37,543 nucleotides of DNA from Anaerolineae bacterium (GTDB lineage Bacteria > Chloroflexota > Anaerolineae > UBA4142 > SHND01), in assembly GCA_020851635.1 (NCBI GenBank), contig JADZCJ010000138.1, positions 1 to 37,543 of the forward strand, written 5' to 3'. The position numbers and the translations under genes are program-made. The notes beneath the pieces were generated by a model. The model was given only the letters and a program-made list of their open reading frames with translations. It made no database searches and had not been told where the DNA came from. Shown piece by piece: positions 1 through 37,543 of the stretch. How positions within the stretch are numbered: position 1 is the stretch's first letter; the number at the start of each line of letters is the position of its first letter.

Positions 1-387
1 ATTGAGAATCGGAATCGAAAGTTTTGCCGCGCCCGAGTTGTATGTGCCGAGATACGCCATTACCGTCGGGTCGGCGACCGCATTGTTTGCATTGGTGGTT
101 TCGACATCCGGGTCCCACGCCCCGCGCGCCGCGCTGGCATCGTCCTTGGTTTCCACAACAATTGTGTAATTGCCCGATTTGTCGCCGTGAGTCTTGAGAG
201 CGAGTTTGGCAGAATTTGCCATGGCAATGCCGTCAGCCGAGTCGCCGCCGGTCAACGGTGTGCTGGAAATGATCTTGATCGTGCCCCCCGCCGTGGCAGG
301 GGCGGCGCCGGGCACCGGGGCACACGCGGCAACGACTGCGAGCGCAGTCAGCACTAGCGCGATCGTGACGATTGATTTGAGTTTCAT
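1..387 (-). CDS. Liv-type substrate-binding lipoprotein (N-terminal part)
   Basis: The reading frame is open from an ATG at 387 to the window edge (129 codons). The ATG follows a strong Shine-Dalgarno (AGGAGGAGAAAGAGG). The N-terminus is a lipoprotein signal peptide: KLKS, a hydrophobic run, then a VAAC lipobox with Cys22. The mature part begins with the GTIKIISSTPLTGG pattern typical of branched-chain amino acid (PBP1) binding proteins. It lies 200 nt downstream of livF on the same strand, so it is probably a second binding protein for the same transporter set. The substrate cannot be told; the C-terminal two thirds lie outside the window. Confidence 0.85.
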   Translation of the reverse strand, partial: MKLKSIVTIALVLTALAVVAACAPVPGAAPATAGGTIKIISSTPLTGGDSADGIAMANSAKLALKTHGDKSGNYTIVVETKDDASAARGAWDPDVETTNANNAVADPTVMAYLGTYNSGAAKLSIPILN

Positions 388-400
388 CCTCTTTCTCCTC

Positions 401-528
401 CTAAAGAGCGTACAACAATTTGGTGTGCTGAACAGCCGTATCATCCGCCGCAGAAAGACGTCCTTTCTGCCAGATTGCCAATCTTCTAGGCGGCATTCGG
501 ATCAACAAGTTAGCTTGTCACCTCCTTT
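401..528 (-). other. Very strong Shine-Dalgarno with possible 35-codon leader ORF
   Basis: Between livF and the binding protein, the minus strand reads AAAGGAGGTGA at 528-518, an unusually long complement to the 16S rRNA 3' end. No standard gene follows it. A TTG at 508-506 opens a 35-codon frame that ends in TAG at 403-401, directly on the Shine-Dalgarno of the next gene. The spacing from GGAGG to this TTG is about 12 nt, which is long. This could be a leader peptide, a ribosome stand-by site or chance. Confidence 0.25.
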
Positions 529-587
529 CGAGACGCAGCCGTCGTTTTTGCGTCGGGTGAGCCATGCCTGCGGAACGTTTGGAGCTT

Positions 588-1301
588 TTACTCTTCACCC
601 AAATATGCCTTGCGGACCTGTTCGTTTTCTGCCAATTCCTTTGCATTGCCTTCGAGAATGATGCGACCCGTTTCGAGCACATACCCACGGTTGGCGACCG
701 AGAGCGCGCGGGTCGCGTTCTGCTCGACCAGCAAGATCGTGACGCCCTCCTCGTTCAGCGCCTTGATAATGTCAAATATCGTGTCTACGAGCACGGGCGC
801 AAGACCCATCGAGGGTTCGTCGAGCATCAGGACGCGCGGACGGGTCATCAGCGCGCGTCCCATGGCAAGCATTTGTTGCTCGCCCCCGGACAAGGTGCCG
901 CCCGCCTGGGAACGGCGTTCGGCAAGCCGCGGAAAGAGCTTCATGACGTGGTCCAGGTCCTTTTGGATCCCCTCCTTGTCTTTGCGCGAATAGGCGCCCA
1001 TTTCAAGGTTCTCCATCACGGTGAGCCGTGTAAAGATTTGACGCCCCTCGGGTGATTGCCCGATGCCCTTGCTGACGATCAGGTGCGGAGCAAGCCCGCT
1101 GATGCGTTCACCTTCGAGATCCACAGTGCCCTGGCGCGGATGAAGTAGACCCGAAATCGTTTTCAACGTGGTCGTCTTACCCGCGCCGTTTGAACCGATC
1201 AGTGTGACGACCTCGCCCTGTTCCACCGTCAGGGAAATGCCCTTGAGCGCGTAAATGTGACCGTAATAGGTGTGAATATCGTTGACGGCAAGCAGTGGCA
1301 T
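588..1301 (-). CDS. livF: Branched-chain amino acid ABC transporter ATPase LivF
   Basis: 237 aa, the normal LivF length. Cytoplasmic ATPase that with LivG powers the LivHM permease. Walker A GSNGAGKT is at residues 36-43, the signature LSGGE at 137-141 and Walker B VLMLDE at 157-162. The family-specific stretches ALKGISLTVEQGE and GLAPVLVDTIFDII are present, and the protein ends KAYLGEE as LivF proteins do. The ATG at 1301 follows AGAGGA at 5 nt. It lies 108 nt after livG, in the same direction. Confidence 0.95.
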   Translation of the reverse strand: MPLLAVNDIHTYYGHIYALKGISLTVEQGEVVTLIGSNGAGKTTTLKTISGLLHPRQGTVDLEGERISGLAPHLIVSKGIGQSPEGRQIFTRLTVMENLEMGAYSRKDKEGIQKDLDHVMKLFPRLAERRSQAGGTLSGGEQQMLAMGRALMTRPRVLMLDEPSMGLAPVLVDTIFDIIKALNEEGVTILLVEQNATRALSVANRGYVLETGRIILEGNAKELAENEQVRKAYLGEE

Positions 1302-1409
1302 ATTCGTCCTCTTGAAATTGTCTCAAAATGTAACGCGACAAGATTCGGGGCATGTCTTGCCCGGATGCCCGACCGGGATTCGAGCGCACACAGCCGTTTC
1401 GGAACAGTT

Positions 1410-2186
1410 TCAGATATGAATTTCAGAAGCGCCGAGATACGCCTCGCGGACGCGCGGGTCTTGCTGCACATGTTGAGGTGTGCCTTCGGCGATCTTGATC
1501 CCGAAATCCAGGACCGTGACGCGCTCCGAGATCGTCATGACAACGCGCATGTGATGTTCGATCAATAGAATGGTCACGTTCATTACCTCACGGACCTTGC
1601 GAATAAAATCAACCATCGAGAGACTTTCCTGGGGGTTCATGCCTGCGGTGGGCTCGTCGAGCAGCAGCAGCTTGGGCTGTGTGGCAAGCGCACGCGCAAT
1701 TTCCAAACGACGCTGGTCGCCATAGGCAAGGTTTTTGGCGAGACTGTTTTCCTTGCCGCGCAAATTGACAAATTTCAAGAGCTCGCGCCCGCGTGTCACC
1801 ACGCGTTCCTCCTCCTCGCGCGTGCGTTTGGTCTTGAACACTGCGCCGACGACCCCGGCTTTCATGCGCGGATGCTCCCCAATCATGACATTTTCCAGAG
1901 CAGTCATGTTGCTAAAGAGGCGAATATTCTGAAAAGTGCGCGCAATCCCCAGCGTCGTGATCTGGTGCATTTTCATGCCAACCGTCGGCGTCCCGTTAAA
2001 CTTGATGACACCCTCTTCAGGCGTATAGTAACCGGTTATGCAGTTAAAAAAGGTGGTCTTGCCCGCGCCGTTTGGACCGATAAGACTCACGATCGATCCT
2101 TCTTCAATCGTAAAGTCTACACTGTCCACGGCGGTCAAACCGCCGAACCGTTTGGTCACACCTTTGGTTTCGAGGATGGTTGGCAT
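1410..2186 (-). CDS. livG: Branched-chain amino acid ABC transporter ATPase LivG
   Basis: 258 aa. ATPase partner of LivF. Walker A GPNGAGKT is at residues 37-44. The signature is LAYGDQ (153-158), the LivG form rather than LSGGQ. Walker B LLLLDE is at 173-178, followed by PTAGMNP. The insert with RTFQNIRLF and the C-terminal AYLG are typical of LivG. It starts 16 nt after the end of the GlnQ-type gene, so a PAAT-type ATPase and the HAAT-type ATPases are likely on one transcript. The Shine-Dalgarno is weak, but the start agrees with the family N-terminus. Confidence 0.95.
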   Translation of the reverse strand: MPTILETKGVTKRFGGLTAVDSVDFTIEEGSIVSLIGPNGAGKTTFFNCITGYYTPEEGVIKFNGTPTVGMKMHQITTLGIARTFQNIRLFSNMTALENVMIGEHPRMKAGVVGAVFKTKRTREEEERVVTRGRELLKFVNLRGKENSLAKNLAYGDQRRLEIARALATQPKLLLLDEPTAGMNPQESLSMVDFIRKVREVMNVTILLIEHHMRVVMTISERVTVLDFGIKIAEGTPQHVQQDPRVREAYLGASEIHI

Positions 2187-2202
2187 GGGTTTTGGGGCTA
2201 CC

Positions 2203-2949
2203 TCAATGAAGGATTTTGCTCAGAAACTGTCTCATCCGTTCGTTCGACGGGTTGTCAAACAGTTCGCGCGGGGGACCTTTGGCAATGATCTGCCCCGCTT
2301 CCATAAAAATGACGTTCGAGGCGGCGTTGCGCGCAAAACCCATCTCGTGCGACACCACCAGCATGGTCATACCTTCGCGCGCAAGATCGAGCATCACGTC
2401 CAGCACCTCGTTGATCATTTCCGGGTCGAGCGCACTCGTGGGTTCATCAAAAAGCATCACCTTGGGATTCATGGCGAGCGCACGGGCGATGGCGACGCGT
2501 TGCTGTTGCCCTCCCGAAAGCTGTGCGGGATAATTTTGCGCTTTTTCCGGAATCCGGACTTTTTTCAACAGGTCGTGCGCAATCTGTTTGCTCTCTTCCG
2601 CATTGCGCTTGCGTACCTTGGTCTGGGCGAGCGTGAGATTTTCCAGAACGGTGAGGTGGGGAAACAAGTTGAACTGTTGAAAGACCATCCCCACTTCGGC
2701 GCGCACCGTGTTGATGTTTTTGTGCTGGCTGTCAATCACCGTGCCGTCAACGATCACCCGCCCACTGTCTATTGTCTCCAATCCGTTGATCGAACGCAAG
2801 AGGGTGGACTTGCCACAGCCGCTGGGTCCGATGACGACAAGGACTTGGCCCTTGACCACGTCAATCGAGACTCCGCGCAAGGCATGCACATTTCCAAAAT
2901 GCTTGTGGACATCCTGAATACTGACAATCGGGCCGGTCGCGCTGGACAT
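2203..2949 (-). CDS. glnQ: Polar amino acid ABC transporter ATPase (GlnQ type)
   Basis: 248 aa. ATPase of the polar amino acid (PAAT) family. Walker A GPSGCGKST is at residues 41-49, VFQQFNLFPHLTVLEN in the Q-loop region, signature LSGGQ at 144-148 and Walker B VMLFDE at 164-169 followed by PTSALDPE. These details separate it from LivG/LivF. The ATG at 2949 sits 3 nt beyond the stop of the permease gene, which indicates translational coupling. The symbol reflects the family; glutamine specificity is not shown. Confidence 0.92.
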   Translation of the reverse strand: MSSATGPIVSIQDVHKHFGNVHALRGVSIDVVKGQVLVVIGPSGCGKSTLLRSINGLETIDSGRVIVDGTVIDSQHKNINTVRAEVGMVFQQFNLFPHLTVLENLTLAQTKVRKRNAEESKQIAHDLLKKVRIPEKAQNYPAQLSGGQQQRVAIARALAMNPKVMLFDEPTSALDPEMINEVLDVMLDLAREGMTMLVVSHEMGFARNAASNVIFMEAGQIIAKGPPRELFDNPSNERMRQFLSKILH

Positions 2950-2952
2950 GAA

Positions 2953-3825
2953 TCACATCTGTTTCCAGCGGGTTTCGACAAAGCGAACAACCGCCGAAAG
3001 AATCAGAGTCAACACAAGATACATAAAGGCGAGGGTTGTGTAGGTTTCGATGTAGCGAAAGGAGGCGGAGGCATAGAGCCGCGCTTCCTGAGTCATGTCA
3101 CGAACGCCGAGCGCCGAGACCAGTGACGAATCTTTGAGCATCGAAATCAGGTCATTGCCGAGCGGAGGCAGCACTCGGCGAATCGCTTGGGGCAGCACCA
3201 CATAGCGCATTGCCTGCGGATAACTCATCCCGAGCGAGCGTGCAGCTTCCATTTGCCCCCTGCCGATAGACTCGATGCCCGCGCGAAAGGTTTCGGCTTC
3301 ATAGCCGCCATAGGCAAAAGCGAGGGCGATGATACAACGCAAAGTAAAGTCAATATCGCGCGAGCGCACCGTGGTCAGCGCATTGGGGTCACCCAGGATT
3401 GGCGTCAGCCATTGACCCAGCGCATTGACGCCATCAATTACGAGGGGAACGATCACAAACGCCCAAAAGAGCAGCTGGACAAGAATTGGGACGCCGCGAA
3501 TCACCTGCACATAAAGCGTCGCGACATTGTAAATGACCTTGTTTTTCGAAACGCGCCCAAGACCTGCCGCAAGACCAAGTATCAGCGCTGAAATATACGA
3601 AATAGCCGTGACATAGATGGTGACGACAACACCGTTGAGGATGCGGCCAAGCGCTGTGACATAAGTTTCATTCGAGCTATACAAATAGATCAAAAGTATG
3701 CCGGCCAACAAAATAAAAATGAGCCAATAGGGAAGGTTTGCAAGCTGGTCCACGGCGCGTGACTGCGCCGAGATGGGTGTTGCTTGCGGTGTTCGAGGGG
3801 CTCCGCTCCCCGCAGGTCCTTGCAT
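2953..3825 (-). CDS. glnP: Polar amino acid ABC transporter permease (GlnP/HisM type)
   Basis: 290 aa from the ATG at 3825. Inner-membrane permease with a Pro/Ala/Ser-rich cytoplasmic N-terminus (about 35 residues), a first membrane helix (YWLIFILLAGILLIYLY) and further helices. The EAA-type coupling loop lies in the second half (GQMEAARSLGMSYPQAM, then LPQAIRRVLPPLGND). A TTG five codons upstream (3840) is in frame but lies inside a strong hairpin, and neither start has a clear Shine-Dalgarno. It pairs with the GlnQ-type ATPase. Only one PAAT permease gene is seen, so a homodimer is likely. Confidence 0.88.
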   Translation of the reverse strand: MQGPAGSGAPRTPQATPISAQSRAVDQLANLPYWLIFILLAGILLIYLYSSNETYVTALGRILNGVVVTIYVTAISYISALILGLAAGLGRVSKNKVIYNVATLYVQVIRGVPILVQLLFWAFVIVPLVIDGVNALGQWLTPILGDPNALTTVRSRDIDFTLRCIIALAFAYGGYEAETFRAGIESIGRGQMEAARSLGMSYPQAMRYVVLPQAIRRVLPPLGNDLISMLKDSSLVSALGVRDMTQEARLYASASFRYIETYTTLAFMYLVLTLILSAVVRFVETRWKQM

Positions 3826-3834
3826 CTCGAGTGT

Positions 3835-3866
3835 GGGCAAAGCTGCCCGGTGAGGCAGCTTTGCCC
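3835..3866. other. 13-bp perfect stem-loop between binding protein and permease genes
   Basis: GGGCAAAGCTGCC (3835-3847) and its exact complement (3854-3866) enclose a 6-nt loop. For the minus-strand transcript the hairpin comes 24 nt after the stop of the fused binding-protein gene and just before the permease start. No U-run follows it on that strand; the T-run is on the plus-strand side. A partial terminator or an mRNA-stabilising element that raises binding-protein level over permease level is the likely role. Confidence 0.6.
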
Positions 3867-3889
3867 TTTTCCTTTATGCTGTCACGCGC

Positions 3890-6007
3890 TTATGGCGTTG
3901 TGGTGGGATATTCAACCGGAGCAATATCATCATACGAGATTTGCTCACCGCCGAACCACTTTTTGGCGAGCGCTTCAAGTGTCCCGTCGGCGCGCATTGC
4001 CGCGAGTGCGGCGTTGACCGGCGCGACCAAATCGGAACCTTTGGGAAATACAAACCCGAGCTGTTGCCCGACCATTGATCCCTCGAGAAGTTTGATTTTG
4101 TCCGCATTCACGCCGACATAACCGACTCCTGCAGTGTCGTCAATGACAACACCGTCCACGTCGCCGGCGATCAGCGCCTGCACGGCATCACCAAATGTGT
4201 CAAAGGCAACAACGCGGCTTTCGCCGACGAGTTTGACGGCTTCTTCATAGTTTGTTGTGCCTTTTTGGGTGCCGAGACGGGCGGTGGTGCTGTTCTTAAA
4301 GTCATCAATGGACTTGAACGTGGTATCATCCAGCCCGACCATGATGCGCTGATCAACAGAGATATAGCCATCAGAAAAGTCAACAGTCTTGGCGCGCTCG
4401 TCGGTGATGGTGATGCCGTCCGCCGCCATGTCAAACTCGCCCTGTGAAACGGCGGTGATCATGCCATCCCATGCAATTTCCTTGAATTCGGGGGTGCAGT
4501 TCAATTTCTTGCAGAGTTCGGCGAGCGCGTCATAATCCCAACCCTCCGCCTTGCCATTATCGAGACGGATATAGTTGAATGGGATGTATGCGTTCTCGAT
4601 CGCGACCGTGATGGTGCGCCCGCCGAGATCAGGGACCGCTCCGGCAGAAGCGCCGCCCGTCGGGGTCGGCTCGGGTTTGGGATAGACCTGCACCCACGCG
4701 CCATCCTTGACTTCGTTGATGATGACGTTGGTGGATTCAGGTGGGCGGTCGCCCGTTGCGTCAAAGGCAATTGCGCCCGTCACGCCCTCGAGATTGGTGG
4801 CGCGCACTGCATCGGCAAGCGCTTTGCGCCCGACAACCAGATCACCGTTCGCGTCAACCGTAGCTGACGCTTTCAGCGCTTCGACCAGAATGTGCACCGC
4901 ATCGTAGGTTTGAGGGCTGAACACAATGTTTTTCGGATCGCCGCCTTTGGCTTGATACGCCGCAACGAAATCCTTGTAACCGGCGCCTTGCTGCGAAGAA
5001 CCGAACGAGGCATACACACCCTCGGCAACCGCGCCCAGATTGGATATAAAGTCGGCGCTAAACGTGCCGTCCGCGCTCATGAGCACTGCATCCGCGAGAC
5101 CGACTTCTTCCTTTTGCGTGGCAATGACTGCCGCTTCCGGCCAGAAACCACCAAAGAAAATCATTTCGGGCGCGCCGGCAGCGACTTTGGTCAGGGTCGC
5201 CCGAAAATCTTTTTCACCCACAGTCACAGCTTCCGTGTCGCCGACGATCTCACCCCCGCCTGCGGCAAACGCTTCGGCGAATGCTTGGGCAAGACCTTGA
5301 CCATAAGGCGAACCGTCATGCATGATCGCGGCTTTTTTGAGACCGAGCTCTTTTAGGACAAAGTTGGCATCCGCAGGACCTTGAATCTTGTCATTGAACG
5401 CCGTGCGAAACACGGACTGCAGCCCGCGCGCCGTCACCTGGACTGCCGTAGCAGAGGGCGAGATGCTTACAATGTGTGCCTTGTCAAGAATCTCGGTGCC
5501 CGGGATTTCACCCGAAGAGCACATAAAACCAATGTGACCGACAATTGCGGGATTGGCGACAATCTTGTTGGCAATCGTGGTGCCGCCGGGACCCGAGCAC
5601 AAGTCATCTTCGGTAACGACCTCGAGGGCGAACCCATTGATGTCTTTGCCGAAATCTTCGGCGCCCATGTTGGCGCCCAATTGCATGTCAATGCCAAATG
5701 CGGCGAGGTCACCGGTCATGGCTGCGCTAAAGGACGCCTTGATAGTGTCGCCCTTTTTGACAGTGACGGTCCCCCATTCATCCGCAGCCGCCGCGGGCGC
5801 AGCTGTAGCTGCAGGTGCAGAAGTTGCGGCAGGTGCAGAAGTTGCGGCGGGCGCAGAAGTTGCCGCAGGCGCGGAAGTTGGGGCGGGGGCGCTTGTGGGC
5901 GCGGGGGCGGGTGCTGCGGCAGGTCCACAGGCGGCGATGACAAACATCAGCGCCAGGACCAGCGTGCCGAGCACAAACGTGCGTTTAGAGACGGACGATC
6001 CATTCAT
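3890..6007 (-). CDS. Fused two-domain amino-acid-binding lipoprotein (PBP1-PBP2)
   Basis: 705 aa from the ATG at 6007, preceded by GGAGGAGAACCGC; the frame extends 28 codons upstream without a ribosome site. Signal peptide with VIAAC lipobox (Cys27), then a low-complexity Pro/Ala/Thr/Ser tether to about residue 75. Residues about 80-450 are a complete Liv-type (PBP1) binding domain ([44 protein letters not shown]). After the linker [10 protein letters not shown], residues about 462-705 are a complete Gln/Arg-type (PBP2) domain ([57 protein letters not shown]). Either half matches a whole stand-alone binding protein. Its neighbours are permeases of both kinds, so it may feed both. No frameshift is seen; the fusion is one clean frame. 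Confidence 0.9.
5796..5903 (-). repeat. 18-bp tandem repeat coding the lipoprotein tether
   Basis: Six units of 18 bp start at 5796, 5814, 5832, 5850, 5868 and 5886. They encode an SAPAAT-like hexapeptide in the flexible tether right after the lipidated Cys27 of the fused binding protein. The units nearest the globular domain are the most alike; the outer ones have diverged. Copy number is likely to vary between strains. Confidence 0.75.
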
Positions 6008-6362
6008 TGCGGTTCTCCTCCTCCGAGAACGGTCAAACCCGATGGGCTTGACGGATAAAAAAGGGTCTGATGGCGCAGCAGCGCCGGGCAATACTCTTTT
6101 GATGTTGCAGGTCCGCTGGAAACTATTCTCTGAATAGCTGCTTGCATCAACACTGTGTCGTGTCTGGCGGCAAATTCAGCACAATGTCACTGACGCCTCT
6201 CATTCGAAAGTGCAAGACAGTGCGTGACCGAGTGTGCATATCGTTGCTGCGCTTGTGCGCCGAGAGCGCACGGGCAAAAGATCGGGTCATTGCTGATCCG
6301 GCGTTTCAAGCAGCCGGCGAGGGCAAGGGGAAAAAGGCAGCCAACGCCAACATTGGTGCGCG
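6008..6362 (-). other. Long (about 350 nt) structured 5' leader of the fused binding-protein gene
   Basis: There is no gene between livM and the binding protein on either strand. The consensus promoter at 6391-6363 would give a leader of about 350 nt. On the minus strand it holds the hairpins CTATTC-AGA-GAATAG and GGCGC-TGCT-GCGCC. The latter is followed after 9 nt by a run of six T. Next comes GTCAAGCCC-ATC-GGGTTTGAC (one G-U pair), which ends 6 nt before the GGAGGAGG ribosome site. I do not recognise a known riboswitch class. Attenuation or translational control is possible. Confidence 0.4.
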
Positions 6363-6391
6363 AGTATATCGCAGTTAATTTCGAGTGTCAA
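6363..6391 (-). promoter_or_regulatory. Sigma70-type promoter for binding protein-glnPQ-livGF
   Basis: Minus strand TTGACA (6391-6386), 17-nt spacer, TATACT (6368-6363). It lies 44 nt beyond the livM stop. It gives the downstream genes a transcript of their own in addition to read-through from the livHM promoter. Confidence 0.75.
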
Positions 6392-6434
6392 AGCAATCTC
6401 GACGGGTGTCTGACTTGCTCATGTTCCGGCGCCG

Positions 6435-7976
6435 TCAGGTGGTCTCGACGGTTTCCATCTCTGGATCACGCTCGGCAAATTCGCGCTGCTGACGGCTCGC
6501 CGGAATCAGCCCGGCTGGACGGACGAGCATCATGACGATCAAAAGCGCCGAATAAGCCAGCAGCCGATAATCAGAAATTGGGCGTAGTATTTCGGGCAGC
6601 CCAATCAGCACGACCGAGCCGATAATAACCCCCGGGATCGAACCCAATCCCCCAATAATAATGAGCGCAAGCGCATTGATGGATACAAGCAGGGTAAAAT
6701 CGTCGGGAAAAATGTGCTGCTGACGCGAAGCATAAATGGCGCCGCCCAGACCGGCAAAGAATGCGCCCAGCCCGAACGCAAGCAATTTGATATGAGTGGT
6801 GTTGATCCCCATCGCTTCAGAGGCATCCTCATCTTCGCGCATCGCCGCCCACGAGCGACCCAGCCGCGAATCATTCAGTCGGAGAGCTACAAAGGCGACG
6901 ATCAAACACGCAAAAAAGATGAGATACCAATAGGCAGTGGACGAGGCGAATTCAATCGTGACCCCGATAATAGGGATCGTGATAGTGGGCGGCGCGACGT
7001 TCAGAATACCTTGCGGACCTCCCGTATAGGGGTTGAATTTGAGAATGATGCGGATGATTTCCCCAAACCCCAGTGTGACGATGGCGAGATAGTCGCCGCG
7101 CAATCGGAGGACCGGGATGCCCAGCAATGTTCCTGCAATCGCTGCCATGATCATTGCGATTGGCAAGGCGAGCCAAAAACCCCAGCCAAATGGATAGTCA
7201 GGCGAGGTGAGGACTGCCATCGTATAGGCGCCGATGGCATAAAAACCGACATACCCCAGGTCGAGCAGCCCCGCAAACCCGACGACAATGTTAAGCCCCA
7301 GCCCCAAAAGCACAAATAACCCGATGGATCCCAACACCTGATTCCAATAGACGCTCAGAAAAAGCGGAGCGATGAGCAAAGCGGCGGCGAGGACCGCCAG
7401 AATGATTATGCGAGTCTGATTACCCCGAACGACGCCCGGACCCGCAGACCGCGCTCCCTTTTTTTGTAGATTCAGGGCGCGCCACCCGAACAAGAGCAGC
7501 GCCCCGACTGCGCCCCCGACGGTCATGAGCACAACCCAGATCGCGCCGCCGATCAAGGGCGGTTGTCCAAACAACAGCGCCGTAATAGTCGGTTCTTTTA
7601 GTTTCTCAAAGACAAAAGAAACGTTAAAGCCATTCGCATAAAGCCAGTTCATCAGGATCAAAAAGATGGCAACTATTGCGCCTGCCGTTGCCAGTGCGAT
7701 CGCAGCACGCAGAATCCCCTGTCCGAGTTTGACAGATGGACGCGCGGCAACCGCGCCGGCAACCAACGCGGCGATGACGGTAAAGATTCGGCTGAACTGC
7801 TGATTGGTCAGCGTGGGTGTCTGCGCCGCAATCTCGCTCGCGGTGGCGCCCAGGACCGTCAACCACAATCCGCTCAGCGTCAACGCCTCGAAGGTGGTAT
7901 AGATTCCGATGAGGATAAAAAAGATGAACGCGATCCCCGTGACGAGACCGGAGCGCAGACTATCGGAAATTTTCAT
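6435..7976 (-). CDS. livM: Branched-chain amino acid ABC transporter permease LivM, extended
   Basis: 513 aa, long for LivM (commonly 300-430). The core begins near residue 190 and has the family patterns GLNIVVGFAGLLDLGYVGFYAIGAYT, GDYLAIVTLGFGEIIRIIL and the C-terminal SINALALIIIGGLGSIPG. Residues 1-180 are an extra region with about four hydrophobic helices whose role I cannot name. It starts 10 nt after livH, so the two permease subunits are coupled. The ATG at 7976 has only a weak ribosome site, which fits re-initiation from livH. The permease is in the cytoplasmic membrane. Confidence 0.92.
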   Translation of the reverse strand: MKISDSLRSGLVTGIAFIFFILIGIYTTFEALTLSGLWLTVLGATASEIAAQTPTLTNQQFSRIFTVIAALVAGAVAARPSVKLGQGILRAAIALATAGAIVAIFLILMNWLYANGFNVSFVFEKLKEPTITALLFGQPPLIGGAIWVVLMTVGGAVGALLLFGWRALNLQKKGARSAGPGVVRGNQTRIIILAVLAAALLIAPLFLSVYWNQVLGSIGLFVLLGLGLNIVVGFAGLLDLGYVGFYAIGAYTMAVLTSPDYPFGWGFWLALPIAMIMAAIAGTLLGIPVLRLRGDYLAIVTLGFGEIIRIILKFNPYTGGPQGILNVAPPTITIPIIGVTIEFASSTAYWYLIFFACLIVAFVALRLNDSRLGRSWAAMREDEDASEAMGINTTHIKLLAFGLGAFFAGLGGAIYASRQQHIFPDDFTLLVSINALALIIIGGLGSIPGVIIGSVVLIGLPEILRPISDYRLLAYSALLIVMMLVRPAGLIPASRQQREFAERDPEMETVETT

Positions 7977-7986
7977 GATCTATTTG

Positions 7987-9075
7987 CTATGCTTTTTCTT
8001 TGCCCGAATCGGAGCCCAGAATCCCTTGCGGTCTAAAGAGCAGCACAAGCACCAGCACGGTAAAGGCAATCACATCCTTGTACTGGGAGGGAATGTCGAG
8101 CAGGGTCGGACCCAAAGCTTCGGCGAGACCGAGAATGATGCCTCCCAACATCGCGCCGGGAATGTTGCCGATGCCACCGAGCACTGCTGCCGTAAATGCT
8201 TTGATGCCGGGAAAGAAACCCATGGTGGAATTGATCTGGCTGTTGTGAAATCCGAGCATCACGCCCGCTGCGCCCGCCAAAATCGAACCGATAGCAAAGG
8301 TCGTGACAATGATCAGGTCCACGCTGACGCCCATGAGCGATGCCGCTTCTTTGTTGGTAGCTATAGCGCGCATCGCAGCTCCGGTGCGTGTGCGTTGGAC
8401 GAGCCAGTAGAGCGCCGCCATGAGAATGATCGAAGCGATAATAATCATTGCGCCCGTTTTGGGCATTGGAATGCCGCCGGGCAGGATGATGACGCCGGTC
8501 AAGAATTCGGGTTTGGTATAGACGCGAATGGGCGCGCCAAAAATCAAGCGCGCTGCCTCTTGCATAAAGACAGACGCGCCGATGGCAGTGATCAAGGGCA
8601 CCAGACGAGGAGCAGTACGGAGCGGACGATAGGCGATGCGCTCCAGCCCTATCCCGGTAATCATCGAAACGATCATGCCCGCCGCAAAGACCAGTCCAAA
8701 GGTGAGATACTGATTCGATTCCAGCAGCCCTGCCGCGCTGCAAGCGGACAGGACAAAAAAGCCCGCATATGCGCCAAACATCATGACTTCGCCGTGGGCG
8801 AAATTGATCATAAACAGGATGCCGTAAACCAGCGTATAGCCGAGCGCGATCAGGGCATAGACACCGCCGAGGGTCAAGCCATTCCCGATTTGAAGACCCC
8901 AATAGGTGAGAGGATAGGATTTTGTCGCGAGCACCATGATCATGCGCGCGACCAACAACAGGACAAAAAAAGCCGCGACGATAGCAATCCAATTGACGCG
9001 CGTATGCCAGGGGCGCAGGTGGGTGACAGATGTGTCGGGGGGAACGCTGCTATCAGATTGAGTTGCCGGTGCCAA
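7987..9075 (-). CDS. livH: Branched-chain amino acid ABC transporter permease LivH
   Basis: 362 aa, with an N-terminal extension of about 55 residues compared with typical LivH. Core patterns are NGLTLGGVYALIALGYTLVYG, INFAHGEVMMFGAY, and the coupling loop RTRTGAAMRAIATNKEAASLMGV. The start is TTG at 9075, chosen because AGAGGAG stands 5-6 nt upstream and no ATG with a ribosome site lies near. It is the first gene of the transporter cluster, under the promoter at 9178-9150. Confidence 0.92.
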   Translation of the reverse strand: MAPATQSDSSVPPDTSVTHLRPWHTRVNWIAIVAAFFVLLLVARMIMVLATKSYPLTYWGLQIGNGLTLGGVYALIALGYTLVYGILFMINFAHGEVMMFGAYAGFFVLSACSAAGLLESNQYLTFGLVFAAGMIVSMITGIGLERIAYRPLRTAPRLVPLITAIGASVFMQEAARLIFGAPIRVYTKPEFLTGVIILPGGIPMPKTGAMIIIASIILMAALYWLVQRTRTGAAMRAIATNKEAASLMGVSVDLIIVTTFAIGSILAGAAGVMLGFHNSQINSTMGFFPGIKAFTAAVLGGIGNIPGAMLGGIILGLAEALGPTLLDIPSQYKDVIAFTVLVLVLLFRPQGILGSDSGKEKA

Positions 9076-9149
9076 TGCTGCTCCTCTGGGGAGAGTTTAG
9101 TGAGTGTTATGGTCCGTCGAACCAGCGCAAACTCTGGAAATGTGCGCGG

Positions 9150-9178
9150 AGTGTAGCAAAAAAAAGTGGGGGTGTCAA
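9150..9178 (-). promoter_or_regulatory. Promoter of the livHM transporter cluster
   Basis: Minus strand TTGACA (9178-9173), 17-nt spacer containing a T8 run, TACACT (9155-9150). The start of transcription would be near 9143, about 70 nt before the livH TTG. Confidence 0.75.
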
Positions 9179-9201
9179 TGCGATTTTCGAAACTGCTCGC
9201 A

Positions 9202-9239
9202 ACAAAAACAAGACCCTGCCGCTCTCGAGGGCAAGGTCT
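9202..9239 (-). terminator. Rho-independent terminator of tRNA-Gly
   Basis: A 10-bp stem (9239-9230 with 9220-9211, one G-U pair) with a 9-nt loop, followed on the minus strand by a U-rich tract (TGTTTTTGTT). It directly follows the tRNA 3' end. Confidence 0.8.
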
Positions 9240-9242
9240 CTG

Positions 9243-9314
9243 AGCGGGCGAAGAGATTCGAACTCTCGGTCTTTTCCTTGGGAAGGAAACATGTTACCAC
9301 TACACCACGCCCGC
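9243..9314 (-). tRNA. tRNA-Gly (anticodon CCC)
   Basis: The minus strand folds as a 72-nt cloverleaf. The acceptor GCGGGCG pairs with CGCCCGC, with discriminator T. The D arm contains GTGTAGTGGTAAC. The anticodon arm is TTTCC-TTCCCAA-GGAAA, which places CCC at 34-36. The T arm is AGAGT-TCGAATC-TCTTC-like. CCA is not encoded. It has its own consensus promoter and terminator. The CCC anticodon reads GGG codons. Confidence 0.93.
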
Positions 9315-9323
9315 GTGATAACG

Positions 9324-9351
9324 ATTATATGCGGCAGACCCCGGTTGTCAA
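9324..9351 (-). promoter_or_regulatory. Promoter of tRNA-Gly
   Basis: Minus strand TTGACA (9351-9346), 16-nt spacer, TATAAT (9329-9324): both boxes match the consensus in full. It stands 9 nt upstream of the tRNA 5' end. Confidence 0.85.
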
Positions 9352-9374
9352 GGGCGCGACCGCCCGTCGCTTGC

Positions 9375-9404
9375 TTGTCAAGCCGATTTTCGATTTGATA
9401 TAAT
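9375..9404 (+). promoter_or_regulatory. Promoter of the metallo-hydrolase gene
   Basis: TTGTCA (9375-9380), 18-nt spacer, TATAAT (9399-9404). Transcription would start near 9411, giving a short leader that carries the GGAGGTG ribosome site. Confidence 0.7.
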
Positions 9405-9437
9405 GGCTGTATGATTCAATCATCCGGAGGTGAAACG

Positions 9438-10061
9438 ATGGATCCTAAAATTCAGTGGCTCGGGCATGACAGTTTTCGGTTGATCGGGGAAAAGGTGGTC
9501 TATATAGACCCCTGGAAAATCACGGACGCCCGCCACGATGCGGATGTGGTCCTGGTGACGCACGACCATTTCGACCACTTTGTCATCGAGGATGTGGACC
9601 GGGTGCGCAACGAGAACACGATTGTCGTTGTGCCTGAAATGCTGCGCGGCAAGGTCCAGGGCAACGTCCTGGTCGTCCGGCGCGGCGACAAACTGACCGT
9701 CAATGGGGTGCCTGTCGAGGTGACGGCGGCATACAATCTGGCTCCCGACCGCCAGAATTTCCATCCCAACGCGTATGGTGGGGTCGGGTATATTGTGACC
9801 CTGAACGGCAAGCGGATCTACCATACCGGCGACACCGATCCAATCCCCGAAATGAAGGGGCTTGAAGCCGATATTATGTTGGTGCCAGTCAGCGGCACCT
9901 ATGTTTGCAACTCTGACGAAGCCGTACAGGTGGTCGAGCTGGTCAAACCGAAACTGGCAATCCCGATGCATTGGGACTCGATTGTGGGAACTTGGGAAGA
10001 CGCCAATCGCTTCAAACAAAAAGCAGGCGTGCCGGTAGAGATACTTGGCAAAACGTCATGA
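9438..10061 (+). CDS. Metallo-beta-lactamase-fold hydrolase (UlaG/UPF0173-like)
   Basis: 207 aa. The ATG at 9438 follows GGAGGTG at 6 nt; an upstream in-frame ATG at 9411 coincides with the expected transcription start and is less likely. The protein has GHDSFRL near the start, the metal motif THDHFDH at residues 41-47 (His42, His44, Asp46, His47), then HTGDTD, and a final MHWDS. These fit the L-ascorbate-lactonase-like/UPF0173 group of small cytoplasmic hydrolases. The substrate is unknown. It is a single gene that converges on lgt with a shared terminator. Confidence 0.85.
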   Translation: MDPKIQWLGHDSFRLIGEKVVYIDPWKITDARHDADVVLVTHDHFDHFVIEDVDRVRNENTIVVVPEMLRGKVQGNVLVVRRGDKLTVNGVPVEVTAAYNLAPDRQNFHPNAYGGVGYIVTLNGKRIYHTGDTDPIPEMKGLEADIMLVPVSGTYVCNSDEAVQVVELVKPKLAIPMHWDSIVGTWEDANRFKQKAGVPVEILGKTS

Positions 10062-10074
10062 GTTACAGCGCCAC

Positions 10075-10107
10075 AAAAAAACCCGTTCGAATGAACGGGT
10101 TTTTTTT
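10075..10107. terminator. Bidirectional terminator between the hydrolase gene and lgt
   Basis: An 8-bp stem ACCCGTTC (10081-10088) / GAACGGGT (10093-10100) with GAAT loop is flanked by A6 on the left and T7 on the right. It works in both directions for the converging genes and begins 13 nt after the hydrolase stop. Confidence 0.85.
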
Positions 10108-10108
10108 G

Positions 10109-11062
10109 TCAGTTGGTTTTGGCTTCCGAGCCGGATGACGCTTTGGTTGTGCCGGCAGTGCCGCCCGTGCCGGGCGCGCCGGGCGCTTTTCGGGTCGAGG
10201 TCTTGCCGCGCGAGGCGCTCTGCGGTCCCGTGTGACGATAGAGGAACCAGATGCTGCAAATCACAAAGGCGGTGATGGAAACGATTTGGGCGACGGGTAC
10301 TCCGGCAAAAACCCAGGCATCGGGTCGCTGCATTTCGGTAAAAAAGCGCACCAGCGGATAGAAAATCCCATACAACAATACCATATCGCCGGGCTTGAGC
10401 GTCTTGTCCCAACGCCGCGCGATATAGAGGAGCAGCCCCGTGACCACAAACATGCCGAGCGATTCATAGAGAAATGTCGGGTGAAAGCGCGTCGTATCCG
10501 GCAAGTTGCTAAATTGCGGCAGGCGATGCGCCAGATCAATTGGTATCCCCCAGGGCAAATCGGTGGGATAACCATAGAGCTCCTGATTGATAAAGTTGCC
10601 CCAGCGTCCAATCGCCTGTCCGAGCGCCAGACCGGGCATTGCAGCATCCACGAGGGGCCAAAATCTTATCTTGGCGAACTTGGTGTATATCCAAATCCCA
10701 AAAATACCGCCCACCGCCGCGCCAAAAATCCCAAGCCCACCCGTGCGCGGGTTCAGGACATTAAACAGATTGGTCGCAAAATCCTGAGAGAAATAGCCGA
10801 GCGGGTCCCCCTGGGCGACGTCAGAAAGCACGTGATACAGCCGCGCCCCCAGCACGCCAAAAAGCAGAGCAAAAAGAAGCGCATTCCAAACATGGTCAGG
10901 GTCAATCCCCTTGCGTTTGGCTTCGACCGACGCAAGAAAAGCCCCTGCGATGGCGGCGACGACGATCAGAATACCATACCAATAGATCGGGAGCGATGTT
11001 TGCCCAAAAATGGCAAAAGGGAGAGGAATCGTAAAAGCTACGGGGTCCGGAGTAAAATTCAT
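10109..11062 (-). CDS. lgt: Prolipoprotein diacylglyceryl transferase
   Basis: 317 aa from the ATG at 11062, preceded by GAGG; a TTG one codon upstream is the alternative. Lgt moves a diacylglyceryl group from phosphatidylglycerol to the lipobox Cys of prolipoproteins in the cytoplasmic membrane. The Lgt signature GRWGNFINQELYG is present, together with YGILI near the N-terminus, GGLGIFGA, and the late HPTFLYES. There are about seven membrane helices. The last 45 residues are a Ser/Thr/Gly/Lys-rich tail beyond the normal end. It would serve the many lipoproteins in this window. Confidence 0.95.
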   Translation of the reverse strand: MNFTPDPVAFTIPLPFAIFGQTSLPIYWYGILIVVAAIAGAFLASVEAKRKGIDPDHVWNALLFALLFGVLGARLYHVLSDVAQGDPLGYFSQDFATNLFNVLNPRTGGLGIFGAAVGGIFGIWIYTKFAKIRFWPLVDAAMPGLALGQAIGRWGNFINQELYGYPTDLPWGIPIDLAHRLPQFSNLPDTTRFHPTFLYESLGMFVVTGLLLYIARRWDKTLKPGDMVLLYGIFYPLVRFFTEMQRPDAWVFAGVPVAQIVSITAFVICSIWFLYRHTGPQSASRGKTSTRKAPGAPGTGGTAGTTKASSGSEAKTN

Positions 11063-11129
11063 CAAATCCTCATTCTGTCTCGGACAACGAGATAAACTCG
11101 CTGTGCGCTAGCGAATTTTTTCGGCGCGA

Positions 11130-11158
11130 ATTATAGCACAGGAAAAACTATCCATGAA
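11130..11158 (-). promoter_or_regulatory. Possible promoter of lgt
   Basis: Minus strand TATAAT (11135-11130) with TTCATG (11158-11153) at a 17-nt spacing. The -10 is perfect and the -35 weak. It is placed 68 nt upstream of the lgt start. Confidence 0.5.
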
Positions 11159-11178
11159 ACAAGCTGGAGAATCCTGCG

Positions 11179-11547
11179 CTAAAGCACAACGCGTGTCGGT
11201 GTGATTTCGATGACGGCGTTGTATGTGGCATCCGACGAAATATCCCATCCAAATTTGGTCTGAAATGCGGCGATAATCCCGGCGGAAACGACATCCAAAA
11301 ATCTCGCCGTCCCCTGTATCAACACCGGGTCATCTCCACCTTCGAGCGCAAATTCCACGCGCGGATTATTGGCTATATTCTTGGCTTTGACCGAATTTCG
11401 CGAGGTGCAGAGATACGCCTTGTTTTCGTGCCAGACGAACCAGATGGGGACGAGATGCGGAGCGCCGTTTGGGCGCACGGTTGCGAGCCACAGGTTACGT
11501 TCCGTTGCAAGACGCTTTTGGTCGTTCGAGTTGATCATATATTCCAT
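11179..11547 (-). CDS. PPOX-fold (pyridoxamine oxidase-like) flavin-binding protein
   Basis: 122 aa, matching the small split-barrel FMN/F420 proteins. Typical stretches are LATVRPNGAPHLVPIWFVWHENK, the strand KAYLCTSRNSVKAKNI, and NPRVEFALEG. Members bind FMN, F420 or haem and reduce varied substrates; which cofactor is used here cannot be told. The start ATG at 11547 has only GGA nearby, 4 nt before the in-frame ATG four codons in, so the exact start is uncertain. It is a single gene upstream of lgt on the same strand. Confidence 0.82.
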   Translation of the reverse strand: MEYMINSNDQKRLATERNLWLATVRPNGAPHLVPIWFVWHENKAYLCTSRNSVKAKNIANNPRVEFALEGGDDPVLIQGTARFLDVVSAGIIAAFQTKFGWDISSDATYNAVIEITPTRVVL

Positions 11548-11769
11548 CTAACTTTAACGAGTTGACAGATTCTGTCTCGACCGCTCGGAGGAAAACGCGA
11601 ATCGTCGCGAATCATTGTTACGCTTTTCGTAACGACGAATAAAGATCAGAATTAGCCCAAATTCGCGCAGATTCGCGTTTCCTTTTGTCAGTCAACAAAA
11701 GCAACTCAGAATAGGGCAAAATTCGGCGGACATCCGCAATAAAGACGGAATCAAACAGCTTTTGCGAAC

Positions 11770-11803
11770 AAATAAAGAGCGCGCGGTCCAAGACCGCGCG
11801 CTC
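11770..11803 (-). terminator. Rho-independent terminator of the HU-like gene
   Basis: A perfect 12-bp stem GAGCGCGCGGTC (11777-11788) / complement (11792-11803) with a 3-nt loop, followed on the minus strand by TTTATTTG. It lies 28 nt after the HU-like stop. The 11548-11770 stretch has no gene; it contains a small GTTACG/CGTAAC inverted repeat. Confidence 0.82.
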
Positions 11804-11830
11804 GATGGGAAAGCACTCGAACCGGGTCAG

Positions 11831-12154
11831 TTAACCTGATATCTCGACGCTTTCAGCCGGCTTGGGCTTGCCGCCCGTGATTGCATCTTTGGCTGCTTTG
11901 GCGACCGTAAATTTCACTTTCTTTTTTGCGGCAATCGTATACCGTTCGCCTTTGCGAGGACCAAACGTCATGGTGGCTTCACGCGCGGGCGTATCCTTGA
12001 GCGAGAGCTTGCCGATCCCCGGAATCACAAAGGTATTCTTGGCTTCTGCATACGCAAGTTCGGCTAGCGCTTCGAGATACGCATCGCTTTGCTTTTTTGT
12101 GATTCCAACTTTGTCTGCGAGATGTCTCGAGACTTCACTCTTGGTCATTGGCAT
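11831..12154 (-). CDS. HU/IHF-family DNA-binding protein, divergent arm
   Basis: 107 aa. The start ATG at 12154 follows AAGGAGG at 9 nt; the frame runs further upstream but crosses the promoter. The helical N-terminal half (TKSEVSRHLADKVGITKKQSDAYLEALAELA) and GIGKLSL fit the HU dimer core. The arm has FGPRKGERYTIAAKK in place of the usual RNPxTG segment. VKFTVAKAAKDAI matches the end of the HU fold, then a short GKPKPAESVEISG tail follows. A nucleoid or HU-like role is likely; binding preference may differ. It is monocistronic, with a strong promoter and terminator. Confidence 0.85.
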   Translation of the reverse strand: MPMTKSEVSRHLADKVGITKKQSDAYLEALAELAYAEAKNTFVIPGIGKLSLKDTPAREATMTFGPRKGERYTIAAKKKVKFTVAKAAKDAITGGKPKPAESVEISG

Positions 12155-12224
12155 TTTCAAATTCCTCCTTGGCATATCTAGTGGGTCATTGACCAACGAC
12201 CCATCGCCTTGAAAACTATGCCGC
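12155..12224 (-). other. HU-like gene 5' leader with hairpin
   Basis: The leader of about 65 nt holds ATGGGTC and GACCCAC on either side of GTTGGTCAAT, which can pair (TGGGTC/GACCCA) ahead of the ribosome site. This may be a stability or regulatory hairpin. Confidence 0.35.
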
Positions 12225-12254
12225 ATTATAGGCAGAAAAATGCCTATATGTCAA
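12225..12254 (-). promoter_or_regulatory. Promoter of the HU-like gene with overlapping inverted repeat
   Basis: Minus strand TTGACA (12254-12249), 18-nt spacer, TATAAT (12230-12225). A perfect inverted repeat TATAGGCA (12227-12234) / TGCCTATA (12241-12248) with a 6-nt centre fills the spacer and overlaps the -10. It could be an operator. Confidence 0.8.
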
Positions 12255-12380
12255 GCGAAATAATGTTGCCGGAAATTGATTTTGGCATGAATTCTTACGC
12301 CTACCGCTTTGTGCTTTACATAATGTCAAGCAGCGCGTACGTTATTCGGAGTTGAACCAAATTATAGTTATTTTTAGGGG

Positions 12381-12466
12381 GCGCGTCACGATTTCGGACA
12401 GTAAGGAAGGAACGCTGTTTCGTTCCGTGCCCGGCACGCTGCGGCGAGCGTGATCTACGCTTGACC
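12381..12466. repeat. Dispersed palindromic repeat, long form (copy A)
   Basis: The core palindrome is at 12401-12426 (one variant: GGAAGGAA for GGAACGAA in the left arm, so pairing is reduced). It is preceded by GCGCGTCACGATTTCGGAC and followed by a second hairpin CACGCT-GCGGCG-AGCGTG and CTACGCTTGACC. The same long form occurs at 21690-21772. The remaining bases between 12255 and 12381 show no gene. Confidence 0.85.
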
Positions 12467-12490
12467 CGTCCTTGAAGGAAAAATCGGAAC

Positions 12491-12781
12491 TTATGGATAG
12501 AGCTCTTGCCAATCGGGCACAATGGCGGTCCATTCCCATTTTATTTTGCAGCGCGGGCAGTCGTACATACTCTTGGTTCGTTTGACCCGTTCAACCGGCT
12601 TGTCGCAGACGGGACAATAAAATGTTGGGAGACTCTCGATATCAAGGGTCTGCTGCTCACCACATTCGGAGCAGTTTTGGCTGACATAGGGACCATTCTT
12701 GTTTTTGACAATCACCATTCCGGCGTTATGGCATGGCGAGGGGTATTTGCTATAGTAAATATGCTTTGGAGCCACGAGCAC
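12491..12781 (-). CDS. Small zinc-ribbon protein of unknown function
   Basis: 96 aa from a GTG at 12781, chosen because AAAGGA stands about 4 nt upstream. The open frame extends 54 codons further, but that part is translated repeat sequence and not protein. Three CxxC knuckles are visible: CSECG, CPVCD and CPRCK, enough for one or two zinc sites. The C-terminus KIKWEWTAIVPDWQELYP is aromatic. I do not recognise a family beyond zinc ribbon; nucleic-acid or protein binding is possible. A palindromic repeat lies on each side. Confidence 0.65.
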   Translation of the reverse strand: MLVAPKHIYYSKYPSPCHNAGMVIVKNKNGPYVSQNCSECGEQQTLDIESLPTFYCPVCDKPVERVKRTKSMYDCPRCKIKWEWTAIVPDWQELYP

Positions 12782-12859
12782 AGCATCCTTTCGGGGACAT
12801 AGAGATAGAAAAAACGCCGACCAAGTATACGGCAGAACGATTCTGCGCTCAAACAAGCA

Positions 12860-12906
12860 GCGCGTCACGATTTCTGGACCGTAAGGAACGAACGCCGTTT
12901 CGTTCC
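12860..12906. repeat. Dispersed palindromic repeat (copy B)
   Basis: GCGCGTCACGATTTCTGGACC followed by the core (12881-12906) with perfect arms GGAACGAA / TTCGTTCC around CGCCGT. It lacks the second hairpin of copies A and C. It stands between the zinc-ribbon gene and the P1 peptidase promoter. Confidence 0.85.
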
Positions 12907-12930
12907 CCGCGCGACACCCTGCCCAAGCCA

Positions 12931-12959
12931 TTGACAAGGGCAATGCTCTTGTCTATCAT
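12931..12959 (+). promoter_or_regulatory. Promoter of the P1 peptidase gene (leaderless transcript likely)
   Basis: TTGACA (12931-12936), 17-nt spacer, TATCAT (12954-12959). The ATG at 12966 begins 7 nt after the -10, where transcription should start, and no Shine-Dalgarno is present. Confidence 0.75.
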
Positions 12960-12965
12960 CCTCCC

Positions 12966-14105
12966 ATGAATCAGGCAAACACTTTTGGCAATCGCCCGCG
13001 TGCGCGCGATCTGGGAATAGAGATTGGTGTCCTTGCGCCCGGACAATGGAATGCTATCACGGATGTGGCAGGGGTGCGGGTGGGACATTCAACGATTATT
13101 CAAGGCAAGGGTGTGCTCGTTCCAAACGAGGGTCCTGTGCGAACGGGCGTAACTGCCATCCTCCCGCACACGGGCGACCTGTTTTTGGAAAAGGTGACGG
13201 GCGCAGTCGTGCAAATCAACGGTTTTGGCGAAGTGACCAATAGCCAGCAGATTGACGAGATGGGCACGCTCGAAGGTCCGCTGATGATTACAAACACCAT
13301 GAATGTGCCCCGCGTCGCGGATGCGGTGATTGATTGGGCGTTTGAACACAACGCGGCACAGGGTGTTTCGACCTGGGGGATTTCGCCCGTTGTGGCGGAA
13401 ACAAGCGACAGCTATTTGAATGACATTCGGGGACGGCACGTAACCAAGAGTCATGTCTTTGAGGCGATTGACTCGGCGCGCGATGGGATCGTGACCGAGG
13501 GCGCGGTCGGCGGCGGTACGGGCATGATCTGTTATGAATTCAAGGGCGGCATCGGCACATCCTCGCGAGTCCTGCCCGACGAACTGGGACATTACACGGT
13601 CGGTGTCCTGGTGCAATCAAATTTTGGTTCGCGCCGAAAACTTCGCGTGGACGGTGTCCCCGTTGGGCGCGAACTGTTGGCTTACGACGAACGGCTCGCG
13701 CGCGATTCACAAGGGTCGGTGATCGTTGTCATCGCGACGGATGCGCCAATGTCATCCCGCCAACTCAAGCGGCTGGGTCTGCGGGCCGCTTTTGGGTTGG
13801 CGCGCACGGGGACGCAGGGCGGAAATACGAGCGGCGATTTTGCGATTGCGTTCTCGACGACGCGCAATCGCCCGCATCATTCGACCGCACATACCCTGAT
13901 GCTTGAACAGATCGTCGAAGATACCCAGCTGATCAATGCGCTGTTTGATGCTGTGGTGGAGGCAACGGAAGAGGCGGTGCTGAATTCATTGTTCAAAGCC
14001 GAGACGATGATCGGCAGAGACAACCACACCGTCCATGCGCTTCCGATTGCCGAGACGGTCGAGATCATGAACCGGCATGGCAGACCCCAAGTGCACTTGC
14101 CATAG
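12966..14105 (+). CDS. P1-family peptidase (DmpA/aminopeptidase-like Ntn hydrolase)
   Basis: 379 aa, the family length. These enzymes are made as precursors that cut themselves before a Ser, which then acts as the N-terminal nucleophile on small peptides, D-amino acid amides or nylon oligomers. Seen here: GQWNAITDVAGVRVGHSTI at the N-terminus, AVGGGTGM, and the cleavage/nucleophile region GGNTSGDFAIAFST, with Ser289 as the likely nucleophile. The protein seems complete, without signal peptide. The start codon lies 7 nt after the -10 box. Confidence 0.88.
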   Translation: MNQANTFGNRPRARDLGIEIGVLAPGQWNAITDVAGVRVGHSTIIQGKGVLVPNEGPVRTGVTAILPHTGDLFLEKVTGAVVQINGFGEVTNSQQIDEMGTLEGPLMITNTMNVPRVADAVIDWAFEHNAAQGVSTWGISPVVAETSDSYLNDIRGRHVTKSHVFEAIDSARDGIVTEGAVGGGTGMICYEFKGGIGTSSRVLPDELGHYTVGVLVQSNFGSRRKLRVDGVPVGRELLAYDERLARDSQGSVIVVIATDAPMSSRQLKRLGLRAAFGLARTGTQGGNTSGDFAIAFSTTRNRPHHSTAHTLMLEQIVEDTQLINALFDAVVEATEEAVLNSLFKAETMIGRDNHTVHALPIAETVEIMNRHGRPQVHLP

Positions 14106-14216
14106 CCGGCGGACCGCGCACGGCGAGGATAGATTTCATCGCATCGCAAACCTCGCTCTGCCCGTTCCGACTTTGTGCCAGCCGTGCTTTCGGAGAGGAC
14201 AAAAGAGAGTGAGTTG

Positions 14217-14768
14217 ATGATTATGCGAATCGGGATTCTGACAGTGTCAGATCGGGCGTACGAGGGCGTGTATGAGGATGAATCGGGTCCGGCTTTGATA
14301 GAGATGGTCAAGGAGCATTTGCGCCAGGATACAGACCTCTATCATATCTGTCCCGATAATTTTAGCGAGATCAAGCGCGCGCTCGAAAAATGGTGCGACG
14401 ACGCTCACATGGACCTGATCTTGACGACAGGGGGCACGGGATTTGCCCCGCGCGATGTGACGCCCGAGGCAACGCGGGCGGCGCTTGAACGAGAAGCGCC
14501 CGGACTGGTGCACGCCATGCTGGATGCGAGTCTCAAAAAGACGCCGCATGCCATGCTTTCGCGGATGGCGGCGGGGATCCGGGGGCGAACGCTGATCGTG
14601 AATCTGCCGGGCAGCCCTCAAGCCGCGCGCGAGAATCTGCTGACGAGTCTTCCGGCTCTCCCGCATGCGCTTGAATTGGTCCGGGGAGGCGGCGTGGACA
14701 CTCACGATCTGGAACACCCGATTGACACTCTGGAACGGGAGCGGCAGGAGCGAGACGTTGCGGATTGA
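14217..14768 (+). CDS. mogA: Molybdopterin adenylyltransferase-type protein (MogA/MoaB)
   Basis: 183 aa from the ATG at 14217; a second in-frame ATG two codons on is also possible. The family activates molybdopterin by adenylylation in Moco synthesis. Seen: RIGILTVSDRAYEGVYEDESGP at the N-terminus, the central LILTTGGTGFAPRDVTPEA motif, and IRGRTLIVNLPGSPQAARENL. These fit MogA/MoaB closely. No other Moco gene is in the window, so its partners lie elsewhere. It is 111 nt after the P1 peptidase gene. Confidence 0.88.
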   Translation: MIMRIGILTVSDRAYEGVYEDESGPALIEMVKEHLRQDTDLYHICPDNFSEIKRALEKWCDDAHMDLILTTGGTGFAPRDVTPEATRAALEREAPGLVHAMLDASLKKTPHAMLSRMAAGIRGRTLIVNLPGSPQAARENLLTSLPALPHALELVRGGGVDTHDLEHPIDTLERERQERDVAD

Positions 14769-14882
14769 GGCAAGACTGCAATTTTCGAGCCGCGACGATT
14801 CTGTCGTGAACGTGGCGGTATCTGGCAGTTCAACTCCTGGCTATGGCGGTTATGGCATCATTAAATTAGCGCAGATCCGGGT

Positions 14883-14929
14883 CATGTCCGACATGTTTTT
14901 CGGGTTATCCGTGGGATAACTCGAAAAAC
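14883..14929 (+). promoter_or_regulatory. Palindrome and strong stem-loop ahead of the MFS gene
   Basis: CATGTC-C-GACATG (14883-14895) is a perfect palindrome. It runs into a 16-bp stem: GTTTTTCGGGTTATCC (14895-14910), GTG loop, complement (14914-14929), with one G-U pair. The stem ends 12 nt before the MFS ATG. No U-run follows on the plus strand, so it is not a plain mogA terminator. Operator or translational control is possible. Confidence 0.5.
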
Positions 14930-14941
14930 ACCCAAAACTAT

Positions 14942-16276
14942 ATGGCAACCGCAGCCGCCGCTGTCATCCCCGAACGACCCCACATGTCCACGTTCCGCCA
15001 GGCGATGCTTTCGCTTTTTTGGTTCGGGACCGGGGCTCATTGGACGATCATTTTGATTACGACGCTCCCCAGACAAGCCGAGATCATGGGCGGGGACGCC
15101 GTCAAAGGACAGACGCTCGGGACTGTGCTGGCGTTTGGCGCGTTTGTTTCGATGGTCGTGGCGCCGATCTTTGGCGCGCTGAGCGACCGTATCGTGACCC
15201 GCTTTGGGCGCCGCCGCCCCTGGATCGTGCTAGGCACTGTGATGAACATTGTCGGTCTGGCGGGTCTGGCATTATTTCCCCGAGCCAATGATTTGTCCTC
15301 GCTCCCACTCTATATTTTTGCCTTTATGTGGGTCGAGTTCTGGAACAATGTTGCGACTGCGCCATATTCCGCTCTGATCCCCGATGTGGTGCCCCAGGAC
15401 CAACGCGGCAGCGCTTCGGGATGGTATGGCTTGATGAACATACTGGGCACGATCGTGGCGGCGCTCGCTCCGTTTCTCTTTACCTCGGACGGAGTTACGA
15501 ATATCACGGCGCTTTATATTTTCGCCGCCGGGGTACTTTTGTTTGGAATGTTGGGCACTGTGATTTTTGTGCAGGAACCCGGGGTGACCAAGCTGCCGCC
15601 CCCATTCAAATTGGGCGAGTTCGCCAGAGGTCTGATATCCCCGCTGCGCGACCATGATTTCCGATGGGTGTTTTTGACCCGGTTCCTGATGGTCATGGGC
15701 TTGTTTACCGTTCAACAGTTTCTGCAGTTTTACATGGACGATGTGGTCAAGGTATTTGATCTGTTTGGCAGATTCACGGTAGAGAACGCAATTCAAGCGA
15801 CGAGCGTGTTTTTGTTCTTGTTTCTGGTGGGCGCCGCGCCCAGTTCGATTACCGCAGGAATTCTTTCGGACAGATACGGGCGCAAGTTAATGGTTTATAT
15901 TTCAAGCGCGTTTCAGGCGATTGTGCCAATTATATTCATCCTATTTGCCCCCAACTTTACGATTACGGCGCTCCTCGGTCTGGTCTTTGGGATTGGCTAC
16001 GGAGCATACCAGTCGGTTGATTGGGCGATGGCGAGTGAGGTGCTGCCTTCAGAAGATGATTTCGGCAAGGACATGGGCGTATGGCATGTGGCGATGACGT
16101 TCCCACAGGTGATTGCGGTGCCGATCGCCGGAGTGCTGCTCGACTATTTCAATCGCGTTGGAGCTGAACCCGGTGGCGTGGGTCCAAATTTCGGATACAC
16201 TGTCATCTTTGCGATGGCGACGCTGTATTTCATTCTCGGAACGATTCTGGTGAGAAGGATTAGAAAGGTGAGATGA
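14942..16276 (+). CDS. Major facilitator superfamily transporter
   Basis: 444 aa with about 12 membrane helices in two halves. The loop after helix 2 carries GALSDRIVTRFGRRRPW, the MFS A-motif with an expanded Arg cluster; the copy in the second half is GILSDRYGRKLMVY. This pattern, with ATAPYSALIPDVVP, resembles the sugar-cation/SLC45-like branch, so a sugar or glycoside is a possible substrate, but that is inference. The ATG at 14942 has no clear Shine-Dalgarno and is preceded by the stem-loop. A strong terminator follows the stop. Confidence 0.85.
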   Translation: MATAAAAVIPERPHMSTFRQAMLSLFWFGTGAHWTIILITTLPRQAEIMGGDAVKGQTLGTVLAFGAFVSMVVAPIFGALSDRIVTRFGRRRPWIVLGTVMNIVGLAGLALFPRANDLSSLPLYIFAFMWVEFWNNVATAPYSALIPDVVPQDQRGSASGWYGLMNILGTIVAALAPFLFTSDGVTNITALYIFAAGVLLFGMLGTVIFVQEPGVTKLPPPFKLGEFARGLISPLRDHDFRWVFLTRFLMVMGLFTVQQFLQFYMDDVVKVFDLFGRFTVENAIQATSVFLFLFLVGAAPSSITAGILSDRYGRKLMVYISSAFQAIVPIIFILFAPNFTITALLGLVFGIGYGAYQSVDWAMASEVLPSEDDFGKDMGVWHVAMTFPQVIAVPIAGVLLDYFNRVGAEPGGVGPNFGYTVIFAMATLYFILGTILVRRIRKVR

Positions 16277-16279
16277 GAA

Positions 16280-16326
16280 AAGAAACCGGGCGTCATTTCC
16301 CTCAGAAATGCCGCCCGGTTTCTTTT
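16280..16326 (+). terminator. Rho-independent terminator of the MFS gene
   Basis: A 13-bp stem (16280-16292 / 16312-16324) with a further inner CATTTC/GAAATG helix ends in a T-rich tract. It starts 4 nt after the stop codon. Confidence 0.88.
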
Positions 16327-16332
16327 CGCCCC

Positions 16333-16358
16333 GTAAGGAACGAACGTCGTTTCGTTCC
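16333..16358. repeat. Dispersed palindromic repeat (copy D)
   Basis: Core form: GTAA, GGAACGAA, 6 nt (CGTCGT), TTCGTTCC. It stands 7 nt after the MFS terminator. Confidence 0.85.
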
Positions 16359-16395
16359 CCGCGCCGTTCCCTTGCCCACCCGCCAATATCGCCCG

Positions 16396-16421
16396 GTAAG
16401 GAACGAACGCCGTTTCGTTCC
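16396..16421. repeat. Dispersed palindromic repeat (copy E)
   Basis: Core form, same orientation as copy D and 63 nt from it. Its right arm TTCGTT falls at the -35 position of a possible promoter whose -10 TAGAAT is at 16438-16443, upstream of the quinone oxidoreductase gene. Confidence 0.85.
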
Positions 16422-16492
16422 CTCCTCGAATCTGCGGTAGAATGGATTGCCAAGGTTTGAGCGACAAACCTGAATCTGTGAGGAGAGATGTA

Positions 16493-17461
16493 ATGAAGGC
16501 AATTCGTTTTCACGACGTCGGTGGACCTGATGTGTTGCAATTTCAAGAGGTCGAGATGCCAACGCCCGAGGCGGGGCAGGTGCGGATCAAACTCCACGCC
16601 ATCGGGGTGAACTATATAGATATATATCACCGCACCGGGCTTTACAAACTCCCTCTGCCCGCGATTCCCGGACAGGAAGGTGCGGGCATTGTGGATGCAG
16701 TCGGCGCAAATGTGACCGATTTTCATATCGGCGACAGGGTGGCGTTCGTGCTGGACGCCCCGTCCTATGCCGAGTATACAGTCGTTCCCACAGTGCGCCT
16801 GGTGCAAATTCCTGACGATGTTTCCTTTCAACAGGCCGCGGCGGCGCTCTTGCAGGGGCTGACCGCGCATTATTTGTGTTTCAGCACATATCCGCTCAAG
16901 CAGGACGAATGGTGTTTGATCCATGCGGCAGCGGGCGGCGCGGGACAGCTCACCGTCCAAATGGCGAAAATCGCAGGCGCCCGCGTCATTGGGACCGTTT
17001 CGACACAAGAAAAGGCGCGCGTCGCTCAAGATGCGGGCTGCGATGAGGTCATCTTGTACACCCAGACCGATTTCGTCCCGGAGGTCAAACGCATTACCAA
17101 CAACAAAGGGCTGCCTGTGGTGTATGATTCGGTGGGCAAAGACACTTTTCAGGGCAGTCTCGAGTGTCTTGCGCCGCGCGGCTATATGGTGTCGTGGGGA
17201 AATGCTTCGGGTCCGGTGCCGCCGCTCGACCCCCGCGAGTTGATGCGCAAGGGTTCGCTCTACTTGACGCGTCCCACGCTCGGACACTATATTGCGACAC
17301 GTCAAGAATTGGACTGGCGCGCAGCGGATTTGTTTCGCTGGCTTGCCGTTGGCAGATTGCGCGTCCGCATTGACCGGACGTTTGCGCTGCAAGATGCCGC
17401 AGAAGCGCATCGCTATATCGAGAGTCGCGCGTCAATGGGCAAAATCTTGATAGAACCTTGA
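16493..17461 (+). CDS. NADPH:quinone oxidoreductase (zinc-free MDR family)
   Basis: 322 aa, the usual length for QOR. The ATG at 16493 follows AGGAGAG. N-terminal GroES-like half: MKAIRFHDVGGPDVLQF, GVNYIDIYHRTGLY, PGQEGAGIV. Rossmann half: IHAAAGGAGQLTVQMAK with the glycine-rich NADPH loop, then VVYDSVGKDTF and the final GKILIEP. No catalytic or structural zinc cysteines are present, as expected for QOR. It likely reduces quinones or reactive carbonyls with NADPH in the cytoplasm. It is followed at 65 nt by the GatB/YqeY gene. Confidence 0.92.
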   Translation: MKAIRFHDVGGPDVLQFQEVEMPTPEAGQVRIKLHAIGVNYIDIYHRTGLYKLPLPAIPGQEGAGIVDAVGANVTDFHIGDRVAFVLDAPSYAEYTVVPTVRLVQIPDDVSFQQAAAALLQGLTAHYLCFSTYPLKQDEWCLIHAAAGGAGQLTVQMAKIAGARVIGTVSTQEKARVAQDAGCDEVILYTQTDFVPEVKRITNNKGLPVVYDSVGKDTFQGSLECLAPRGYMVSWGNASGPVPPLDPRELMRKGSLYLTRPTLGHYIATRQELDWRAADLFRWLAVGRLRVRIDRTFALQDAAEAHRYIESRASMGKILIEP

Positions 17462-17526
17462 CAAGTGAATCGAGACTGACGTCATGTCTCGCCTTTTGTC
17501 TACCGTCTCGAAATCGGAGAACGAAT

Positions 17527-17988
17527 ATGGGATTGAGAGAACAAGTTGACGCAGACCTGAAAGATGCGATGCGCGCCAGGGACGAAAATCGCGTGAACGC
17601 TTTGCGGATGCTGAAAGCGGCTTTTGCAAATGTGGATTATGCCCGCACGGACCCCAAAAATCACGATTATGGCAAGCCCGTTGCGGAAGGGGATTTACTG
17701 CGTGTGGTAGAGAATCAGATCAAGCAGCGGCGCGAGTCCATCGAGCTGTACAACAAGGGGAACCGTCCGGATTTGGCAGCAAAAGAGCAATCCGAGATTG
17801 ACACGTTAACAGGATACATGCCGCAGCAAATGACACGGGATGAAGTCAAGGCACAGGTCGAGCAAGTCATTGCGGACCTCGAAACGCGCGAGTTTCCCAA
17901 AGTGATGAAAGAGTCGGCGGCGCGGCTCAGGGGACGCGCAGACGGCAAATTGGTGAACGAGGTGGTCAAAGAGTTGACGGCAAGCTAA
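17527..17988 (+). CDS. GatB/YqeY domain protein
   Basis: 153 aa, the normal YqeY length. The ATG at 17527 follows GGAGA at 7 nt. It is all-helical with the family patterns LREQVDADLKDAMRARDENRVNALRML, QIKQRRESIELYNKGNRPDLAAKE, and the end RLRGRADGKLVNEVVKELT. The fold matches the tail domain of GatB, the tRNA-dependent amidotransferase subunit; the stand-alone protein's role is not settled. It shares the transcript with the upstream oxidoreductase or has its own, and ends at a strong terminator. Confidence 0.93.
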   Translation: MGLREQVDADLKDAMRARDENRVNALRMLKAAFANVDYARTDPKNHDYGKPVAEGDLLRVVENQIKQRRESIELYNKGNRPDLAAKEQSEIDTLTGYMPQQMTRDEVKAQVEQVIADLETREFPKVMKESAARLRGRADGKLVNEVVKELTAS

Positions 17989-18022
17989 CCCCTCCGACGC
18001 ATCACCCTCACCTCCACCCCTT

Positions 18023-18066
18023 GCCCCCTCGCGCGCGGTCATACCGTCCGAGGGGGCTGTTTTTTT
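18023..18066 (+). terminator. Rho-independent terminator after the YqeY gene
   Basis: A 9-bp stem GCCCCCTCG (18023-18031) / CGAGGGGGC (18049-18057) with an inner CGGT/ACCG helix is followed by TGTTTTTTT. Confidence 0.85.
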
Positions 18067-18083
18067 GAGGTTCCCCGAAAACC

Positions 18084-18734
18084 CTAGTCAAATATTGTCT
18101 GCGGATGAAAACCGGGTTGGGAGCACAAATGCAGAGCGTCCACGATCGCGGGTTTGGCGTGTGAACTGACCTGATTTGCAGATTGGACGCCGGCGGCGCG
18201 CGCCTGAATCATGCGCGGTTCGGCGGTGATCCATTTGGCAATGGTGCGATAGTTCTGAAACCCGCCCGCATACGCGACGAGCGCCGCAACTTTGTTTCGT
18301 TTCCAGGAATATGCCAATTCTAGCGCCAGAATGGTCGCCTCGACGCTCTTGTCCGGCGAGGTGAGCATGTCATTCCGTGTAAATTTGGTCTTGAAACGCT
18401 TGTTGATGGCGGCTAGCGTCGCGGGCATGACCTGTCCAAAGCCGAGCGCGCGCGACTGGTCATTTTCGACGAGCCGATAGCCGCTTTCCTCCCACATCAG
18501 GCAGGCGACAAGTTCGGGGGTGAAATGGCTCTTGTGCGCCCGCTGGTGTTTCTGGATCAGCGCCCACACCTCGTCAAACGGATAGGATTTGGCTTGCCGC
18601 AGCGATTGGATGCGCTCACTTGATTTGGTGTCAATGCCAATGTCGGGCGAGTGTGCATCCGCGGTGCGGGGCGAAGAGAGCAAAAGGGTCAGGAGAACGA
18701 CAAGGATTCCCCAAAGATATTTGGTTTGGTGCAT
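18084..18734 (-). CDS. Lytic transglycosylase (SLT-type), secreted
   Basis: 216 aa from the ATG at 18734. The N-terminus is a signal peptide (YLWGILVVLLTLLLSS, then RTADAHS). The catalytic domain shows ACLMWEESGYR with Glu83 as the likely acid, followed by ALGFGQVMPATLAAI, the GLMQ-like block of SLT enzymes, and VAALVAYAGGFQNYRTI. It would cleave peptidoglycan glycan strands outside the membrane. The domain is short and lacks LysM. Upstream codons to 18824 stay open but show no better start. It converges on the YqeY gene. Confidence 0.82.
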   Translation of the reverse strand: MHQTKYLWGILVVLLTLLLSSPRTADAHSPDIGIDTKSSERIQSLRQAKSYPFDEVWALIQKHQRAHKSHFTPELVACLMWEESGYRLVENDQSRALGFGQVMPATLAAINKRFKTKFTRNDMLTSPDKSVEATILALELAYSWKRNKVAALVAYAGGFQNYRTIAKWITAEPRMIQARAAGVQSANQVSSHAKPAIVDALHLCSQPGFHPQTIFD

Positions 18735-18897
18735 AAGGACCTGTGCGACCGGGTTCCAACAGAGCAAGAGAACGGCACAGTACAGACATACGCGTGATTC
18801 GCAATCCTTGTGATTGCAGATCACAGTCCTTCCTTTGAGGCAGATGGCTGGCAGTTGGTTGATGATGCTTTAGCTTGCCGAAGCAACCAACGCCGGA

Positions 18898-18925
18898 ATT
18901 ATATCAATCAGGGGGGCGCGGTCAA
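18898..18925 (-). promoter_or_regulatory. Promoter of the lytic transglycosylase gene
   Basis: Minus strand TTGACC (18925-18920), 16-nt spacer containing a C6 run, TATAAT (18903-18898). It gives a leader of about 155 nt. Confidence 0.75.
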
Positions 18926-18933
18926 TTCTTTTT

Positions 18934-18947
18934 GGCAAAATTTTGCC
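18934..18947. promoter_or_regulatory. Perfect 14-bp palindrome upstream of the promoter
   Basis: GGCAAAATTTTGCC lies 9 bp upstream of the -35 box of the transglycosylase promoter. It is too short in loop to act as a terminator and has no U-run on the needed side, so a protein-binding site is the better guess. Confidence 0.35.
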
Positions 18948-19022
18948 CAAATTTTAGTTATTTTTTGATTTTTTTGGTTCGGGGAGGACAAAAATGGGGT
19001 GGAGACGAGATTTTTTCCGCAA

Positions 19023-20414
19023 TTACACCTTCATAGTCTTCCATTTTCCCGTGCGAAACCTGAGCAACACGGCAGCGGCGCGAAAAATAAAGTCCGAGCA
19101 CCAGCCGAACCAGATGCCCAACAAACCCAGCCCCAGCACGATGCCAAAAAAATAGCCCAGACCAACACGCAGGCACCAGGTGGAGAAAAAGGTGATCAGC
19201 ATGGTGGCGCGCACATCTCCTGCCCCGCGCAGGGCGCTGCCCAAGATGACCGCGACGGCTTGGAACGGCTGCATCAAGCCCACCATGATCATGAGCATGC
19301 TGCCCAGGACAATCACCTCGGCGTCGGTCGTATACAACCCGACGAGCTGCGCGCGAGCGGCGAGATAGACGAGCCCCATGATGCACATCCAGACCATCCC
19401 GGTCTTGAGCGCCTGCCACGCGCTCGCTTCAGCCCGCGGGACGTTCCCCGCGCCCATACTCTGTCCAACCATCGTCGTCGCAGCAACGCCAAACGCAAAG
19501 GCAGGCAGGATGGAAAAGCCGCCAATGTTAAAGACAATATTCATTGCCGCAATGTCGGCTGTTCCCAAGCCGACAATCATGGCGCTAAAGACAATCAGTC
19601 CGAGCTGAAAGCCGATGTTTTCGGCAGCAGCCGGGAGCCCGATTTTCATGATGCGCCCGAGAATCGGCGGCGCAATTTGCCAATTGCCGCGCAGGGGAAT
19701 CACCAGAGCGCGATTGCTCCGAAACAGCGCCAGGAGGATCAACGCCGAACCCACGCCGCGCGCGATGGTGGTGGCATACGCCGTGCCGATTGCGCCCATT
19801 GCCGGCGCGCCGAAATTTCCGAAAATGAGCGCGTAATCGAGCACAATGTTCACAACATTAATAAACGCTGTGATCAGCATGGGCGTGCGCGTGTCTCCCG
19901 CCCCGCGCAAAGTGCCGCCGCCGATAAACATGATGCCGATAAAAATAGAAAAGAGAGAGGTAATCCTAACAAACTCGCTGGCGAGTGCAGTGACGGCGGG
20001 GGTTGCGCCCATCCACCTGAGGACAGGTTCGCCGAGGACAGAACCGAGGACTGCGAGAATTCCGGAAAGGGCAACCGTGAGAATCAGTGACTGTTTGAAA
20101 ACATGGTGTGCATCTTGCGGTTCTCGGGCGCCGATGGCGCGGGCGACGAGCACAGTCGTGCCGACACCGAGCCCCATAAAAGCGACGACGAGGGTGAACA
20201 TGAGCTGGTTGCCCAGCCCAATCCCGGCAATCGCATCCGCTCCGAGCTTGCCGACGAAAATCAAGTCAACCACGCCCAGCATCGTCTGGAGCATGTTTTC
20301 GATCAGCGAGGGCCAGGCAAGGTCAAAAAGCTGTCGCTTGAGCGACAATGGCTCGCCGGGACGGGGTTTTCGGAATATGGCGAGTCGTGCCAGCCAGGGT
20401 TGAGGGCTTGCCAT
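19023..20414 (-). CDS. MATE-family multidrug/metabolite exporter
   Basis: 463 aa with about 12 membrane helices. MATE patterns are LFDLAWPSLIENMLQTMLGVVDLIFVGKLG, GIGLGNQLMFTLV, GGGTLRGAGDTRTPM, and in the second half FGVAATTMVGQSMGAGN and GSALRGAGDVRATM. It exports drugs or metabolites against Na+ or H+; the substrate is unknown. Its ATG overlaps the stop of the upstream lipoprotein gene as TAATG, so translation is coupled. The terminator is not obvious; a T-rich stretch follows. Confidence 0.92.
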   Translation of the reverse strand: MASPQPWLARLAIFRKPRPGEPLSLKRQLFDLAWPSLIENMLQTMLGVVDLIFVGKLGADAIAGIGLGNQLMFTLVVAFMGLGVGTTVLVARAIGAREPQDAHHVFKQSLILTVALSGILAVLGSVLGEPVLRWMGATPAVTALASEFVRITSLFSIFIGIMFIGGGTLRGAGDTRTPMLITAFINVVNIVLDYALIFGNFGAPAMGAIGTAYATTIARGVGSALILLALFRSNRALVIPLRGNWQIAPPILGRIMKIGLPAAAENIGFQLGLIVFSAMIVGLGTADIAAMNIVFNIGGFSILPAFAFGVAATTMVGQSMGAGNVPRAEASAWQALKTGMVWMCIMGLVYLAARAQLVGLYTTDAEVIVLGSMLMIMVGLMQPFQAVAVILGSALRGAGDVRATMLITFFSTWCLRVGLGYFFGIVLGLGLLGIWFGWCSDFIFRAAAVLLRFRTGKWKTMKV

Positions 20415-21085
20415 TAACGCTTCTGAAAGTTCTGGGTGCCCTTGCGACAGTCGGCGTTAAAATTGAATTTTACAAACGGTGAAATCTGTCTGCGCTCGGC
20501 GTTTACCATCCAGATATAAAAGTCGCCATTACAAGCTTTGCCGCCGCAGATAAACGTCACTTTATAATTGCCGTCCTTGTTGGATTCTGCGGGATTTTCA
20601 CTGATGGGTTCGCCGCCCGCTCCCGCCGATGCCTGCACGCGCTGCCCTTGCGCGCCCTTGTTGTTGGCAGTGATCCGACCCGAGACTGAGGACTCGTTAT
20701 CGCCTCCACCCACACAACTTGGATTGCCGACCGTCTCGTACTCGAAAACGATGGTGGGCGAAGGGACCGGGGTGGGCACGTTGGTCGCGGTCGGTGGTGG
20801 GTCGGTCGGACGCGGGCGCGGTGTGTCGGGCGGGCGCGTCGGCTCGGGCGTCCGGGTCGGCTCCGGGGTTGGCGGAATCTCGGTCGGCTCCGGCGTCGCG
20901 GTTGGTTCGGGTGTGTCGCTTGGCGGCGGAATGGGCGTAAAGGTGGGGCGCAGCGCCGCTCGTGTGGCGCGCACGCGCGCAACTGTTGGCTCTGCGCCGG
21001 TCAAAAAACCGGCAGTCCGACAGGCGAATACAAAAAGACTGCTGCTCGCGATAAACAAAAGGAAATAGAACGACGCGTTACGCAT
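20414..21085 (-). CDS. Lipoprotein with Pro/Thr-rich stalk and four-Cys domain
   Basis: 223 aa. Signal peptide with a VFAC lipobox (Cys22), then a stalk of about 80 residues rich in PT, PE and PTP units, as in cell-surface proteins of Chloroflexota. The C-terminal domain of about 100 residues has a Cys pattern NPSCVGGGDNES, VTFICGGKACNGDF, FNADCRKGTQNF. The same domain is in the next gene upstream. I do not recognise the family; a beta-sandwich that binds a ligand or surface partner is a guess. It is coupled to the MATE exporter by TAATG. Confidence 0.75.
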   Translation of the reverse strand: MRNASFYFLLFIASSSLFVFACRTAGFLTGAEPTVARVRATRAALRPTFTPIPPPSDTPEPTATPEPTEIPPTPEPTRTPEPTRPPDTPRPRPTDPPPTATNVPTPVPSPTIVFEYETVGNPSCVGGGDNESSVSGRITANNKGAQGQRVQASAGAGGEPISENPAESNKDGNYKVTFICGGKACNGDFYIWMVNAERRQISPFVKFNFNADCRKGTQNFQKR

Positions 21086-21097
21086 AGAGGCGCGGAT

Positions 21098-21595
21098 TCA
21101 TGGGGTGCCGAAATTTACGGTCCCCCGCTGACATTGACCGTCAAAAATATATTCGATCGAGGGCGAAATCTGCTGCCCCTCGTCATTGACAAGCCAGAGC
21201 AAAAAAGACCCAAAACAAGAACCACTGCTGCATATCAGAACGGCTTGAAAATTGCCGCTTTCGTCCGCCTGCACAGGTCCCGCGTCAACCGGCTCAAAAC
21301 CGGGCGATGCGGACACATGGACTTGTTGACCAAACGCGGGGGCACCGTCACGCGTTATATTGCCGGTGATGACAGAGGCAGAATTGTCACCGACGGAACA
21401 GCGCGGTTGATCGAGCACCACAAATTCATACGGGGGCAAAATGGCTGACGGGTCCTGGGTGGGATTAGACGATGAACGCGTGGCGGGTCGCTTTTGCGTC
21501 ATCTGACCGATGAGGTTCGTAGTTTCACAAGCGAGCAGCAACAATGCGGCGAGGGCGATAAACAAGACGAGCGAATGGGGTCGTGATCTCAGCAT
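21098..21595 (-). CDS. Lipoprotein with four-Cys domain (paralog of the next gene)
   Basis: 165 aa from the ATG at 21595. Lipoprotein signal peptide (VLFIALAALLLLAC; Cys23). After a short linker comes a domain of about 100 residues that aligns with the downstream protein throughout: QPRCSVGDNSAS, AVLICSSGSCFGSFLLWLVNDEGQQISPSIEY, DGQCQRGTVNF. The four Cys are in the same places, suggesting two disulfides outside the membrane. The stalk is much shorter than in the paralog. The gap to the paralog is 12 nt; with the MATE gene this makes a three-gene unit. Function unknown. Confidence 0.75.
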   Translation of the reverse strand: MLRSRPHSLVLFIALAALLLLACETTNLIGQMTQKRPATRSSSNPTQDPSAILPPYEFVVLDQPRCSVGDNSASVITGNITRDGAPAFGQQVHVSASPGFEPVDAGPVQADESGNFQAVLICSSGSCFGSFLLWLVNDEGQQISPSIEYIFDGQCQRGTVNFGTP

Positions 21596-21689
21596 AGAAA
21601 GGCGCCTGCATTTGTAGGGTGCCTGCAATTATCTCACCAACGCGGCAAGGACGGAAATGGGACAAGGTGGGCTGACACAAGGTGAGCAT

Positions 21690-21772
21690 GCGTCACGATT
21701 TTGGACTGTAAGGAACGAACGCTGTTTCGTTCCGTGCCCGCACGCTGCGGCGAGCGTGCCCTACGCTTGACC
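21690..21772. repeat. Dispersed palindromic repeat, long form (copy C)
   Basis: GCGTCACGATTTTGGAC, the core palindrome (21708-21733) with perfect 8-bp arms, then GTGCCCG, the second hairpin CACGCT-GCGGCG-AGCGTG and CTACGCTTGACC. It matches copy A over its whole length with few differences. The flanking stretch 21596-21837 has no gene. Confidence 0.85.
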
Positions 21773-21837
21773 AAAAATACGACGCATACCCACACAAGAT
21801 CATGGTTGAACAAACGAGAATGTGTTCCTTGGACCGT

Positions 21838-22518
21838 TTAGCAGCTGCGGATTCTGTCCGTATGCTTGGGAATCCCATTCTGTACCACCTGCCATGTGTT
21901 TCCCTGCAGCGCCTCATACTCGCGAAAGCAGCAGAGAATTCCCCGAGCTTGCCTCGGGTCGCGGTGGTCCATTAGGTGAAAGTGCAAATGTGGCGCGGTC
22001 GAATTGCCCGAGTGTCCAACGTTGGCGAGATGTTGACCGACCTTGATCTTGTCTCCGCGAGCGACCTTTACCGAGCCGGTTTGCGCGTGAGCATACAGCA
22101 CATATCCCTCGGAACCCTCGACAAGGACACAGTTTCCGGACAGCGGGGCAAGATCGGCAGATCGTTCGACATCAAAAGCTCTGGCATTTTTGAACCTCAG
22201 CGCGCCGTCTCGAAATACGTTGACCGGGTTCCGTTCGGGCAAGCCATCCACGACCTCTATCACGGTCCCCGCCGCCGCCGCGAAAATGGGCTGTCCCCAT
22301 CCGAAACAGTCCTGCAAGCGCACACCCAAGATCAGATAACGCAGGGGACTCGGCTTGTAGAAACGATTGCCCGTTGGTCCGGGACCCAACCGCACAAAAT
22401 CATAGGCATATCGCTGCCCGAAGATGTCAGTTCCATGACTGGGGATTCTTTTGCCGGGGGTATTTGGGGTAACCCATTCGCCGCGTAACGGCAACTCAAC
22501 GACAACCGGAGTGGACAT
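21838..22518 (-). CDS. M23-family metallopeptidase (peptidoglycan endopeptidase-like)
   Basis: 226 aa from the ATG at 22518, which follows AAGGA at 8 nt. The LytM/M23 metal motifs are present: HGTD near residue 41 with FGQRYAYDF, GYVLYAHAQTGS, and HLHFHLMD. GHSGNSTAPHLHFH is the usual final motif. There is no signal peptide, which is unusual for a wall enzyme and shared with a subgroup of M23 proteins of unknown place. It lies 59 nt after the DUF4230 gene on the same strand. Confidence 0.85.
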   Translation of the reverse strand: MSTPVVVELPLRGEWVTPNTPGKRIPSHGTDIFGQRYAYDFVRLGPGPTGNRFYKPSPLRYLILGVRLQDCFGWGQPIFAAAAGTVIEVVDGLPERNPVNVFRDGALRFKNARAFDVERSADLAPLSGNCVLVEGSEGYVLYAHAQTGSVKVARGDKIKVGQHLANVGHSGNSTAPHLHFHLMDHRDPRQARGILCCFREYEALQGNTWQVVQNGIPKHTDRIRSC

Positions 22519-22577
22519 GTCGCTAGTCCTTCTATCCCGAGAGAGCGAGTCCATCATACAAGCCGCAAATCACCTCT

Positions 22578-23273
22578 TCACTCGACATGCTCTGGCTCTC
22601 GAAATTCAATCTCGACGCGCTTGTATCCCAACTGCAGCAGCATCAACCGCACCTGGTCGGTTCCCCGCTCCTGAGCCAAGCGCATCAGGTTCTGCGAGTC
22701 CGCAGCTGTATACAATTGCTCCTTGGCGTCCTCCAGCAGCCGCGCGTTCACCTCATTCCCCGCGGGCAGCCCAAGCCCCATCTCGTCAAAAAAGTCCGCG
22801 CTATCAATCCCCACATAGCAATATTCGGGCGCGGGCAAACTGACCGTAATATGCTCCGGGTCGTTCGGGTCCACCACAGTTTCTAACGCCGTCGCGTTGT
22901 TCTCCAAATCAAAACATGCGGTAACCGAACCCTGCGCGATGATGTGTCGGGGCACAGATTGAAGCCCGCCGACAGTTGGTCCCGTGCGCGAGGTGTGAAC
23001 GGTCGTATGTAGTTCTACCACCGCCAGTTTCAAAACGGGCAGCAGTTCACCCGGCGAGACCTGCACGGTGGTGACGCGCGGTCCACCCTGCAGCATCTCT
23101 ATCGCCCTTAGGGCGCGATCGCCACCGGCGATGACCACAATCGCCACGGTCAAAACAACAACCAGGGCGCCCGCCAGAGCGAGCATCAGACAGGTATTGA
23201 TACCGCCCGGTCGCGGCGGCGGCTGTGACGGCGGCTCCGCGGGCGGAGGTAGAGCTTGATAATCGCTTTCCAT
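22578..23273 (-). CDS. DUF4230-type membrane-anchored protein
   Basis: 231 aa. Pro-rich cytoplasmic N-terminus, one membrane helix (residues about 27-50), then an outside domain with VTTVQVSPGELLPVLKLAVVELHTTVHTS, ITVSLPAPEYCYVGIDSADFF and QLYTAADSQNLMRLAQERG. This pattern fits DUF4230, a family of unknown function in many bacteria. The ATG at 23273 has no clear ribosome site. It may share a transcript with the M23 gene. Confidence 0.68.
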   Translation of the reverse strand: MESDYQALPPPAEPPSQPPPRPGGINTCLMLALAGALVVVLTVAIVVIAGGDRALRAIEMLQGGPRVTTVQVSPGELLPVLKLAVVELHTTVHTSRTGPTVGGLQSVPRHIIAQGSVTACFDLENNATALETVVDPNDPEHITVSLPAPEYCYVGIDSADFFDEMGLGLPAGNEVNARLLEDAKEQLYTAADSQNLMRLAQERGTDQVRLMLLQLGYKRVEIEFREPEHVE

Positions 23274-23479
23274 CGTTATGTAACCATCGTTTTATAGGGT
23301 TATAGGGCGCAAGTGAGAATAAAAGCACACGCGGCAAATTCGCCGCCTAGATTTATACGCACCAAACCCCCGATGGATACAACTTGCAAAATAGCCATCA
23401 ATTCCAATAATAGCGAAAAGCAAGCTGGCGCACAACGGCAAATCAGGGCGCACCCGCGCGATTTTAATTTCAACCGCAC

Positions 23480-23509
23480 AAAAAAATGAGGCGAGTCAAT
23501 CGGCTCGCC
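23480..23509 (-). terminator. Rho-independent terminator of the small membrane protein gene
   Basis: The stem GGCGAG (23490-23495) / CTCGCC (23504-23509) is followed on the minus strand by TCATTTTTTTG. It lies 14 nt after the stop. The 23274-23480 stretch shows no gene. Confidence 0.75.
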
Positions 23510-23523
23510 CCGTTTCGGTCACT

Positions 23524-23889
23524 CTAAAATAACTGGTTTAGCGCCAACGCGACATTCAATTCATTCCAGGCGACGACCACCCAGACGACAATGGTCCCGA
23601 TCCTGAGAGCGGTTGCGATGGGGCTTGACCAGCGTCCCCGCCTGTGCATCGCCAGCGCATAAATTCCAATCATGAATGCCGTGATTGCAATCTTGAAAAT
23701 GACCGGCTCGATAAAACGGGCTTGTTCAAACATCTCGCCCGCTACGAGACCCTTTTCTACAAATCCGGGCAGCGAGAGCGCAACAGCCGTGACGACGATA
23801 TCGCAGATATTCGCCAACAAAAAAGAATTGATCAAACGTTTTTCTTTGAACGTGCTTCCGGGACCTAGAATTTCTGTGCGCGCACTCAT
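23524..23889 (-). CDS. Small integral membrane protein (DUF5658-like)
   Basis: 121 aa with three likely helices: NSFLLANICDIVVTAVALSL, FKIAITAFMIGIYALAM and TALRIGTIVVWVVVAWNEL. Asn and Asp in the first helix and the ordering (helix, short loop with a Glu, two helices) resemble DUF5658 proteins. The similarity is by eye only. It is a single gene with its own terminator. Function unknown. Confidence 0.65.
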   Translation of the reverse strand: MSARTEILGPGSTFKEKRLINSFLLANICDIVVTAVALSLPGFVEKGLVAGEMFEQARFIEPVIFKIAITAFMIGIYALAMHRRGRWSSPIATALRIGTIVVWVVVAWNELNVALALNQLF

Positions 23890-23921
23890 AAATTTTCAAT
23901 CATCCTTTTTGGGACGGGCAT

Positions 23922-24131
23922 AAAAAAACCGCATGTTGCGCACAGTTCATGCGCCGCGCAGTATGCCTGCGCCACATACGGTCGGTTACGCCACTCGCTC
24001 GTCCCGCCCAAGGCGTCCAAAATGCCGTGACGCTCATCATGAATCAGAGCACCCGGCTCAGACGGGATTCATCGCATCCGTTGCGCTACCACATCCCGGT
24101 TCAATCGGGGCTATGGTACCGCGGTACTATA
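23922..24131 (-). ncRNA. Candidate structured RNA, unidentified
   Basis: No protein frame here is convincing. On the minus strand the stretch ends in a terminator: CGCATG (23953-23948), 12-nt loop, CATGCG (23935-23930), then T7. Upstream there are a tRNA-like D-arm phrase GTGGTAGCGCAACGG, the hairpin ATGAATC...GATTCAT around GAGC-CGGGT-GCTC, and a palindrome GTACCGCGGTAC (24116-24127) next to TATAGT (24131-24126). The transcript would be about 190 nt. It is not a standard tRNA, tmRNA, RNase P RNA or SRP RNA as far as I can see. The stretch 24132-24329 holds no feature I can name. Confidence 0.3.
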
Positions 24132-24329
24132 CTTGTATCATATTCCGTGACCGCGCGCAAGCGCGGCAGGCACGCGGCATAGTTCAGTTTGGGGGTGACT
24201 GGGGTGACTTGGATTCCGCAACTTGCAAAAGGTCCCCGCCTTTTTTCGCGCGGACATACCCGACCGCGCCCCGATCAAACCGGACGCCGTGACATACCAA
24301 ACAAATATTCGGTTCGACCCATCCGCTTT

Positions 24330-24357
24330 TTGCCCTCCCTCTCATCTCGGATATAAT
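24330..24357 (+). promoter_or_regulatory. Promoter of the glycosyltransferase pair
   Basis: TTGCCC (24330-24335), 16-nt spacer, TATAAT (24352-24357). The leader then carries a GGACA/TGTCC hairpin (24363-24382). Confidence 0.6.
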
Positions 24358-24436
24358 ATCCCGGACATCTTTTTATTTGTCCGCGCTGCGCGCAAAGAAG
24401 CTCGTCGCGGCTGTTTCTTGCAAAGACGAGCGATTT

Positions 24437-25558
24437 ATGCGAATTGGAATTGATGCGCGCCTTGTCCATTACCACCGAGCCGGCATTGGACAGTATATCC
24501 TTCGCCTGACGGACGCCCTGGCAAACCTCGACCGCGAAAACGAATACTATCTCTTTCAAAGCCGCAAAGACCGCACGCGGCTGGTTCAGACGCCCAATTT
24601 TCACCGTCGCGTCCTCTGGACGCCCAGCCACCACCGTTTTGAACGTTGGGCAATGTCGGCAGAAATTCTGCCCCACCCCCTCGACGTCCTTCACAGCCCC
24701 GATTTCATCCCACCCCAAAAGACGCGCGCCCACAACGTAATCACCGTCCACGACCTCGCCTTTTTGCTCTACCCGCGTTTTCTTACGTCCGACGCCGCCC
24801 GCTATTACGGGCAGGTGGACCCCGCCTCGCGCCGCGCCGCGCACATTATCGCCGTTTCCCAAAGCACCAAACGCGATATCACGCGCCTGCTTGGTGTCCC
24901 CGAACACAAGGTCACGGTCATTTACGAAGCGGCAAACCCCTCGGCGCACCGGATGGACAAGACAGTCGCCCAAGAGTATGTCCGCGAGAAATACGGTATT
25001 GACCGGGATTTCATTCTGTTTGTCAGCACCATCGAACCGCGCAAAAATCTCCCCACCCTGCTCGCGGCATACAGCAAACTGCGTGACCAATACAAATGTG
25101 ATGCGCCGCTCATCATTGCGGGCAGCAAAGGATGGCTAACCGAGGATGTGGACCAGGCGGTCTTGAAATACAAACTCACCAACCTTGTCTGTTTTCTCGG
25201 CAGCGTCCCGAGCCAGGAGTTGGATTATTTGTATAATGCGGCGCGCGTGTTTGCGCTCCCTTCATTCTACGAAGGATTTGGACTCCCGCCGCTCGAAGCG
25301 ATGGCGAGCGGCACACCCGTCGTTGTCTCGAACGTTTCCTCGCTTCCCGAGGTCGTCGGCGATGCGGGTTTGTTGGTGGACCCCAACGACGTGGAGGGAT
25401 GGACCGTCGCGCTGCATCGCGTGCTCACCGACCCGGTCCTGCGCAATGAACTGTCCGCCAAGGGTTTGAAACGCGCGGCAAAATTTTCGTGGGAACGCGC
25501 CGCCCGCGAAACGCTCGACGTCTACAAAAAGGTCGCTAGCAAAAAACCGATCTCTTGA
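24437..25558 (+). CDS. Glycosyltransferase, GT4 family
   Basis: 373 aa from the ATG at 24437 ([21 protein letters not shown] is the usual N-terminus); the frame is open 20 codons more, through the leader. GT-B fold: acceptor half with HSPDFIPP and [10 protein letters not shown]; donor half with [38 protein letters not shown], and the donor motif [20 protein letters not shown] with both Glu. It is a retaining, nucleotide-sugar-dependent enzyme likely acting on cell-surface glycans or lipids in the cytoplasm. The partner gene follows at 66 nt. Confidence 0.93.
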
Positions 25559-25624
25559 TTCGCCGCCGCGTTCCGTCGTCCCTGTCGTCCATGCTTGCTT
25601 GTTCATCGTCCATTGTTTGCCCCC

Positions 25625-26878
25625 ATGCGCCTGCTGTTCCTCACACCCCAGCTCCCCTACCCCCCTCACCAGGGCACGACTCTGCGTAATTTCAACATCC
25701 TCAGCCAGCTCGCGCCGCGCCATGAAATCCATTTGCTCACCCTCGGCGCGCCCGATGAATTGAACGATTCGCCGCTGAATGAATTGTGTGCGCGCATCGA
25801 GATCGCGCCGTCGCCCGTTCGCACCACCGCACAGCGCGCGTTCGAGACTTTTTTCCATCCTCAGCCCGACATGGCGCGCCGTTTGCATTCTCCCGCGCTC
25901 TCGGCAAAACTCGCCGCCCTTTTGAACGAGAACCGGTACGACGTCGCGCAAATCGAGGGCATTGAAATGGCGAGCGCGTGGCTCGACGCCGCAAACACGC
26001 TCCCCGCGCGCCGTCCCAGCACCGTCGTCTTTGACGACCACAACGCCGAATGGACGCTTCAAAAGACCGCATACGATACCGACCGCGCCAACCCCGGACG
26101 CCTGCACGCCGCGCTCTATTCGTGGATTCAGTTCAACAAACTCAAACGCTTTGAGCGCACAGTCTGTCTCGCATCCGACGCGGTCGTCGCGGTCTCGCCG
26201 CAAGATGCCGATGCCATCGCCTCGCTCGACCCGCGCATCAAACCCGTCGTCATCCCCAACGGCGTGGACTGTGAGCTCTATGTGCCCTCGTTCGAGGGCG
26301 TCTGCGCCAAACCCCACGCGGAACTGTCGGTCGTCTTTACGGGCAAGATGGATTTTCGCCCGAATGTGGATGCGTGTCTCTGGTTTGCAAACGAGGTCCT
26401 GCCCCTCCTCCGCGCCGCCGTTCCCCTCGCGCACGTTTCGTTTGTGGGTCAAAAACCGAGTCCCGCCGTGCTTGCCCTGCGCGAACGTCCCGGAGTCGAG
26501 GTGACAGGTTTCGTCCCCGACACGCGCCCCTATATTGCGGACGCCGCCGTGTTTGCCGTCCCCCTCCGCATGGGCAGCGGCACCCGCCTCAAAGTCCTCG
26601 AAGCGATGGCGATGGGCAAAGCGATCGTCAGCACCACATTCGGCGTCTCGGGGATCGAATCCACCAACGGACACGACGTGATCATTGCCGACGAAGCCCG
26701 CGCGTTCGCCGATGCAATTGCAGCGCTCTTGCGCCATCCCGACCGGGCGCGCGAACTGGGCGCAAACGCCCGCAAACTCGCAGAGGAAAAATACGACTGG
26801 CGCAAACTCGTTCCCCGTTTTCAAGCGCTGTATTCCATCGGGCAGGCGCCCCCCCGGGCGCCAATTTCAGAAACATAG
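25625..26878 (+). CDS. Glycosyltransferase, GT4 family (second)
   Basis: 417 aa from the ATG at 25625 (MRLLFLTPQLPYPPHQGTTL). N-terminal half with QIEGIEMASAW and VVFDDHNAEWTL. C-terminal half with VVIPNGVDCELY, VVFTGKMDFRPNVDAC, HVSFVGQKPS, and the donor motif VPLRMGSGTRLKVLEAMAMGKAIVST. This form (sugar transferase of the PEP-CTERM/EpsH-like subgroup) is common in exopolysaccharide loci, but no other such genes are seen here. It follows the first GT and probably shares its promoter. Confidence 0.92.
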   Translation: MRLLFLTPQLPYPPHQGTTLRNFNILSQLAPRHEIHLLTLGAPDELNDSPLNELCARIEIAPSPVRTTAQRAFETFFHPQPDMARRLHSPALSAKLAALLNENRYDVAQIEGIEMASAWLDAANTLPARRPSTVVFDDHNAEWTLQKTAYDTDRANPGRLHAALYSWIQFNKLKRFERTVCLASDAVVAVSPQDADAIASLDPRIKPVVIPNGVDCELYVPSFEGVCAKPHAELSVVFTGKMDFRPNVDACLWFANEVLPLLRAAVPLAHVSFVGQKPSPAVLALRERPGVEVTGFVPDTRPYIADAAVFAVPLRMGSGTRLKVLEAMAMGKAIVSTTFGVSGIESTNGHDVIIADEARAFADAIAALLRHPDRARELGANARKLAEEKYDWRKLVPRFQALYSIGQAPPRAPISET

Positions 26879-26901
26879 CCCTCCGCGTTTTGAAATTTTT
26901 G

Positions 26902-26930
26902 TTGACACCCTCGCACAGACGTTCTATAAT
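26902..26930 (+). promoter_or_regulatory. Promoter of the Rossmann/wHTH two-gene unit
   Basis: TTGACA (26902-26907), 17-nt spacer, TATAAT (26925-26930): fully consensus. Transcription would start near 26937, 36 nt before the first ATG. Confidence 0.85.
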
Positions 26931-26972
26931 AAATGGCTTGACCGGACTGTCCTGTCGGATGTGAGGTGCCAC

Positions 26973-27569
26973 ATGGCTGCGTCTGTCACTCTACCGGCGT
27001 TCGATCCTCCGCCGTTGTCACCGCGCGCGGCGACCTATTTCAAAGATATTTTTCAAGCGCGGTTTGAACAAATCCGCGCGGCGGTGCCAAAAACGCCCTT
27101 TTCCGTCATCCTCTGGGGTCCCGGTCCCGGCTCGCTCGCGTTATACAACAAGCGCGTCCAGATTCGTGACGAACTGCGTTTGCGCGAACAAGCGGCATTT
27201 CTCGCCGAAGACCTGCCCCTCCTTCAAGACCTCAGCGTCATGCCGCGCCTCCAGCGTTGGATGCAGGCGACTGCGGCAGACCTCGTCGTCGTCATTGTCG
27301 CCACTACGGAAAACCTTGCAGGGGCGCACGAGTTTACGGCGGACGCGTTGATTCGCTCCAAACTCATTGTCTTTACACCCGATGCCGCCCTGACGCCCGA
27401 ATATCGCGCCGTGTTGAATGAACTCGCCGCGCGTTATGACAATGTCAAGCCCTTTCACTATCCCGACGACGTCACCTCATGCAAATTGCGCGGCCTCGTC
27501 CTCGACAAGTTAGGTGAAATGCAGATTGCCAAATGGCGCGCCACGACGACCGCGCCTTTGTCGAGTTGA
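26973..27569 (+). CDS. Unrecognised Rossmann/TIR-like protein
   Basis: 198 aa from the ATG at 26973, preceded by GAGGTG at 4 nt; the frame is open far upstream through the promoter, which cannot be coding. Alternating strands and helices: FSVILWGPGPGSLALYNKRV, then IRDELR, FLAEDLPLLQD, ADLVVVIVATTENLAGAHEFTAD, SKLIVFTPD and NVKPFHYPDD. The order (strand, Gly-rich loop, an E/D in the second strand, a late strand with hydrophobics) is like TIR or deoxyribosyltransferase-like folds. That is a by-eye inference and no catalytic Glu is assured. It stands 3 nt before the next gene, so the two products probably act together. Confidence 0.6.
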   Translation: MAASVTLPAFDPPPLSPRAATYFKDIFQARFEQIRAAVPKTPFSVILWGPGPGSLALYNKRVQIRDELRLREQAAFLAEDLPLLQDLSVMPRLQRWMQATAADLVVVIVATTENLAGAHEFTADALIRSKLIVFTPDAALTPEYRAVLNELAARYDNVKPFHYPDDVTSCKLRGLVLDKLGEMQIAKWRATTTAPLSS

Positions 27570-27572
27570 GCC

Positions 27573-28838
27573 ATGCCCGACCCCAATCTCAATCTGCTGG
27601 AATGGTATGCGGCGCACCGGGGCGAGGTGGACGTGCTGCGCGACCCGTCCGCGTTGTTTGCGCTCGGGCTGCTCGACCATGTGGGCGAAACCTCGCGCGG
27701 TGCATTACAAAATGACCTTGGGGTGGAGCCGGGCGCACTCGACACAATCGTCGAGAAATTGTATGCCGCAGGATTTGTCGCCACGCGCGGCGCCACGCTC
27801 GCTGTCACGCCCTCGGGTAATCAATTTCTGACCGAGATCGGTTTGCGCGGTCCGCTGCCGCCGCCGACGGGAAACCAAAACACGCCCGAAACGCCGAACC
27901 CGCCGACGCCCTTGCCCAAACGGATGCCGCTCAAGCCCGCCGCGACCCCTGCGCCGCGCATCCCATTGTGGCTCTGGGTCCTGATTGGCGTTTCGATTAT
28001 CGGAATCACTTTGGTCTTTGGGGTCCTGCTCCGCGACCCTGGCGCGCAACCGCCCACACCGCTGCCCGTCCAAACCGTCACCGAGCAACCCGCGCCGCCC
28101 ACGCGACTGCCCATCCAAACCGTCACCGAACAACCCGCGCCGCCCACGCGACTGCCCATCCGAACCGCCACCGACCAATTCGTATCCCCCGCGCCAACGG
28201 CACACGAGGTCGCGGATTCGACGCCGACGACGTTTATCGCGCCCGCGGCTGAAATCGTTTTCAAAGTCGAGCCGCGTTCCATTTCACCCGGCGCGTGTGC
28301 GATTCTCACATGGCAGGTCTCGAATGCGCGCGAGGTTTTTATGGACACCCAACCGGTCAAGGAGCAAGCACGAACGCGCGTTTGCCCAAAAGAGACGACC
28401 ACCTACACCCTGACGGTCCTCGCCCTGAACGGCGAAAAACTTGTTCAAACGATAGAGCTCGCGGTAGCCCAACCGGAATCGAATTACGTGTGGACGATTG
28501 TGGGCAAGGACGCGCCCTTTGACAATGTGCGCCTCCAAATCGCCATAGCATCCGCGGTAGATGAACCCGCGATCGCCAAAGCGGTCTTGCAAGGCGCGGG
28601 CAGCTTGTACAACACTGACCCCAAGTTGGACGAGATAGAATATGATTGGGGACGCGCGCTCGAGTTGAGTAAAGAGACCAAGTATGACGGGCAGCCGATT
28701 TTCATTGTGCCCGACCGGGACCGGACCTCTGCCGCAGTGGCGAGCGCGATCGCCGAGTATCTTCAAGCGGCGAACTTTCAAGTCCGTCTCGTCAATGTCG
28801 AGTCGCGTGCTACAATTCTTGTCGGACCAGAAAGATAG
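27573..28838 (+). CDS. Multidomain membrane protein: wHTH, TM, Ig-like, SBP5-like lobe
   Basis: 421 aa. Residues 1-90 look like a winged helix ([40 protein letters not shown], then a wing with [15 protein letters not shown]). A Pro-rich linker follows, with one membrane helix at 131-153. A Pro/Thr stalk with 15-residue repeats runs to about 200. An Ig-like domain (about 228-300; [27 protein letters not shown]) is next. The end, about 313-415 ([66 protein letters not shown]), resembles the C-terminal lobe of peptide-binding proteins (SBP_bac_5) without the rest. The N-terminus would be in the cytoplasm and the last two domains outside. Function unknown. Confidence 0.7.
28062..28181 (+). repeat. 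45-bp tandem repeat in the extracellular stalk
   Basis: Units start at 28062, 28107 and 28152 (the third is partial). They encode [30 protein letters not shown] and [10 protein letters not shown]. The DNA is almost identical between the first two units, which points to recent duplication. Confidence 0.85.
28789..28816 (+). promoter_or_regulatory. Possible uvrB promoter inside the preceding gene
   Basis: TCGTCA (28789-28794), 16-nt spacer, TACAAT (28811-28816). It lies in the last codons of the upstream gene and 33 nt before the uvrB ATG. Confidence 0.4.
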
Positions 28839-28849
28839 GAATAGGACCC

Positions 28850-30985
28850 ATGCCGGAATTCAAACTAGCTGCTCCCTTTCAACCCACCGGTGACCAGCCC
28901 GCCGCCATCGAAAAACTCGTCAGCGGAATCGAGGCGGGAATGAAATACCAGACCCTGCTCGGCGCGACCGGCACGGGCAAAACGTTTGTGATGGCAAACA
29001 TCATTCAACAATTCCAGCGCCCCGCCCTGGTGATTGCCCACAACAAGACGCTCGCCGCGCAGCTCTATGCCGAGTTTCGCGAATTTTTCCCGCAGAACGC
29101 CGTCGAATATTTTGTCTCGTACTATGATTACTATCAGCCCGAGGCATACGTCCCCTCCAAAGACCTGTATATCGAAAAAGATTCCAGCATCAACGACGAG
29201 ATTGACCGGCTTCGTCTCGCCGCGACCAGCTCCCTCTTTTCCCGCCGGGATGTGATTATCGTCGCGTCGGTCTCGTGCATTTACGGTCTCGGTTCGCCGG
29301 AAGATTACGGGCGCGTCGTCATTTCGCTCAAACGCGGCGAGATTCGCCAGCGCGACAAGATTCTGCGGCACCTCGTGGACATTTATTATGAACGGAATGA
29401 CCTTGAATTGGGACGCGGCAAGTTTCGCGTGCGCGGAGACACGCTCGAAGTCGCGCCCGCGTACGGCGAGACCGCCTACCGCATCGAATTTTTTGGCGAC
29501 GAGGTGGACCGCATCACCGAAGTGGACCCGCTGACGGGCGAGCTCCTGCTCGAGCATACCTCGATTGACATTTATCCCGCCAAGCATTTCATCACGCCGC
29601 AGGAAAAACTCGCACAAGCGCTCGAGGATATTGAAGCGGAATTGAACGAGCAGCTCAAGCTCTTTCGCGAACAGGGCAAACTTTTAGAGGCACAGCGCAT
29701 CGAACAGCGCACCAAATATGATATCGAAATGATGCGCGAGCTCGGTTTTACCTCCGGCATCGAAAACTATTCGCGCCACCTTTCCCAGCGCGCGCCCGGT
29801 TCCCCGCCCTGGACGCTGCTCGACTATTTCCCCGACGACTATCTCATTATCGTGGACGAGTCGCACAACACGATCCCGCAGATTCGCGGCATGTATAACG
29901 GCGACCAGGCGCGCAAAACCACGCTGGTTGACTATGGCTTTCGTCTGCCCAGTGCGTTGGACAATCGCCCGCTCAAATTCGACGAATTCGAAGCCAAGAT
30001 CAATCAATTGATTTTTGTCAGCGCGACCCCGGCAGCTTTCGAACGCGAGATCTCCGGGCAAATCGTCGAGCAGGTCATCCGCCCGACCGGTCTCGTTGAC
30101 CCCACCGTCATCGTGCGTCCCATCAAGGGGCAGGTTGACGATCTCGTCGCGGAACTGCGAAAACGCATCGGCGAAGGCGAACGCGCGCTGGTCACCACGC
30201 TCACCAAACGGATGGCAGAAGACCTCGCCGACTATTTGCACGAGCTGGCGTTCAAGGTGCACTATCTTCATTCCGAAGTGCAAACGCTCGAACGCATCGA
30301 AATTCTCCGCGATTTGCGAATGGGCGTTTATGATGTGGTCGTCGGCATCAACCTGCTCCGCGAAGGGTTGGACCTCCCCGAAGTGTCCCTCGTCGCCATC
30401 CTCGACGCCGACAAAGAGGGCTTTTTGCGGAGCGAAACATCATTGATCCAGACGACGGGTCGCGCGGCGCGCCATGTCAACGGCACCGTCATCATGTATG
30501 CGGACAAGATCACCGATTCGATGCAGCGCGCGATTGACGAAACCAATCGCCGCCGCGCGATCCAGCAAGCATACAACCGGGCTCACGGCATCGAGCCGAT
30601 GGGCATCGTCAAAGAAATCAAAGACCTGACCGACCGTGTCCGCTCCACCGCCGAGTCACGCGGCGAATACGTGACCGAAAAAGGCGGTCTGCCGCTCGAC
30701 ATGCCCAAGAGCCAGGCGCATAAATTGATCGGCGAACTGGAAAAACAAATGAAAGAGGCGGCGGGCAAATGGGAGTTTGAAAAAGCCGCCATGCTCCGCG
30801 ACCAGATCATGGAACTGCGCGCCATGCTCGCCGCACAGGACGCCCGCCCCGAGTGGCAAAAAATCATGGCGACCGAAGACCACTGGGAGATCGAGCAGCT
30901 CCGCGAACAAAAAGCCGAACGCGATGCAACGACCGCCGCGCCAAAAAACGCGCCGCCGCGTCCCTCCCGCACCCGCCGCCGCTGA
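28850..30985 (+). CDS. uvrB: Excinuclease ABC subunit B
   Basis: 711 aa, slightly longer than usual. UvrB is the DNA-damage-checking helicase-like subunit of nucleotide excision repair; it works with UvrA and UvrC. Walker A GATGTGKT is at residues 38-45. The beta-hairpin region [15 protein letters not shown] is intact, the DESH box is at about 336-339, and helicase motifs such as [17 protein letters not shown] and QTTGRAARH follow. A C-terminal UVR motif (about 624-658, [17 protein letters not shown]) binds UvrC. The tail after it is Ala/Pro/Arg-rich. The start ATG has AGGA upstream. Only 11 nt separate it from the multidomain protein gene. Confidence 0.97.
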
Positions 30986-30993
30986 CAAACCCA

Positions 30994-31115
30994 GTAAGGA
31001 ACGAACGCCGTTTCGTTCCCCCACCGCCGCCGACAAACACCGTAAGGAACGAACGCCGTTTCGTTCCCCCACCGCCGCCGACAAACACCGTAAGGAACGA
31101 ACGCCGTTTCGTTCC
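30994..31115. repeat. 48-bp tandem array of the dispersed palindrome (copies F, G, H)
   Basis: Three cores (30994-31019, 31042-31067, 31090-31115), each with perfect GGAACGAA/TTCGTTCC arms, repeat at exactly 48 bp. The linker, CCACCGCCGCCGACAAACACC with little change, resembles the end of uvrB itself (CCCGCCGCCGCTGACAAACCC, 30970-30992). The unit seems to be uvrB 3' end plus one palindrome, amplified in place. It starts 8 nt after the uvrB stop. The stretch 30986-31327 is otherwise without genes. Confidence 0.9.
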
Positions 31116-31174
31116 CCATTCCCAGAGCTGGCGCCAAGCTGGAACGGGAAAAGTGTCATTTCGCACGGCATGAG

Positions 31175-31243
31175 TGTCATTTCGAACGGAACGTAGTGCA
31201 GTGAGAAATCTCTCGACTGCTCTCGAGATCGTTCGACATGACA
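31175..31243. repeat. 69-bp palindromic element, second repeat family
   Basis: The ends TGTCATTTCGAACG and CGTTCGACATGACA are inverted repeats with one mismatch. Inside are GTAGTGCAGTGAG, AATCTC and CTGCTCTCGAGATC. A partial copy of the left end (TGTCATTTCGCACGG) lies just upstream, at about 31154. The right half of the element recurs at 33388-33420. Repeats of this kind (by memory) occur in many genomes as intergenic elements. Confidence 0.75.
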
Positions 31244-31265
31244 TCGAACGCGACTTGGCAAAAGC
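31212..31265 (+). repeat. Left direct repeat of the 2.2-kb block (54 bp)
   Basis: The 54 nt match 33388-33441 with 52 identities, in the same orientation. It overlaps the right half of the palindromic element and runs on through ATCGAACGCGACTTGG and CAAAAGC. Confidence 0.9.
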
Positions 31266-31287
31266 CCTGATGCGATTGCCGTACATG

Positions 31288-31316
31288 TTGACGGAAACTC
31301 GCTTTATTATTATTCT
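31288..31316 (+). promoter_or_regulatory. Promoter of the toxin-antitoxin-like pair
   Basis: TTGACG (31288-31293), 17-nt spacer, TATTCT (31311-31316). The GTG at 31328 comes 11 nt after the -10, so the transcript would have almost no leader. Confidence 0.55.
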
Positions 31317-31327
31317 TGTCCCGAACT

Positions 31328-31651
31328 GTGGCCGACGAGTATTTGTGGCAAAGAGTTGATTTCGAAGGCACGGCGTGTTTTATTTCGCGCGCACAGTGGA
31401 CCAGTCATGTTGCCAAGCGACGCGAGATCATGAATGTCTTCGATCTCACTGTTCGTGCCATCATTCAGCCGGACACGATCGAGCCGGACCGGAACCGTCC
31501 TGACGAGCCGATGCGTCATTTTCGCCTTTTGAGTATTTCTGCCGATGAAATTCGGGGCGGCTATATCTTGCGGGTAAGCGTCAAATCCGTTCGGCAAGCT
31601 GATGGCGAGTGGCACAAGTTCTATCAGAGTTGTTGGTTGGAGCGAACATGA
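31328..31651 (+). CDS. Putative BECR-fold RNase toxin-like protein
   Basis: 107 aa from a GTG at 31328; a TTG at 31316 is in frame but overlaps the -10 box. No Shine-Dalgarno is seen. Features: ISRAQWTSHVAKRREIMNVFDLTVRAIIQPDTIEPD, then RHFRLLSISADEIRGGYILRVSVKSV. The pattern (a His in a helix before a strand, IxxPDxI, then two strands) is like small BECR/RelE-fold nucleases found with DUF2283-type partners. This is family inference, not a proven match. The stop overlaps the start of the partner (ATGA). Confidence 0.5.
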   Translation: MADEYLWQRVDFEGTACFISRAQWTSHVAKRREIMNVFDLTVRAIIQPDTIEPDRNRPDEPMRHFRLLSISADEIRGGYILRVSVKSVRQADGEWHKFYQSCWLERT

Positions 31652-32022
31652 ACCAGTACGAAATAGTCGCCCTGGATTATGATGCCGAGGCGGATGAGCT
31701 GGATTTGTTGGTCAACTTTGCGGTTCCAAATGCGGCTGAATCAATACCGCTGGATGAGGGCATATATGCGCGCCGCGATCTCGCGACTGGAAAAATTACC
31801 GGTGCGATGATCCGCGGCTATGCAGGGTTTGCGCGCAAAGTAGCAACGAATGCCCCACTCAGTCTCGAACGCTCTCGACAAATGGGGCTGATCGAGCTAT
31901 CGCAAGCGATCATCCGCTGGCAGCGTGATGTAGGCACGCTCTCTCATGAATTGGCAGCACACATTGGGAAATGGCCCCCTCAGGACCAACTTTTGGAATT
32001 GTGGGCAAAAGCGACAACATGA
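31648..32022 (+). CDS. DUF2283-like antitoxin candidate
   Basis: 124 aa from the ATG at 31648, which overlaps the TGA of the upstream gene. The N-terminal half reads ALDYDAEADELDLLVNF, SIPLDEGIYARRDLATGKITGAMIRGY, the DUF2283 pattern of small beta proteins coded next to toxins. The C-terminal half (LSLERSRQMGLIELSQAIIRWQRDVG) is helical. The last codons (KATT) and the stop fall inside a copied piece of DNA (from 32006), so the native C-terminus may have been altered by recombination. Confidence 0.55.
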   Translation: MNQYEIVALDYDAEADELDLLVNFAVPNAAESIPLDEGIYARRDLATGKITGAMIRGYAGFARKVATNAPLSLERSRQMGLIELSQAIIRWQRDVGTLSHELAAHIGKWPPQDQLLELWAKATT

Positions 32023-32093
32023 AAAAGCGAGCGGAGATTTCATCTCCGCCCGCGACGTTTTGCTGTCCAATTCCCCCGTCAGCTCGTCGCCCA
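32006..32093. pseudogene. Chimeric duplicate of terminator plus ABC ATPase fragment
   Basis: 32006-32052 matches 33435-33481 (end of the direct repeat and terminator stem), and 32053-32093 matches about 33641-33681 (codons of the ATPase segment GDELTGELDSKTSRA, minus strand). The two pieces join at a shared CCGCCCG. The palindrome is left with GCGGAGA/TCTCCGC arms and no T-run. It is a scar, not a gene. Confidence 0.8.
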
Positions 32094-32386
32094 GGTGCCG
32101 CCCGCAAAATCGTGACACCCACATTGCCAACTGCCTGCATTGAATTCCATCCGCCGCCGTGCTGCAATCCCTCCAACAACCTGCTCGGATTCTTGATTGA
32201 TTTTTGGAGAAACCCATGTCCGCTTTCGAACCGCTTCAGGACATTTTCCTCTGCGCGACAACGCGCGCTATTTAGAGTATTTATATCAGGACCGCGCACT
32301 GAGCATCTTGCGCGCGTCGCCAATGCAGATTGATGCTGAATATTGCGATTGTCCCCGCCATCGCAATTCTTCTGGCAGGAGGTAGT
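32094..32386 (+). other. Gene-poor stretch with short broken frame
   Basis: No intact gene is seen. One start-like signal, GGAGAAACCCATG (ATG at 32216), opens only 19 codons (MSAFEPLQDIFLCATTRAI) before TAG. It could be a stump of a lost gene. The esterase ribosome site AGGAGGT ends this stretch at 32383. Confidence 0.35.
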
Positions 32387-33283
32387 ATGTCAACTTCGAG
32401 ATCTGCCGCATCGCGTGCCAAGCGCAAGCAGACCCCTTTTGCCGCTTTCCTCAGCGACGTGAAATCATGGGTCATCAAGTCATCTGCCGCGAAACGGACC
32501 TACCAGATTTCTCTTGCGCTTCCAGCTGGTTATTCAAAGGAACACACACCATATCCAGTATTGTATGCTGTCGACGCGAACGCCGAGTTTGGTACGGTCG
32601 TTGAGACGGCGCGTTTGTTAGCTTTTTCGAAGGAAGTTCCCGACCTTGTCATTGTTGGGATCGGCTATCCGAATCCTGGTGTCGGATTCAATGCGTCATT
32701 TGCACCGCGCTGTGTGGATTTGACACCTACCGGGGACGCGGCATGGGTCAACCAGTCGGCGGAGGAGTTTCGTCAAGACGGACTACCTGTTCCTGAAGGG
32801 AGCGGAGGAGCTCCGGGATTTCTCAAGTTCCTTCGCAAAGAATTGATTCCATCAATCGAGAAAAATTACAACGTCAACCCTGACGACCGCGCCCTGGTTG
32901 GCCATTCCTTTGGTGGTCTTTTCGGGCTGTATGTCCTTTTTGAAGGAGACGGATTGTATAAACGCTTCATCGTAGGCAGCCCTTCAATCTGGTGGGACAA
33001 CCGTGTGATCCTGGACAAAGAAAAATCTTTTGCGGCGACGGGAAAAACCCTCCCGGCTAGGATGTTTCTGTCGGTAGGTTCACTTGAGCAAGGAGAACCC
33101 ACGTATCCGATGGTTACAGACATGCAAGCACTAACGAAAACCTTGAAAGGGCGACATTACGAAGGCTTTGAGTTTCGGGCACACATCTTTGATGACGAAA
33201 CTCATGTTTCAGTGGTTCCGGCAACTATTAGCAGAGGCCTACGGTTCATCTACTCGACGACAGCGCCCGCCCCGCCGCCGTAG
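32387..33283 (+). CDS. Alpha/beta-hydrolase-fold esterase (COG2819/esterase D-like)
   Basis: 298 aa from the ATG at 32387, 3 nt after AGGAGGT. An upstream in-frame ATG at 32333 would add a hydrophobic stretch (IAIVPAIAILLAGG) that could be a signal peptide, so export is open. Seen: RTYQISLALPAGY, PYPVLYAVDANAEFG, a nucleophile elbow VGHSFGG (Ser174), FIVGSPSIWWDN, and the late FDDETHVSV with the catalytic His. The family includes siderophore trilactone esterases and acetyl/feruloyl esterases. The substrate is unknown. It lies inside the direct-repeat block with the toxin-like pair. Confidence 0.85.
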   Translation: MSTSRSAASRAKRKQTPFAAFLSDVKSWVIKSSAAKRTYQISLALPAGYSKEHTPYPVLYAVDANAEFGTVVETARLLAFSKEVPDLVIVGIGYPNPGVGFNASFAPRCVDLTPTGDAAWVNQSAEEFRQDGLPVPEGSGGAPGFLKFLRKELIPSIEKNYNVNPDDRALVGHSFGGLFGLYVLFEGDGLYKRFIVGSPSIWWDNRVILDKEKSFAATGKTLPARMFLSVGSLEQGEPTYPMVTDMQALTKTLKGRHYEGFEFRAHIFDDETHVSVVPATISRGLRFIYSTTAPAPPP

Positions 33284-33387
33284 TCAGTCGGTGAAAAACG
33301 AGGCTGCTAAGCGGCAAAGCCGGTGTATCCGTCACAGGATGATTGCGTCCACTAATACGGCATGCGATGAAATCCATCACTGACATC

Positions 33388-33441
33388 CTCGACTGCACTC
33401 GAGATCGTTCGACATGACATCGAACGCGACTTGGTAAAAGC
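33388..33441 (+). repeat. Right direct repeat of the 2.2-kb block (54 bp)
   Basis: Same 54 nt as 31212-31265 with two differences (A for T and T for C). Here the left half of the palindromic element is missing. The stretch 33284-33387 before it shows no gene. Confidence 0.9.
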
Positions 33442-33450
33442 GACAACATG

Positions 33451-33487
33451 AAAAAGCGGGCGGAAATTTCATCTCCGCCCGCTTTTT
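33451..33487. terminator. Bidirectional terminator of the export operon
   Basis: A 14-bp perfect stem AAAAAGCGGGCGGA (33451-33464) / complement (33474-33487) with a 9-nt loop. A and T runs are part of the arms, so it can end transcription both ways. It touches the ABC ATPase stop at 33488. Confidence 0.88.
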
Positions 33488-34177
33488 CTATCTCACATGC
33501 TTTTCTTCAAAATCCACTTTGCCATCCAGCAAATGCACCACCCTGTCCGTTTGTTCCGCCACAGCCGGATCGTGCGTCACCAGCACAAAAGTTTGTTTGG
33601 TCTCACGATTGAATTGCCGCAACAGTTCGATCACCGCCCGTGATGTCTTGCTGTCCAGTTCGCCCGTCAGCTCGTCGCCCAGCACGATGGCGGGCTTGGT
33701 CACGATGGCGCGCGCAACCGAAGCGCGCTGCTGTTCACCGCCCGACATTTCGGCGGGACGATGTTTGGCGCGATGGTCCAACCCCACCTGTTTGAGCGCC
33801 TCCATCGCGCGTCTTTCTCGCTCGCGCCCCTTGACGCCCGAATATTTCAGCGGCAGCATCACGTTTTCCAGCGCGGTCAGCGTGGGCAAAAGATTAAAAT
33901 GCTGAAACACAAACCCGATTTTTTCCCGCCGAATTTTCGGCAGTTCCGACTTTTTCACTTTGGCAACATCAACCCCGTCAATGATGACGGCGCCCGACGT
34001 GGGTCTGTCCAGACAGCCCAGCATGTTCAACAGAGTGGACTTGCCGCTGCCCGAACGCCCCATGATTGCCATAAATTCCCCGCGCTCGACCTCCAGGTCC
34101 AACCCATCCAGCGCGCGGACAATCTCATCACCCATTTTATAAGTCTTGACGAGATCGCGCGTTTCGACGATAGGCAT
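33488..34177 (-). CDS. ABC ATPase, MacB/LolD type
   Basis: 229 aa from the ATG at 34177 (MPIVETRDLVKTYKMGDEIVRAL is the normal start of the family); a GTG three codons upstream is possible. Walker A GRSGSGKST, the Q-loop VFQHFNLLPTLTALENV, signature MSGGEQQR, then VLGDELTGELDSKTS. The Walker B run reads GDEL where most relatives have ADEP; Asp and Glu are kept. It serves the FtsX-type permeases of the operon. It is the last gene, 81 nt after the adaptor gene. A piece of it has been copied to 32053-32093. Confidence 0.93.
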   Translation of the reverse strand: MPIVETRDLVKTYKMGDEIVRALDGLDLEVERGEFMAIMGRSGSGKSTLLNMLGCLDRPTSGAVIIDGVDVAKVKKSELPKIRREKIGFVFQHFNLLPTLTALENVMLPLKYSGVKGRERERRAMEALKQVGLDHRAKHRPAEMSGGEQQRASVARAIVTKPAIVLGDELTGELDSKTSRAVIELLRQFNRETKQTFVLVTHDPAVAEQTDRVVHLLDGKVDFEEKHVR

Positions 34178-34258
34178 AATAGTCACAAGGACAGATTACA
34201 GATTCCGGACCGGCGCAAGTTGCCTGCATTCCGGCATCTGTGTTCTACCCTCTATCTT

Positions 34259-35545
34259 CTATTGAATGAATTCCACCTTGACGGTCATCCCCCAGCGCAG
34301 TTCCGGGTCTTGCGCGTCCAGGACGATCGTCACAGGATACGACACATCGCCCGATGTCAACATCACCGCCTGGTCTGCGATCTCGGTCACTTTGCCCGTG
34401 AGCGTCTTGTCCGTAAACGCATTCACGCGGATGCTCGCGGGCTGCCCGATAGCCACCTTGGCGGCGCCAAACTCGTCCAGATCGGTTGTCTCGATTTTCA
34501 AATTCGACAGGTCCGCGATCGTAAACAACGGCTGTCCGGGCGCCGCCTGCTCGCCCTCGCGGATCGCAATCTCGGTGACCGTCCCATCCATCGGCGCGAC
34601 CAGCGTCGCCTTGTCCAACTGCGCCTGCGCTTGTTCGACACCGGTTCTCGCCTGCTCCACCCGCAGCTCTGTCACACGCAGGTCTTCGGGGCGCGCCCCC
34701 TTCTTTTTCAGATCGAGCTGCGCCTTGGCGGAATCCACCTGCGCCTGCGCCTGGGCGATATCTTCGGCGGTTGCCGCTTCCTGCAGTTTTTTCAGCGCCG
34801 CGTTCGCCTGCGCCAACTGCGCCTGTGCCTGCGCCAACACACTCGCATCCGGCTGGACCGCCTTGTTATAATTCGACAAGGCGATTTGATAGTCCTGTGT
34901 CGCCTGCTGCAGTTGCAGCGCTTGCGGTGTCTGTGCGCTGAACGGATTGCTCGCCCCGCCGATACGGTCGTATGCCGCCTGCGCCACATTGACCGCCGCT
35001 TGCGCCTTGGCTAGCTGCGACTGCAAAATCTCCATTTCCTCTTTGGTCGGACCGTTCTTGGCGCGATTATACGCCGTCAACGCGCTGTTGTATGCCGCGC
35101 GCGCCGCCGCCAAATCGGACTCGGTCGCGGGTTTGGTCACCCGTTCCAGTCCCGCCAGCGCGCTCTGATACGCCGCCTCGAGCGCCGCGAGCTCCTCCTC
35201 CGAAGCGGGCGTCCGCGCCTGTGCCAGACTCGCCTCCGCCAATGCCAGCGCATCCTGCGCTGTCTTGAGCTGCAGTTGCAAATCGCTCGTGTCCAAAATC
35301 GCAAGCGTGTTGCCTTTGGTCACCTGTGCGCCTTCTTGCACCGGAATCTGCGCGACCGTGCCCCCGACCGTAAAGGCGACGCGCGAGTAATGCTCCGGCA
35401 CCACTTCACCCTTTGCCGTGATTGCCGCCTCCGCAATTGCAGCCGGCGCGGCGGTGGGCGCCGGCGTCGCCGTTCCGGCGCACCCAGCCGCAAAAATGCT
35501 CGTTGCGGTCAATATCAAGCTCAATGCAATGGATCCGAGTTTCAT
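34259..35545 (-). CDS. HlyD/MacA-type adaptor lipoprotein
   Basis: 428 aa. Lipoprotein signal peptide with FAAGC (Cys22), then a Pro/Ala/Thr linker. The two lipoyl halves are VAFTVGGTVAQIPVQEGAQVTKGNTLAIL and LVAPMDGTVTEIAIREGEQAAPGQPLFTI; between them is a long Ala/Gln/Glu-rich coiled-coil hairpin of about 220 residues. A beta-barrel and membrane-proximal part follow (VRVNAF-like TDKTLTGKVTEIA, ELRWGMTVKVEF). In MacAB-type systems it links the permease to the outer parts. Its ATG overlaps the stop of the ATPase upstream (ATGA). Confidence 0.92.
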   Translation of the reverse strand: MKLGSIALSLILTATSIFAAGCAGTATPAPTAAPAAIAEAAITAKGEVVPEHYSRVAFTVGGTVAQIPVQEGAQVTKGNTLAILDTSDLQLQLKTAQDALALAEASLAQARTPASEEELAALEAAYQSALAGLERVTKPATESDLAAARAAYNSALTAYNRAKNGPTKEEMEILQSQLAKAQAAVNVAQAAYDRIGGASNPFSAQTPQALQLQQATQDYQIALSNYNKAVQPDASVLAQAQAQLAQANAALKKLQEAATAEDIAQAQAQVDSAKAQLDLKKKGARPEDLRVTELRVEQARTGVEQAQAQLDKATLVAPMDGTVTEIAIREGEQAAPGQPLFTIADLSNLKIETTDLDEFGAAKVAIGQPASIRVNAFTDKTLTGKVTEIADQAVMLTSGDVSYPVTIVLDAQDPELRWGMTVKVEFIQ

Positions 35546-36237
35546 TCTATTCCTCTCTTTACGGTATTGCCGCGTTCCCGCTTTTCCTCGCTCACAATTT
35601 CGCCATCGCGCATCCGAATCACGCGGTCCGCTTGCGTCAACATTTCCGGGTCATGCGTCACAAACACAATACTGCCGTGTCCCCGATATTGCGCGAGCAA
35701 ATCCACCACCTGATGCCCGGTCGTTTGGTCCAGCGCGGCAGTCGGCTCGTCCGCAAAGACGACCGCGGGTTCATTGATCAGCGCCCGCGCAATCGCGACG
35801 CGCTGCCGCTGCCCGATGGACAACTGCCAGGGCAGACGGTTCCTTTGCTTTTCCAGACCCAATTCCGCAATCAAACGGTTGGCTTGTTCCCGCGCCGGAT
35901 CGCTCTGTTCCAGCGCGCCAACCATAATGTTCTCCAGGACGGTCAGGTAATTGATCAAAAAGTGCTGCTGAAAGATAAACCCATACCGCTTGCGCCGCAG
36001 ATCAATCAATTTTCCGTTCGCCATCGCATGATACGAACTGCCCTCGAACGCCACGTCTCCCTCGTTCGCGTTCTTGAGCCCGCTCAAAAGATACAACAGC
36101 GATGATTTGCCCGACCCCGAAGGACCGACCAGACCCAGAAACTCGCCTTTGTTGACGGTGACGTTTGCCTTTTTCACCGCATACGTCACCCCTTCCCCGT
36201 TCCGATAAATCAAACTGACATCATTCGCCGTAAGCAT
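35542..36237 (-). CDS. ABC ATPase, MacB/LolD type (second)
   Basis: 231 aa. Walker A GPSGSGKSS, FIFQQHFLINYLTVLENIM, signature LSIGQRQRVAIARAL (Ile for the usual Gly), Walker B VVFADEPTAALD and H-loop VFVTHD. It differs clearly from the other ATPase of the operon, so it is no recent copy. It starts 5 nt after the FtsX permease and overlaps the adaptor gene. The two ATPases may form a heterodimer or serve one permease each. Confidence 0.92.
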   Translation of the reverse strand: MLTANDVSLIYRNGEGVTYAVKKANVTVNKGEFLGLVGPSGSGKSSLLYLLSGLKNANEGDVAFEGSSYHAMANGKLIDLRRKRYGFIFQQHFLINYLTVLENIMVGALEQSDPAREQANRLIAELGLEKQRNRLPWQLSIGQRQRVAIARALINEPAVVFADEPTAALDQTTGHQVVDLLAQYRGHGSIVFVTHDPEMLTQADRVIRMRDGEIVSEEKRERGNTVKRGIE

Positions 36238-36242
36238 ACCTT

Positions 36243-37382
36243 CTAATCTCTTCTCTCTATCATTTGCATCGGGTCCAGACTTTTCAACTGCCAGAGCACC
36301 GTGCCCGCCGCGAAGAACCCGACCATGATGGGGATCGGCAGGGTGAACTGGAGCGCGCGCCAGTTCAACACGGTCAGCGAAACGCCGCGCGGTTCAAAGA
36401 TAATCATGTTCAGCAAGCCGTAAATAGCTTGTGAAAATAAAATCCCAAACACCCACGCAATCAACGTCAGGAGCAGCGATTCCAACAGCGCCCGCCGTAT
36501 GACAAAACTGCGCGGGTAACCGATCGCGAGCAGCAGCCCAAACTCGTTCATGCGGTCCATAAAATAAATCAGGTTCAAAAGCCCTGCCAGCAAAGACAAC
36601 ACCAGCACCACGATGCTGTTGATCGCCCACACAATCGCATCCATCGAAGCAAATTCCTGCGTGAACGTCCGCAGTTCCGCCGAATACGTAAAGGGACGCA
36701 CAAGCGCCTTGTCCAGCCCTTCCAAATCACGTTCCGCCGCATCCTGCGCGCCCGCGCGCGGCACTGCCAGCACCGACCGCGCCCAATTGCGAAAGACGCC
36801 CGCCGCCGAAACATATTCTAACGATGCCAGCGACAGCTGCGTGGGTCCGTCCAAAATCCCGACGATTTCAAACTTGTCGGGAATAAATTCCTGATCGTCC
36901 AACTCGGGATCAATCACCTCGCCCAACTTGAAATTCCGCGCGCCCATCAGACTCTTGTGCAGCGCGACCTGGTTCGTTCCCACGCGCGGCAGGTGCCCCT
37001 CCACCAGTTTCAAGTCAAACGCCCGCATCAACACGGGATACACTTCCGCATTCACCGCATAGATATGCGCGCTTGTCTGTCCCGCAAGCGTGGGCATATA
37101 GGTAGAAAATCGAATCGTCGGAAAGGTTGCCGCGATATTCGGGTTCTGCGCCAGGTCTCCCCTGATATTGGCATCAATCGCATTCTTGCCCTCGACAGAA
37201 TTTGGCGCAATCATTGCCGCGCCGCGATACACCTCCACTTTGGAGACCGCGGACGCAGAAATGGACCCCGTCAACACCCCCGTCAACGAAATCCCAAACA
37301 CCGCCAGCGCCAACACCAAAAACACAGGCGCCAGCTTGAGGATATTACGATAATAGTACGTAAAAACAGAAAGCGGATTCAC
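36243..37382 (-). CDS. FtsX/MacB-family ABC permease
   Basis: 379 aa from a GTG at 37382, with AGGAGAG 9 nt upstream. A TTG at 37403 is in frame but would overlap the upstream gene by 17 nt. One N-terminal helix (LAPVFLVLALAVFGISLTGVL), a large outside domain of about 210 residues (MacB_PCD-like), then three C-terminal helices with the FtsX region MNEFGLLLAIGYPRSFVIRRALLES. It would work as a mechanotransmitter or exporter with the ATPases and adaptor. The end LDPMQMIERRD is typical. Confidence 0.88.
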   Translation of the reverse strand: MNPLSVFTYYYRNILKLAPVFLVLALAVFGISLTGVLTGSISASAVSKVEVYRGAAMIAPNSVEGKNAIDANIRGDLAQNPNIAATFPTIRFSTYMPTLAGQTSAHIYAVNAEVYPVLMRAFDLKLVEGHLPRVGTNQVALHKSLMGARNFKLGEVIDPELDDQEFIPDKFEIVGILDGPTQLSLASLEYVSAAGVFRNWARSVLAVPRAGAQDAAERDLEGLDKALVRPFTYSAELRTFTQEFASMDAIVWAINSIVVLVLSLLAGLLNLIYFMDRMNEFGLLLAIGYPRSFVIRRALLESLLLTLIAWVFGILFSQAIYGLLNMIIFEPRGVSLTVLNWRALQFTLPIPIMVGFFAAGTVLWQLKSLDPMQMIERRD

Positions 37383-37386
37383 GCGC

Positions 37387-37543
37387 CTAGTCTCTCCTGT
37401 CAATCACCGCCACGGGGTCCAGCCGCATCAGCTGCCACATGATGGTCACGGTCGAAAACAACCACACAAACACTGGTACCGGGAGCGTTCCGGTCAAAAG
37501 CCGCAAATTCAAAATCGAGAGCGGCGACCCGCGCGGCGCAAAA
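37387..37543 (-). CDS. FtsX-family ABC permease (C-terminal end)
   Basis: The frame enters from the window edge and ends at a TAG (37389-37387). The visible 51 residues include FAPRGSPLSILNLRL, PVPVFVWLFSTVTIMWQLM and RLDPVAVIDRRD. They align with the last residues of the next permease (FEPRGVSLTVLNWRAL ... LDPMQMIERRD). The operon thus has two tandem permease paralogs, which could pair as a heterodimer. The gap to the next start is 4 nt. Confidence 0.85.
   Translation of the reverse strand, partial: FAPRGSPLSILNLRLLTGTLPVPVFVWLFSTVTIMWQLMRLDPVAVIDRRD

Follow-up and report, generated by a model that had tools for sequence, protein, structure and literature searches.

Our analyses show that one open reading frame of the window (the whole stretch of Anaerolineae DNA analysed, 37,543 nucleotides) joins a Liv-type (PBP1) and a Gln-type (PBP2) binding domain in a single predicted lipoprotein, and that both importer types have their permeases and ATPases encoded in the surrounding operon (LivH, LivM, LivG and LivF; GlnP and GlnQ). 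ABC importers are usually described with one binding-protein family per transporter. A carrier that unites two unrelated families of binding protein in one chain and is encoded alongside both matching importers would be new, and in the open-licence literature our searches turned up no binding protein of mixed families that serves two importers. We consider it likely that the fusion acts as a single lipid-anchored carrier whose two binding sites work independently and each supply a separate importer.

Two binding domains in one predicted lipoprotein

The fused gene starts with an ATG at 6007 and stops at 3890 on the minus strand, with zero internal stops. It comprises:

3890..6007, minus strand: fused binding lipoprotein PBP1-PBP2, 705 aa (open reading frame and Pfam)
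5927..6007, minus strand: signal peptide with lipobox IAAC and predicted lipidated Cys27 (sequence)
5780..5926, minus strand: A/P/T/S-rich repeat tether, residues 28-76 (tandem repeat)
4739..5746, minus strand: PBP1 domain, Liv type (Peripla_BP_6), residues 88-423 (Pfam and LIVBP alignment)
4625..4687, minus strand: interdomain PTPT linker, residues ~441-461, contains [12 protein letters not shown] (sequence)
3950..4612, minus strand: PBP2 domain, Gln/Arg type (SBP_bac_3), residues 466-686 (Pfam and AncQR/ArtJ/GlnBP alignment)

The original prediction had described a 705-aa product with lipobox, repeat tether, PBP1, PTPT linker and PBP2, and Pfam and PDB comparisons bear out both its coordinates and its domain calls, the two expected Pfam families being found and each half lying above its cut-off. 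The PBP1 half matches Peripla_BP_6 with 132 bits (cut-off 31.7, E 3.9e-38, profile positions 1-330 of 343) and, in the PDB, LBP and LIVBP (2lbp, 1z15; E about 5e-38); the PBP2 half matches SBP_bac_3 with 127.8 bits (cut-off 26.4, E 2.8e-37, profile positions 1-131 of 132) and, over the whole PBP2 length, AncQR, GlnBP and ArtJ (4zv1, 4f3p, 2pvu) at 31-36% identity, with a VIA Z of 26 when this half alone was compared with GlnBP. The scores against curated models are lower than their cut-offs: PBP1 reaches 181.5 bits with the LivJ/K model NF011933 (cut-off 477 bits), PBP2 reaches 125.7 bits with the GlnH equivalog NF007029 (cut-off 303 bits) and falls below every NCBIfam equivalog cut-off. The predicted lipoprotein signal peptide ends in IAA followed by a Cys at residue 27, and a lipobox was also found in the five related fusions checked; the tether DNA consists of about 4.9 copies of an 18-bp unit. 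The AlphaFold model, built from an 8-row alignment, is too weak to read domain arrangement or contacts from (mean pLDDT 60.5, pTM 0.42). The next-best matches to the fusion in its own genome are distant paralogues of about 28% identity.

Aligned with GlnBP-type proteins, PBP2 keeps the Arg and Asp that we take to hold the alpha-carboxyl and alpha-amino groups, and PBP1, aligned with LIVBP, keeps CSS and SATA, presumably ligand motifs, as well as the conserved Cys pair of LivJ/LivK. Lys115 and His156 of E. coli GlnBP, which we assume to contact the Gln side chain, appear to be replaced in PBP2, and the pocket motifs of this domain look closer to those of ArtJ/AncQR than to E. coli GlnBP, which suggests a basic or polar amino acid as its ligand. 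PBP1 has most of what we take to be the LIVBP ligand motifs, but Asp where LIVBP has Glu226, and its ligand may therefore not be leucine-like.

A composite Liv and Gln operon

The fusion is the third of seven minus-strand genes in the order LivH-LivM-[fusion]-GlnP-GlnQ-LivG-LivF, a composite context that was absent from the original prediction. The other genes and elements are:

7987..9075, minus strand: LivH-type permease (profile matches)
6435..7976, minus strand: LivM-type permease (profile matches)
6363..6391, minus strand: promoter-like site TTGACA-17-TATACT in the 427-bp gap before the fusion gene (consensus match only, 11/12 bases)
3835..3866, minus strand: intercistronic hairpin with a 13-14 bp stem between the fusion gene and glnP (hairpin at the same place in 6/6 genus members)
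2953..3840, minus strand: GlnP/HisM-type permease (HEQRo_perm_3TM above cut-off; BPD_transp_1)
2203..2949, minus strand: GlnQ-type ATPase (best NCBIfam model GlnQ, 329 bits, under its cut-off of 379)
1410..2186, minus strand: LivG-type ATPase (BCA_ABC_TP_C above cut-off; best NCBIfam model LivG)
588..1301, minus strand: LivF-type ATPase (best NCBIfam model LivF)

Gaps between these genes measure 10 bp (LivH-LivM), 427 bp (LivM-fusion), 3 bp (GlnP-GlnQ), 16 bp (GlnQ-LivG) and 108 bp (LivG-LivF); the listed TTG start of GlnP is at 3840, with an ATG at 3825 being more likely. Among the operon genes there is no binding-protein gene other than the fusion and no sensor kinase or receptor gene, and the next GlnP in the genome is only 35% identical. 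The hairpins that follow the fusion gene differ in sequence among the six genus genomes, have z-scores of -2.1 to -5.4 and carry no U-tract on the coding strand; by analogy with known importer operons, a hairpin between binding-protein and permease genes agrees with binding protein usually being made in excess of permease. Near the fusion gene, Rfam gave neither a riboswitch nor any other match.

Other features of the window were also recorded. A tRNA gene lies at 9243-9314 on the minus strand (Rfam, 67.7 bits), and positions 9351-9324 match a promoter-like TTGACA-16-TATAAT site perfectly. Positions 10109-11065 (minus strand), about 1 kb upstream of livH, read by eye like Lgt, the prolipoprotein diacylglyceryl transferase. 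At the contig start, positions 1-501 (minus strand) give a weak PBP1 match of 19 bits, and relatives carry a second PBP1-LivH-LivM cluster there.

Domain shuffling and selection within the genus

The original prediction had proposed a search for the same architecture elsewhere; fusions of this kind are found in five other species of the genus and also in other families. All six genus genomes (G000-G005), each a different species, have a single fused binding protein in this operon, and the seven-gene order is the same in G001-G005, with LivH-LivM of G004 beyond the contig end. The domains themselves are shuffled: G000 and G001 have PBP1-PBP2, G002 has PBP1-PBP1-PBP2, G003 has PBP2-PBP1 and G005 has PBP2-PBP1-PBP1, the protein of G004, cut by the contig end, terminating in PBP1-PBP2. 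The genus thus holds four domain orders or copy numbers, with the order reversed in two of the six members (G003 and G005), and provides a natural experiment on the tolerance of linker and order. The two PBP1 copies of G002 form an exact 1106-bp DNA repeat; those of G005 share 84% amino acid identity. Interdomain linkers of the fusions span ~14-25 aa. All sources are draft genomes, of which some at least were assembled from metagenomes, and the contigs JACQWQ010000191.1 and JAKOPZ010000066.1, from Chloroflexota metagenome assemblies, belong to genus members. A short-peptide scan of 84,980 species genomes returned only two close relatives (L060 and L061), which are the G001 and G005 loci.

Both halves of the fusion are under purifying selection similar to that on their permeases. 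Between G000 and G001, dN/dS is 0.125 for PBP1, 0.074 for PBP2, 0.125 for GlnP and 0.12 for LivH, rough values since dS is near saturation; GlnQ of G000 was left out because its row had picked a paralogue. The trees place PBP2 and GlnP of G002 and G004 each in a divergent clade (support 100/100), and the Liv parts of G002 are no more divergent than the others. This co-divergence is consistent with a partnership between PBP2 and GlnP.

Origin of the composite operon

Sister family f2 has the gene order GlnH-GlnP-GlnQ-LivG-LivF-LivJ-LivH-LivM, with separate LivJ-like and GlnH-like binding proteins, in keeping with the earlier statement that Liv-type and Gln-type domains normally sit in separate proteins. 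Three f2 genomes (G018, G008 and G010; loci L066, L069 and L071) have no GlnQ between GlnP and LivG, and GlnP of their composite operons may use another ATPase. An open reading frame that reads like a nucleotidyltransferase occupies the GlnQ place in L066 and L071.

A common origin of the Gln modules of f2 and of the fusion-bearing family f1 was considered and rejected on the trees, in which PBP2 and GlnP of f1 cluster among stand-alone GlnH-GlnP pairs from other families, away from f2; LivG alone places f1 within f2. Because of this grouping, the Liv-Gln composite operon seems to have been assembled or refitted more than once.

Mixed fusions elsewhere in the class

The samples covered Chloroflexota genomes, with the best matches taken per genome, and brought out mixed fusions in other families of the class. 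In G288, GlnP is preceded by a PBP1-PBP2 fusion of 694 aa. The PBP2 of this fusion has its closest match in G097 (52%) and shares just 33% identity with the PBP2 of the window; because the PBP2 ancestry differs, this fusion is very probably independent, and the mixed Liv-Gln fusion has very probably had more than one origin. A 1133-aa PBP1-SBP_bac_3-SBP_bac_5 protein precedes DppB-DppC-GlnP-GlnQ in G036; in G097, SBP_bac_3-SBP_bac_5 and DppB-DppC-GlnP-GlnQ come after Liv genes. PBP1-SBP_bac_5 proteins lie before DppB-DppC in G066, G283 and G256 (the last with a permuted SBP_bac_5), as do SBP_bac_3-SBP_bac_5 proteins in G083 and G051, where no GlnP was found in the stretch read. Same-type tandems (PBP1-PBP1, PBP2-PBP2 and three PBP2) are also common. 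The type of the second fused domain tends to agree with the adjoining permeases, SBP_bac_5 going with DppB-DppC and SBP_bac_3 with GlnP, a correspondence that is good but not perfect. Gln permeases adjoin the PBP1- and PBP2-containing proteins of G288 and G036, and no Liv permease was found within the 16-20 kb read, so that PBP1 would there act in trans or do something else. Since the Liv-Gln fusion very probably has more than one origin and mixed fusions that include peptide-binding domains turn up in scattered places across the class, such fusions look like a lineage habit, not an accident. On plasmids, tblastn found zero records covering 80% of the 705-aa protein; in the best record there are two separate genes and no importer operon among the annotated neighbours.

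Several further architectures were seen in these loci. The fused SBP_bac_5 is circularly permuted (blastp), with its C-terminal ~370 residues first and its N-terminal ~110 after, in L083:4621-8019 (G036), L084:1640-4405 (G097), L103, L104, L128, L130 and L136, and is in normal order in L085, L122, L123 and L137. The same L084 protein, an importer binding protein, has a CxxCH haem-binding-like segment (Dehyd-heme_bind, E 1.3e-6) before SBP_bac_3. L081:6024-8612 (G017) encodes an 863-aa Ser/Thr protein kinase fused to Peripla_BP_6, likely an amino-acid sensor kinase. Proteins of 750-880 aa in L109, L110 and L111 (G004, G002 and G019) have SBP_bac_3 followed by an Ig-like N_BRCA1_IG domain, and L138:2305-4767 (G289) encodes an 820-aa PBP2-PBP2-PBP2 binding protein.

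Proposed function and alternatives

The N-terminal lipid and the flexible A/P/T tether would anchor the fusion on the outer side of the cell membrane. PBP1 would probably capture an amino acid and dock on LivHM(GF), and PBP2, on its short flexible linker, would capture a polar or basic amino acid and dock on a GlnQ-driven GlnP dimer, the two halves presumably working independently by analogy with GlnPQ (PMC8025302). The fusion would mainly replace two lipoproteins by one, and both importers would therefore, we propose, get a tethered partner at a fixed 1:1 ratio. We favour this two-site carrier because full Liv and Gln sets lie in the operon with the fusion as sole local binding protein, because the protein stays single and fused in all six genus members despite four arrangements, and because both halves are under purifying selection. 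It is further favoured because the divergent PBP2 clade of G002 and G004 is mirrored by GlnP and absent from the Liv parts, because LivJ-like and GlnH-like genes are separate in the sister family, whose gene set is otherwise the same, because the second fused domain of other families tends to match the adjoining permeases, and because a stable hairpin follows the binding-protein gene in every genus genome. The ligand residues and motifs that PBP1 and PBP2 keep, with the roles we assume for them, also argue for it, as do the tandem domains of GlnPQ, which bind ligand independently (PMC8025302). Counting against it are the lack of a nearby Liv permease in G288 and G036 and the Asp of PBP1 at the Glu226 position. 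The original prediction had left two possibilities, delivery of two ligands or a second domain that senses or relays. The first gains from the cognate importers in the operon, purifying selection, PBP2-GlnP co-divergence and a hairpin like those of ordinary binding-protein operons; the second loses ground, as order and copy number are shuffled in the genus and the operon has no sensor kinase or receptor gene.

An artefact joining two genes, which the original prediction had named as a possible refutation and which could be imagined from draft genomes and from the exact repeat in G002, has a negligible probability and is ruled out for the fusion as such, since six species of the genus, as well as G288, have the intact fused frame and the tandem copies of G005 differ from each other. 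The shuffling within the genus, which also excludes assembly error, argues against a fixed relay. Receptor-like regulation, with PBP1 as an assembly or allosteric domain tuning PBP2 and not a carrier, would be in line with the order shared with glutamate receptors in full-length Foldseek matches and with the missing Liv permeases near the G288 and G036 proteins; it is nevertheless very unlikely given the reversed order in two of the six genus members, the Liv permeases in the operon, and a PBP2 colinear with GlnBP and free of a pore insertion. Short flexible linkers, freely changing order and a sister family that does well with separate proteins would suit a neutral fusion, persisting without benefit as its domains still work, but the members of the genus stay fused amid other rearrangement and a Liv-Gln fusion very probably arose again elsewhere with a different PBP2, so that neutrality appears distinctly improbable. 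The fusion might instead bridge both importers, holding LivHMGF and GlnPQ as one coupled complex, an idea compatible with their common operon, with the fused state kept throughout the genus despite order changes and with composite operons with fused binding proteins recurring in other families; simultaneous docking on two membrane complexes may, however, be strained by such short linkers, and PBP1-PBP1 and PBP2-PBP2 tandems need no bridge, which leaves this reading unlikely. More generally, and rather doubtfully, modular binding-protein "polyproteins" of Liv-, Gln- and peptide-type domains in varying order might physically couple different ABC importers; if so, one lipoprotein would coordinate uptake through two or three transporters.

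Comparison with known systems

Compared with single-domain proteins, PBP1 resembles LivJ/LivK (LIVBP/LBP) in its Cys pair and ligand motifs and differs from them in scoring under the NF011933 cut-off and in being joined to a second domain, whereas PBP2 resembles GlnH, ArtJ and AncQR over its whole length and differs from GlnH in its sub-threshold equivalog scores and its more ArtJ/AncQR-like pocket. GlnPQ of Lactococcus lactis, like the fusion, has two binding domains per chain on a short linker, of 14 aa in this case, each tandem domain having its own ligand and binding independently (PMC8025302). Unlike the fusion, both of its domains are of the SBP_bac_3 family and are joined to one permease; the 705-aa protein is not fused to a permease, GlnP being a separate open reading frame (2953-3840), its domains belong to different families and two importers are encoded. 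Same-family tandems such as GlnPQ are already known.

Ionotropic glutamate receptors and plant GLRs likewise have, in their ATD-LBD ectodomain, a PBP1-type followed by a GlnBP-type domain in one chain, the order found in the window and reversed in G003 and G005. Foldseek matched the full-length model to GluA2 and plant GLR3.4 with TM-scores of 0.25-0.31 (from a weak model, pLDDT 60.5) and the second half to GlnBP-type proteins; because global TM-scores are low, the likeness to glutamate receptors is one of domain order, not of domain arrangement. The receptors have a pore inserted between the lobes of the GlnBP-type domain, whereas PBP2 is colinear with AncQR/GlnBP without a large insert, and the fusion, unlike them, has no ion-channel insert, a predicted lipid anchor and an importer operon. 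Bacterial GluR0 has no amino-terminal domain (PMC6385376), and that of eukaryotic receptors is attributed to another, separate fusion with a binding protein (PMC3483616). We reject a direct kinship between the 705-aa protein and glutamate receptors, the nearest sequence relatives of each half being bacterial binding proteins. As judged from these comparisons, the layout is a convergent pairing without a channel, and the fusion would offer a bacterial, channel-free example of the glutamate-receptor ectodomain layout, useful for testing that layout by itself.

Follow-up and report, generated by a model that had tools for sequence, protein, structure and literature searches.

A conserved membrane-anchored winged-helix chassis with exchangeable outer heads, paired with an NDT-like gene ahead of uvrB in an Anaerolineae bacterium

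The DNA analysed here, called the window throughout, is a stretch of 37,543 nucleotides from an Anaerolineae bacterium (contig JADZCJ010000138.1 of assembly GCA_020851635.1). On its forward strand a sigma-70-type promoter (TTGACACCCTCGCACAGACGTTCTATAAT) stands ahead of a small gene with features of nucleoside deoxyribosyltransferases (NDT-like), which is followed after 3 nt by the gene of a membrane protein, P0001, and then by uvrB (Table 1). P0001 joins a winged helix, a transmembrane helix, an Ig-like domain and a part resembling SBP5 proteins in one chain, as an earlier note on this DNA had read from its letters, and Pfam, hydropathy, the AF2 model and VIA-align together bear this reading out. 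Elsewhere in the window, intergenic repeats at 30985-31270 and about 16300-17400, with the six-frame strings NETAFVPY and ERNGVRSL, are probably copies of a dispersed palindromic element.

Table 1. Features of the promoter-to-uvrB locus, in window coordinates
Feature	Position	Strand	Basis or remark
Sigma-70-type promoter TTGACA-17-TATAAT ahead of the pair	26902..26930	+	motif search; uvrB promoters of relatives
NDT-like (Rossmannoid) partner gene, putative, 198 aa	26973..27569	+	family-level matches; Gly at putative catalytic Glu position
Putative receptor gene P0001	27573..28838	+	421 aa, ATG start
Winged-helix domain of P0001, residues 1-90	27573..27842	+	structure model, Foldseek, VIA-align
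TM helix of P0001, residues 132-153	27966..28031	+	hydropathy, structure model
Pro/Thr-rich linker of P0001	28050..28178	+	45-bp (15-aa) tandem repeat, 2.9 copies
Ig-like domain of P0001, residues 227-299	28251..28469	+	structure model, conserved Cys pair
SBP_bac_5 piece of P0001, residues 304-421	28482..28835	+	Pfam, two-sequence profile, comparison with own-genome SBPs
uvrB, 11 nt downstream of P0001	28850..30985	+	conserved neighbour

The first 90 residues of P0001 were expected to form a winged helix, and they do: in the AF2 model (pLDDT about 90 in this part) it spans residues 25-88, with the order H25-37, E39-41, H42-49, H53-66, E69-72, E75-78 and H80-88. All 50 rows listed by VIA-align are winged-helix proteins, mostly MarR/ArsR (best 2qww_C, Z 12.5, rmsd 1.5, 71 aligned); these rows cover the winged-helix part alone, and the absence of SBP chains among them is uninformative. 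Winged helices also rank first in Foldseek (NolR, E 8.8e-3, probability 1.00). By Pfam, the single P0001 sequence matches weakly here (MarR 0.037), and one family member, L085, stands above the HTH_27 cut-off (22.6 bits against 22.2; 1.3e-4). The transmembrane helix is placed at residues 135-153 by hydropathy (mean 2.59) and at 132-152 by the model. The Ig-like part is modelled as all-beta, with strands over 227-299 and pLDDT about 55-79, it carries a conserved Cys pair (C242/C271), and the module recurs elsewhere in the bacterium's own genome, its genus and its phylum. A C-terminus outside the cell is indicated by the Cys pair, by the stalk rich in Pro/Thr and by the charges flanking the transmembrane helix, and the inside/outside topology proposed earlier is supported, as is the reading of the domains. 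Such a layout, with an N-terminal winged helix, one transmembrane helix and a predicted C-terminal sensor outside, is ToxR-like. A search of genome contigs found no wider relatives of P0001.

The C-terminal end had been described as the C-terminal lobe of a peptide-binding protein without its N-terminal lobe, a description that calls for refinement. The end matches Pfam PF00496 (SBP_bac_5) at 5.9e-10, above gathering, over positions 202-327 of the 368 in the profile. A LytR_C or other fold for the last 110 residues was rejected, SBP_bac_5 being the sole family above cut-off (Toprim_3, at 0.0076, falls below its own). A two-sequence profile of the piece matches dipeptide-binding proteins (8z1z_F at 1.1e-6; 1dpe at 2.7e-6, residues 273-382 of 507), and the corresponding stretch is 310-419 of 539 in the closest complete SBP that the own genome encodes, about 120 further SBP residues of that protein being missing from P0001. 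The N-terminal lobe is indeed absent from P0001, and the two-lobe arrangement with its ligand cleft is not present; what the alignments leave is roughly the N-terminal half of lobe two rather than that whole lobe, with lobe boundaries that we take to be those of SBP structures. Since the AF2 model is poor over the piece (pLDDT 30-50), its identification rests on sequence. A half lobe of this kind probably offers a surface for binding rather than a trap that closes on a ligand, and it may not take part in binding in any way.

Seventeen places in the own genome match the lobe profile and P0001 is the only lone lobe among them, the other 16 being 14 frames of 539-641 aa, one of 1220 aa and one of 379 aa with an internal stop. 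Across the phylum (400 genomes) the SBP part matches 10 places, in frames of 521-660 aa. Given the frames in which these other matches lie, the lone piece appears, within the genomes searched, peculiar to P0001 and its homologue in G005, a second genome of the genus. Derivation from the full SBP5 genes that stand beside two paralogues (L065 and L066, see below) was considered and is not supported, as their proteins miss the two-sequence lobe profile and the own-genome SBPs match it. Two further binding-protein arrangements were seen in the same genome: a single secreted protein with two whole binding domains, Peripla_BP_6 and SBP_bac_3, in the window (3890-6091, minus strand), beside an ABC cassette whose components look to be of branched-chain and polar amino-acid type; and, at L104 (G000 contig 15, 1126-3303, minus strand), a long frame resembling ATPase/TPR-type regulators, with no signal peptide in the part examined, which ends in an apparently complete SBP5 domain and would be another SBP5-regulator fusion.

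The G005 homologue (locus L003/L057) is full-length, has 44% identity to P0001 and lies among the same neighbours. Its last residues are those of P0001 and uvrB begins 11 nt further on, so that the C-terminal end of P0001 can be taken as real. Identity between the window and G005 is 66% over the winged helix and 36% over the SBP piece; measured against L003, the winged helix, at 67.8%, is the most conserved part and the ectodomain reaches 38.6%. The exact domain order of P0001 has this one further full-length case among the 6 genomes of the family, and it was not found elsewhere in the 400 genomes of the phylum. The earlier statement that no such arrangement was known therefore holds for the exact order, G005 apart, but the protein belongs, as one form among several, to a family in which ectodomains are swapped.

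Among 396 genomes of the class, homologues of the NDT-like gene occur at 14 places in 11 genomes, every one of which falls in the order to which the window belongs. Strong matches to the winged helix are found in 11 of the 20 genomes of this order and, weak generic winged-helix matches excepted, nowhere in the rest of the 396. Nine members have two genes (the window, L003/L057, L058-L063 and L085), and in eight of them the NDT-like gene abuts or overlaps the gene for the winged helix and transmembrane helix, L085 beginning at a contig start. Four paralogues (L064-L067) carry the NDT-like part and the winged helix in a single chain, three of them retaining the transmembrane helix and a short tail, and two NDT-like homologues (L068, L069) have no such membrane-protein gene. 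This fusion in four paralogues suggests that the NDT-like protein and the winged helix probably act together. With the NDT-like gene 3 nt upstream and fused elsewhere, a lone one-component sensor signalling straight to its winged helix, as first proposed, is not the best reading. Beside L066, downstream of pnp, a gene for an SBP5-like lipoprotein (PF00496 1.4e-69) lies 67 nt from the fused gene; at L065, also downstream of pnp, such a gene was noticed by eye about 1.6 kb from the fused paralogue.

The inner and outer halves of these proteins are conserved to different degrees. Among the nine two-gene members, the winged helix links 35 of the 36 pairs (blastp, 0.01), whereas the ectodomain that follows the transmembrane helix and linker, split off by a simple composition rule, links 4 of 36 at the same threshold, namely the window with L003 and three propellers with one another. 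Pfam identifies the heads as beta-propeller/lactonase in L058, L061 and L062, as CarboxypepD_reg in L059 (1.1e-15) and as CBM96 in L063 (5.2e-24), and finds no family for the ectodomains of L060 and L085. Nine chassis thus bear six kinds of head, the Ig-like domain with half an SBP lobe and the two without a family included, and six kinds imply at least five head changes. Resolution is poor in the trees built from the inner parts and from UvrB, and they do not demonstrate head swapping within the propeller group, since a single propeller clade was not rejected (p-AU 0.126 and 0.313). The inner half, then, is conserved among relatives and the outer half is replaced by entirely different domains; because the ectodomain is exchanged in this family, the half SBP lobe is not its defining feature.

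The product of the upstream gene seems, from matches made mostly at the level of its family, to be an NDT-like protein with a weak relationship to the effector of retron Ec86. PADLOC's NDT_II-A is matched by 8 of the 14 family members (best 6.4e-7), the window copy not among them; the NCBIfam model of the retron St85 effector matches the L058 partner at 3.6e-5, below its curated cut-off; and DUF4062 is weakly matched by 5 of the 14 (best 0.023). A profile of the partner family matches the Ec86 effector structure (7v9x_C) weakly, at E 0.023, with Glu aligned with Glu, and a profile built from six close members only does not recover it. Taken on its own, the window copy matches no family significantly in Pfam, PADLOC or NCBIfam. 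Its model is Rossmannoid and of low confidence (pLDDT 56.6). Foldseek returns three matches under 0.001, all phosphoheptose isomerases (best 2.5e-4, rmsd about 14), followed by DNPH1/RCL at 4.1e-3, and VIA-align gives MilB CMP N-glycosidase at Z 11.0, with G-alpha and receiver domains within 1 of that value.

The Glu aligned with that of the Ec86 effector is one that we take to be catalytic in this superfamily, where it is expected behind the strand leading into the active-site helix. It is kept in 8 of the 14 partners (L058-L063, L068 and L069) and missing in the other 6 (L057, L064-L067 and the window, which has Gly). Its catalytic reading agrees with the E103A in the PDB title of MilB, and with the statement on Glu in a preprint (PMC13174449). 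Because this residue is missing, the partner in the lineage of the window is more likely nucleotide-binding or structural than an active enzyme, and the window copy itself is probably not an enzyme of NDT type. One of the lone, Glu-bearing homologues (L069:4542-5111, minus strand) precedes, by eye, genes resembling a zinc-ribbon/MerR-like protein and hsdM of type I restriction, a defence-like setting for the domain.

The position of the pair recurs. Downstream of it lies uvrB in eight of the nine two-gene members, L060 ending at a contig edge, and in L058 and L063 a frame of 211 or 220 residues comes between. The gene uvrB itself is present in 18 of the 20 genomes of the order. The stretch upstream of uvrB was examined in ten genomes in which the pair does not accompany this gene. 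Within the genus, a glycosyltransferase directly precedes uvrB in G002 and G003, and in G004 a glycosyltransferase and one extra frame do. No member of the pair lies upstream of uvrB in six other genomes, and the tenth, G613, gives 220 uninformative bases. Sites of the form TTGACA-17-TATAAT number 3 in the window and 0 in 100 shuffles. The one ahead of the pair is identical at 29/29 bases before uvrB in G004, and agrees at 22/29 before uvrB in G002 and at 26/29 before the NDT-like gene in G005; no matching promoter was found before uvrB of G003 (15/29), and in the other family there are weak versions alone, 17-18/29 in three of six members (single-base shuffles). Since the same promoter precedes uvrB in relatives that lack the pair, the pair lies between the uvrB promoter and the uvrB frame, and uvrB is the probable last gene of an operon with it. 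This comparison bears on the idea that P0001 might act on a target near 26902. An autoregulatory operator there is not supported, because the promoter exists in G004 without the protein and its conservation is thus no evidence of an operator for P0001; inverted repeats near 26902 are short. Two oddities of uvrB were seen along the way: in L085 (1418-1921) and L143 (G622 contig 119) the gene looks interrupted just past Walker A by an intein-like insert, giving a frame of about 1170-1270 residues, and one open frame of 1036 residues in L147 (G003 contig 13, about 3704-4700) and L131 holds both uvrB and, ahead of it, a glycosyltransferase that is truncated, as if the two had been joined by a deletion or by an assembly fault.

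Domain make-up, pairing and fusion of the genes, exchange of ectodomains and the position between promoter and uvrB are established computationally. From these we infer a docking, a direction of signalling and a function: the two genes would form a cassette for a transmembrane receptor, housed within the transcription unit of uvrB, in which P0001, a surface receptor with an exchangeable head, signals to the NDT-like partner, a reading to which we give a probability of about one half. As the architecture suggests, a ligand or contact would bind the outer head and the change would pass along the transmembrane helix as far as the winged helix. This domain would most likely dock on the cytosolic NDT-like partner, a step to which fusion and adjacency point, and binding outside would then alter the assembly or state of that partner.

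The chief rival is direct DNA binding, with P0001 a one-component regulator of ToxR/CadC type whose head senses a ligand and whose NDT-like neighbour is a co-factor. It is possible, though we consider it somewhat unlikely. The topology of winged helix inside, one transmembrane helix and sensor outside is that described in PMC5936718, the fold matches DNA-binding MarR/ArsR proteins, several family members have Arg/Lys in the recognition helix, and the HTH_27 family passed by L085 is titled 'winged helix DNA-binding'. Charge gives an ambiguous picture: over a core of 61 residues the family averages -0.25, the window copy being lowest at -4, and is more acidic than 15 control domains of MarR_2 type from the own genome (mean +1.87, Mann-Whitney p 0.037), but the recognition helix alone is no different (p 0.71). 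Against this rival, the site near 26902 is conserved without the protein, and the fusion with the NDT-like part points to a protein partner. A bolder form of the receptor cassette is doubtful: in it, the chassis would be a winged helix with an NDT/TIR-like nucleotide hydrolase, the heads would be lineage-specific, and contact outside would trigger cleavage of NAD+ or nucleotides inside, in the Glu-bearing members and from a DNA-repair promoter, as in a membrane-triggered relative of retron and Swarozyc effectors. More doubtful still is a surface-display anchor or adhesin, whose heads would bind walls or sugars while the inner parts anchor and no signal passes; CBM96, Ig-like and propeller heads and long Pro/Thr stalks are typical of such surface proteins, but the cytoplasmic winged helix is the best conserved part and the cytosolic partner gene is kept, and an anchor needs neither. 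It is very improbable that P0001 has no function and is in decay or the product of a recent shuffling, its half lobe a fragment captured by chance, for although the lobe is incomplete and the only lone one in its genome, the same architecture and end recur in G005 at 44% identity, in an intact frame with equal spacing to uvrB.

If the locus is a receptor cassette, half of one SBP lobe can persist as part of a surface head, and the position behind a uvrB promoter raises the question of whether the receptor is made together with the repair response. In addition, the sensing end is replaced wholesale, with no such change in the inner part, in the partner gene or in the place that they occupy in the genome, which amounts to a series of natural head-swap experiments.

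In comparison with known systems, each part of this arrangement has a counterpart. ToxR-like receptors, as described in PMC5936718, have the same layout as P0001, with an N-terminal winged helix inside, a single transmembrane helix and a C-terminal sensor outside. P0001 differs from ToxR and CadC in its MarR/ArsR-type winged-helix matches, its NDT-like partner or fusion and its exchangeable heads, and DNA binding is putative here. Similarly, DsvR, which is homologous to SgrR of E. coli, unites an N-terminal HTH and a C-terminal SBP_bac_5 domain in one chain (PMC13060122), and P0001 has this in common with it. In P0001, however, the two are separated by a transmembrane helix, a stalk of Pro/Thr and the Ig domain, and no more than half of a single lobe is kept. 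Both SgrR and DsvR, by contrast, are soluble proteins in which the SBP domain is complete. The retron Ec86 (type II-A) effector is, by its PDB title, an NDT with a DNA-binding domain, the latter presumably a winged helix, and an NDT-like part is likewise joined to a winged helix in the fused paralogues; here, in contrast, there is a membrane anchor with an ectodomain, and the Glu is lost in 6 of 14 members, the window included. NDT effectors are treated in PMC12405507 and PMC12548924. Swarozyc systems, with DUF4062 TIR-like NADases, use a separate HTH/winged auxiliary domain as sensor and are described in a preprint as anti-phage, with a sensor that binds the portal (PMC13174449). Both there and here a TIR/NDT-like domain is accompanied by a winged auxiliary that stands apart from it, but here the sensing is assigned to a membrane protein that bears an outer head. 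In the open-access literature searched, the parts (ToxR topology, HTH with SBP, NDT with DNA-binding domain, TIR-like domain with winged auxiliary) are known separately, and no NDT-like protein and winged helix that also have a membrane anchor and exchangeable heads were found there. Through the present family, NDT/TIR-like domains, known from cytosolic anti-phage effectors, would be linked to a transmembrane receptor.
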